A DNA stretch of 42,610 nt from a bacterium. Lineage in GTDB: Bacteria; Cyanobacteriota; Vampirovibrionia; Gastranaerophilales; UBA9971. Every line of letters begins with the position of its first letter. The stretch's first letter is position 1. Positions 1 through 42,610 of this stretch are shown one piece after another. The stretch covers positions 1 through 42,610 of the forward strand of contig JBAWVS010000024.1 of NCBI GenBank assembly GCA_037147175.1, written 5' to 3'. The position numbers and the translations under genes were made by a program. Under the pieces are notes generated by a model. It was not told where the DNA came from. It made no database searches and worked only from the letters and a program-made list of their open reading frames with translations.

Positions 1-725
1 CCGGTGGAAAAATGACCATTTCCTCCTGCAGTGGAATATCCAGCATTTAGATTTACCCCTTTTTTAGGTGAATATCCTAAACTTAAATTTGCTTCGTCAC
101 CTCTCGGGCTGTTTTTAGAGTAATCAACAGAGGCATTCATTCTTTCATCGCCTATTTTTGCTTGGAAGTTTAAGCTATTTTTTGAGCCAGCGCCGTATGT
201 ACTACTAATATTTACCCCTATTCCATTTTCGTTCTGATATTCTATTCCTGTTGTATTGGTAATTTGCAAACTGTCATTATCTTTTTTAACGCCAGCATGA
301 ATGGACTGGTAAACAGAGAAGGAATCTTTGGTAATTTTTACTTTTGTACTTACTTCGAGTGCTGCGTCATTACCACCATGACCTATTGTTGTTTTCCCCA
401 GTAATGAATTTTCCAAATTTACGTTTTCCGCTAAAGGAATGTTATTTACAGCGTTAATACTTTTTATGTCAGACTGTTTTGTTTCACAAGTATTAATCTG
501 TGGTATTTTTTTTGATTCAGGCAATTCAAGCCGTAAGTAAATTTTTTTGCGTATAGATAATACTGGCTCGTCTAAAGCATTTGCCCCATATTTAAAAGCA
601 CCAAATATTGAACTGTTTTCTAAGAGGTCATCTGAATCACTTTGATCAACACATCCGTATTTTCCAACATTTCCGTTAATAAAAGCTGTTTTGTTAAGAC
701 CTTGTCCACCAATCTCAAAGCCCAT
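1..725 (-). CDS. Large unknown protein, N-terminal 241 residues (runs off the window)
   Basis: An open frame starts at ATG 725 and stays open to base 1, so the C-terminus lies outside the window. A ribosome binding site (AGAGGAG) lies about 6 bases upstream. The protein begins MGFEIGGQGLNKTAF, with no signal peptide or membrane segment. From about residue 120 it becomes rich in alternating polar/hydrophobic stretches with many Gly, Asn, Ser and Lys (for example GVNISSTYGAGSKN and VNLNAGYSTAGGNG), which looks like repeated antiparallel beta strands. Two cysteines lie in the first half. I do not recognise a family. The beta-rich tail could be an adhesin-like or haemolysin-like repeat region, but that is inference only. 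It diverges from the TPR gene across a repeat-rich intergenic region. Confidence 0.7.
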   Translation of the reverse strand, partial: MGFEIGGQGLNKTAFINGNVGKYGCVDQSDSDDLLENSSIFGAFKYGANALDEPVLSIRKKIYLRLELPESKKIPQINTCETKQSDIKSINAVNNIPLAENVNLENSLLGKTTIGHGGNDAALEVSTKVKITKDSFSVYQSIHAGVKKDNDSLQITNTTGIEYQNENGIGVNISSTYGAGSKNSLNFQAKIGDERMNASVDYSKNSPRGDEANLSLGYSPKKGVNLNAGYSTAGGNGHFST

Positions 726-793
726 GATTTCTCTCCTCTTTTTACCCGACACCCCTTATGTTTATAAAAACAATAAAGAGACAGAAATTGCCT

Positions 794-900
794 TTTTAAA
801 TAAAAAATCTTAAAAAATTTTTATTCAACACCTTCATGGCCAATAACCCCTAAACTCATGCCCCATGAGAATTATGCATGTTTTTGTATAGTGCTTAATG
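794..900 (+). repeat. ~107-bp direct repeat, copy 1
   Basis: This copy is nearly 90% identical by eye to 1299-1404. The conserved core runs from TCAACACCTTCATG to GTATAGTGCTTAAT. It contains a small hairpin (CTCATG, three-base loop, CATGAG), the palindrome ATGCAT and, at the right end, TGTATAGT, which resembles an extended -10 promoter box on the plus strand. The copy sits inside a 13-bp inverted repeat (AAATTGCCTTTTT at 785-797 against AAAAAGGCAATTT at 934-946) that copy 2 lacks. It could be a duplicated promoter region or a small non-autonomous element. Confidence 0.75.
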
Positions 901-1075
901 AATAAATTATTTATTAAGAACTAATTTATTCTAAAAAAGGCAATTTTTTAAAGTCCGATGTTTTTAATTAATTAAAGGGCAATTTGGATTGTTAAAATAT
1001 AACCCTGAATTTTATTCAAAGTTATAAAGACCTGTTATTATTACCTACTAAAAGCACTTATAGATAAGGGGAAAG

Positions 1076-1240
1076 ATGCATTCTGATTTAAAAATCGACA
1101 ATAAGTTTATTACTCCTGTGAGTTATCGAATTCAAAAGGCAAGGGAAGAAATACCCCATCTAGACTTGTTTAAGTCAAAATTGTTACTCTCCTCAAGAGA
1201 AAAATCTTGTTCAGAAAGACGGCTGGATACCTTGGGATAA
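1076..1240 (+). CDS. Possible 54-residue protein
   Basis: The frame starts at ATG 1076, directly after AAGGGGAAAG, a reasonable ribosome binding site, and ends at TAA 1240. The product begins MHSDLKIDNKFITPV and is basic and polar, with no signal peptide or membrane segment. It lies about 175 bases downstream of repeat copy 1, which carries a -10-like box on the same strand. I do not recognise it. A related N-terminus (MKSDFKHDDRFKT) is seen after repeat copy 2, which argues weakly that this reading frame has been under selection and was duplicated with the repeat. Confidence 0.35.
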   Translation: MHSDLKIDNKFITPVSYRIQKAREEIPHLDLFKSKLLLSSREKSCSERRLDTLG

Positions 1241-1298
1241 AAAATTTTGATTAATTAGAGGCAATAATGTGTAATTAGTATTAAGCGAAGCTAATTTG

Positions 1299-1404
1299 TT
1301 TTAAATAAAAAAACTTAAAAAAGTTTTACTCAACACCTTCATGATCAATAACCTCAAAAGTCATGCTCCATGAGAATTATGCATGTTTTTGTATAGTGCT
1401 TAAT
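1299..1404 (+). repeat. ~107-bp direct repeat, copy 2
   Basis: This is the second copy of the element at 794-900, about 505 bases downstream in the same orientation. The last 35 bases (from CCATGAGAATTATGCATG to GCTTAAT) are identical in the two copies, while the left half carries scattered substitutions. The hairpin around CATG and the TATAGT box are kept. Confidence 0.75.
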
Positions 1405-1454
1405 ATAGCTATATTACAAAGCGTTAAGTTGAATTTAAAAAAGTTTTTTCATGC

Positions 1455-1520
1455 ATGAAATCTGATTTTAAGCATGATGACAGGTTTAAAACCAAAACGG
1501 CAAGCATGATTAAGAAATAG
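1455..1520 (+). pseudogene. 21-codon remnant related to the 1076 ORF
   Basis: The frame starts at ATG 1455 and stops at TAG 1520. Its first residues, MKSDFKHDDRFKTK, align with MHSDLKIDNKFITP of the 1076-1240 frame. It has no ribosome binding site. Open codons (LISELK) follow the TAG before the next stop. It lies just after repeat copy 2, as the 1076 frame lies after copy 1. I read it as a degenerate copy of the repeat-plus-ORF unit; the similarity is short and could be chance. Confidence 0.25.
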
Positions 1521-1646
1521 CTTATCTCCGAATTAAAGTAATTGCCTACTTTATCATGAGTCAATTTTTTTATGAATCGTTTTGATATAAAAAGATTTTT
1601 AGTATTATTATATTAAGTCGTTTCGGAGGTTGGGGAAATTAGTTAA

Positions 1647-2255
1647 ATGATGAATTTATTAAGTAATAATAATGATGTAAAACTAAGACCTGTAAAAAAA
1701 ATTTTTAATATAGAAGCAGAAAAATTGGTTCGTGAAGCAAGTGATAATTTTATTTATTTCAGAGATTACGAAAAAACCATTGAACAACTAACCAGAGTGC
1801 TTGAAATTGAACCTAATCATGTTAAAGCCTTGATTTTAAAAGGAAACATTTTTTTCTGTATAGATAAAGATAATGAAGCTCTTGAATGTTTTGAAAAAGC
1901 GCTGAGTCTTGATCCTTTTTCTGCTGAAGCACATGGCTCAAAAGCAAATACCCTTGATGTTTTAGGCAAAGTAAAAGAAGCTTTTGCCTGTTGTGAAAAA
2001 GCTTTTAAGAACATTACCGCAAAAGATAAAGATTTGCTTCCTTCTTTATATGACCAAAAAATAGCGTTGTTAATCAAATTAAAAAAATATGAAGACGCAA
2101 AACAGACATTAAAACAGTGTTATAGATATTTAAAAACCGAAGATTCTTTCAAAATTGCTTCATGCTACAGAGATATCATTGATACTCTTTTAAAAGAACA
2201 AAGATACAGAAAAAAAATTGCTACAGAAAGATTTAAAATTATTCACAGCATTTAG
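1647..2255 (+). CDS. TPR-repeat protein
   Basis: This 202-residue soluble protein has two or three tetratricopeptide repeats. Residues 37-70 and 71-104 show the 34-residue pattern with small residues at the helix packing positions (ALILKGNIFFCIDKDNEALECFEKALSLDP), and a further helical pair follows to about 150. TPRs form a superhelix that binds peptides or partner proteins; there is no catalytic domain. No signal peptide is visible. Two ATGs stand in tandem (1647 and 1650); GGAGG at 1625-1629 is far upstream, and a nearer GGGGA at 1632-1636 fits better. It converges with the EF-hand gene, with only 8 bases between them. The binding partner cannot be told from sequence. Confidence 0.85.
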   Translation: MMNLLSNNNDVKLRPVKKIFNIEAEKLVREASDNFIYFRDYEKTIEQLTRVLEIEPNHVKALILKGNIFFCIDKDNEALECFEKALSLDPFSAEAHGSKANTLDVLGKVKEAFACCEKAFKNITAKDKDLLPSLYDQKIALLIKLKKYEDAKQTLKQCYRYLKTEDSFKIASCYRDIIDTLLKEQRYRKKIATERFKIIHSI

Positions 2256-2263
2256 GTGGCTCT

Positions 2264-2653
2264 TTAGTAAAACTTTGAATTATTATTTTGCATGGCTGTC
2301 AGCTTGCTGATGACATTTAATAATAAGTTTTTAGAATTATTAGCAGAAGTTGTTGTGGTTGTTTCTGTTGTTGAAGCTAGGAATCCTTTACTTACAAGAT
2401 AAGCTTTTACTTCAGCTGAAGTTAATTTTCCGTCATGGTCGGAGTCTGCCGCATCAAAATCCTGAATCATATTTTCAATACCGGCAGGTTTGGTCAGTCC
2501 CATCGATATTAACTGTGTATTAAAGGCAGAAAGCTGCTCTTTAGACATACTTGTACTTGTAGACCCAAAATAAGTACTATCTACGTAAGTATTAGAAGTT
2601 GCAGCCGGATAAGTCCCGGACGATATTTTAAATATTTTTTCGAAAAAATTCAT
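2264..2653 (-). CDS. Small EF-hand protein
   Basis: This 129-residue protein has one canonical EF-hand loop at residues 70-81 (DSDHDGKLTSAE), with Asp at 1, 3 and 5, Gly at 6 and Glu at 12, so it should bind calcium. A helix precedes the loop (SKEQLSAFNTQLI). The N-terminus is rich in Ser, Thr and Tyr and the C-terminal 35 residues contain a run of threonines and asparagines. There is no signal peptide. The ribosome binding site AAAGGGAA lies 7 bases before ATG 2653. It sits about 95 bases downstream of a second EF-hand gene on the same strand, and a third such gene lies at 29939. The role is unknown: calcium buffering, sensing, or a surface protein secreted without a classical signal. Confidence 0.8.
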   Translation of the reverse strand: MNFFEKIFKISSGTYPAATSNTYVDSTYFGSTSTSMSKEQLSAFNTQLISMGLTKPAGIENMIQDFDAADSDHDGKLTSAEVKAYLVSKGFLASTTETTTTTSANNSKNLLLNVISKLTAMQNNNSKFY

Positions 2654-2747
2654 TTATCGTTCCCTTTGCAGGTTAAATATTCTTTCTTTAGCATCATTAT
2701 AATAATAATTCTGATAAAATCATCATTTGAATATATTAAGATGATTT

Positions 2748-3269
2748 TCAGGAAAGATAATCTGCAATGCTTAAAGTTTTTCCGCTGGTTTCACTGTTTG
2801 ATAATCCATAACTTTGTTTTAACTTATCCAGATATGAGGAAGAAGAGTCTAAAAGAGTAGAACTGTCAGATGAATTTCCGCCAAATAACCCTGAATTAAG
2901 AAGGCTGGATTGTTGAGAGGATGTTGAAGTGTTTGAATTGTTCAAATAACTTAGCAAACTTGAGTTTATCGAGTTGTTTACAGAGGTTGAAGACAAGCCT
3001 AGACTGCTTAACATTCCTGCGGGTGTACTTTTATAAGTGGTAAATTCTTTATAGCTCACTCCGTCACCGTTTTTGTCTATTTTGTCGTAGGAATCAATTA
3101 TCCCCATAAGGTCAGAAGAAGGATCCTGTCCTTGAGTTATTTCGCCGGATAAGATATTGCCCAAATCTTTTTTCGTAATGTTAATCTTTCCGTCTTTAAA
3201 ATCCTGTATTTTTTGTTGATTAACAGTATTAGTATCTTGCGCAGATACCCCCTGAAGTGATATTGTCAT
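2748..3269 (-). CDS. EF-hand-like low-complexity protein
   Basis: This 173-residue protein has one EF-hand-like segment near residues 60-80 (DKIDKNGDGVSYKEF). The loop is one residue shorter than the 12-residue canon, because the hydrophobic residue expected between Val and Ser is missing, so calcium affinity may be reduced. The C-terminal half is almost all Ser, Asn, Leu and Gly (SSLLSYLNNSN, SDSSTLLDSSSS), likely disordered or amyloid-like. No signal peptide is present. GAAGAG precedes ATG 3269. It is the upstream partner of the EF-hand gene at 2264-2653 and shares the ...K-x-DxNxDG... core, so the two are probably paralogues. Function unknown. Confidence 0.75.
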   Translation of the reverse strand: MTISLQGVSAQDTNTVNQQKIQDFKDGKINITKKDLGNILSGEITQGQDPSSDLMGIIDSYDKIDKNGDGVSYKEFTTYKSTPAGMLSSLGLSSTSVNNSINSSLLSYLNNSNTSTSSQQSSLLNSGLFGGNSSDSSTLLDSSSSYLDKLKQSYGLSNSETSGKTLSIADYLS

Positions 3270-3351
3270 TGTTTTCTCTTCCCCGATTTTTTGAACATAT
3301 GCTATTAAAATTATAAATTATCTATTATTAACTTCATCGTTTGTTTAAACT

Positions 3352-3398
3352 ATAAAGACTAAAGCCTCCATAATTAAAATGGAGGCTTTAGTCTTTAT
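3352..3398 (-). terminator. Strong hairpin terminator after the YtxH/DUF948 run
   Basis: A perfect 20-bp inverted repeat (arms 3352-3371 and 3379-3398) encloses a 7-base loop. It lies just below the stop of the gene at 3414-3677 and above the start of the next minus-strand gene. The U-rich part is mostly inside the distal arm (TTTAGTCTTTAT) and the trailing U-tract is weak. It could act on either strand, but only the minus strand has a gene ending here. Confidence 0.8.
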
Positions 3399-3413
3399 AA
3401 TAATTTTAATTTC

Positions 3414-3677
3414 TTATGCTTCACCGCGTTGCTGTTTGATTAAGTCCTGTACTTTGTTAAACAGTTCATCGCCTTTTTGCTGAATATTATCCATTACATG
3501 ATTTGCTTTTGTTTGAAGGTCTTTGATAGAATCTTCAGAAGTTTTACAAACTTCTTCTGTTTTGTCGAGAAGCAGTTCTCTGGTCTCTTCACCGGAATGC
3601 GGCGCAAGAAGAAGTCCCAGAACCCCGCCAAAAGCAGCTCCGAATACAAAACCGCCCAGAAATTTTCCTAAACTCAT
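3414..3677 (-). CDS. YtxH-family protein (second pair)
   Basis: This 87-residue protein has the YtxH hallmark at the N-terminus: a glycine-rich hydrophobic segment (residues 5-26, FVFGAAFGGVLGLLLAP) followed by HSGEETRELL, then a charged amphipathic helix to the end. In Bacillus, YtxH is a general-stress protein encoded beside the DUF948 protein YtxG; its biochemical role is not settled. The segment could be a short membrane anchor with the helical part in the cytoplasm. AAAAGGAGA precedes ATG 3677 by 7 bases. It is the last gene of a four-gene minus-strand run made of two DUF948/YtxH pairs, and is followed by a strong terminator. Confidence 0.85.
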   Translation of the reverse strand: MSLGKFLGGFVFGAAFGGVLGLLLAPHSGEETRELLLDKTEEVCKTSEDSIKDLQTKANHVMDNIQQKGDELFNKVQDLIKQQRGEA

Positions 3678-3718
3678 AATTTAATCTCCTTTTGAAAACT
3701 ATAAAACTTTAAAAAAAA

Positions 3719-4093
3719 TTATTTTTTGCGGCTTAATAATAAGTAAAAACCTGAAAGAAGGTTTTTGCCGATGTATTTGCCGACTTCTTTTGCCTGGCTG
3801 CCTATAATAGCGCTCGCCCCTAAAAAAGCTTTAGCTCCTTTCTTGATTCCGATATTCATATTATTTAATTGACTGCTTACATTTAAAGAAAGCTGATTAA
3901 TGCTAACCAGTGTGGTTTTTATCTCTTTTATTGTCGGCTCAAGCTCTTCTTGTGTGGCTTTAACAAAATTCTGTAAAGAGTTTACCAATCCTGAAAGATC
4001 GATAAGAAGTTTTATCAGAAATACACCAGTTATAATAATTAAAACTACTGATGTATAAATTAAAAACTCCAGCGGTTGATGTAAATTTTCCAA
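3719..4093 (-). CDS. DUF948 (YtxG-like) membrane protein, TTG start
   Basis: This 124-residue protein has one N-terminal membrane helix (residues 13-33, YTSVVLIIITGVFLIKLLI) followed by a long amphipathic helix (LVNSLQNFVKATQEELEPTIKEIKTTL) of DUF948 type. The start is TTG 4093: an excellent ribosome binding site (AAAGGAG) lies 7 bases upstream and no other start occurs before the membrane helix. The only later methionines lie far inside the protein. It is paired with the YtxH gene 41 bases downstream, as in the Bacillus ytxGH arrangement. A role in envelope stress or as a membrane-bound coiled coil is inferred from the family only. Confidence 0.8.
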   Translation of the reverse strand: MENLHQPLEFLIYTSVVLIIITGVFLIKLLIDLSGLVNSLQNFVKATQEELEPTIKEIKTTLVSINQLSLNVSSQLNNMNIGIKKGAKAFLGASAIIGSQAKEVGKYIGKNLLSGFYLLLSRKK

Positions 4094-4176
4094 TTTGTTT
4101 CTCCTTTGCGATGAAGGAGCGTTAATAGCGGAAATGATTAATTTTCGTATTTATAAGCTCATTCTTTCTCTGATGT

Positions 4177-4497
4177 CTATAAGTATTTATAAGCAGATTC
4201 CAGTTCTTCTCTTTTTTTGGCGGCAGCCATTCTGCCCGCTTTTATTGAATCAATAACTTTGTTGAACTGGGATTCAATTGTATATTGAAGCCTTACAATC
4301 GCATCCGAATTTATTTTATTGGTATAAATTATTTTAGGGGTTTTTTCCGTAATGATTTTTTTAGCAGCAACTGTTAAATCTTTTCTCATTTCTGCACCTG
4401 ACTTTGGAGAGAATAAAATTGCTGCAACAACTCCGGCCAGAACGCCTACGAGTGTTCCTATTCCGAAAGATAGTGCATTTTCTGATTTTCCTGACAT
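4177..4497 (-). CDS. YtxH-family protein (first pair)
   Basis: This 106-residue protein begins with a glycine/alanine-rich hydrophobic segment (residues 10-30, SFGIGTLVGVLAGVVAAILFSP) followed by KSGAEMRKDL, the YtxH signature. The rest is a basic amphipathic helix. GGAGGACACAA precedes ATG 4497, which fixes the start. It is similar in plan but clearly diverged from the YtxH protein at 3414-3677, so the duplication is not recent. It lies between two DUF948-type genes in the same run, with 44 bases to its upstream neighbour. Confidence 0.85.
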   Translation of the reverse strand: MSGKSENALSFGIGTLVGVLAGVVAAILFSPKSGAEMRKDLTVAAKKIITEKTPKIIYTNKINSDAIVRLQYTIESQFNKVIDSIKAGRMAAAKKREELESAYKYL

Positions 4498-4541
4498 TTG
4501 TGTCCTCCAATTATATAATCTATAAACACGTATTTAAATAA

Positions 4542-4928
4542 TTATCTTATAGTTTTAAATAAAAATAAGGGTTTTAATAATTTATTAATATTTAAAGCTT
4601 TTAAAATTGTCGACAAGATAAAAAATTTTTTGCCAAATTTTAAGGTTTTAACTCTAAATAAAATAATTTCCGTAAAAATTTGCCCGATTATAAAACCCAG
4701 TTTTTGAGGAGAAATAGGTTCAATATAAAGATGTTCGGACAATTCGGCATTGAAGCTTATTAAATCAGTTCTTATATCTCTTATAATCAGAGGCAAGCAC
4801 AAATGTAATTCGTCAACTTCCTGCTGAAGCAGTTTTACCATTATATTTGCTCTGATAATAAGGTAAATAATAAGAACGAATGTTAATAACTCTATCATTC
4901 CAAAGATAATAATGTGATTTTGTATCAT
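4542..4928 (-). CDS. DUF948-like membrane protein
   Basis: This 128-residue protein has an N-terminal membrane helix (residues 7-27, IFGMIELLTFVLIIYLIIRA) followed by a helical segment (IMVKLLQQEVDELHLCLPLIIRDI) and a hydrophobic, basic C-terminus. Placement just upstream of a YtxH gene and the anchor-plus-helix plan match DUF948, but the sequence is more diverged than the gene at 3719 and the family call is tentative. The ribosome binding site is weak. As the first gene of the four-gene minus-strand run, its promoter should lie in the AT-rich 4929-5155 gap. Confidence 0.65.
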   Translation of the reverse strand: MIQNHIIIFGMIELLTFVLIIYLIIRANIMVKLLQQEVDELHLCLPLIIRDIRTDLISFNAELSEHLYIEPISPQKLGFIIGQIFTEIILFRVKTLKFGKKFFILSTILKALNINKLLKPLFLFKTIR

Positions 4929-5155
4929 AATTTCAACTTATTTTATTTTGATTCAAATTTTGTAGTAAATAGTCTAACATATTTTACGTTTTCACTTTAT
5001 AAAAACGAACTTTATTTATTATAGTATTTTTTTCGTTCTTTAATTGTAACAAATTGTTAAAAAACAAACAAATTTGTATCAACTTTTTTGTTCACGAGAT
5101 TTATATAAGTATGGAAAATAATTTAATTTAAAAAATAAAAACGAAAGGAAAAATT

Positions 5156-5464
5156 ATGTTAATGTCAGTAAGATCTTTGCAACCCAAATTAGCGTTTAAA
5201 GCGATTGAGTATGATAGACCTCATCCTCCAACTAATGAATATAATCAAAAAGAAGCAAAACTCAATAACGATGATGAGTATAAAAGAATTATGGGTGATA
5301 ATGGTCATAGTTGTGATGTTGCAACATTTCAAAATAAGAAGGACACTGCTAAAATAGATTTAGCATTTAGTAGACCGGGAAATCCTAATAATGGAAGGGA
5401 CGAAAAAACTTTATTTGAATTATTGCAAATTAATGGATTAAACCCAAGAATAGTTAAGGATTAA
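5156..5464 (+). CDS. Small orphan protein, 102 residues
   Basis: I do not recognise this protein. It is hydrophilic with no signal peptide or membrane segment, and starts MLMSVRSLQPKLAFKAIEYD. The middle is rich in Asn, Asp and Lys, and there is one cysteine (residue 54). The ribosome binding site GAAAGGA lies 7 bases before ATG 5156; a second ATG follows two codons later. It has its own terminator hairpin at 5492-5527, so it is probably a single-gene transcript. The coding evidence is the ribosome site, the clean terminator and ordinary codon use. Confidence 0.65.
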   Translation: MLMSVRSLQPKLAFKAIEYDRPHPPTNEYNQKEAKLNNDDEYKRIMGDNGHSCDVATFQNKKDTAKIDLAFSRPGNPNNGRDEKTLFELLQINGLNPRIVKD

Positions 5465-5491
5465 AATTATTAAAAAAAGTTTAATTCTTCT

Positions 5492-5527
5492 TTAAAACTG
5501 TCATTCTTTTTCTGGATGGCAGTTTTT
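5492..5527 (+). terminator. Terminator after the 5156 gene
   Basis: AAAACTG-T-CAT pairs with ATG-G-CAGTTTT across an 11-base loop and is followed by further T residues. It sits 28 bases after TAA 5464. It overlaps the most upstream in-frame ATG (5516) of the MurT frame, an argument that translation of MurT does not begin there. Confidence 0.75.
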
Positions 5528-5614
5528 GTACGTATGATTCAGCAGAATATTTTATTAACTAAAATAAAAAAGCTTTATAAAGATATATCCATTTATTTCA
5601 CATATAATATATTT

Positions 5615-7015
5615 ATGAAGAAAAAATTATCTTATTTTATATCAATACCCTTTACAAAACTGCTTGTACAACTCATAAAATTATCAGGAGGCGGAGCAGG
5701 AACGAATTTACCTGGCAAGATAGCAAGGAGACTTTCTCCTGATATACTTTCTTATCTTGTTAAACAAACAAAAAAAGAGATTCTTGTTGTAACGGGAACA
5801 AACGGAAAAACTACAACATCAGGTTTTATAGCGGGAATACTTAAAGCGGACGGGAGAAAAGCCGTACATAACAAAAGAGGGGCGAATATGCTTACCGGCA
5901 TCACAACAGCTGTTGTGAGCAAGAGCAGTTGTTTTGCCGAATTAAATCCCGATAATTGTCTTTTAGAGATTGATGAAGCTTATCTTGTTAAAGCTGTTGA
6001 TGAATTTACACCTGATGTTATACTTGTTACCAATTTATTCAGAGACCAGCTTGATAGATACGGTGAATTGAATACTACCGCGAAAAAAATTGATCAAGCA
6101 ATAGAAAAAACTTTTGCTTCTGTGGAAAAATTGACTAATTCCCCAAAAACAAAACTTCCGAAGTTACTCTTAAATGCCGATGATCCTATAGTTTCATCTT
6201 TAGGCGAAGATTTTTCGGAAAGCCGTATTTTTTACGGGTTTGAAGATATAAAATTTGTTAATCAGGACGAAGCTATAAATTCTCCGCAGGAAACTACAAA
6301 TTGCAAATGCGGTAATAGATATAATTATGAAAAAATTTTTTACGGGCATCTGGGGCATTTTTATTGTACATGCGGAAATAAAAGACCGATACCGCAAGTG
6401 TCTGCAAAAGCCATAATTGACGTAAACAGCTCAAAAATAATAATAAACTCGCAATATCATGAAGAATTCAGTATTAATATAAGAATGCCGGGTCTTTATA
6501 ATGCTTATAACGCTCTTTCTGCCATAACTATGGCTCTTAATATCGGAATAAGTGCCGAAAATATCAGGCAGGGAATTGAAAATTATTCGACAATTTTTGG
6601 CAGAGCGGAAACACTTTGCATGAAAGGCAAGAAAGTACTTATTCAGCTTATTAAAAACCCGATAGGAGCAACAGAAGTCTTAAGAACAGTAAAAGATGAT
6701 GTTAACGGCAGACTTTTAATTATCATAAATGATAATTATGCTGACGGGAGAGATGTTTCATGGCTTTGGGATGCAAATTTCGAGCTTCTTTCAACTTACA
6801 ATAAAACTGTAATCGTCAGCGGAGTAAGAGCTTCTGATATGGCGGTAAGATTAAAGTATGCGGGAATCAAGTCAGAAAATATAATTATAATTGAAGACAT
6901 AAATAAAGCTCTGGAAAAATCCCTTTTTGATGTAAAAAAAGAAGAAAAACTTTATGTTTTGCCAACTTATACGGCTTTATTAAGTCTTCAAAAAATTCAG
7001 AGAAATTTTTTATAA
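5615..7015 (+). CDS. murT: MurT-type lipid II isoglutaminyl synthase, ligase subunit
   Basis: MurT is a Mur-ligase-like ATPase that, with the glutaminase GatD, amidates the D-Glu alpha-carboxylate of lipid II to D-isoglutamine. Numbering from ATG 5615 (466 residues): a hydrophobic basic N-terminus, the P-loop GTNGKTTTSG near 60, the Mur-ligase centre (LLEIDEA), then a zinc-ribbon insertion with four cysteines (CKCGN and FYCTCGN, about 215-245) typical of MurT, and a C-terminal DUF1727 domain. The motif DGRDVSWLWD near 385 carries the Asp that completes the GatD catalytic triad in known complexes. The frame extends up to ATG 5516, but that start lies inside a terminator and adds 33 atypical residues; MKKKLSYFIS at 5615 matches family N-termini, although its ribosome binding site is poor. 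GatD normally follows directly and is absent here. Confidence 0.9.
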   Translation: MKKKLSYFISIPFTKLLVQLIKLSGGGAGTNLPGKIARRLSPDILSYLVKQTKKEILVVTGTNGKTTTSGFIAGILKADGRKAVHNKRGANMLTGITTAVVSKSSCFAELNPDNCLLEIDEAYLVKAVDEFTPDVILVTNLFRDQLDRYGELNTTAKKIDQAIEKTFASVEKLTNSPKTKLPKLLLNADDPIVSSLGEDFSESRIFYGFEDIKFVNQDEAINSPQETTNCKCGNRYNYEKIFYGHLGHFYCTCGNKRPIPQVSAKAIIDVNSSKIIINSQYHEEFSINIRMPGLYNAYNALSAITMALNIGISAENIRQGIENYSTIFGRAETLCMKGKKVLIQLIKNPIGATEVLRTVKDDVNGRLLIIINDNYADGRDVSWLWDANFELLSTYNKTVIVSGVRASDMAVRLKYAGIKSENIIIIEDINKALEKSLFDVKKEEKLYVLPTYTALLSLQKIQRNFL

Positions 7016-7234
7016 AGCTCGATTAGTAAATTGAGCTTTTTTTACTTTATTAATTTTTTTATTTTCTGATTCATTCTTTTTCGGAGAAATATTTATAAAT
7101 CCCAAGCAGACAACAAAAATCAAAGAATTAAAAGCTGAGTGAATTTGTTGCATGGAACTAATAGAATGAAACTCCTTCAGAGCAGTTAATCCTGATACTA
7201 TAGCTATTATTCCTAAAATAATTTTTATAAGCAT
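7010..7234 (-). CDS. Small membrane protein, 74 residues
   Basis: The protein has two likely membrane segments (residues 3-19, IKIILGIIAIVSGLTAL; and 37-53, NSLIFVVCLGFINI) and a lysine-rich tail (KKNESENKKINKVKK), suggesting a cytoplasmic C-terminus. AAGGAGAAGG precedes ATG 7234 by 5-8 bases. It starts 12 bases after the stop of the four-cysteine peptide gene, so the two are very likely one operon. It overlaps the 3' end of murT by 6 bases in convergent orientation. I do not recognise a family. Confidence 0.65.
   Translation of the reverse strand: MLIKIILGIIAIVSGLTALKEFHSISSMQQIHSAFNSLIFVVCLGFINISPKKNESENKKINKVKKAQFTNRAL
7014..7043 (+). terminator. Terminator of murT
   Basis: AAAGCTC (7014-7020) pairs with GAGCTTT (7033-7039) across a 12-base loop and runs into a T7 tract. 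The left arm overlaps the murT TAA, and the whole element lies inside the 3' end of the opposing 7010-7234 gene. Confidence 0.85.
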
Positions 7235-7246
7235 AAAACCTTCTCC

Positions 7247-7411
7247 TTATAACAATTTCATTTGTTTTGGGCTGACTTGTTCATAATCATAGCATCCAAT
7301 CTCATTATATACAGCTGAATTTCTAGCAACATTTATCAACTTTGCTTTACCTGAGGGACACTTATCAAAATAAATACAATTACCGCAAATGATCCATTCT
7401 CTTTTAGCCAT
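7247..7411 (-). CDS. 54-residue four-cysteine peptide, possible zinc ribbon
   Basis: This short frame has a clear ribosome binding site (AAGAGGG, 6 bases before ATG 7411). The product contains C9-x2-C12 (ICGNC), C19 (DKCPSGK) and C40 (GCYDYEQ). Four cysteines in 54 residues, two as CxxC, suggest a small treble-clef or zinc-ribbon fold, or less likely a metal-cluster peptide. No signal peptide is present. It is the first gene of a two-gene unit with the small membrane protein at 7010-7234. I do not recognise the family and give no function. Confidence 0.65.
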   Translation of the reverse strand: MAKREWIICGNCIYFDKCPSGKAKLINVARNSAVYNEIGCYDYEQVSPKQMKLL

Positions 7412-7559
7412 TTGAACCCTCTTAATGTTACGACATGTTAACCGTAATATCTATAAAATATATAGAAAATAGCAATTTTTTCAATACCGGTGTTTTTATA
7501 TATGTACAAGGATAAAACACACACAACACACTATCTACAAAACATTATATTTATTAAAC

Positions 7560-7679
7560 AACGAGGCGCTACTAGATAATTAGAGAATGAGGTCAATGCC
7601 GGGGATAGTCTTTATTCCGGTTTTCACACTCGATTTTCATCGGAGGATTTAAGGCAGTTTTATAAACTGTCTTTTTTTT
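7560..7679 (+). ncRNA. Candidate small RNA ending in an orphan terminator
   Basis: A good intrinsic terminator (7651-7679) on the plus strand has no plus-strand gene before it: murT has its own terminator at 7014-7043, and the genes between are on the minus strand. The 90 bases before it are less AT-rich than the surroundings and contain small potential hairpins (CCGG...CCGG at about 7602-7623; CTCGA...TCGGAG at about 7630-7645). A 16-codon frame (from ATG 7588) is also possible. The 5' end is not defined. An alternative is that the hairpin serves asnS from the other strand, but the U-tract is on the plus strand only. Confidence 0.35.
7651..7679 (+). terminator. Orphan plus-strand terminator
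   Basis: GGCAGTTT pairs with AAACTGTC (one G-T pair) over a short loop and is followed directly by eight T residues. It is positioned 19 bases after the end of asnS in the opposing direction. Confidence 0.75.
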
Positions 7680-7697
7680 GCAATTTTTTATAAAATT

Positions 7698-8999
7698 TTA
7701 AGGTTTAATTCTATCCATAAGTCTTGCAAAAGGAATAGTTTCACGTACGTGATGTAGTCCGCAAAGCCAGCTTACTGTTCTTTCAATTCCCAATCCAAAT
7801 CCTGAATGCGGAACGCTTCCATATTTTCTTAAGTCCAAATACCAGTCAAAAGCTTCTTCAGGAAGGTTATGTTCTTTTATTTTTCCGAGAAGAACATCAA
7901 GATCCTCTTCTCTTTGTCCGCCGCCTATAATTTCTCCGTAGCCTTCAGGAGCAATCATATCAACACAAAGAGCAAGTTTAGCGTTTTCGGGATCTTGTTT
8001 CATGTAAAAAGCTTTACATTCGGCAGGGTATCTGTGAATAAGAATTGGGCGGTCGAATTTTTCGGAAATAACCGTTTCTTCATCGCCGCCGAAATCATCG
8101 CCCCATTCAACTTCTTTGCCTGCATCTTTAAGAATTTGAATAGCTTCGTCATAGGTGATTCTGGGGAAAGGTTTTTTAATATTTTCCAGTTTTGACACGT
8201 CTCTTTCAAGAATTTCAAGTTCTTTTCTTCTGTTTGTTACAACCTGCTGAACAACGTATTCAACAAAATCTTCAGCTAAATCCATATCCATTTGCAGGTC
8301 AAAATAAGCCATTTCAGGTTCAACCATCCAGAATTCCGTTAAATGTCTTCTTGTTTTTGATTTTTCTGCCCTGAAAGTCGGACCAAAACAGTAAACTTTT
8401 CCGAAAGCCATTGCTGCTGCTTCCATATAAAGCTGACCGCTTTGTGTTAAATATGCTTTTTCATCAAAATAATTCACTTCAAACAGGTTTGTGGTTCCTT
8501 CGCAGGCAGCAGGCGTAAAGATAGGTGCGTCTACAAGTAAAAACCCGTTATTATTAAAATAATTTCTTACAGCGTTTATAATTTCATTTCTTATTTTCAT
8601 TATTGCATGTTGTCTTGGGGAGCGCAGCCAGAGGTGTCTGTTTTCCATAAGAAAAGCAACACCGTGTTCTTTAGGGGTTATCGGGTAGTCATGAGATTCT
8701 CCTACGACTTTTATGTCTTTAACCCCGATTTCAAAGCCTATGGCTGATCTTTTGTCTTCTTTAACGGTTCCGTAAACTTCGATAGAGGTTTCTTGTGAAA
8801 TTTTGTCCCCAATTTCGAAAGTTTCAGGAGAAACATCTCCTTTAAATATGACCGCCTGAATAATTCCGCTGCCATCTCTTATCTGGAGAAAATGCAGTTT
8901 GCCGCTGGATCTTTTGCCGTAAAGCCAGCCTTTTAAGCAGACATCTTGACCTTCATAATTTGCTATTTCAGAAATATAAACATGTTTTAATTCAGACAT
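7698..8999 (-). CDS. asnS: Asparaginyl-tRNA synthetase
   Basis: This class IIb synthetase charges tRNA-Asn with asparagine in the cytoplasm. It has 433 residues. The N-terminal OB-fold anticodon-binding domain spans 1-105 ([32 protein letters not shown]). The catalytic core follows, with motif 2 at about 205-230 ([19 protein letters not shown]) and motif 3 at 405-420 ([13 protein letters not shown]). The signature [10 protein letters not shown] and the absence of an AspRS insertion domain support AsnRS rather than AspRS. It ends [17 protein letters not shown], instead of the IPFPRTPGRAEF tail common in proteobacteria. Its presence means tRNA-Asn can be charged directly. ATG 8999 is the only good start. 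Confidence 0.95.
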
Positions 9000-9458
9000 A
9001 ATGTTTTAATACCTTTTCATTTTAAATTATTAGCCGATAACCAAGAACACTACATTATTATATTAAATAGTAATACTAAATTGCAATCTATCAAGTAAAA
9101 ACATAAAGATATCATTCTGAGGCAAAGCCGAAGAATCTGTCTAATTAACTCGAATTACTGGTTAGCGAAAATAAGCATGAATATAGGTATTGTCATTCTG
9201 AGCGACCAACGGGAGCGTGAGAATCTATCCAATTAATAGCCAAAACAGATTGCCACGTCAACTCTTTGGCTGCCCCCTCCTTTTTTGATAATTAATCAAA
9301 AAAGCGGGTACCCTTCGCAATGACAGGTTGATTAATTTCCGTAACAATTCGAGTTAATTAAGCTTATAGACTTGATTCTCAAATGGACGGATGCTTCGTT
9401 TCACTTAGCAAGACAAAAAGAAAATACGCTACTATAGAAAACCATATTTATGCTAAAT
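9000..9458. other. Intergenic region built of palindromic repeats
   Basis: The 459 bases between asnS and the pseudopilin gene hold a nested palindromic repeat (9112-9360) and AT-rich flanks. No coding frame with a ribosome binding site is visible. The asnS promoter should lie in 9000-9100. Confidence 0.6.
9112..9360. repeat. Composite palindromic (MITE-like) repeat
   Basis: TCATTCTGAGGCAAAGCCG followed by AAGAATCTGTC (9113-9142), TGTCATTCTGAG (9191-9202) with GAGAATCTAT, and CAATGACA (9318-9325) belong to the widespread class of bacterial palindromic repeats with TGTCATTCTGAG or CGCAATGACA ends. A perfect 15-bp inverted repeat (TAATTAACTCGAATT at 9142-9156; its complement at 9346-9360) surrounds the inner part. 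A further 10-bp hairpin (CTTTTTTGAT/ATCAAAAAAG) lies near 9280-9304. A related element is at 16339-16436. Confidence 0.75.
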
Positions 9459-10097
9459 CTATGTTGTACCGCCTGTAATAGCGTTTAGAGAAGCATTTCC
9501 CGGGGTAATGGTTACGGGGTAAGGAATACCAGGAGAAGTAATATCAACTCCATTAATATCTTTAACGAAATTAGCGGGAAGAGTTATGGCTGTATCTAAC
9601 CCGCCTGCCGGAACTACGCCATTTGCCGAGACACCAAGTACATATATATCTTTAAAAATAGTCCCGGTAGATCCAAAATTAGGACCTTTATCTCCGTTTA
9701 CATCAATAACAGCATAACATTGTGTAGCCGCTGCTGTAAAAGGAGTAACACTTGTTATTAAAGCGCAACCGTTGGCTCCTACAAAGGTTATTTTTGTACC
9801 GTCCGCTAAATATATTGTGTCACCCGCCGTATTGATTTTTAATGTATTTAAAGAATCTTTAAGAAGGGTTACCAGCGCAACACCTGTCTCTCCTGCAGTT
9901 GGAATAGTTGCTCCATCTATCGAAGTTGTCATTAATGCTTGATTTAGAACGCTGGTAGTCTTTTTTATATCTACCTTGTATTTGTCTTTATTTGTATCTT
10001 GAATAAGTGTCGGAATAGTTATGGCAGCTACTACGCCGATTATTGCCAGAGTTACAAGAACTTCTGCAAGAGTGAAACCTTTTTTTGAATCGGGCAT
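9459..10097 (-). CDS. Type IV pilin-like prepilin (tandem copy 2)
   Basis: This 212-residue protein has a short basic leader (MPDSKKG) and the prepilin peptidase site G/FTLAEVLVTLAI with Glu at mature position 5, followed by the hydrophobic alpha-1 helix (to about residue 28, ending TIPTLIQ). Prepilin peptidase should cleave after Gly7 and the mature protein would join a type IV pilus or type II secretion pseudopilus. The globular part has two cysteines around residues 109 and 126 that may pair, and the loop DVNGDKGPN, which resembles calcium-binding loops of pseudopilins. AAGGGAG precedes ATG 10097. It is the downstream copy of a tandem pair with 10239-10871. No assembly ATPase is nearby. 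Confidence 0.9.
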   Translation of the reverse strand: MPDSKKGFTLAEVLVTLAIIGVVAAITIPTLIQDTNKDKYKVDIKKTTSVLNQALMTTSIDGATIPTAGETGVALVTLLKDSLNTLKINTAGDTIYLADGTKITFVGANGCALITSVTPFTAAATQCYAVIDVNGDKGPNFGSTGTIFKDIYVLGVSANGVVPAGGLDTAITLPANFVKDINGVDITSPGIPYPVTITPGNASLNAITGGTT

Positions 10098-10164
10098 GAT
10101 GCTCCCTTTGCGTACTATACTATTTTGAAAATTAATTTAATATAAAAATTATACATCATCTTAT

Positions 10165-10205
10165 AAAAAAGAGTAAGAAATTTTCATATTTCTTACTCTT
10201 TTTTT
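10165..10205. terminator. Bidirectional-type terminator between the pilin genes
   Basis: Arms 10165-10180 (A6 then GAGTAAGAAA) and 10189-10204 are perfectly complementary, with an 8-base loop. A-tract and T-tract flanks make it look functional on both strands; on the minus strand it would terminate the upstream pilin gene before its paralogue. Confidence 0.85.
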
Positions 10206-10238
10206 ATTTTGATTCAGAAAATCAGATTTATGCTAAAT

Positions 10239-10871
10239 CTATGTTGTACCGCCTGTAACAACGTTTATAGAAGCATTTCCAGGGACAGGGTTATCTGTAT
10301 ACGGAATACCAGGAGCGGCAATAGTTGCTCCATTAACATCTTTCATGAAATTAGCAGGAAGGGCGAAAGCAGAATCTAATCCTCCTACAGGAACTATACC
10401 GTTTGCCGAGACACCAAGTACGTATACATCGTTAAAAGTAGTACCTGTAGCGCCCTTATTAGGACCTTTATCTCCGTTTACATCAACAACAGCATAACAT
10501 TGGGTAGCCGCCTTCGTAAATGGAGCTGAGTTGGTTATTAAAGCGCAACCATTGGCTCCTACGAATGTTATTTTTGTACCGTCAGATAGCCATATTGTAT
10601 CAGAATTGATAGTTAATATGTTTAAAGAATCTTTAAGAAGAGTTACCAGCGCAGCGCCTGTCTCACCTGCAGTTGGAATAGTTGTTCCATCAACGGAAAC
10701 TGACATCAATGCCTGATTTAGTGTTCCAATAGTCTTTTTTAGACCGACTTTGTATTTGTCATTGTTGGTACTTTGAATAAGTGTCGGAATAGTTAAAGCA
10801 GCTACTACACCGATAATTGCCAGCGTTACAAGAACCTCTGCAAGTGTGAAACCTTTTTTTGAACTGTGCAT
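10239..10871 (-). CDS. Type IV pilin-like prepilin (tandem copy 1)
   Basis: This 210-residue paralogue of 9459-10097 has the leader MHSSKKG, cleavage site G/FTLAEVLVTLAI, a hydrophobic alpha-1 helix, a conserved cysteine pair and DVNGDKGPN. The two copies are strongly similar over their full length, with most changes in the C-terminal variable loops (residues 180-210). AAGGGAAA precedes ATG 10871. The terminator between the copies suggests separate transcripts, so the ratio of the two subunits could be set independently. Whether they are major pilins, minor pilins or pseudopilins cannot be decided here; they lack the aromatic C-terminal features of a classical major pilin. Confidence 0.9.
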   Translation of the reverse strand: MHSSKKGFTLAEVLVTLAIIGVVAALTIPTLIQSTNNDKYKVGLKKTIGTLNQALMSVSVDGTTIPTAGETGAALVTLLKDSLNILTINSDTIWLSDGTKITFVGANGCALITNSAPFTKAATQCYAVVDVNGDKGPNKGATGTTFNDVYVLGVSANGIVPVGGLDSAFALPANFMKDVNGATIAAPGIPYTDNPVPGNASINVVTGGTT

Positions 10872-11191
10872 GATTTTCCCTTTCGATTAATATTATACTT
10901 CTTACAAATGGATTATAATTTTAGTATCAAATATACATAAATTATAAAGTTAAATAAAATTAATTAATATACTGTTTTTAAATTATTTTTTTAACTTCAA
11001 CATTTCTGATTTAAATTATATGACATTAATTAAAATATGGCTAGTTCTTATTTTATTTAATTTTAAAAAAATTTGTAGAAAAACTTTAACTGATATTTTA
11101 TAATAAATATTGATATAGATATAACATGTTTTTTGTTATTGCTAAGGGTAGTTATTTGTTATAAAAAATTTTAATATAGAGGCTGGAGTGA
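10872..11191. other. Very AT-rich divergent intergenic region
   Basis: This 320-bp gap separates the divergent pilin gene and the 613-residue initiator-like gene. It is almost entirely A and T, with only short inverted stretches. I see no clear iterons or DnaA boxes by eye. Promoters for both flanking genes should be here; TATAAT-like hexamers are too numerous to choose among. Confidence 0.5.
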
Positions 11192-13033
11192 ATGGACAGT
11201 TACATTTTGAAAAGCGGAAGTGAAAAAATTGAAAGTGATGATGTTTCAATTTTAACGAGCATTCTTTCTGATAATGATTCTAAAATAATAAGTTTTCCGA
11301 TTGAAGAATATTTAAAGACTTTTAAAGAGGAACCTGATGGTTTTGAAATAACTAATATTATTGCTCAAGCGTTGGGCTGTTTTTGTTTTTGCGTGGCGGC
11401 ATCTGAATTTTTAAAGGATATTAAAATAAAGCCATCTTTTGAGCATCCTGAATGTGATTTTACTTATATATTAAGTGATTTTGAAAAAAACCATCTTAAC
11501 GTTACTTCTTTAGTCAGGAAAAATAAATTTTTAGCTTCCAAAAATTATGCTGTAAATTTTGAAAAGGGAAATGTAATTTCCGGTAAAGCGTTTATAAATT
11601 ATAATTTATTAAATGAAAGCAGTATTAAATTAAAAATAAAGATAGATTTTGAAAATTTAAAAACTTCTGAGTTAAAAGACATGAATATTTTATTTGAGTT
11701 AATTTGGTCTAAACTCCAGCCTCAAATAAATAAAGCCCAAAGACCTTGTATGCAAAAGACTATAAATTGTATTCCCGATTATTTAAAATTCGCTACAGCG
11801 CCGTTTATGCAAGAATTGCGAAGGTTGATGACTTCACAGAATGATAAAATTTTTATCGGAGAAAACGACGTTATTGCTAAAAAAGTTACAAATACAGGCT
11901 GTTATGTTTTTAAAAAAGCACAGCTTTCCGAGAATGATTTTTTAGCACAGAATGGCAAAGCTAGTTCTTCGGAAGCTACTTCTGCTTTTTCTACCCATTC
12001 TTTGCAACCAGACAACGAAATAAATAAAGAAATAGATCATCAAATTATAAGCCAACTTTCAAAAATGAATGATTTAACTGTCGATGTATTAAACGGAATA
12101 GTGCATATTCTTATGGAAAAATCTAAAAAGACAGATGGAGAAGTCTTTTTGAGTATTGATGATTTGTTATTTATACGCGGCAAAAAAGCCAGCAAAAATC
12201 AAAAAGGTTTGAGAGGCGGTTATAAGGATTCTCAGCGTAAAGAAATTTTAGAGCATCTGGAAATACTCGCTAATTTAAAAATTAATATTTCAAATACTTA
12301 TATTCCAGTAATTGATAATAATGGAAAAAGAAATTATGAGGTTTTTAGCGGAGAAAGCCCGCTAATTTACATAAAAAAAGCTGAAAACAAAGATTATTAT
12401 TTTTATGTAAAAGCAGGAGAAGTTTTAGCTTTAACCCTCAGTGGAGCGGCTGCAAAAACAGGCTTAATCCATAAAAAAGTATCCGAGTATGATTATTACA
12501 GAAATTTTTGGGAAAAAAGAATCGGAAACTATCTGGCATGGATTTGGCGGAGCAGACAAAATAATGCGGATTTTCTTGTTCCTTTAACGGTTGGAACTTT
12601 GTTAAGTCAAATTAGGGACGAAAAAGAAAATAAACGACCTCAATCTATTAGAAATAGGCTCGAAAAAGCTCTTTATAATCTTGAAAATGACCTTGTTATA
12701 AAAAGTTGGCAGTATAAAGAAATTGATGAAGATGTTTTAACGGGTAAAAATTGGTTTGAAAGCTGGCTAAAGCACAAATTGATTATAGAACCGCCTATTG
12801 AAATACTTGAAGAATACGCTAAAATAAAAAAAATTAAAAATAACAATGCAAATAAAATCGATTTTTCAGAAATTATCGCAATAATAAAAGAAAAAAATCT
12901 AAGCCAGATGAGAGTTGCCGAAGAAACAGGCATAAAACATGATGCATTGGCAGGCATTTTAACAGGAAAAATGCTTCCGAATCCTTCTGAAAAAAGAAAA
13001 CTACAGACATGGATTATGAAACAAAAAGGTTGA
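11192..13033 (+). CDS. Initiator-like winged-helix protein with C-terminal HTH
   Basis: I do not firmly recognise this 613-residue cytoplasmic protein. Residues 1-250 form an alpha/beta region with no family I can name, followed by a polar linker (250-285). Residues 290-380 (LTVDVLNGIVHIL, LSIDDLLFIRGKK, RGGYKDSQRKEILEHLEIL) look like a winged-helix domain of the kind found in plasmid or phage replication initiators. Residues 430-520 (WEKRIGNYLAWIWRSR, LTVGTLLSQI, IRNRLEKALYNLEND) resemble a second such domain. The C-terminus (560-605) is a clear XRE-type helix-turn-helix (NLSQMRVAEETGIKHDALAGILTG). GGAG precedes ATG 11192. Two winged helices plus an HTH would suit a DNA-binding initiator or a large regulator. 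No partition or mobility gene is adjacent, so it may be a captured plasmid gene or a lineage-specific regulator. Confidence 0.6.
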   Translation: MDSYILKSGSEKIESDDVSILTSILSDNDSKIISFPIEEYLKTFKEEPDGFEITNIIAQALGCFCFCVAASEFLKDIKIKPSFEHPECDFTYILSDFEKNHLNVTSLVRKNKFLASKNYAVNFEKGNVISGKAFINYNLLNESSIKLKIKIDFENLKTSELKDMNILFELIWSKLQPQINKAQRPCMQKTINCIPDYLKFATAPFMQELRRLMTSQNDKIFIGENDVIAKKVTNTGCYVFKKAQLSENDFLAQNGKASSSEATSAFSTHSLQPDNEINKEIDHQIISQLSKMNDLTVDVLNGIVHILMEKSKKTDGEVFLSIDDLLFIRGKKASKNQKGLRGGYKDSQRKEILEHLEILANLKINISNTYIPVIDNNGKRNYEVFSGESPLIYIKKAENKDYYFYVKAGEVLALTLSGAAAKTGLIHKKVSEYDYYRNFWEKRIGNYLAWIWRSRQNNADFLVPLTVGTLLSQIRDEKENKRPQSIRNRLEKALYNLENDLVIKSWQYKEIDEDVLTGKNWFESWLKHKLIIEPPIEILEEYAKIKKIKNNNANKIDFSEIIAIIKEKNLSQMRVAEETGIKHDALAGILTGKMLPNPSEKRKLQTWIMKQKG

Positions 13034-13520
13034 TTATTTCGTTTGCTGTTTCTTCAGGCGTTTTTTCGCAGGTATTTATTTTGAAATCGGCTTGATTGTA
13101 AAAGATTTTTCTTCTTTCTTGTATTATTTTAAGTGTTTCGACAGGGTTTTCTGTATTTATAAGAGGACGTTCGTTGTCATCTTTTATTCTCTTAAAAAGC
13201 TCATCTGCCGGCGCATAAAGATGAAACAAGATTCCGTTTTTCTTTAGATTATGTATGTTTTCCTCTATTAAGACAGCTCCACCGCCGGTTGAAACAACAA
13301 TATTTTCTTGTGAAGAAACTTCTTCTATAGCTTCTGACTCAAGCTTTCTGAAAAAAGCTTCTCCGTTTTCGGCAAAAATAAGTTTTATGGATTTTTGGGC
13401 TTTTTGGATAATTAATTCGTCCGTATCTGCGAATTTCATGTTTAATTTCTCGGCAAGTTTTCTTCCGATAGTGGTTTTCCCTGAACCCATAAGTCCTATT
13501 AAAACAATATTTTTTGGCAT
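13014..13520 (-). CDS. aroK: Shikimate kinase
   Basis: AroK phosphorylates shikimate at O3 with ATP, the fifth step of the shikimate pathway. The 168-residue protein has the P-loop GLMGSGKTT (residues 8-16), the DTDELI shikimate/Mg site, FRKLESEAI, the central STGGGAV shikimate-binding loop and the lid/adenine-binding ERRKIFYNQAD segment. The frame extends upstream to TTG 13559, but ATG 13520 gives the family-typical start MPKNIVLIG and lies 4 bases after the aroC stop, consistent with translational coupling. Its 3' end overlaps the convergent 11192-13033 gene by 20 bases. Confidence 0.93.
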   Translation of the reverse strand: MPKNIVLIGLMGSGKTTIGRKLAEKLNMKFADTDELIIQKAQKSIKLIFAENGEAFFRKLESEAIEEVSSQENIVVSTGGGAVLIEENIHNLKKNGILFHLYAPADELFKRIKDDNERPLINTENPVETLKIIQERRKIFYNQADFKINTCEKTPEETANEIINLFVS

Positions 13521-13524
13521 AATT

Positions 13525-14721
13525 TTATCTTGATTGGCATAATTTTTTGTAATTTTCAAAATTCGATTTTATTTCAGTAAGGCTGTCTCCGCCGAATTTT
13601 TCGAAAAATGCATTAATTAAAGTAATTGCTAACATTGCTTCGCCGACAACGCTTGCAGCAGGAACAGCGCAAACATCTGATCTTTCATAATGAGCAGAGT
13701 GTTCTTGTCCGTTTTCAAGGTCTATTGACCTTAAAGGTTTTTTTAGAGTCGGTATAGGTTTCATTGAGGCCTTTACGATAATGGGCATTCCGTTTGACAT
13801 TCCGCCTTCTATTCCGCCTGCGTTGTTTGTTTCTCTTTGATAGTTGCTCGAATCTTTTTTTGGAAAAATTTCATCGTGCATTTCAGAACCGAATATTTTA
13901 CCCGAATCTTCGCCAATACCGATACTGACAGATTTTATAGCCGGAATACTCATAACTGCCTGAGCGATTTGTCCGTCAAGCCTTCTATCCCAATGAACAA
14001 AGCTTCCAAGACCTATCGGAACATTTAATGCAATTATTTCAAATATTCCGCCGAGAGAATCTCCTTCTGCTGCTGCTTTATCAATTGTTTTACGCATTGC
14101 TTCGGAGGTTTCTTCATCAGCACATCTTACATCAGAGTTTTCAGCTTTTTCTTTCAATGCAGAAAATTCTTGTGGCAAATCTTTTTCGTTAACTTTAGCC
14201 GTGCCTATTTGAGTTATATGGCTAAAAAGTTCTATTTCAAACTCGCTTAAAATTATTTTGGCTAAAGCTCCTACAGCTGTTCTAATGGCTGTTTCCCTTG
14301 CACTTGAGCGTTCAAGGATATTTCTTACGTCTTTATGGTTGTATTTTAGAGCTCCTGATAAATCTGCATGCCCCGGTCTTACATGTGTGATTGCTTTTTG
14401 GGAGATAATTTCTTTTATTTCAGGATTTTCTTTGTCAACAGGTTCTGCGGACATCGCAATATTCCAGTTTTCCCAGTCTTTGTTTTCTATAACAAGAGTA
14501 ATAGGTGCACCGGTTGTATAACCATGCCGGATGCCGGAATTTATAATTACTCTGTCTTTTTCTATTTTCATGCGACCGCCGCGACCATAACCCTGTTGGC
14601 GTCTCGCAAGCTGTTTATTTATATCTTCAGGATTAATCTTTATTCCTGAGGGAACTCCTTCAATAATTGCGGTAAGACACTTCCCATGGGATTCTCCCGC
14701 TGTTAAAAACCTGAATGTCAT
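13525..14721 (-). CDS. aroC: Chorismate synthase
   Basis: AroC converts 5-enolpyruvylshikimate-3-phosphate to chorismate using reduced FMN, the last shared step towards aromatic amino acids and folate. The 398-residue length is typical. Signatures: GESHG near residue 9, RRQQGYGRGGRM (35-46), HADLSGALKY, ERSSARETAIRTAVGA, GGIEGGMSNG and YERSDVCAVPAASVVGEAML. It is directly upstream of aroK with a 4-base gap, so the two are co-transcribed. The cupin gene lies 15 bases upstream, suggesting a longer operon with it. ATG 14721 is well placed. Confidence 0.96.
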   Translation of the reverse strand: MTFRFLTAGESHGKCLTAIIEGVPSGIKINPEDINKQLARRQQGYGRGGRMKIEKDRVIINSGIRHGYTTGAPITLVIENKDWENWNIAMSAEPVDKENPEIKEIISQKAITHVRPGHADLSGALKYNHKDVRNILERSSARETAIRTAVGALAKIILSEFEIELFSHITQIGTAKVNEKDLPQEFSALKEKAENSDVRCADEETSEAMRKTIDKAAAEGDSLGGIFEIIALNVPIGLGSFVHWDRRLDGQIAQAVMSIPAIKSVSIGIGEDSGKIFGSEMHDEIFPKKDSSNYQRETNNAGGIEGGMSNGMPIIVKASMKPIPTLKKPLRSIDLENGQEHSAHYERSDVCAVPAASVVGEAMLAITLINAFFEKFGGDSLTEIKSNFENYKKLCQSR

Positions 14722-14736
14722 TTTTGATTTCCTAAT

Positions 14737-15102
14737 TTAAGAATTTGTTCTGCCGTAAATATCGTCAAATCTGACAATATCATCTTCTTCAAGATAATCT
14801 CCGTTTTGAATTTCAATTATGCTTAAGGGTGTAGAGCTGGGATTTTCCAGTCTGTGTTTCGCTTCTTTCGGTATATCAATGCTTTCGCCCGGTTTTAGAG
14901 AAATTATTTCTTCCCCTTTTGTGATTTTGGCTTCTCCTGAAAGTACTACCCAATGTTCGCTGCGTTGATGATGCAGTTGAAGGCTTAATTTTGAACCGGG
15001 ATCAACTTCTATTATTTTAATTTTGTATCCTGCTGCTTCGTGAAGAACTGTATAGCTTCCCCATGGCCTGCAAACCTTTTCATGATTAGAATTTTTATCC
15101 AT
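14737..15102 (-). CDS. Cupin protein, mannose-6-phosphate isomerase C-domain type
   Basis: This 121-residue single-domain cupin contains the pattern of the C-terminal domain of type II phosphomannose isomerase/GDP-mannose pyrophosphorylase: RPWGSYTVLHEAAGYKIK, PGSKLSLQLHHQRSEHW (metal-binding His-x-His...Glu), LSGEAKITKGEE, PGESIDIPKEAKHRLENP and the tail YLEEDDIVRFDDIYGR. By itself it could isomerise mannose-6-phosphate or act on another sugar; the guanylyltransferase domain is absent. The start is ATG 15102 (a TTG lies one codon further upstream), with AGGA 10 bases away. It is probably co-transcribed with aroC and aroK, without an obvious metabolic link. Confidence 0.85.
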   Translation of the reverse strand: MDKNSNHEKVCRPWGSYTVLHEAAGYKIKIIEVDPGSKLSLQLHHQRSEHWVVLSGEAKITKGEEIISLKPGESIDIPKEAKHRLENPSSTPLSIIEIQNGDYLEEDDIVRFDDIYGRTNS

Positions 15103-15156
15103 CAAGATAATTCCTTTTTTGTAGTCCCCAATATTTTAAATATAATATCATATTAT

Positions 15157-16299
15157 TTATTTAATATCTTTTGATTTTATATGCTTTATTACTTGTATTG
15201 CAGTTTTTTCGAGGAAATAAGATGCATTTTTTATAGACTCCTCTTGAGAAATTGATTTTCCTGTCATCTGAAAAACCGCCGTAATACCTGAATTTTCCAA
15301 ATTTAAATCGTTTTGCGCTGAGCCAGTAATTATAATAGCCGGAATATTATTTTTTTTAGCTAACATGGCAACCTGAAATGGTGCTTTCCCTTGTAATGTC
15401 TGGGAGTCAAGCCTTCCCTCTGTTGTTATTACCACATCGCTGGCTTTAATTTTTTCTTCAAGATCTGAAAGAGTTGCTATAAATTTGAAGCCGTCTGTTA
15501 ATTCAGCGTTTAAAAAGGATTTCATTGCAAAACTAATACCGCCTGCCGCGCCAGCTCCAGGGAAATTTCTATAATCATGACCTATAGTTTTTGATGTAAT
15601 ATCAGCAAAAACAGACAAAATATCATCTAAAAGTTTCACATGTTGATTGTTTGCCCCTTTTTGCGGAGCATAAATAAAGCTAGCACCGTTTTTTCCACAA
15701 AGAGGATTTTTTACATCACAGGCGACTAAAATTTTTATATCTTTTAATTTAGGATTCAACCCTGATATATCTATAGATTTAAGATTTATTAACCCCTCTG
15801 CGCCTTGAGATATGGGGTTATTTTTTTTATCGAGAAGTTTTATTCCAAGTGCCTGAAGAATCCCTGCACCGCCGTCGTTGGTGGAGCTTCCTCCGATTGT
15901 TATTATGATTTTTTTGCAATCGCTTTCGGCAGCTTGATTTATGAGTTCTCCTACACCGAAAGTTGTCGTTTTGAGTGGATTATATTCTTGTTGCTTTAAC
16001 AGACTTAATCCACAGGCTTGAGCTGCTTCTATAACTGCAGTTTTTTCTTCATTGTGATTTATTATAAGCCATTTTGCAGAAATATTTCTGCCTAAAGGAT
16101 CGCTAACAAAAGAAATTTTTTCTTCAAAATCTGTATAGAGCTTTATTGCATCAAGTGTGCCGTCCCCTCCGTCAGCGATTGGGATTTTTTTAATTATTAT
16201 TTCTTTATCTACGCTTAAAGCAGCTTTTTCTATAATATTTGCAGCTTCTACAGCGGATAATGAGCCTTTAAGGTAATTTGTTGCAAGAAGTATTTTCAT
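15157..16299 (-). CDS. Glycerate kinase (GarK/GlxK family)
   Basis: This 380-residue enzyme of the glycerate kinase type 1 family phosphorylates D-glycerate, in characterised members to 2-phosphoglycerate. Family marks: the N-terminus MKILLATNYLKGSLSA (usually APDSFKGSLSA), IADGGDGTLDA, GVGELI, the central GGSSTNDGGAGILQALG and the nucleotide-site GRLDSQTLQGKAP. Length and order match the whole family. No good ribosome binding site precedes ATG 16299. It lies between the cupin gene and a palindromic repeat that separates it from pgk. With GlcD/GlcF and a PGP-like phosphatase elsewhere in the window it may take part in glycolate/glycerate salvage. Confidence 0.93.
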   Translation of the reverse strand: MKILLATNYLKGSLSAVEAANIIEKAALSVDKEIIIKKIPIADGGDGTLDAIKLYTDFEEKISFVSDPLGRNISAKWLIINHNEEKTAVIEAAQACGLSLLKQQEYNPLKTTTFGVGELINQAAESDCKKIIITIGGSSTNDGGAGILQALGIKLLDKKNNPISQGAEGLINLKSIDISGLNPKLKDIKILVACDVKNPLCGKNGASFIYAPQKGANNQHVKLLDDILSVFADITSKTIGHDYRNFPGAGAAGGISFAMKSFLNAELTDGFKFIATLSDLEEKIKASDVVITTEGRLDSQTLQGKAPFQVAMLAKKNNIPAIIITGSAQNDLNLENSGITAVFQMTGKSISQEESIKNASYFLEKTAIQVIKHIKSKDIK

Positions 16300-16338
16300 G
16301 GATTAAAATTTTTTGGTTTAAAAGGAGTTAGATAAAAC

Positions 16339-16436
16339 TGTCATCCTGAGCGAAGCGAAGGATCTGTCAATTTAGGAATCAAGGCTATTAATTGTTTGTT
16401 GGACAGATTCTTCGGGCTAAATCCCTCAGAATGACA
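16339..16436. repeat. 98-bp MITE-like palindromic repeat
   Basis: The left arm, TGTCATCCTGAGCGAAGCG followed by AAGGATCTGTC, is matched by an inverted right arm (GACAGATTCTTCGGGC then CCTCAGAATGACA) around a 30-bp centre. It is of the same class as the repeat at 9112-9360, with ends TGTCATyCTGAG. Such elements occur in many copies in bacterial genomes and often fold into RNA hairpins at gene ends. It sits in the gap between the glycerate kinase and pgk. Confidence 0.8.
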
Positions 16437-16497
16437 ATTTTAAATAATTAGATTGCAATGTCATTGCGTTGCACTTTCCGGCAAGTGCAGTGAGTAT

Positions 16498-17697
16498 TTA
16501 TTTGTCGTCTAAAGCTGCAACACCGGGAAGAACTTTACCTTCTATAAATTCAAGGCTTGCTCCACCGCCTGTGCTTATATGTGAATAATTTTCAGGGGCA
16601 ATATGGAATTTTTCTATTGCAGCAACTGTATCTCCACCGCCAAGCACGCTTTTTGCGCCAAGTTTTGTTGCTTCCGCAACAGCTTCTGCAATTGCTTTTG
16701 TTCCTGCTGAGAATTTGTCTATTTCAAAAACTCCTACAGGTCCGTTCCAAAGAATTGTTTTAGCCTTAAGAATTACTTCTTTTGCATTAGCTACGGCTTT
16801 AGCTCCGGCATCAACGCCTTCCCATCCGTCAGGAATTTCTTTTGCGGAAACAACTTGTGTGTTTGCAGTTTCAGAAAAAGCGTCAGAAACTAATACATCT
16901 TCTGAAATAAGAAGTTTAACTCCTTTTTCTTCTGCTTTTTTCATTAAATTTCTTGCTATATCAAGTTTATCTTCTTCGCAGATAGAATTTCCTACGCTAA
17001 AGCCTTGAGCTTTCATAAAGGTGTAGGTCATTCCGCCGCCAACTATAAGTGTATCAACTTTGTCGATAAGGTTGTCCAGAACACCGATTTTTGTGGAAAC
17101 TTTGCTTCCGCCTACTATTGCCACAAAAGGTCTTTGAGGGTTTTGAAGCAGTCCTCCGAGGGCAGAAAGTTCTTTTTCCATTAATAAACCTGAAACAGCA
17201 GGTTTCACAAATTCTGCGACTCCTGCGGTCGAAGCATGCGCTCTATGAGCTGCGCCAAAAGCATCGTTTACATAAATATCAGCAAGCTCAGCAAGCTTTT
17301 TTGCAAACTCAGGATCATTTTTTTCTTCTTCTTTATAAAATCTTATATTTTCAAGAAGTGCGACTTCACCGTCTTTTAATTCAGCAAGTTTTGCTTTAAC
17401 TTCATCGCCTATACAGTCATCAAGTTTCATCACAGGTGCGCCAAGAAGTTCTGAGAGCCTTTTTGCGATAGGAGTCAGTCTCATATCTTCTTTGAATTCG
17501 CCTTTTGGTCTGCCAAAGTGAGCAACAACAATAACTTTAGCGCCTTTTTCTTTTAAATAATTAATTGTGGGTAATGCCGCACGAATACGTGTATCATCGG
17601 TAATGTTTTTGTTTTCGTCGATAGGAACGTTAAGATCCTCTCTTACAAGTACTCTTTTGCCTTTTAAATCGGCAAGATCTTTGATTGATTTTTTCAT
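16498..17697 (-). CDS. pgk: Phosphoglycerate kinase
   Basis: Pgk makes ATP from 1,3-bisphosphoglycerate in lower glycolysis (reversible). The 399-residue protein from ATG 17697 shows the two-domain family pattern: [15 protein letters not shown] near residue 10, [32 protein letters not shown], the domain hinge [38 protein letters not shown] and the C-terminal nucleotide loop [10 protein letters not shown] followed by [10 protein letters not shown]. The frame extends to GTG 17727, but [13 protein letters not shown] at 17697 matches the family start and has AAAGGG about 10 bases upstream. It has no co-directional close neighbour. Confidence 0.97.
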
Positions 17698-17926
17698 AAC
17701 AAACTGCCCTTTTATCTTGATTATCACTCCTGGTTGATATGCGTTTTTATTTTTCTTTTATGCAAAATAACGTTATCAAGGCTATTGTAAGCAATCCAAG
17801 CAGAAATTCAAGTAGGTAGATATGTAGAGTTTTTAAAATCTTAAAGGTTTCTACCTGAAAAATTTAATACATGTCATGATTTTGCAAAACACGGATTTTT
17901 ATAAAAAAAATACAGAAGGAGTAAAA

Positions 17927-18232
17927 ATGAAAAGAAATATGAAATCATCTTTAGTTTTTTTGTTTACGGCTTTAATTCTTGCTTCAAACATTGTTCCGTC
18001 TTTTGCAAAAGCAAAAAATGAGGCTTTAGCCGATAAAATTACGCCAAAAACCGTTATTGCAGGAGCTTTATCTCTTCTTGTATGGCCGGGAATAGGTCAG
18101 GCTATAAATGAAAATAAAGGTGAAAAAATTTTAACACATGCAGCGCTTGGTCTTCTTCCTCCTTATCGTTTTTGGTCTTGTTATGATGCTGTTGTTGACA
18201 GAAAAGACGGCTACTGGCATGGTCGGATTTAA
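17927..18232 (+). CDS. Small secreted or membrane protein, 101 residues
   Basis: AGAAGGAGTAAAA immediately before ATG 17927 fixes the start. Residues 1-26 look like a Sec signal peptide (MKRNMKSSLVFLFTALILASN, then PSFAKA, cleavage after SFA). The mature part has a small hydrophobic stretch (TVIAGALSLLVWPGIGQA) and ends RFWSCYDAVVDRKDGYWHGRI. It has one cysteine. I recognise no family; the GALSLLVWPGIGQ segment followed by a charged helix may be a membrane hairpin. No partner is obvious. Confidence 0.75.
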   Translation: MKRNMKSSLVFLFTALILASNIVPSFAKAKNEALADKITPKTVIAGALSLLVWPGIGQAINENKGEKILTHAALGLLPPYRFWSCYDAVVDRKDGYWHGRI

Positions 18233-18331
18233 TAAATAGTTTTTTCCTATACTTATTTTTATATAATCAGGTACTTTAAATTTTTTTTATTTAAGGTAGA
18301 ATAAAATATGTAAAAATTAAAGAAAGTTAAA

Positions 18332-18628
18332 ATGATGTCAGCAATAAATTCATTTATCAGTATGTATTCAGCTATGAATAGAATAAATGCAGGAAACAAC
18401 TTGTTTTCCGGTTTTAATGCTATGAATCAGAATGTTGCTGCTGTTTCTCAACAGGCAATGGCTTTTGGATCTCAAGGGATTCCGATGCAGTCACTTGCTG
18501 CGGCTCAGCAAACAGAAAAGAATTTGATGATGAATAATCTCCAAAACAGTCTTATGTATAAAATTGGCTTAGCGCAAGAAGATGCTCAAGAAGCAAAAGA
18601 AAAGAAAAAATTGGATTATATGGCATAA
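18332..18628 (+). CDS. Small Met/Asn/Gln-rich protein, 98 residues
   Basis: This soluble-looking protein has an unusually high content of Met, Asn, Gln and Ala (MYSAMNRINAGNN, MAFGSQGIPMQSLAAAQQ, NLMMNNLQNSLMYK) and a charged helical C-terminus (EDAQEAKEKKKLDYMA). No signal peptide or known domain. A weak ribosome site (AGAAAG) precedes ATG 18332, and a good terminator follows the stop. The composition suggests an extended helix or an assembly protein, but I cannot name a function. Confidence 0.65.
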   Translation: MMSAINSFISMYSAMNRINAGNNLFSGFNAMNQNVAAVSQQAMAFGSQGIPMQSLAAAQQTEKNLMMNNLQNSLMYKIGLAQEDAQEAKEKKKLDYMA

Positions 18629-18648
18629 TAAATTTTATAAAATTATTT

Positions 18649-18682
18649 AAAAAGCGATTCTTAATAAAGAATCGCTTTTTTA
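18649..18682 (+). terminator. Terminator after the 18332 gene
   Basis: AAAAAGCGATTCTT pairs with AAGAATCGCTTTTT around a short AATA-type loop and ends in a T-tract. It lies about 20 bases after the TAA at 18628. Confidence 0.9.
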
Positions 18683-18809
18683 TGTTTAATTGCGGGGAAC
18701 TTTTTAAAATTAAATTTGTCTTTTATATAAGACAACTCCTTAACACTCAAACTCCCCTTACTCCAGATTTTATAAATAATTTGGAGTTTTTTATTTTAAT
18801 ATTTATTTT

Positions 18810-19463
18810 TTATTTATTCTCGGTAATTTGTTCAAGCCAATGTTTAAAATCACTTATTTTTGAAAATATTTTATAAGGATTTTCTTTTTCCAGAAGTTCT
18901 GTATCTGTAGTTGAAGCCCAGGTTACAGCTATCGGTAGAACGCCGGCTTTTTGGGAACAGGTAATATCAGAAGGCTGATCGCCTATATAAGCTGCCTGAT
19001 TCGGGAGAATTTGCCAGTGGTTGAGGATTTTTGTGATGCATTTGTCTTTAATTACGCCTTCGGCAGAGCCTGTTTCCACGTATTCAAAATAATTTTTAAT
19101 TTTGAAATAATCAAGAGTAATATCAGCCGAAGGTTTTCCTTTTCCTGTAACCAGTGCTATTTTATAGTTATTTTCTTTGAGAAAATCCAGTATTTCTCTT
19201 GTTCCATCGAAAATATCAGGATAAAGGTGATGATTTTCACTATAAATTCTTATATATGCATCAAAACATTCTTGCCATCTGTCAGGAGCGATACTTTTTG
19301 CTATACCTTCTTCTGTCTGACCAAAATACTTAGTAATTGTACTTTTAGGATGATTTATTCCTGTAACTTCTTCAAATGCAAGTTGAAATGACTTTATACA
19401 GAGTGGCAACGTATCTGCCAGAGTCCCGTCAATATCAAAAATTATGCCCTTTATTTTATTCAT
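18810..19463 (-). CDS. HAD-family phosphatase, phosphoglycolate phosphatase-like
   Basis: This 217-residue HAD subfamily IA hydrolase has the motif I nucleophile IIFDIDGTLAD (Asp10, Asp12), the helical cap (residues 18-85), motif II ALVTGKG, a lysine in the motif III region (GVIKDK) and motif IV YIGDQPSDITCSQKAG. It is closest in pattern to phosphoglycolate phosphatases and PpaX-type pyrophosphatases; the substrate cannot be fixed from sequence. Its ATG overlaps the polA stop by one base (TAATG), so it is translationally coupled to polA and is the last gene of that operon. Confidence 0.88.
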   Translation of the reverse strand: MNKIKGIIFDIDGTLADTLPLCIKSFQLAFEEVTGINHPKSTITKYFGQTEEGIAKSIAPDRWQECFDAYIRIYSENHHLYPDIFDGTREILDFLKENNYKIALVTGKGKPSADITLDYFKIKNYFEYVETGSAEGVIKDKCITKILNHWQILPNQAAYIGDQPSDITCSQKAGVLPIAVTWASTTDTELLEKENPYKIFSKISDFKHWLEQITENK

Positions 19464-22396
19464 TAATCTTTAGCTTCCATCCATGTAGATCCGTAAGTTA
19501 TATCAATAACAAGCGGTACTATTAAAGGCTGATCAAGTTCCATACATTCTTTAACGAGGGCTGTTATCTCATTAATCTCATCTTTATGGACTTCCAGCAC
19601 AAGTTCATCATGAACCTGAAGGATTATTTTTGACTTATAGTTAGAATTTTTAAGTTTTTCATAAAGTTTTATCATAGCTATCTTGATTAAATCAGCAGCA
19701 GTTCCCTGTAAAGGCGCATTAATTGCTGCTCGTTCTGCAAATTCCCGTATAGTCTTAATTCTACTGTGTAAATCATCTCTGAGATAACGTTTTCTTCCGT
19801 AAAGAGTTTCTACATAACCCAAAGAATGTGCTTTATGTATTGTATCATCCATATATTGCTTAATTTTGGGATAAGTTTCAAAATATTTTGTAATTATATC
19901 TTTGGCTTCACCAGGCGTAATTCCAAGAGATTCGGAAAGTCCGTAGCTTGTTTGGCCATAAATTATACCGAAATTTACTGCTTTAGCTCTTCTTCTCATC
20001 TCTTTTGTTACGTCTTCAAGTGCTACACCAAAAACTTTGCTTGCGGTTTCGGCATGTATGTCTTCATTATTCTTGAAAGCCTCTACCAGAATTTTATCTT
20101 CTGTCGCATGCGCAAGTAATCTCAGCTCTATTTGTGAATAATCAGCTGCAAATATAACGTAATTTTCTTTGTCCTGAGGAACAAAAGCTGCTCTTATCCT
20201 GTTTCCTATTTCAGAGCGGATGGGAATGTTCTGTAAGTTAGGATTACTGCTTGATAATCTTCCTGTTGTAGTTATTGTCTGGTTAAAACTCGTGTGTATT
20301 CTTCCTGTTTTTGTGTTTATAAGCAGAGGAAGAGCATCCACGTAAGTTGATTTTAGTTTCGCATAGTGTCTTTGTTCCAGCAATAAATCAACTATGGGGT
20401 GAACATGCGCCAGAGATTCAAGAATTTTGGCGTTTGTGCTGTAGCCGGTCTGGGTTTTTGCCACACCTTTTATGGGAAGTTTTAATTTTTCAAAAAGGAT
20501 TTCTCCTACTTGTTTCGGAGAATTAACATTAAATTTTTCCCCTGCAAACTCATAGATTTTTTCTTCAAGGTTGTAAATCTTAGTTTGAAGCTCGTTTGAG
20601 AGACTTTTTAAGTATTTTGTGTCAATGCTGACACCGTTTCTCTCAATTTCAGCAAGTACTGGAACAAGCGGCTCTTCTATTTCATAAAAAAGTTTTTCCT
20701 GATCCGGTTCAAAGTGTTCTGCGTAATATTCCCCAAGTTCAAGAGTCGACTTTGCATCACCGCAGGCATAATCTGAAACTTTTTCAATTGAAACCTGATC
20801 CATTGTAATAGCTGTTTTGCCTTTTCCAATAAGTTCTTCAATTTCGGTCATCTCGTATCCAAGGTGTCCAAATGCCTGCTGCTTTAATCCATGCTTAAAA
20901 GTAGGGTTTTTAACATAGCTTGCAATCATTGTATCCATAATAATCCCGTCTAAATATATGTCATAGTTTTTCAGGACGTTTATTTCGTACTTTGCATTCT
21001 GGATAATCTTGAATATTTGCGAATTTTCAAGAATTGGTTTTAATTTTTCGATGACATAATCTGTCTTAAGCTGATTTCCTTCTTGATGTCCCACAGGAAT
21101 ATAAACGGTTTTTGTTTCTTCATTAATTGATTTATCAACTGATACTTTGTTGTTTTTGGCTGTAATCTTGGAGTTCCAGCCAAAAGACATTCCCACAAGC
21201 TTTGCATTAAATACATCAAGCGAAGTTGTTTCTGTGTCAAAAGAAAATATAGCTGCTTTTTCAATGGTTTGAACAAATTTTTCGAATTTTTCTTCCGTAT
21301 TGATTATTGCAGTGTCAACTTTAAACGTTTTTTGCGATTCTTCTTTTAAAAACTGTGTTAACCCCAGATTAAGCTGCATTTGGCCTTGTTGAGGCGGATT
21401 AATAATTTGAACAGGTTCTTTTTTAGGATTTTCTTCAGGTTGTTCAATTTTTGTTTCAGCAAGCTTTTGATTTTTGTCGCTATTTAGGCTTTTATATCCT
21501 GCTTCGCTGTTAAAATGGGATAAAATTTCAGGAAGCTGCTTGATAAGGCTGTGAAACTGCATTTTTTTTAAGAAAGCACTGAGATTTTCAACATCAGGCA
21601 AAGTTACATGTGTATGTTCAAAATCAAAGTCAATAGGAACTTCTCTGCAAATTGTAGCCAGATATCTGCTTTTGAACGCCATTTCCTTGTCATTTTCAAG
21701 CTTTTGTTTAACGCTTTTCGATTGAATTTCATTAAGGTGCTGATAGACATTTTCAAGAGAACCGAATTGCTCGAGCAGTTTTACTGTTGTTTTTTCGCCT
21801 ATCCCCTTAACCCCTGGGATATTGTCTGATGAATCTCCGCTTAAACCTTTGTAGTCAGCAATTTGTTCCGGCCATACACCGAGTTTTTCGTGAACTTTAT
21901 TTCTGTCAAATTCTATAAGTTCCCCTTTTGAAGGAATCAAAACAGAAACAGAAGCTTCAGAACTTATAAGCTGGAAGGAGTCTTGATCTCCGGTAAGTAT
22001 AAGCGTTTTGTGCCCTAATTCACTTGCTTTTTTTGTTATAGTTCCGATAACATCGTCTGCTTCATATCCTGCTATTTGATAAATAGGTATATCAAGTGCT
22101 TTAACGCCTTCTATAATTAAGCCGAGTTGCGTTCTTAAAGAATCAGGCATGCTTTGTCTGTTGGCTTTGTACTCGGGATATTCTTTTAATCGAAAAGTCT
22201 CTCTGCCTTTATCAAAAGAAACTGCTATTGCGTCAGGTTGAACATTTCTAAGCAGGTCAAAAATGGATTTAAGAAAACCATAGACAGCCCATGTCGGTGT
22301 ATTATCAGTTGTTTGCATTCTTGTTCTCTCAAGAGCAAAGAAACACCTGTAAGCAAGTGCATGTCCGTCTATTAAAATTAATGTTTTTGATTTCAT
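19463..22396 (-). CDS. polA: DNA polymerase I
   Basis: PolA removes RNA primers and fills gaps in replication and repair. The 977-residue protein has all three domains. The 5'-3' flap exonuclease (1-290) shows LIDGHALAYRCFFAL, AVSFDKGRETFR, GYEADDVIGT and the helix-hairpin-helix KGLSGDSSDNIPGVKGIGEK. The 3'-5' exonuclease (about 365-550) has FSFDTETTSLD (Exo I) and YACGDAKSTLEL (Exo III). In Exo II the usual NxKxD appears as QNAKYEINVL, with Glu in place of the metal-binding Asp. The polymerase domain (600-977) has motif A DYSQIELRLLAH, motif B RRRAKAVNFGIIYG and motif C VHDELVLEV. A Gln/Pro-rich linker (310-350) is longer than usual. metF lies 15 bases upstream. Confidence 0.97.
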   Translation of the reverse strand: MKSKTLILIDGHALAYRCFFALERTRMQTTDNTPTWAVYGFLKSIFDLLRNVQPDAIAVSFDKGRETFRLKEYPEYKANRQSMPDSLRTQLGLIIEGVKALDIPIYQIAGYEADDVIGTITKKASELGHKTLILTGDQDSFQLISSEASVSVLIPSKGELIEFDRNKVHEKLGVWPEQIADYKGLSGDSSDNIPGVKGIGEKTTVKLLEQFGSLENVYQHLNEIQSKSVKQKLENDKEMAFKSRYLATICREVPIDFDFEHTHVTLPDVENLSAFLKKMQFHSLIKQLPEILSHFNSEAGYKSLNSDKNQKLAETKIEQPEENPKKEPVQIINPPQQGQMQLNLGLTQFLKEESQKTFKVDTAIINTEEKFEKFVQTIEKAAIFSFDTETTSLDVFNAKLVGMSFGWNSKITAKNNKVSVDKSINEETKTVYIPVGHQEGNQLKTDYVIEKLKPILENSQIFKIIQNAKYEINVLKNYDIYLDGIIMDTMIASYVKNPTFKHGLKQQAFGHLGYEMTEIEELIGKGKTAITMDQVSIEKVSDYACGDAKSTLELGEYYAEHFEPDQEKLFYEIEEPLVPVLAEIERNGVSIDTKYLKSLSNELQTKIYNLEEKIYEFAGEKFNVNSPKQVGEILFEKLKLPIKGVAKTQTGYSTNAKILESLAHVHPIVDLLLEQRHYAKLKSTYVDALPLLINTKTGRIHTSFNQTITTTGRLSSSNPNLQNIPIRSEIGNRIRAAFVPQDKENYVIFAADYSQIELRLLAHATEDKILVEAFKNNEDIHAETASKVFGVALEDVTKEMRRRAKAVNFGIIYGQTSYGLSESLGITPGEAKDIITKYFETYPKIKQYMDDTIHKAHSLGYVETLYGRKRYLRDDLHSRIKTIREFAERAAINAPLQGTAADLIKIAMIKLYEKLKNSNYKSKIILQVHDELVLEVHKDEINEITALVKECMELDQPLIVPLVIDITYGSTWMEAKD

Positions 22397-22411
22397 CTTT
22401 GAATAGCCTGA

Positions 22412-23308
22412 TTACCTAATTTTTTGTTCTATTTTGAGATTTTCAAGGACTGATTTTACTGCAAAAGCCTTGTTTAAAGGATAAAAATGAATTCCGTGAA
22501 CACCGCTTTTCAAAAGTTCATTACACTGATTAACAGCAAATTCAATGCCTGTTTGTTTTATTATTTCATTATTGTCTTTATTTTCAGCAAGTTTCTTTGC
22601 AAGCTTGGCAGGAAGTTTGCACCCGCTAAGTGTTGTAATTCTTTCAATTTGAGCATACGAAGTTATAGGAAGAATCCCCGGTATTATCGGGATGTTTATT
22701 CCTTGTTTTTGAGCTTTTTCCAGAAATTCAAAATAACAGTTATTATCATAAAATACCTGTGTTATTGCAGCATCTGATCCGTTATCAATTTTTCTTTTAA
22801 GATTTATTATGTCTTGATCAATAGAACCGCATTCCTGATGACATTCAGGGTAGGCAGCAACAGCAATATTTAGACTGGTATTTGATTTTATAAATTCCAC
22901 AAGTTCGTTTGCATAACCAAAGCCATCTTCAGGTTTAACAAATTTTGTTTCTCCTTTAGGAGGATCTCCTCTTAAAGCAAGTATATTTTCAATTTCAGCA
23001 GATTCAATTTTTTTCAAATACTCAAGAATAGTGCTTTTTGAAGAACCTACGCACGTAAAATGAGGAATAGGCTGAATTTTTAGATTATTTTTAATCTTTG
23101 TGACAATATCAAGAGTTGTTTCTCTTGTGCTTCCCCCTGCACCGTAGGTTACAGAAATGAAAGCAGGGTTAAATGCCGATAAAATACCCAATTCATCAAA
23201 AAGATCGTTTATTTTTTGGTTTAATTCGTAATCATTTTGAGCTTTTGGCGGAAAAATCTCAAAAGATATTACAGGTTCGTTTGAATTATAAATTTCTTTC
23301 AGTTTCAT
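22412..23308 (-). CDS. metF: Methylenetetrahydrofolate reductase
   Basis: MetF reduces 5,10-methylene-THF to 5-methyl-THF with FAD and NAD(P)H for methionine synthesis. The 298-residue TIM-barrel protein shows the conserved N-terminus EPVISFEIFPPK with the catalytic Glu, FISVTYGAGGSTRE, PHFTCVG, ILALRGDPPKGE, ITQVFYDNNCYFEF, IPIIPGILPI and GVHGIHFYPLN. Length and order match the bacterial family. It lies between a formyltransferase gene (42-base gap) and polA (15-base gap) on the same strand, so one-carbon chemistry and DNA polymerase probably share a transcript. Confidence 0.95.
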   Translation of the reverse strand: MKLKEIYNSNEPVISFEIFPPKAQNDYELNQKINDLFDELGILSAFNPAFISVTYGAGGSTRETTLDIVTKIKNNLKIQPIPHFTCVGSSKSTILEYLKKIESAEIENILALRGDPPKGETKFVKPEDGFGYANELVEFIKSNTSLNIAVAAYPECHQECGSIDQDIINLKRKIDNGSDAAITQVFYDNNCYFEFLEKAQKQGINIPIIPGILPITSYAQIERITTLSGCKLPAKLAKKLAENKDNNEIIKQTGIEFAVNQCNELLKSGVHGIHFYPLNKAFAVKSVLENLKIEQKIR

Positions 23309-23350
23309 TTTTATCTCTTTTTATCTTTATTTACACATCATAAGTTAAAT

Positions 23351-24313
23351 TCATACCTCTTGTAAATAATCACCAATTTGAATTTTTTTATTTATATAAT
23401 GATTTGACCATAATTTGCTCAAAAATCCGTAAGTTTCAACGGCTTCTGCCAAAATAGCTTTATTTGTGTCGGACGTTGAGATTAATAAGCCTTTATCGGT
23501 TTTATCAAGAATTTTGCCGGGAGTGGTGGTATTAGTATTTAAGTTAATAATTTTTGTCGACAGTATAAATAAAAAAGTATCTTTATGAAGCGTATAGCTT
23601 TTCATCCAGGGGAGAAGCGCTCTTATGTCGTTGTGGATTTCCATTGCGGGTTTTTTCCAGTTGATTTTTGCATCGTTGGGGCTTAGTCTTGGAAAATAGC
23701 TTGCCTTTGATTCATCCTGTTTTTTAGGAATCAACTCGGCATTTTCCAGCTTGTCCAAGAACTCTGAAATACTGTTTTTGGCTGTAAAAGCACATTTGTT
23801 TCTTAAACTTCCGCCTGTGTCTTCATCGGAAATATTTACATCTTTCTGAAATAAAATTTCGCCGGTGTCAATGCCTTCGTTTAAAAGATGAAAAGTTATC
23901 CCTGCCTTAGTTTCACCGTTTTTTACAGCAGAAGTATAAGGGTTGCTGCCTCTGTGAGTAGGAAGCAGTGAAGGATGACAGTTAATACATGCGATTTTCG
24001 GAAGATTTATGACTTCTTTTTTGATTATTTCGCCCCATGAGCCTACTAAAATCACATCAGGAGCAAGTTTTTTAATTTTTTTAATAAATTTTGTGCTGTT
24101 TGCCTTATGTGCTTTTATTTCATGGATATTTTTCGCTCTTATTATTGAAGTTAAAGCATCAGGGACGAAGAGATCTCTTAAAAAAGCAACAGGTTTGTTA
24201 GGACGTTCACATTCCCACCTGAGAACTCCGACAATTTTATGTCTTGACTCTATCAATCCTATTAAAAGCGATTGTGCAAGCTCACCGTAGCCTATTAGAA
24301 CAACTTTAAGCAT
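23351..24313 (-). CDS. Formyltransferase family protein, methionyl-tRNA formyltransferase-like
   Basis: This 320-residue enzyme has the N-terminal formyltransferase fold and a C-terminal OB-like domain. The catalytic triad of 10-formyl-THF-dependent formyltransferases is present: Asn and His in CINCHPSLLP (about residues 109-118) and Asp in NEGIDTGEIL. HRGSNPYTSAV replaces the RGAAPI motif of typical Fmt, and the N-terminus (VVLIGYGELAQSLLIG) differs from the usual IVFAGTP. It may therefore be a divergent Fmt, which initiates translation by formylating Met-tRNA, or a sugar-nucleotide formyltransferase of the ArnA type. Linkage to metF fits use of a folate cofactor either way. ATG 24313 is the natural start. 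Confidence 0.75.
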   Translation of the reverse strand: MLKVVLIGYGELAQSLLIGLIESRHKIVGVLRWECERPNKPVAFLRDLFVPDALTSIIRAKNIHEIKAHKANSTKFIKKIKKLAPDVILVGSWGEIIKKEVINLPKIACINCHPSLLPTHRGSNPYTSAVKNGETKAGITFHLLNEGIDTGEILFQKDVNISDEDTGGSLRNKCAFTAKNSISEFLDKLENAELIPKKQDESKASYFPRLSPNDAKINWKKPAMEIHNDIRALLPWMKSYTLHKDTFLFILSTKIINLNTNTTTPGKILDKTDKGLLISTSDTNKAILAEAVETYGFLSKLWSNHYINKKIQIGDYLQEV

Positions 24314-24359
24314 ATATTAATAAGAAACCTGTACTCTTTTTCTTTCTTATATTTTACCA

Positions 24360-25163
24360 TTAAAATGCAAGCAGTAAATTCATAAACTCCATGTCGTCAT
24401 AATCAACATAGCTTGTTGCCTGTTGATTTATACCTGTTTTTATCAAAATTGTATTATTGGAATTTTGTTTAAGAAGGTTTACAGGTAAAGGAATCTCCTG
24501 ATCATCACCGTTAATTTTGATATCAGTAACTTTTTTTGAATTAATATAAAGCTGCATGGAAGAGCTATAAGCTTTTATTCTTGCTTTGCCATCTACAGTG
24601 TGCGCCATTTTTGTATCTAAACCTATTATTGTGCCAATTTTTAAGACAGGATTGCTTTTGTTGTCAATTTTGTTAACAAAAAATTCTTTAAAAAAATCGG
24701 CCCCTTCTGATTGTAGTTTAAAATCCTCCGCATTTGCAGATTTTTTAGAATAATTATCATCCCCGAGATGGTGAATTTCGCTGTCTATAACTATCTCGTT
24801 ACCAAAAAGTTTTGTTATGGCTATAGTTAAAGGATTGCCGTTTTTGCTTTCGTCTATTGTCAAAGAAAATGGCTTATAGCCGTTAGCCTTAACAGAAAGG
24901 ATAGCAGGGCCTTTAAAAGAAGTATCAAGTTTAAATTGTCCAGAATTGTTAGTTTTTGTAAAAAGACCTTCCGCTGGAATTGAGACTTCAGCCCCGGAAA
25001 TGGGGTTTCCTGTTGTGCCATCAACAACAATATGTGATTTTTCCAGAAATTCTTCTTTGTTTATATTTCCGGAAAGAGTTTGTGCGGCACAAAATTCGCA
25101 AAAGCACGTGTTAATAAAGACTGATAAGGATAAAAAAAGAATAAAAACATTAAATTTTTTCAT
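24360..25163 (-). CDS. Secreted protein with carboxypeptidase regulatory-like domain
   Basis: This 267-residue exported protein has a signal peptide at 1-28 (KKFNVFILFLSLSVFINTCFC, then AAQ). Residues 45-115 form a CarboxypepD_reg/transthyretin-like beta-sandwich (VVDGTTGNPISGAEVSIPAEG, NNSGQFKL, PAILSVKANGYKPFSL). The rest (130-267) looks like a beta-rich galactose-binding-type module (GKARIKAYSSSMQLYINSKKV, NTILIKTG). No catalytic residues are evident, so a cell-surface binding or structural role is likely. It is the most upstream gene of the minus-strand run that continues with the formyltransferase 46 bases below. Confidence 0.75.
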   Translation of the reverse strand: MKKFNVFILFLSLSVFINTCFCEFCAAQTLSGNINKEEFLEKSHIVVDGTTGNPISGAEVSIPAEGLFTKTNNSGQFKLDTSFKGPAILSVKANGYKPFSLTIDESKNGNPLTIAITKLFGNEIVIDSEIHHLGDDNYSKKSANAEDFKLQSEGADFFKEFFVNKIDNKSNPVLKIGTIIGLDTKMAHTVDGKARIKAYSSSMQLYINSKKVTDIKINGDDQEIPLPVNLLKQNSNNTILIKTGINQQATSYVDYDDMEFMNLLLAF

Positions 25164-25300
25164 TTTCCCGAGTCTAATTTGTATATGTAACCAATAAAAT
25201 TCAGTTTATATGTGAATCGTTTAAATTTTAAAAGCAAACAGTATATTTTACATTCGAGAGTGGAACTAAACCGTCAAGCCATTTTTTTGAAATTGGTATA

Positions 25301-25366
25301 AAATCTGGACTATCTTTACATAAATCTGGATTATGTCAGCAAAAGTCTGGATTATCGTTGTATAAA
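25301..25366 (+). repeat. Three direct repeats with 21-bp period
   Basis: AAATCTGGACTAT, AAATCTGGATTAT and AAAGTCTGGATTAT occur with TCTGG at 25304, 25325 and 25346, exactly 21 bases apart, two turns of the helix. This is the layout of an operator array bound on one face of the DNA. The array lies about 160 bases before the tail-fibre-like gene and 140 bases from the divergent secreted-protein gene, so either could be the target. Confidence 0.8.
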
Positions 25367-25449
25367 TTTATTTTGAATCAGAGTGTTTATAAATGTTTTA
25401 TCCATACAAAAATTGTTAACTAATAAAACAAAATTAACTCTTTGTTGAA

Positions 25450-25481
25450 AGAATAACGGGGTTTTTCCCGTATGTTATTCT
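25450..25481 (+). promoter_or_regulatory. Bulged hairpin in the leader of the tail-fibre-like gene
   Basis: AGAATAAC (25450-25457) pairs with GTTATTCT (25474-25481); the stem continues as GGG/CCC around a T-rich loop, with a small bulge. No U-tract follows, so it is not a standard terminator. It lies 43 bases before ATG 25525 and may control the transcript or be an inverted operator. Confidence 0.5.
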
Positions 25482-25524
25482 GTGGAGAAAATAAAAAAAA
25501 GATATTTAGCGGGAAAGGAGTCTT

Positions 25525-27396
25525 ATGACAAGTATTAACAATTTAACGCAGTTTGTTCCGGGAACAAAAGCCCTTGCAAGTGAGATAAACGATAATTTTG
25601 AAACTCTAAGGCAGGGGCACAATAGTCAGGAAACAAGATTAGGCACTCTTGAAACTAATTTTACAACTCTTGAAACTAATGGCGGCGAGGATCTTATAAA
25701 TGTTGAAAAAGCAGGTGCAAAATGTGACGATCTTACTGACGATACGGCTATTATTCAAAGTATTCTCGATTCAGGCAAAAATCCGTTTATTCCTGCCAAT
25801 AAAAGTGTAAAAATTACAAACACCCTCGTTTTTAAGGCTTTAGGGCAGGGGATATTTGGCGCAAATTCTTATACATCAGTTCTTCGCTGGCATGGTGCAG
25901 CTAATGGACTTATGATAAATGCTTCTTATAATAATGTGAGAATTGAAAATATAAAATTGGACGGGCTTAGCACTTCCGGAGTAAATGGAATTAACCTTGC
26001 AAAAAACAGCAGTACTTATAATCAGATTTTGAGGAATGTAAGAGTTTCATCTTGTGGCGGAGTCGGAATTCAGGGGTTTGATGCAGATAGCCCGCAATAT
26101 TTTGCAAATGATGTTTATTTCGAAAAATGTCAGGTTTCTTCTTGTATAACCGGCATGTCATTTAGAGTTCCGACACAGCATTTAACAGATTGCAGGTTTG
26201 ATGGATGCTCAACAGCTCTTGCAGCTTATGCAAACTCAAAAATAAACATTTCCGGCGGAATTTTTTCTGCAAACGAATATGATATAAAGTATGATAATGC
26301 TGAAATTACTTGTTCAGGTTCAAAATTTGAAAATGGAACACAGAAAATATTTTCAACATTTACGGGTTCTTCTGCAAATTTAAGCCTGTTATCGATGATT
26401 GGCTGTCATATTCATACTCTTACAACGCAAGTTTATGCTATAGACCTGTCAGAAGTTACAACGAGCGGCTCTTTTGTTTTTCTCGGAAATACTTTTGCAA
26501 GTGATTCGGCAACAAAAAATATTAATCTAAGCAGCAAAGTAAGCAATTTTATCAGTCATAATAGTAATATAGGCAGTATAAAAGGAGCTTTTAACCTTAC
26601 CAAAAGCGGATATGTTCCTTATTCAGTCTCAAGCGGTTCTATTGATGCCAACGGTTATGCTTCATTTATTTCTAAAGTAGATAATTCAACGGTAACAATA
26701 CAGGCTACAAGTACAAATATTGTTTTAATTTATCCGGATTCCTCACAGGAAATAATACCGGCAGACCAAAACGTTGCTTCTATTGCTGATAGTTCAACAA
26801 CCGTATTTATTAAAGAAAAAAATAACGATATAGTTCAAAAAGCCACCGGCGTTACGGAAAGTTATCAAGTACCTTCAGGCGGCTCCGACGGAGATTATTG
26901 GTTACAAATATCCGTTAAACCTTATAAACCTTTTAAAAAAATATCGGGAGTGTGGACAGAAACACAATTTGTAAAGCTCGGAGAAGCGACAAAAACATCT
27001 GGTACTCTTGGAACGCCTATAAGTTATGCCTTTAACGGGCAATGTATTTCTCTAGAATACACAGGGGCAACCTCAACAACAACAGTTATAAATCATAATA
27101 TCGGAACAACAAAAATAAAAACAAAAGCTATGGCAAGATGCGCTACCGTAGATGGTTCTTATGCCGTTAATGATATTGGAGAAGTCTTTACAGGATCAGA
27201 TCCCGCAATAATGGATCAATATGGGACAGTAGTCCATTTTATACATGGAAGAGCGCCAATAACAAAAATCACTAAAAATACTTTATCTGTTAGTATATCT
27301 TCATTTTTTCTGACAGATATTGAACCTTCAAGAGGTGTAACAGCGCAAACAGCAGGTTCTTGGAAAATATACACAATTTCAGAAAGGGCATTTTAA
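25525..27396 (+). CDS. Tail-fibre/tailspike-like beta-helix protein
   Basis: This 623-residue protein has the organisation of phage tail proteins. The N-terminal 30 residues (FVPGTKALASEINDNFETL) match the short adaptor motif at the start of many tail fibres. A coiled region follows (SQETRLGTLETNFTTLE), then a pectate-lyase-3-like parallel beta-helix from about 60 to 330 (VEKAGAKCDDLTDDTAIIQSIL, ILRNVRVSSCGG, YFEKCQVSSC), typical of tailspikes that bind or cleave polysaccharide. The C-terminal part (430-623) is beta-rich and may be a receptor-binding or trimerisation tip. There is no signal peptide. GGGAAAGGAG precedes ATG 25525. Its small partner gene begins one base after the stop. No capsid, terminase or tail-tube gene is in the window, so it is either a prophage remnant or a domesticated cassette. 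Confidence 0.75.
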   Translation: MTSINNLTQFVPGTKALASEINDNFETLRQGHNSQETRLGTLETNFTTLETNGGEDLINVEKAGAKCDDLTDDTAIIQSILDSGKNPFIPANKSVKITNTLVFKALGQGIFGANSYTSVLRWHGAANGLMINASYNNVRIENIKLDGLSTSGVNGINLAKNSSTYNQILRNVRVSSCGGVGIQGFDADSPQYFANDVYFEKCQVSSCITGMSFRVPTQHLTDCRFDGCSTALAAYANSKINISGGIFSANEYDIKYDNAEITCSGSKFENGTQKIFSTFTGSSANLSLLSMIGCHIHTLTTQVYAIDLSEVTTSGSFVFLGNTFASDSATKNINLSSKVSNFISHNSNIGSIKGAFNLTKSGYVPYSVSSGSIDANGYASFISKVDNSTVTIQATSTNIVLIYPDSSQEIIPADQNVASIADSSTTVFIKEKNNDIVQKATGVTESYQVPSGGSDGDYWLQISVKPYKPFKKISGVWTETQFVKLGEATKTSGTLGTPISYAFNGQCISLEYTGATSTTTVINHNIGTTKIKTKAMARCATVDGSYAVNDIGEVFTGSDPAIMDQYGTVVHFIHGRAPITKITKNTLSVSISSFFLTDIEPSRGVTAQTAGSWKIYTISERAF

Positions 27397-27397
27397 T

Positions 27398-27721
27398 ATG
27401 TTGAAAAATTGCAGAATTTTAAATAAAAATACAAATGAATTATTTTTTGGTCAAATAGATACCGAATTTGAAAATTTATCGGAATATGAACTTGCTGAAA
27501 TTCCCGATGATCAAAAATTATACAAATTTGAAAACGGACAAATTGTTGAGTATGCCGAAAATCAAACAGAAAATCATAATTCTTTAATAATTCAGCAAAT
27601 ACATCAAATAGAAGCATCGCAAAGCAGGGCTTCAAGAGAAGCCATTTTGTACGGTGATAAAACAAGGCTTGAACAGTATGAACAGCAAATAATAAATCTA
27701 AGAAATCAGATAACTAATTAA
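27398..27721 (+). CDS. Small tail-fibre partner protein (assembly chaperone-like)
   Basis: This 107-residue hydrophilic protein begins one base after the stop of the tail-fibre-like gene, with AAAGGG upstream, so the two are co-translated. It has a short beta-rich start (NKNTNELFFGQIDTEF) and a helical C-terminus (SRASREAILYGDKTRLEQYEQQIINLRNQ). Short acidic proteins directly behind tail-fibre genes are often fibre-assembly chaperones or tail assembly proteins; that role is inferred from position and size, not from a recognised domain. Confidence 0.6.
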   Translation: MLKNCRILNKNTNELFFGQIDTEFENLSEYELAEIPDDQKLYKFENGQIVEYAENQTENHNSLIIQQIHQIEASQSRASREAILYGDKTRLEQYEQQIINLRNQITN

Positions 27722-27748
27722 AAAAATAAAAATAAAAATTTTGTTATT

Positions 27749-27797
27749 CTCCGGCAATAAACTTTGTTATAAGATGTTGCTGGAGTTTTTATTTTTT
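27749..27797 (+). terminator. Terminator after the tail-fibre cassette
   Basis: CTCCGGCAA (27749-27757) pairs with TTGCTGGAG (27777-27785) with one G-T pair, followed by TTTTTATTTTTT. It closes the two-gene unit 25525-27721. Confidence 0.85.
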
Positions 27798-27827
27798 GAA
27801 TACAAATTTAAATAAAAGGAGAATGTT

Positions 27828-28175
27828 ATGAAAAAAGTTTATTTTATTTTTGGAATATTAATTATTGCAGATTTATTTTATTTTTCTTTTGTAAATCACG
27901 GTCCTTCTTTAACACTTAATTATAAACCTTTGATTAACGGTATTCCGGTTGATTCGGGCTGGATATATTTAATTATCGGTTTATATGGCGTTTTAGCAGG
28001 CTTTTTGCTCACTTATTCAAAAAATATTGAACTTAAAGAAAAAATTAAAAAATTATCAAGAAATGTCGAAAAAACTTCTATAGTGTCAGAAGAAAGTTCT
28101 GATAAAGTAAAAGCACTTGAAGCTAAAATTCAGACTCTTGAAACTGCTTTAAAAGAAGCTTTGAATAAAAATTAA
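27828..28175 (+). CDS. Membrane protein with coiled-coil tail (LapA-like)
   Basis: This 115-residue protein has two membrane helices (residues 4-23, VYFIFGILIIADLFYFSF; and 46-64, WIYLIIGLYGVLAGFLLTY) followed by a charged coiled coil to the C-terminus (KALEAKIQTLETALKEAL). The plan of two helices and a cytoplasmic coiled coil is that of LapA/YciS-type proteins, but sequence support is weak. AAAGGAGAATGTT precedes ATG 27828. It is separated from the tail-fibre cassette by a terminator, so it probably has its own promoter. Confidence 0.65.
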   Translation: MKKVYFIFGILIIADLFYFSFVNHGPSLTLNYKPLINGIPVDSGWIYLIIGLYGVLAGFLLTYSKNIELKEKIKKLSRNVEKTSIVSEESSDKVKALEAKIQTLETALKEALNKN

Positions 28176-28250
28176 TAGTATTATAAAATATAGTTGTATA
28201 ATAACTATTACTTTTTCGGGAAAATAGGCATAATATCGGGAGATACCAAC

Positions 28251-28634
28251 ATGGCAAAGGCAATTAATTGGCCTAAAGAATTTTATGACGAAGTGATTTC
28301 AGAGGACATGGAATCTGTAAGAATAGCAATTAGACCCGGAAGTCTTTATTTTGATAATTGTTATTATACTCCTGACGAGGTTGTTGATATCAGGGTTGAT
28401 CATAAAATTGTCAGACAAGGCATTATAGTGGGCGATCTTGAACTTGTAAAAATAAAAGATATCTCTGATGAAAATTTGGCAAAATATAAAAAAAGCATGT
28501 CGAATAAAAAAGATTTGATAGATTTTTTGTCAAAAAATTATAATCAACAGATAAATGACGATGATGAAGTGACTTTAATAACTTATAAAAATCTTGAAAT
28601 AGCAGCTCCTGACGACGATGATCCCCACATGTAA
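28251..28634 (+). CDS. Acidic protein of unknown function, 127 residues
   Basis: GGGAG lies 8 bases before ATG 28251; the open frame continues to TTG 28194, but that start has no ribosome site. The product is a soluble alpha/beta protein with a hydrophobic strand pattern (SVRIAIRPGSLYFDNCYY, VVDIRVDHKIVRQGIIVGDLELVKI) and a very acidic C-terminus (PDDDDPHM). There is no signal peptide or membrane helix. I do not recognise it. A strand-rich core with the motif LELVKIKDIS could be an RNA- or protein-binding fold such as ASCH or PUA; this is speculation. Confidence 0.6.
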   Translation: MAKAINWPKEFYDEVISEDMESVRIAIRPGSLYFDNCYYTPDEVVDIRVDHKIVRQGIIVGDLELVKIKDISDENLAKYKKSMSNKKDLIDFLSKNYNQQINDDDEVTLITYKNLEIAAPDDDDPHM

Positions 28635-28766
28635 AAAATATGTTAAATTTTGTAAATTGTATGTGCGTCAACTATGAATTTTTTGTTATCACGAGTTTTA
28701 AGTAATTAGATAAAAGAAAACAAATTTAAAGCGTGAGGGAAATTAAGAAATAAACGGGTCTAAAAA

Positions 28767-29099
28767 ATGAAAAGTATGAAAAATTTAAAGTTCACCAATG
28801 AACTAAAAGGTATCGGTCCAAAGTTACGATGGTTTTTGTTTACCCAGATGCAGGATCTCAAATTAACATCAGAGTACATTAATTTTATTTGTCCTGATTC
28901 CGGTAGAAAAAACAATGAAATGTCCAATCCGATTGAAAGTTTGGAAAAAATGGTGAAACAGGCGCTTATTAGAGAGTTTTCGCCAGAAATTCAGAATTTA
29001 AAGTCATTTGATCTTCTTGTGGCTACTGTCATGCATAACATTCAGGTAAAAGCACTTCAAGGCGATGTCGTAACCGATGAAGAGCTGGATCTTGATTAA
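28767..29099 (+). CDS. Unknown helical protein, 110 residues
   Basis: This soluble protein begins MKSMKNLKFTNELKG; a second ATG three codons in is an alternative start. It is mostly helical with two short clusters (GIGPKLRWFLFTQMQDLKLTSEYINFIC and MVKQALIREFSPEIQ) and ends acidic (DEELDLD). It has one cysteine. No signal peptide. Neighbours are also unknown (28251-28634) and plsC. I give no function. Confidence 0.6.
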   Translation: MKSMKNLKFTNELKGIGPKLRWFLFTQMQDLKLTSEYINFICPDSGRKNNEMSNPIESLEKMVKQALIREFSPEIQNLKSFDLLVATVMHNIQVKALQGDVVTDEELDLD

Positions 29100-29255
29100 A
29101 AAACCGTTTTGATTTAAATTTTAAACTTTAAATTTTGAAAGATTATCATTCTTTTTTCCCAAAAATCCATTTTTTTGCTAAATTGTTATTATACAGCTCC
29201 AAAAAAATAATTGTTTGGTTTAGGTAATAAGTTTAATAAGGATTGTAAGATAGCA

Positions 29256-29942
29256 ATGGCAAATAAGTTTGCAAAAGTCAAACCGGAAAGTTACAACAAA
29301 TTTAAAAAAATATTTCAATATTTCGTAATTTATTTTATAAGTTATCCGTTTTTTAAAATTTTTTTTAGGGTAGAAATTAACGGCAGGGAAAATGTTCCAA
29401 AAGACGGAGCATATATAGTTGCATCAAATCACTCTTCTTATTTTGATCCGTTTATAGTTTGTCTGGCAACAAAAAGGTCTGTAGCTTTTATGGCAAAAGA
29501 AGAACTGTTTCATGTGCCTGTTCTTTCCCCGATTATTCAAGCTTTGGGTGCTTTTTCCGTCAATAGAGAAAAGCTTGAAATTTCAACAATTAAATCCGCA
29601 AAAGATGTTTTATCCAAAACAAAATGGCTTTTAGGAATTTTCCCTGAAGGAACAAGAGTAAAAGCTAAAAAAGTAGGCAAAATAAATTCAGGTTTTGGCT
29701 ATCTTGCAAAAACAACAAAAACAAAAGTGCTTCCTGTCGGAATAGACTTTAGAAGACCTTTTTGTCCGTTTTTTGGGAAACTTGTTGTAAGAATAGGTCC
29801 GTTAATAGAAGTTTCCAGCAATCCTGAAGAACTACTTGATAAGTGGGGAAAGTCAATTTCTGAGCTTACAGGTTTTTATTACAGCAAAGAAGATTCTATA
29901 CAAAGCGAAACTGATACGGCTACAGATTCTACACCTGCTTAA
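29256..29942 (+). CDS. plsC: 1-acyl-sn-glycerol-3-phosphate acyltransferase
   Basis: PlsC adds the second acyl chain to lysophosphatidic acid to give phosphatidic acid at the inner membrane. The 228-residue protein has the catalytic NHSSYFDP block (His-x4-Asp), the substrate-binding FPEGTR block and the third motif region VGIDFRRPF. A hydrophobic N-terminal segment (IFQYFVIYFISYPFFKIFF) anchors it. The open frame begins at TTG 29211, but ATG 29256 (MANKFAKVK) is a better start with AAGGA upstream at a somewhat long spacing. Its 3' end overlaps the convergent EF-hand gene by 4 bases. Confidence 0.9.
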   Translation: MANKFAKVKPESYNKFKKIFQYFVIYFISYPFFKIFFRVEINGRENVPKDGAYIVASNHSSYFDPFIVCLATKRSVAFMAKEELFHVPVLSPIIQALGAFSVNREKLEISTIKSAKDVLSKTKWLLGIFPEGTRVKAKKVGKINSGFGYLAKTTKTKVLPVGIDFRRPFCPFFGKLVVRIGPLIEVSSNPEELLDKWGKSISELTGFYYSKEDSIQSETDTATDSTPA

Positions 29943-30502
29943 TAATTAGTAAAAGAAGTTTTATTTTGGTTTGTTGTATTAGTGTCTGTTGAATCAGCAG
30001 TATCTGTGCTGTTGCCATCATAAAATACCGATATATTCGAAGCTTTAAAGTCACATAATTCTTTTTTCTTGTCTTCAATTTCTTTATTAAATTTATAAGT
30101 GTTTATTTCTGCTTGAGAAACATGCCCGTCATGATTTGTATCTATTTTATTAAAATTTTGGATTACTTCATCAAGTAGTTTTTTAGAAGTATTTACCGAA
30201 TTACCTGTCTGCCCCGATAAGGTTTTTAGCTGGGCATAAGTTAAGCCTTGTTTATCAATAGAATTTAGCAAATTAGTGAGTTCTTCTTTTGAAATGAACT
30301 GGTTCTGATTTGTATCTATATTGTTAAAATTGAGTTTTAACAGGTCAGAAAAAGGCAAATCTGATGTTGCAATCTGGTTTTGATTTACAAAATCTCCAAG
30401 GGAAATTCCGTTTAGATTAGTCTTGTCTAGTGTGTCATAAACTCTTTGCAAGCCGAATTTTGCATTTAAGAATAACTGGTTTGAATTATATTTGTCCAAC
30501 AT
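29939..30502 (-). CDS. EF-hand protein with two loops
   Basis: This 187-residue protein has two EF-hand loops: residues 63-74 (DTNQNQFISKEE, where Gly6 is replaced by Gln) and 121-132 (DTNHDGHVSQAE, canonical). Helical segments flank both, and a degenerate loop appears near 26 (DKTNLNGISLGDF). The C-terminus (160-187) is Ser/Thr/Asn-rich and low in complexity. There is no signal peptide. Similar in style to the two EF-hand proteins at 2264-3269. It presumably binds calcium; the role is unknown. Its final codons overlap plsC by 4 bases in convergent orientation. Confidence 0.85.
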   Translation of the reverse strand: MLDKYNSNQLFLNAKFGLQRVYDTLDKTNLNGISLGDFVNQNQIATSDLPFSDLLKLNFNNIDTNQNQFISKEELTNLLNSIDKQGLTYAQLKTLSGQTGNSVNTSKKLLDEVIQNFNKIDTNHDGHVSQAEINTYKFNKEIEDKKKELCDFKASNISVFYDGNSTDTADSTDTNTTNQNKTSFTNY

Positions 30503-30592
30503 GGCAAATTCCCCACTTTGGTTACAAAGCTAATTATAATTATATTTTTAAAAAAATCACCATATGTTTGAGTTATTTTTGAAGTGATTTGT

Positions 30593-32320
30593 TTATATGG
30601 AGGTTGTAATCAGTTCAAGGACTTTGTTGACGGCTTCATCTTTTGGAACGATTGTCATTTCGCCTGTTGAGCGGATTTTTATTTCAACATTACCCTCAGT
30701 TATGGTTTTTCCGACAGTTATTCTTACAGGAATACCTATTAAATCAGCATCTTTGAATTTTACTCCTGCTCTTTCAGATCTGTCATCAATGATAACTTCA
30801 ATATTTTTCTCTGTAAGCTCTTTATAGAAAGCTTCTGCTGTTTCCATCTGAAGCGTATCATTTATATTTACGGGAACTATAATTACATGATACGGTGCTA
30901 TAGCCATAGGCCATTTGATTCCATTTTCATCATGATATCTTTCAATAGCAGCCGCAGCAGTTCTTGAAACACCGATTCCGTAACAGCCCATAATAAAAGG
31001 GTTTTCTTTGCCGGTTTCATCCGTAAAAGTTGCTTTCATTTTTTTGGAATATTTTGTCCCGAGTTTAAAAATGTTCCCAACTTCGATTCCTTTGGTAATA
31101 TCAAGTTTTCCGCTGCAGTTAGGACAGATTTCACCTGCCTCGGCAAGCCTGATATCGGTTAATGTTTTAGGAAGATCAATATCTTTGCCCCAGTTAGCCC
31201 CGACTAAATGCACATCAGCTTTGTTAATTCCAACCACAAAGTTCTTTAAGTCCGCTATGCTGTTATCGCCTATAATTTGAACATTAAGTCCTTTTGATCC
31301 GATAAAGCCTGTTTCTAATTCAAGATTAAATTTTTCTCCCAGTTCTTTTACGTCTGCTTCTGTTGCAATTCTCAATTCATTTGCATTAAGAGCATTTTTG
31401 AGTTTAATTTCTTCTATTGTCTTATCGCCTCTGATAAGAGCAAGAACATATCTTTGGTCTGCCACATATACAAGTGATTTACAGATAACAGAAGGTGGAA
31501 TATTCAAGAACTGTGATAAAGTTTCGATGGTTTTTACATTAGGAGTATCAACTTCTCTGGCTTCTGTAAATTTGCCGTCAGTTTCCGCAGGAAGCATTTT
31601 TGACTCGGCTCTGTTTGAATTTGCCGCATAACCGCAGGAATCGCAAAAAAGAACATCGTTTTCTCCGCTGTCAGTTCTGGTTAGTACCATAAACTCATGG
31701 CTTACGCTCCCGCCTATCGCTCCTGAATCGCTTCGTACCATTTTTGTTTCGAGTCCGCATCTGTTGAAAATATTTATATAAGCTTCGGTCATCTTTTGGT
31801 AAGAAACATCAAGACCTTCTTCATCAGCGTCAAAGCTGTAAGCATCTTTCATTATAAATTCTTTGCCTCTTAAAAGTCCGAATCTTGGTCTTATTTCGTC
31901 CCTGAATTTGTCCTGAATCTGATATAAGTTGACAGGAAGCTGCCTGTAAGATTTAATTTCATCTCTTGCGAGGGCTGTAATAATTTCTTCGTGTGTTGGT
32001 CCAAGCGCACACATTTTTCCATGCCTGTCTTTGAGGCGCATTAGTTCTTTTCCATAGACTTCCCATCTTCCTGATTCCTGCCATAGTTCTTCAGGTTGAA
32101 GTATAGGAAGAAGCAATTCTTGTGCATCTTTGGCATCCATTTCTTCACGGATTATATTTTCAATTTTTTTAAGCACTCTGTACATAAGAGGCATGTATGT
32201 ATAAATTCCGCTGGTTGTTTTTCTTATATAGCCTGCCCGTATAAGTAGCTGGTGGCTGATTACTTCTGCATCAGCCGGAGTTTCTCTTAATGTGTTAAAA
32301 AACAGTTTTGACATTTTCAT
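30593..32320 (-). CDS. proS: Prolyl-tRNA synthetase
   Basis: ProS charges tRNA-Pro in the cytoplasm. The 575-residue protein is the bacterial type with a YbaK-like editing insertion. Class II motif 1 region: TSGIYTYMPLMYRVLKKIENIIREE. Motif 2: WEVYGKELMRLKDRHGKMCALGPTHEE. The editing domain occupies about 225-380 (ETLSQFLNIPPSVICKSLVYV, ADLKNFVVGINKAD) and motif 3 is CYGIGVSRTAAAAIE, followed by the anticodon-binding domain. AAAGGG lies 10 bases before ATG 32320. An unusual structured leader with a 28-codon ORF precedes it (32350-32576). Confidence 0.97.
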   Translation of the reverse strand: MKMSKLFFNTLRETPADAEVISHQLLIRAGYIRKTTSGIYTYMPLMYRVLKKIENIIREEMDAKDAQELLLPILQPEELWQESGRWEVYGKELMRLKDRHGKMCALGPTHEEIITALARDEIKSYRQLPVNLYQIQDKFRDEIRPRFGLLRGKEFIMKDAYSFDADEEGLDVSYQKMTEAYINIFNRCGLETKMVRSDSGAIGGSVSHEFMVLTRTDSGENDVLFCDSCGYAANSNRAESKMLPAETDGKFTEAREVDTPNVKTIETLSQFLNIPPSVICKSLVYVADQRYVLALIRGDKTIEEIKLKNALNANELRIATEADVKELGEKFNLELETGFIGSKGLNVQIIGDNSIADLKNFVVGINKADVHLVGANWGKDIDLPKTLTDIRLAEAGEICPNCSGKLDITKGIEVGNIFKLGTKYSKKMKATFTDETGKENPFIMGCYGIGVSRTAAAAIERYHDENGIKWPMAIAPYHVIIVPVNINDTLQMETAEAFYKELTEKNIEVIIDDRSERAGVKFKDADLIGIPVRITVGKTITEGNVEIKIRSTGEMTIVPKDEAVNKVLELITTSI

Positions 32321-32349
32321 GATAAATAACCCTTTAAAAAAAATTTAAA

Positions 32350-32564
32350 TATGTTAAAATAAAAAGGTGGATAGGCAGGGAGCGCTAACTCCCGTTTACT
32401 CTATTCATTTATTAAAATGGTTATTATTTTTAAGATTAGCTCTAGAATTTCTAGGGCTTTTCTTATTATTTTATTCCCATCTATCATAAGCATCACCACC
32501 TTTGCTAAGAAATTTTTACGATTTGCAGTCGTAGCTTAGCGGTAGCGATTAGAGTGCCTACCCG
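32350..32564 (-). promoter_or_regulatory. Structured leader RNA before proS with 5'-3' and RBS fold-back
   Basis: Reading the minus strand from a start near 32564, the first nine bases (GGGTAGGCA, 32563-32555) are complementary to TGCCTATCC near the 3' end (32377-32369, one G-T pair). Nested inside, CGCTAA (32541-32536) matches TTAGCG (32388-32383). The ribosome site of the enclosed ORF, AAAGGTGG (32503-32496), is exactly complementary to CCACCTTT (32370-32363), which runs into T5ATTTT. The 3' arm can also form its own hairpin (GGGAG/CTCCC). These pairings compete: the two long-range contacts share 32369-32370. The region ends 30-40 bases before proS. It may be an attenuator, a type I toxin mRNA, or both. 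Confidence 0.6.
32401..32487 (-). CDS. 28-residue amphipathic peptide (leader peptide or type I toxin-like)
   Basis: The frame starts at ATG 32487 and stops at TAG 32401, with AAAGGTGG nine bases upstream; an in-frame ATG at 32493 is an alternative. The peptide (MIDGNKIIRKALEILELI... ending ILINE) contains nine isoleucines and five leucines in 28 residues, arranged as an amphipathic or membrane-seeking helix with Lys/Arg near the start and Glu at the end. It has no proline codon, so classical proline attenuation of proS is unlikely. Codon use is heavy in ATA and CTA. The surrounding RNA can hide the ribosome site. Size and plan recall AapA- or Hok-type small toxins; sequence similarity to any known toxin is not claimed. 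Confidence 0.5.
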   Translation of the reverse strand: MIDGNKIIRKALEILELILKIITILINE

Positions 32565-32570
32565 AAAATA

Positions 32571-32576
32571 ATTATA
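32571..32576 (-). promoter_or_regulatory. -10 box of the proS leader promoter
   Basis: On the minus strand the hexamer is a perfect TATAAT, placed seven bases before the start of the complementary 5' arm at 32564. The -35 position (17-base spacing) reads TTTATT, which is weak. It lies just after the OmpH-gene terminator, so transcription for the leader and proS probably begins here. Confidence 0.6.
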
Positions 32577-32599
32577 CAATTAAAAATTAAAATAATAAA

Positions 32600-32623
32600 C
32601 GCACCGGGTAAAAATCCGGTGCG
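32600..32623 (-). terminator. Terminator of the OmpH-like gene
   Basis: CGCACCGG and CCGGTGCG form a perfect 8-bp GC-rich stem with an 8-base loop. On the minus strand it is followed by TTTATTATTTTAATTTTT. It lies 20 bases after the end of the 32643-33089 gene. Confidence 0.92.
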
Positions 32624-32642
32624 TCTTACTCTGTAGAAAATT

Positions 32643-33089
32643 TTACTTGTTTAATTCGGAAAGAACTTCCTCTGTAATGTCTTTTCCTCCCATAATGATA
32701 TTGTCTTTCTTGAAAATAAAATCGATTTTTTTATGGTCAGCAACTTTTTTTACTGTAGTGATAATATTGTTCTGAAGTGCCTGCACGTTTTTTTCGTAAT
32801 CAGCTTTAAAAACATTATTTTTTTGCTGAATTTCTTCGCTTAATTTTTTTTCAAGTTCGGCTCGTTCCGTATCTGTTTTAGCTTCGCCAACCTGAGTTCT
32901 TGCTTCTGTTATCATTTTTTGAATTTCATTCTGCTGGTCTTTAATTTCGTTGGTAATTTCCTGCGCTTTTGTATAATTTCCAAGAATTTTAGTCATATCA
33001 ACAAAACCGATTGTTTGTGAAGCAGATGCTCCCAAATTTGCACAAAACATTGTTCCAATTACCGAAAGTGAAATAATAAACTTTTTCAT
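32643..33089 (-). CDS. OmpH/Skp-family periplasmic chaperone
   Basis: This 148-residue protein has a clear signal peptide (MKKFIISLSVIGTMFCANLGASA, cleavage near 23) and the OmpH/Skp pattern: a short strand IGFVDMTKIL, a long coiled coil (residues 38-110, rich in Lys, Glu and Gln) and a second strand pair at the end (IDFIFKKDNIIMGGKDIT). Skp binds unfolded outer-membrane proteins in the periplasm, which implies a diderm envelope. GAGGAG lies 7 bases before ATG 33089. It stands alone with its own terminator, whereas in many genomes the gene follows bamA. Confidence 0.9.
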   Translation of the reverse strand: MKKFIISLSVIGTMFCANLGASASQTIGFVDMTKILGNYTKAQEITNEIKDQQNEIQKMITEARTQVGEAKTDTERAELEKKLSEEIQQKNNVFKADYEKNVQALQNNIITTVKKVADHKKIDFIFKKDNIIMGGKDITEEVLSELNK

Positions 33090-33339
33090 AACAATCTCCT
33101 CTTTAATCTATTTATACTAAAACGAGTTTATATTTTCGAAAACTCATCATTTCCGAAAATAACGCTCCTACTGACGAATACCGCTTTTCTGCCGGTTGTT
33201 AAAATCCTGAATTTATTGTTGAAGCGGTATATAAATTAAATTACTAAATAAATTAAAAATAAAGTGATTTAGTGGTATTTTAGCCGGCTGTAACTAAACT
33301 ATAGCCAGCAGAATTAGTTTGGTTAATTAAAAAATTATT
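33090..33339. other. Intergenic region between glcF and the OmpH-like gene
   Basis: These 250 bases are AT-rich with small inverted stretches (ACTAAAT...ATTTAGT near 33240-33275; GGCTG...TAGCC near 33285-33306). I see no coding frame with a ribosome site. The hairpins may serve as the glcDF terminator; the promoter of the OmpH-like gene should lie in the first 100 bases. Confidence 0.4.
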
Positions 33340-34626
33340 TTATTTTTCGTCTATAAGATATAATTCTGCGAGAAGTTCAACGGGGTGATAGATTGGTATT
33401 GTTGAGTTTTTTTCTGTTAATCCCTGAGAAAGGCCTATTTTGCAACCTGCACAGCTTGTGCAAACTATATCTGCTTTAGTATTAATTATATTTTGAGCTT
33501 TTTCCGATGAAATTGCCTTTGATATTTCAGGTTGTGAAATACAAAAAGTTCCTGCTGCTCCGCAGCATACGTCAGAGTCTTTCATTTCTCGAAAATCTAT
33601 CCCCTGTATTTTTTTAAGTATTTTTCTCGGCTCTTCAAATACTTTCTGGAATCTTTTTAAGTGGCACGGGTCATGATAAGTTATTTTTTTATTAATTTCA
33701 GCGTTTTCAGGAATGTAAAGTTCTCTTTCGGCAAGGAATTTATTAATATTTATTGTTTTTTCAGTAAGGAGTCGGGCTTTATTGACAAGTTCCTGACGGA
33801 CAAAATCAGGGTAAAATTCCCAAACAGAACCGCATGAAGCACAGTCTGTAATTATATAGTCAACATTATCAGGAATCTGGTTTAAATTATTTTCTGCAAG
33901 CTCAGAAAAGCTTTTGTAATCTCCGGCACTTCTTGCTGCTATTCCGCAACAGGTAAAGTTTTTTGGAATATTTACCTTGAAACCGTTTTTTTCAAGCACC
34001 ATTAAGACAGCATTTTTGACACTGGAGTTTACATAGTTGTTTATACAGCCGGGAAAATAAATTATATTGATACTTGATGGTTGTTTTAGCGGTTTAAGTT
34101 TGTTGTATTTTATGTGTTCTTTGAGCTGCGAGTTAAATAAATTTAAAAAATTAATAATTAATTTTGGTTTTTTAAAAATGCCTGCAAGATTCTTCGGGAT
34201 AAAACCCTCAAAAAAAGAAAAGATAAATCTATAAGCGTCTAGTATCATTTTAAGCAAACCCAGCCTAAAGTTTGACTTGAAATTAGCGAGTATAAATCCT
34301 TTAATAAAGCCTATTCCGTTGACTTTCGCACTTTCATGCCTTGCTGCTGATATGATTTCTTCTGCCGAAATACCGCTCGGGCAAAAATCATAACAAGCTT
34401 TGCAGCCAAGACAAAGTTCAAGGTTTTTAGCGACTTTTTTATTGAATTTCAATTTACCGTTGATTATACCGTTTAAAAGAGTAAATTTGCCTCTTGAAAC
34501 AGAAGTTTCCAGGCCAGTTGCTTTATAAACGGGGCAAACTGACTGGCATAAGCCGCATTTTGTGCATTTATACACATCTTCCGCATAGTTATTTAAGCTT
34601 TTAAAATTTGTTTTTTTTTCACTCAT
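33340..34626 (-). CDS. glcF: Glycolate oxidase-type iron-sulfur subunit
   Basis: This 428-residue protein carries electrons from the FAD subunit GlcD. Two 4Fe-4S motifs are at residues 20-31 (CTKCGLCQSVCP) and 68-79 (CLGCKACYDFCP). Two CCG domains follow (FPGCINNYVNSS...FTCCG and YHDPCHLKRFQ...CCGAAGTF, with CTSCAGCKIGL), of the type that binds a further cluster or haem-linked partner. The substrate of the complex could be glycolate or D-lactate. The start codon overlaps the glcD stop by 8 bases (ATGAGTGA), showing translational coupling. No separate GlcE subunit is present. Confidence 0.92.
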   Translation of the reverse strand: MSEKKTNFKSLNNYAEDVYKCTKCGLCQSVCPVYKATGLETSVSRGKFTLLNGIINGKLKFNKKVAKNLELCLGCKACYDFCPSGISAEEIISAARHESAKVNGIGFIKGFILANFKSNFRLGLLKMILDAYRFIFSFFEGFIPKNLAGIFKKPKLIINFLNLFNSQLKEHIKYNKLKPLKQPSSINIIYFPGCINNYVNSSVKNAVLMVLEKNGFKVNIPKNFTCCGIAARSAGDYKSFSELAENNLNQIPDNVDYIITDCASCGSVWEFYPDFVRQELVNKARLLTEKTININKFLAERELYIPENAEINKKITYHDPCHLKRFQKVFEEPRKILKKIQGIDFREMKDSDVCCGAAGTFCISQPEISKAISSEKAQNIINTKADIVCTSCAGCKIGLSQGLTEKNSTIPIYHPVELLAELYLIDEK

Positions 34627-36025
34627 GGAAAATCTTGCCCGGGTTTAAAATGTTTTTAGGGTCAAAAAGTTTTTTAATCTCTTTCATATACTTGATAGAA
34701 TTTTCATCAAGAGCTTTTTTCATAAAGCTTGACTTTAACATACCGATTCCATGTTCTCCGGATAAAGATCCGCCAAGCTCTATAGCGGCATCAAATAGTT
34801 CTTCGGCAGCTTTTTCAAAGTTTTCTGCCTCTTTTTTGTCTCTCAAGTCCAGCGAGAAATTGGGGTGAATATTGCCGTCTCCGGCATGTCCCATAATACA
34901 GACCGTTAAATTATATTTGTCAGAAATTTTTCTTATTTTACTTATGAATTCGGGGATTTTATCTCTGGGGACAACAGCATCTTCCGTTAAGACATTTGGT
35001 CTTAGTCTTGCGACTGCTCCAAATGCGGATCTTCTGGCAAACCATATTTCGTCTGCTTCTTGCTGATTTTTGGAAACTCTTATGTTTTTAGCCCCAAATT
35101 GGTTGCAGATATCAATTATTTGTTGAGTTTGAACCTTCACAGATTCTTTAAATCCGTCTGTTTCAATCACTAAAACAGCCTCCATATCAGATGGAAGTCC
35201 TATATGATGGAAATTTTCTATTGTTTCCATTGTGTTTTTGTCCATAATATCAAGAGTGGCAGGAGTTATTTTAGCGGAAATTATGCCTGTAATTGCTTTT
35301 GCTGCGAGATTCATTGATTCAAAATATGCCAGCATTACCTGCTGTTCTTCAGGTTTTGGGATTAGTTTAAGCGTTGCTTCTACTATTATGCCAAGAGTTC
35401 CTTCCGAACCAACGAAAAGCTGGGTTAAATTGTAACCTGTGACGTTTTTAACTGTGGTTCCGCCTGTTTTCATAAGAGTTCCATCAGCAAGGATGATTTC
35501 AAGCCCTAATACATAATCTTTGGTTGTTCCGTATTTAAAACCGCGAGGTCCTCCGGAGGACTGGGCAATGCTTCCGCCGATTGTGGAAATTTTTAGGCTC
35601 GCAGGATCAGGAGGGTAAAAAAGACCGATATCATCAACTTCCTGTTGAAGATTTCCCAGCGCAACGCATGGTTGAACTGCACAAATCAGATTATTTTTGT
35701 CTATATCTAAAATTTTGTTCATTTTTGATAAGTGTAAAATTATACCGCCTTTTAAAGGGATACATCCGCCTACAAGATTTGTTCCTGCCGCTCTGGTAAT
35801 GACAGGAATTTCGTTTTCGTTTGCTATTTTTATAATTTGACAAATCTGTTCTTTATTTTCCGGCAAAGCAACAACATCGGGAAGGTATAAATTTTCTCCT
35901 ATAGCTGTAGCGTCATAAGCATAAACATATCTATCCTCGTAATCAGTCAATACGTTTTGATTTCCAAGAATTGTTTTAAGTGAATTTATGATTTTATCGT
36001 TTATATTTGAAGTAAAGTCAGACAC
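34619..36025 (-). CDS. glcD: FAD-linked glycolate/D-lactate dehydrogenase subunit
   Basis: This 468-residue flavoprotein of the vanillyl-alcohol-oxidase fold has an N-terminal FAD-binding_4 domain (PVITRAAGTNLVGGCIPLKGG, GGSIAQSSGGPRGFKYGTTKDYV) and a C-terminal FAD-oxidase domain with the metal/substrate motif HAGDGNIHPNF near residue 385 and GEHGIGMLK. It oxidises glycolate or D-lactate and passes electrons to GlcF. The start is GTG 36025 with AGG upstream; no ATG precedes the conserved region. The family cannot be split into glycolate versus D-lactate enzymes from these motifs alone. Confidence 0.92.
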   Translation of the reverse strand: MSDFTSNINDKIINSLKTILGNQNVLTDYEDRYVYAYDATAIGENLYLPDVVALPENKEQICQIIKIANENEIPVITRAAGTNLVGGCIPLKGGIILHLSKMNKILDIDKNNLICAVQPCVALGNLQQEVDDIGLFYPPDPASLKISTIGGSIAQSSGGPRGFKYGTTKDYVLGLEIILADGTLMKTGGTTVKNVTGYNLTQLFVGSEGTLGIIVEATLKLIPKPEEQQVMLAYFESMNLAAKAITGIISAKITPATLDIMDKNTMETIENFHHIGLPSDMEAVLVIETDGFKESVKVQTQQIIDICNQFGAKNIRVSKNQQEADEIWFARRSAFGAVARLRPNVLTEDAVVPRDKIPEFISKIRKISDKYNLTVCIMGHAGDGNIHPNFSLDLRDKKEAENFEKAAEELFDAAIELGGSLSGEHGIGMLKSSFMKKALDENSIKYMKEIKKLFDPKNILNPGKIFHE

Positions 36026-36182
36026 TTTTCGAGCCTTTTAAACTGTAATTTCTTTTGACAACATAATTTTAGCACTTCATATAAAAAATCATATTTTTTG
36101 TTTATTTACAAAATTCGAAAAATAAGGAAGAATTAAAATAATATGATTTTAAGGGAAAGAAGAAAGAAGGACGGTAAAAGCA

Positions 36183-36917
36183 GTGAAATTCAATAAATTT
36201 GCTTCATTATTTTTAACTTTATCGGTTTTAGGAAATTTAAGTTTACCGGCGCTGGCTGCTCAGGAAATCATGGTGCTTCCTCCGGTAACTGACGGGACGA
36301 CCCAGAGTCCGGGTTATTCACCTTATGTTAATAATTATCAAACACCTGTTTTAAAAGGAACGGTAACAACAGTTCCGGTGGGAACAGCGTTTGAAATTAT
36401 TACAAATTCAGAAATAAATACAAAAAAAAATCATGTCGGTGAAATCTTCACAGCTACACTTAACCAACCGATTTCTGTGGGCAGCGATATCGTAATTCCC
36501 GCAGGAAGTGAAGTTTACGGGCAGGTTACTTATAGCGAAGATGCAGGAAGAATCGGTAGAAATGCTATTATGGAAATAAAATTCACCAGTGTTAAGCCTC
36601 CTTACGGGCATAAAATTCCTATGATAGGCAAAATCGTAACAAAAGATAATACCGGTGTTTTAAGAGGCGGTTCATTAAAACAGCAATTGGTTAAAAACGT
36701 TTCTTCTACTGCTGTAACAACAGTAGGTGGCTTAGCAGTAGGAACAGGAATCGGCGCAATTGCCGGTGAAGCTGGTATAGGTGCTGCAGTGGGTTCTATT
36801 ACAGGCGGTGTTGTCGGGCTTGGCTATATAATTATCAAAAAAGGTCGGGAAGTTAATCTTCCTATAGGTACAAAAATGGTTGTAACTCTTGAACAGCCAT
36901 TAGTTGTAGGACAATAA
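36183..36917 (+). CDS. Exported protein with glycine-zipper segment, GTG start
   Basis: This 244-residue protein has a clear signal peptide (KFNKFASLFLTLSVLGN...ALAAQE, cleavage after ALAA). Residues 60-150 form a beta-rich module (VGEIFTATLNQPISVGSDIVIPAGSEVYGQV) similar to those seen in envelope and conjugation-associated proteins. Residues 180-215 are a glycine-zipper stretch (GGLAVGTGIGAIAGEAGIGAAVGS) that can form a membrane-spanning or membrane-packing helix hairpin. It ends in another strand-rich piece. The start is GTG 36183 with AAGGA upstream; an upstream ATG at 36142 is out of frame. Envelope role inferred. Confidence 0.7.
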   Translation: MKFNKFASLFLTLSVLGNLSLPALAAQEIMVLPPVTDGTTQSPGYSPYVNNYQTPVLKGTVTTVPVGTAFEIITNSEINTKKNHVGEIFTATLNQPISVGSDIVIPAGSEVYGQVTYSEDAGRIGRNAIMEIKFTSVKPPYGHKIPMIGKIVTKDNTGVLRGGSLKQQLVKNVSSTAVTTVGGLAVGTGIGAIAGEAGIGAAVGSITGGVVGLGYIIIKKGREVNLPIGTKMVVTLEQPLVVGQ

Positions 36918-36929
36918 AAGCCGATCTTG

Positions 36930-37529
36930 TTAAAAAATCTTATAAAATTCCTCTATTATTATGTCTTGAACTAATGATAGAGGAATTTCTTCTTTGATTA
37001 ATTCTTTTACAGAAGTCATTGTTTCAGAACTTAATCCGCACGGGTTTATTCTGGAAAAACCTTCCATTTTATTATTTATATTAAGAGCAAAGCCATGCAA
37101 GGTTATCCCTTTTTTTATTCCGATACCGACAGAAGCTATTTTTTTTTCTCCAACCCAGACGCCTACTAAATCAGGATGTTTTCTGGCTTCAATATTAATT
37201 CTTGAAAGCGTATTTATGATTAATTTTTCAATTTTATCCAGAAAAGCCTTAACACTAAGTTTTTCTTCTCTTAAATTAAGAATAATATAGCCTACAAGCT
37301 GACCCTGCTCGTGATAAGTCAAATCACCGCCGCGATTTGTCATCACAACAGGAATATTTTTATCAAGAATGCTGGTTTCTTTTGAACCCTTTCCCCTTGT
37401 AAAAACAGCGTCATGCTCGCATAGGAGAAAATAATTATCTTTCGAACTTTCTTTTTTTTCTACAAGAGAAAGCTGAAAGTCATAAGCTTCCTGATAGGGT
37501 ATTTTTCCAAGTTTTTTTATGTTCCACAT
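36930..37529 (-). CDS. lipB: Octanoyltransferase
   Basis: LipB transfers octanoyl from acyl carrier protein to lipoyl domains, the first step of lipoate synthesis. The 199-residue protein has the family motifs NRGGDLTYHEQGQLVGY (residues 62-78), KIASVGIGIKKGITLHGFALN with the catalytic Lys (about 130) and INPCGLSSETMTS with the catalytic Cys (about 164). Its ATG overlaps the stop of the DegT gene by one base (TAATG), so it is co-translated with that gene. Presence of lipB implies lipoate-dependent 2-oxoacid dehydrogenase or glycine cleavage enzymes. Confidence 0.93.
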   Translation of the reverse strand: MWNIKKLGKIPYQEAYDFQLSLVEKKESSKDNYFLLCEHDAVFTRGKGSKETSILDKNIPVVMTNRGGDLTYHEQGQLVGYIILNLREEKLSVKAFLDKIEKLIINTLSRINIEARKHPDLVGVWVGEKKIASVGIGIKKGITLHGFALNINNKMEGFSRINPCGLSSETMTSVKELIKEEIPLSLVQDIIIEEFYKIF

Positions 37530-38647
37530 TAAGCTTTGACTGAAAGTTCCACAAGACTTGATTTAATAGCATCGGTAACTTGTTTTTGCTGTTCTCTGGT
37601 GATTTCAGGGAACATTGGCAAAGAAAGTACCTGTATTGTGCATTTTTCTGTATTAGGCAACAACCCTTCGGCAAATCCGAAATTTTTGTAAGCTGCTTGC
37701 AAATGTATCGGCACAGGGTAATAAATCATTGCCATAACGCCTTTTTGCCTTAAGGATTCAACGAGACTGTCTCTAACGGGCGCTTTGATTGTGTATTGAT
37801 GGTAAACACAATAAGCATCTTTAAGTTCTTTAGGTGTTTGAATCTCTTTTACATCTTTAAGCAATTCATTATAATAATATGCAGCTTCTCTTCTTTTTGA
37901 GTTCCATTTGTCGATATGAGGGAATTTTACATTAAGGATAGCGGCATGAATTTCATCAAGACGGCTGTTTAAACCAACTTCATCGTGATAATATCTGACT
38001 TTACTGCCATGATTTCTTAAAGAAGCCAATCTTTCTGCCAGATAATCGCTGTTTGTTGTTACCATTCCTCCATCGCCAAAAGTTCCGAGGTTTTTTGTGG
38101 GGAAAAAACTAAAACAGCCTATATCACCGAGAGAACCGACTTTTTTACCTTTGTATTCCGCTCCTATTGCTTGAGCGCAATCTTCTATTACATAAAGATT
38201 GTATTTTTTAGCAATTTCAAGGATTGATGACATATCAACCGGCTGACCGTAAAGATGAACAGGAATTATTGCTTTTGTTTTCGGTGTGATTTTCTTTTCA
38301 AGTTCTTTCGGGTCAAAGTTAAAAGTATCAGGGTTTATATCCACAAAAACAGGAGTTGCCCCAACATAACTTATAGCTTCAACTGTTGCTATGAAAGTGA
38401 AAGAAACAGTAATAACTTCATCACCGGGACCTACATCAAGAGCTCTGAGCGCAAGATGAAGAGCGTCAGTGCCGGAAGCCACTCCAAGTGCATGGTTCAC
38501 TTCGTTATATTTGGTAAAACTTTTTTCGAGTTTTTTGACGTTTTCGCCAAGAATATATTGTCCTGACGATAAAACTTTTAATACTGCTCTTTCTAAATCT
38601 GTTTTTAATTCTTCGTATTGATGACTTAAGTCTAAAATTGGAATCAT
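37529..38647 (-). CDS. DegT/DnrJ/EryC1/StrS aminotransferase
   Basis: This 372-residue PLP-dependent sugar aminotransferase has the family core: [84 protein letters not shown] and the Schiff-base lysine in [16 protein letters not shown] (about residue 188). Such enzymes transaminate 3- or 4-keto nucleotide sugars for surface glycans; the specific substrate is not decided. It has no adjacent glycosyltransferase or dehydratase, which is unusual. AGGCGG precedes ATG 38647. It is translationally coupled to lipB downstream. Confidence 0.9.
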
Positions 38648-38792
38648 AATTATTACCGCCTGTCTTTAAATTTTTTAAAGATTATCACTTAAGAAAAGTT
38701 TAGCATACACAAACACGTGCTTTATAAAATCTTAACAAGGTTTAAGATTGCGGCAGGATAGAGGCTTTAATCAATGAACAGTTGTTGATTTT

Positions 38793-39776
38793 TCAGGATT
38801 TTGTCGTGAATTTATCGATATAATCCTGCAAAGCAAATCTATCAGTCATGCCGGCTATATAATCTCCTACAATTCTTTCTTTTGTGTCTGATTTTGTTTT
38901 TGATTCTTGCTCTAATTGCTGCGAATTTTCCATGTAATAGTTAAAAAGCTCTAAAACAGCTTTTTTTGCTTTAGACTCTTCTTTTTTTGCAAGAGATTCT
39001 TTATAAACATTCTCGAACATCCAGGTTCTTAGTTCATTCATTGCTTTTTTGCACTCTGTAGACATTTTTATGCTGTCTTTGCTGTTTGAAACAATATCTT
39101 TTATTGTTGTTGTTATTCTTGTATTTATATTTAAACCGAGTGTGCCTATTGCATTTTTGGGAAGATCAGTTTCTTTTATAATGCCTGCTCTTATTGCATC
39201 GTCAATATCGTGATTTAAATACGCAATTCTATCTGCAATTTTAACTATTTGACCTTCAAGAGTAAAAGGAGCTTTTTCTCCTGTGTGATTAAGAATTCCA
39301 TCAAGGGTTTCCTCCGTAAGATTGAGATTTTCAAGAAATTCAACCACTCTTAAGCTTTGTTCATTATGTTTGAAACCTCCCGACAATAATTCGTTAAGAA
39401 CTTCTTCTCCTGTATGCCCGAAAGGAGTATGTCCTAAATCATGCCCGAGGGCGATTGCTTCTGTCAAATCTTCATTTAGAGCCAAAGCTCTTGCTATTGT
39501 CCTTGCTATTTGTGAAACTTCAAGAGTATGCGTCATTCTTGTTCTATAATGATCACCTGCCGGAGAAATAAAAACCTGAGTTTTGTGTTTCAACCGTCTA
39601 AAGGCTTTTGAGTGAAGAATCCTGTCTCGATCCCTCTGAAATTCTGTTCTGATAGGGCATGGTGTTATTTTTATTTTCCTGCCCCTTGTTTGAGAACTTT
39701 TGGCGGCATATTCGCTTAAATATGTTTCTTCAAATCGAATTTGTCTTTCTCTTATTTCAGAAAATTCATTATTCAT
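38793..39776 (-). CDS. dGTPase-like HD phosphohydrolase
   Basis: This 327-residue HD-domain protein of the dGTP triphosphohydrolase-like family has the N-terminal signature YAAKSSQTRGRK, DRDRILHSKAFRRLKHKTQVF, TRMTHTLEVSQIARTIARAL (first His), the HD pair ALGHDLGHTPFGHTGEEVL and HNEQSLRVVE, and DIDDAIRAG. It would hydrolyse deoxynucleoside triphosphates to deoxynucleoside and triphosphate, helping balance nucleotide pools. Length matches the short type. ATG 39776 is the natural start, with GGGTA upstream. Confidence 0.92.
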   Translation of the reverse strand: MNNEFSEIRERQIRFEETYLSEYAAKSSQTRGRKIKITPCPIRTEFQRDRDRILHSKAFRRLKHKTQVFISPAGDHYRTRMTHTLEVSQIARTIARALALNEDLTEAIALGHDLGHTPFGHTGEEVLNELLSGGFKHNEQSLRVVEFLENLNLTEETLDGILNHTGEKAPFTLEGQIVKIADRIAYLNHDIDDAIRAGIIKETDLPKNAIGTLGLNINTRITTTIKDIVSNSKDSIKMSTECKKAMNELRTWMFENVYKESLAKKEESKAKKAVLELFNYYMENSQQLEQESKTKSDTKERIVGDYIAGMTDRFALQDYIDKFTTKS

Positions 39777-39914
39777 TTTTTTGTACCCATCTTAAATTTG
39801 TAGAGGAAAGTCTTGGAAGTTGTCTTGTTAAACAATTCGTTTGTGATTTTAACCGCAGTTTCTAAACGAGCCTTAAAAGCTTATATATATTAATTTTAAT
39901 ATTTTAGCAAGATC

Positions 39915-41012
39915 AGCTCTTAGTAAAACTTTGTATTTATAAGGTTAGCTGAATGCAACAAGCAATTGCAATATTTAGTTCAAAAGCCTTTTGATTAGGG
40001 GATTTAAAGCCCAAACATTTCATAGAGCGATTGTTAATCCAATCTTCGACATATTGGATTTGTTCTTCTGAAATTGTATCAAAATCAGTTCCTTTAGGAA
40101 AGAACCTTCTGATTAAACCGTTAATGTTTTCCACAGTACCTTTTTCCCAAGCGTGATAAGGCTTACAGAAATATATTTCAGTGCCTAAAGCATCCTTTAT
40201 TTTTTCGTGGTAACAAAATTCTGAACCATTATCAAAAGTCATTGTTTTTAAATCAATAATATTGTAATCTTTAAGTGCAAATATAATATTGGAACTGGCT
40301 TGCAAAGCGGTTTTGCGAGTCAGTTTTTTAATTTTTGTTCTTCTTGTCAATCTGTCAGCAGTTACAAGAAGTGCAGATAAACTTTTCTTTGAAAATATTG
40401 TATCCCCTTCAAAATGACCGAATTCTTTTCTTTCATTCCCTTCTATTGGCCTTTTATCTATATCGATTCTGTTTGGAATAAGAGTACGTTTAGATTTCCG
40501 TCATTTTCTTCTGGGTTTTCTTCCCAAATGTCTTCTGGTTAAAAATACTGTTAAATCGTTTCTTTCCTTGTATACAAACTGATAAACAGCTTCATGGCTT
40601 ACCGACATTCCAATTTCTTCTTTTATTTTATTTGATATTATTTCAGGAGAATAACCAATTTTTAGATTAAATTCAATATATTCAATGATTTTGGAGTTCA
40701 GTCTCTTTCGTCTATGAGAGTTTTCCCAATTTCTTTAAATATTTTTATGAGATTGACTTCCAACATATTTATCCCGATAAAGTACTGAGGTTTCTTTTTT
40801 CAGTTCTCTGATTATTGTAGATCTATGTCTGCCGATAATTTTACCAATTTGAGCAGGACTTTTTCCTTCTGCCTTCAGGATAGAGATTTCATCTTTTTCT
40901 TTTTCTGTTAGATGTTTTGCTCTTCCCATTTGCAACACCTTATCTTTCTACATATCTATAATATATGTTTGTTCTGATAACGTGTTGCAATTAAAAATTG
41001 AACTCAAGCAAT
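39915..41012 (-). mobile_element. Degenerate IS30-family insertion sequence
   Basis: The transposase (39937-40929) is flanked by end sequences that contain GTTGCA reading outward at each end: GTTGCATTCAGCTAACC at the left (on the minus strand, near 39935-39952) and GTTGCAATTAAAAATTGAAC at the right (on the plus strand, near 40984-41003). Only GTTGCA and scattered positions match, so the terminal inverted repeats are degenerate or the left end is damaged. The length of about 1.1 kb fits IS30. No target duplication is clear. Confidence 0.65.
39937..40929 (-). pseudogene. IS30-family transposase with two in-frame stop codons
   Basis: From ATG 40929 (MGRAKHLTEKEKDEISIL), with AAGGTG upstream, one continuous reading frame of 330 codons runs to TAA 39937, interrupted by TAA at 40735-40737 and TGA at 40501-40503. 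No frameshift is present. The N-terminal HTH (KSPAQIGKIIGRHRSTIIREL) and the middle region (YSPEIISNKIKEEIGMSVSHEAVYQFVY) are intact, as are the DDE residues: FGHFEGDTI, TFDNGSEF and HAWEKGTVENINGL. Each stop is one C-to-T or A-to-T change from a sense codon. The element should be immobile unless the stops are read through. Confidence 0.88.
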
Positions 41013-41246
41013 GGGTTAAAATTAAGAAATGTAACCCTGTTAATCTGTTTATTTTACTGGTCACAAAGACTATTTTCTTTGTTTATAACAAAAAACGCTT
41101 ATTCTTGACACACGATATATGTTATTATTTAAAAAACAAACAAATTGTCAAAGTTTTGTTTGTTTTGAATAATAAATCAAATTATTTTTATTAGATTATG
41201 AAAAAAGCTAAAACGTCTTTTGTGTTAACTGGAAAGGGTGGTCTTT

Positions 41247-42610
41247 ATGCAGTGGTTCAAGAATTTAAAAATAGCAGGGAAAATAAATCTGATAACATGC
41301 TCAATTGTTGTTATAGCCTTATTTATTCTATCAACAGTATTATTGGATAATATTTCAGTTAAAAGTACTAAAAGAGCTGAAGATTTCGCAAAAAAAGAAG
41401 CTTTAATCGGGGCGCAAGATGTCTTAAAGAAGTTTGAGATAACAAAAAGCGAATTATCCAAAATAAGGGATACCGTTCAGTTTGCAAGTGAAACTCATTC
41501 CATATCAAGAGAACAAATTATAAATCTTTTGCATAAATATATTAGCAATACTCCTGATGTTCTGGGGTTTTATACACTTTGGGAACCTAACAAGTTTGAT
41601 GGCATAGATGCCAGTTATATAAACAGAAAAGGGTATGACGGCACAGGAAGGCTCATTCCTTATCTTGTCAGGTCAGGTAATGAAATTAAATTAGAACCGC
41701 TGGTTGATTATGAAAAAGAGGGCGCAGGGGATTACTACCTGTTGCCAAAGAAAACAAAATTGCTGACTTTAACAGAACCATACTTCTATAAAATAGAGGG
41801 AAAAGATGTTTTAATGGCATCATTAACAATGCCTATTTTAAATAAAAACGGAGATTTTCTTGGAATAGTCGGTGCTGATATTAAGCTGGATAAGCTTCAG
41901 GCATTAGTTGAAAAAACAAAACCTATGGGCGGTTATGCGGCATTACTCTCAGGAAAAGGAATTTTTGTAGCTCATGGAGCTGACCCGTCAGTTATTATGC
42001 AATCAGGCTCAAAATATGGACTGAAGTCAGTTATTGAACAAACGATTCAAGGAAAAGAGGTTAAAGAATATAATTATTCGAAAATATATAAAGGCGATGT
42101 ATACAGAGTATTTAGCCCTATTCATCTTGAAGGTACGAATACATATTGGTCTTTTGTTTCAGTTCTGCCAAAGAATTATATTTTAGCTGACTTTTATTTC
42201 TATCTTAATTTAATTTTATGGGGTGTATTTTTAGCAATATTATTACTTGTTTTTGCCAATATATATTTTGTTAATCGCACCATAAACCCGATAAATCTTG
42301 TTGTAAAAGCATTAGATGAGGTTTCCAAAGGAAATTTAAAAGTAAATATAGATGAATCGACTTTATCGCGTGACGAAGCAGGTAAACTCGGATCAGCTCT
42401 TAATTTCACAGTAAAAAATCTTAGAGAGCTTGTGGGCGCAGTTGCTCAGTCAACAGAAGATATATCAGCGAGCTCGGAAGATAATGAGCTCATCTTCTGA
42501 ACAAACGGCACAGGGTGCGCAGCAAACAGCAAGCAGCACGACTCAATTAGCACAGGGTGCGCAGGAAATTTCCAGAAACGTGGAACAGGGTGCTGCTAAT
42601 TTGAACAAAA
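41247..42610 (+). CDS. Methyl-accepting chemotaxis protein, frameshifted and partial
   Basis: This membrane receptor has a first membrane helix (about 13-33, ITCSIVVIALFILSTVLL), a dCache_1 ligand-binding domain outside the cell (about 40-300; LGFYTLWEPNKFDG, YYLLPKKTKLLTLTEPY, FLGIVGADI), a second membrane helix (about 317-340, LNLILWGVFLAILLLVF) and a HAMP linker (NPINLVVKALDEVSKGNLKV). The signalling domain begins after residue 395. The start is ATG 41247 with AAAGGGTGG upstream, rather than GTG 41238. The frame ends at TGA 42500, but deleting T42482 restores EEMSSSSEQTAQGAQQTASS... to the window end. So one extra base disrupts the gene, or it is a sequencing error. Confidence 0.85.

Follow-up and report, generated by a model that had tools for sequence, protein, structure and literature searches.

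A multi-copy family of candidate type I toxin-antitoxin elements in Gastranaerophilales with a predicted antitoxin terminator inside the toxin reading frame

A recent account placed type I toxin-antitoxin systems in Proteobacteria, Firmicutes and Tenericutes only, and one candidate from Cyanobacteria, MsoT1/MsoA1, was reported in 2025 (PMC12390103). In the txpA/RatA, bsrG/SR4, bsrE/SR5 and yonT/SR6 systems of B. subtilis, a small hydrophobic toxin is paired with a convergent cis-antisense RNA that covers the 3' part of the toxin mRNA. The SD sequence of these type I systems is sequestered within the mRNA, and the antitoxin promoter of SR4 is stronger than the toxin promoter (PMC7430163). BsrG and TxpA are stated not to be toxic in E. 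coli (PMC12390103). The aapA/IsoA loci of Helicobacter pylori are chromosomal and multi-copy, and combine a long-distance 5'-3' fold-back and SD-masking hairpins in the mRNA with a cis antisense RNA (PMC6733600). The par/Fst system of Enterococcus pAD1 and Ldr of E. coli have convergent promoters and sequester both the 5' end and the SD of the mRNA; in addition, Fst and its RNA II share a bidirectional terminator located after the ORF, and the system has direct repeats and a PXXXG motif (PMC7472228). MsoA1 of Microcystis is a cis-antisense RNA of 56-83 nt directed against the toxin 3' end and 3' UTR, and MsoT1 is a 63-residue protein with two predicted membrane helices and matches from photosynthetic cyanobacteria (PMC12390103).

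We analyzed a stretch of 42,610 nt (the window) in which an earlier note had proposed a fold-back RNA with a short peptide ORF, lying between genes for an OmpH-like protein and prolyl-tRNA synthetase (proS). The minus-strand TATAAT box, the 28-residue ORF without proline and the pairing of the first nine bases with a site near the 3' end are all present as that note described them. It mentioned neither the other copies of the element nor the palindrome within the ORF that is the predicted antisense terminator, nor the predicted antisense promoter, although it had suggested looking for an antisense RNA on the plus strand. The features of the element are as follows.

32571 to 32576, minus strand: perfect TATAAT, -10 box of the presumed toxin mRNA promoter (read as 32576-32571), with a predicted start near 32563.
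32369 to 32563, minus strand: predicted toxin mRNA body with 5'-3' fold-back, based on the fold, a swap test and identity in a sister species.
32563-32555 with 32377-32369, minus strand: P1, GGGTAGGCA paired with TGCCTATCC, nine pairs including one G-U.
32555-32550 with 32403-32398, minus strand: P2, ACTCTA paired with TAGAGT, the latter including the stop codon.
32541 to 32549, minus strand: upstream anti-SD ATCGCTACC, paired in the MFE with GGTGGTGAT at 32500-32492.
32492 to 32503, minus strand: ribosome-binding site AAAGGTGGTGAT, from the sequence.
32401 to 32487, minus strand: ORF of the toxin-like peptide, MIDGNKIIRKALEILELILKIITILINE, with 28 codons (32487-32404) and a stop (32403-32401), based on homologues and codon pattern.
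32378 to 32393, minus strand: 3' UTR hairpin GGGAGTTAGCGCTCCC between P2 and P1, from the MFE; the consensus fold of 48 copies also has a hairpin at this position.
32333 to 32360, plus strand: putative antisense (antitoxin) promoter TTTAAA-N16-TAAAAT with an extended -10, predicted start near 32367.
32367 to 32466, plus strand: predicted antisense antitoxin RNA of about 100 nt, the span between the predicted promoter and terminator.
32438 to 32458, plus strand: AGCTCTAGAATTTCTAGGGCT with TTTCTTATTA directly after it, the predicted intrinsic terminator of the antisense RNA, sharing its bases with the KALxxLEL codons of the ORF.

Related elements, which we call class 1, were extracted 53 times from the order Gastranaerophilales, and 48 of these are non-redundant. 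The window element is very probably one copy of a new chromosomal type I toxin-antitoxin family with cis-antisense antitoxins of about 100 nt. This assignment is made by architecture, from which we infer transcription, duplex decay and toxicity. A compact mRNA would encode a small, amphipathic, membrane-type peptide, and an upstream anti-SD hairpin inside the 5'-3' fold-back would hold the ribosome site shut. From a convergent promoter of greater strength, placed immediately beyond the 3' end, would come an antisense RNA complementary to the 3' UTR and to the 3' two thirds of the ORF, with its own end at an intrinsic terminator inside the toxin codons. By pairing with the toxin mRNA, this RNA would bring about RNase III decay, lock the mRNA shut, or both; the toxin would be freed when antisense transcription is lost or the mRNA is remodelled.

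The fold of the element in the window is much more stable than expected by chance: its energy is -63 kcal/mol, whereas shuffled sequences give -40.1 ± 4.3 kcal/mol (z = -5.39; 0 of 200 shuffles were as stable). The mean z over the 48 copies is -6.2. In the MFE, ATCGCTACC, the anti-SD upstream, binds the ribosome site GGTGGTGAT and leaves the 3' CCACCTTT unpaired. The earlier note had instead described an 8-bp complement between the ribosome site and the 3' end. The match is exact, in that AAAGGTGG (32503-32496) complements CCACCTTT (32370-32363) and offers a second possible partner for the ribosome site, but it is found in the window copy only, whereas the upstream anti-SD recurs and covaries. 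The SD is paired in the MFE of 40 of the 48 copies. Cognate SD/anti-SD strands pair at -16.0 kcal/mol compared to -13.6 kcal/mol when swapped between copies (0 of 10,000 permutations), and GGTGG/CTACC in the window has become GGAGG/ACTCC in a sister species. It is chiefly the upstream anti-SD, and not the 3' CCACCTTT, that masks the ribosome site.

The strands of the 5'-3' fold-back also fit their own partners better than those of other copies (-17.1 versus -15.5 kcal/mol; permutation p = 1e-4 over 48 copies), although this and the other covariation and pairing counts come from related sequences and not from independent events. Because the fold-back appears in the single-sequence MFE of only 25 of the 48 copies, and in 37% of shuffles, we base P1 and P2 on the swap test and on the sister species, in which P1, P2 and the 3' hairpin are identical despite a different ORF. 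A nested CGCTAA/TTAGCG helix had also been proposed, but it does not form in the predicted fold: GCTAAG pairs with CTTAGC, and TTAGCG sits in the 3' hairpin. The sequence is not conserved either, the sister species having AGCTAA.

Just past the 3' end, all 48 class 1 copies have a predicted promoter directed back towards the element, at the same position, 46-70 nt after the stop codon. It takes the form TTGAAA or TTTAAA-N16-TATAAT, or TTGACA-N17-AATAAT. The mean score is 11.2 (maximum 12.5), compared to 8.55 for shuffled sequences and 8.38 at 111 ordinary gene ends used as controls (p = 3e-24), and it exceeds that of the best sense promoter (9.1). The window promoter scores lowest of all (9 of 12) and is equalled by 18% of the control gene ends, so that it would not stand out by itself. 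The RNA predicted to start here has a stable fold of its own (z = -4.62).

The palindrome at 32438-32458 matches an intrinsic terminator in the antisense direction. T residues in the 10 nt past the stem average 5.6 on the antisense side compared to 3.25 on the sense side. Pairing within the palindrome amounts to 89% over the 48 copies, and there are 18 double-change cells, where shuffles gave 4.2 (maximum 10). Its changes force paired amino-acid substitutions, giving KALxxLEL, KSLxxLEI, RTLxxLEF and KVLxxLGL. Judged by these patterns, the palindrome is the predicted terminator of the antisense RNA and covaries at the cost of amino-acid changes. With an antitoxin terminator overprinted on toxin codons, the RNA stem would thus dictate which residues change. 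Such a terminator would show, in a natural setting, how a peptide responds to a constraint on its RNA. It could also serve as a search signature for type I loci, which homology alone seldom reveals.

The class 1 peptides are 24-30 residues long and lack proline in 48 of 48 cases, and the window peptide has a hydrophobic moment of 0.73. Short hydrophobic or amphipathic ORFs with a ribosome site, as found here, are a trait of type I toxins. No match to the class 1 peptides was found in Pfam, NCBIfam or PADLOC, including the profiles for Hok/Gef and other type I toxins. Rfam searches of the window and of the element gave nothing above gathering, with weak matches that we take as chance, and a tRNA/tmRNA search found none.

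A peptide profile matched 49 of 286 genomes of the order, the weakest of these matches being partial and in long frames and excluded from later sets. The ORF palindrome AAAGCYCTAGNNNNNCTAGRGCT is present in 15 of 97 relatives, where the copies inspected sit in short ORFs downstream of a ribosome site; a reversed control pattern had no match. Among 386 genomes sampled across the phylum, 23 carry the element, and every one of them falls within the same order. Strong peptide matches in a wider collection included records named Gastranaerophilales, Melainabacteria and Galligastranaerophilus, and one MAG labelled Heliobacteriaceae. The palindrome pattern found 85 stretches in the genome collection, many of them ordinary terminators, and 70 in viral contigs that resembled ordinary terminators or unrelated ORFs; a related-locus search there found no relative. 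The phage and plasmid collections searched held no match to the element, and beyond the genus a whole-element DNA search gave mostly short chance matches. No recombinase was seen near the copies. The source genome holds two copies, that of the window (C24) and one on C3 upstream of hisB (L094/L037, G000:C3:58911-58988, minus strand). The C3 copy lacks a well-placed start codon and has a mismatch in its terminator palindrome, and is possibly decaying.

The same RNA ends also carry other peptides. In the sister species of the same genus (G001), an element occupies the same place at proS with nearly identical mRNA ends and a different peptide between them. This peptide represents a second class, MKVKFALSERELLILVIVILLLYGKKDLVEILSLL-like, which occurs in several copies per genome in further genera of the family and in additional families within the order. 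Class 2 elements have the same design of 5' and 3' UTRs, and most have the predicted downstream antisense promoter and an ORF palindrome of their own; searches of Pfam, NCBIfam and PADLOC profiles gave only weak TatA-like matches. A third class, MNFRISEKELVIILLILLVLK, occurs as tandem copies 332 bp apart, and class 2 is also tandem in one genome (G011). Tandem copies are likewise a feature of ldr. In the class 3 (L337, 1430-2010) and class 2 (L331, G011:C44) tandems, the copies are near-identical or diverged and lie 330-400 bp apart. By sequence comparison, at least two further hydrophobic peptide classes, the second and third, use the class 1 chassis and have palindromes of their own. We consider it probable that these elements form an order-specific type I superfamily with an exchangeable payload, in which one chassis (fold-back mRNA, anti-SD hairpin and antisense promoter) serves at least three peptide classes, a terminator is overprinted in each, and one payload can replace another at a given site, as at the proS locus of the sister species.

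The earlier note had also offered a proS attenuator, and the element does lie directly upstream of proS both in the window and in G001. Yet the peptide contains no Pro codons and Rfam gave no leader match. A congener (G002, locus L069) has the same OmpH-proS flanks with the element absent, other relatives likewise carry proS without it, and the other class 1 copies adjoin unrelated genes, which presumably include rpoD/mnmG, alaS, dnaN, ruvC, purM/purN, ftsY, hisB and gatA (named from sequence reading, not from a profile search). With such diverse neighbours and an empty site in G002, we reject the attenuator; any leader-peptide attenuator or structured leader of proS now has a negligible chance of being correct. 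Comparison of the occupied site (window 32320-32640) with the empty one shows a junction too diverged to give exact insertion boundaries.

It is also very improbable that the element is a non-coding structured RNA or repeat with an accidental ORF. The palindrome and the RNA ends are its most conserved parts and the C3 copy has no well-placed start, as such an RNA might show, but nearly all of the 53 copies keep an open frame behind a ribosome site, and the peptides of classes 1-3 are always hydrophobic. Outside the palindrome, the third codon position has the most substitutions per site and the second the fewest (0.30/0.16/0.38 at positions 1/2/3), which is a coding-like pattern. A small membrane peptide under antisense control that regulates or remodels membranes, and so the same architecture with a non-toxic output, would fit all of the architectural evidence equally well, and the copies are stable beside housekeeping genes. 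We regard such a peptide as unlikely, because unrelated hydrophobic classes under the same tight control, in multi-copy and tandem arrangements and with decaying copies, are typical of toxins.

Read as a type I toxin-antitoxin family, the elements share with the B. subtilis systems a small hydrophobic peptide, an SD sequestered in the mRNA and, for SR4, the same predicted order of promoter strengths. The overlap geometry of txpA/RatA and bsrG/SR4, with the antitoxin over the 3' part of the toxin mRNA, is present in the sequence, and RNase III decay is a step that we only infer. They differ in that neither peptide nor RNA sequences match, the predicted antitoxin terminator is a covarying palindrome within the toxin ORF, and the copies examined are not on prophages. 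Hok and AapA-type mRNAs had been said to use exactly this logic. A fold-back mRNA with a masked ribosome site is indeed found, with covarying pairings across about 50 homologous elements, and the multi-copy chromosomal loci and predicted cis antisense RNA are shared with aapA/IsoA. The likeness is not exact: the final anti-SD of aapA is at the mRNA 3' end, the recurring anti-SD here lies upstream of the SD, and the predicted antisense arrangement is that of txpA/RatA and bsrG/SR4. Predicted convergent promoters and a sequestered 5' end and SD are shared with Fst and Ldr, but the downstream bidirectional terminator, direct repeats and PXXXG motif are all absent. Membership of Fst/Ldr is ruled out by the proline-free peptides (48 of 48) and by the antisense terminator inside the ORF. 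MsoT1/MsoA1, from a related phylum group, shares the feature of a cis-antisense RNA to the toxin 3' end and 3' UTR, here a predicted one, but its toxin is unlike the class 1 peptides, and its report describes no family resembling the present chassis (PMC12390103).

Among open-licence papers, we found none on type I toxin-antitoxin systems in Melainabacteria, and the two naming Gastranaerophilales with toxin-antitoxin concern other subjects by title. This large family of tiny toxin-like genes in Gastranaerophilales is apparently undescribed so far. It would extend type I systems, in multi-copy form, to the Melainabacteria, mostly uncultured gut relatives of cyanobacteria; if the superfamily reading is true, it would be the first type I system described in that group.

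Putative toxin promoters vary among the class 1 copies. About half have a TATAAT-like box directly before the GGG 5' end, and about half have no obvious TATAAT. Roughly a quarter to a third of the copies (L130, L114, L042, L137, L118 and others) lack the box and carry a recurring TTGANAATTTAATA at the GGG 5' end, which could be either another promoter type or the mark of an insertion site. Two copies (L154 in G021 and L023 in G041) directly follow a gene for a small XRE-type regulator and seem to have no promoter of their own; they may therefore be co-transcribed with the regulator gene. In the window, the putative antisense -35 box TTTAAA (32333-32338, within CCCTTTAAA) and the ribosome site of proS, TTAAAGGG on the opposite strand, overlap, so that the antisense promoter and the proS leader would constrain each other in this copy.
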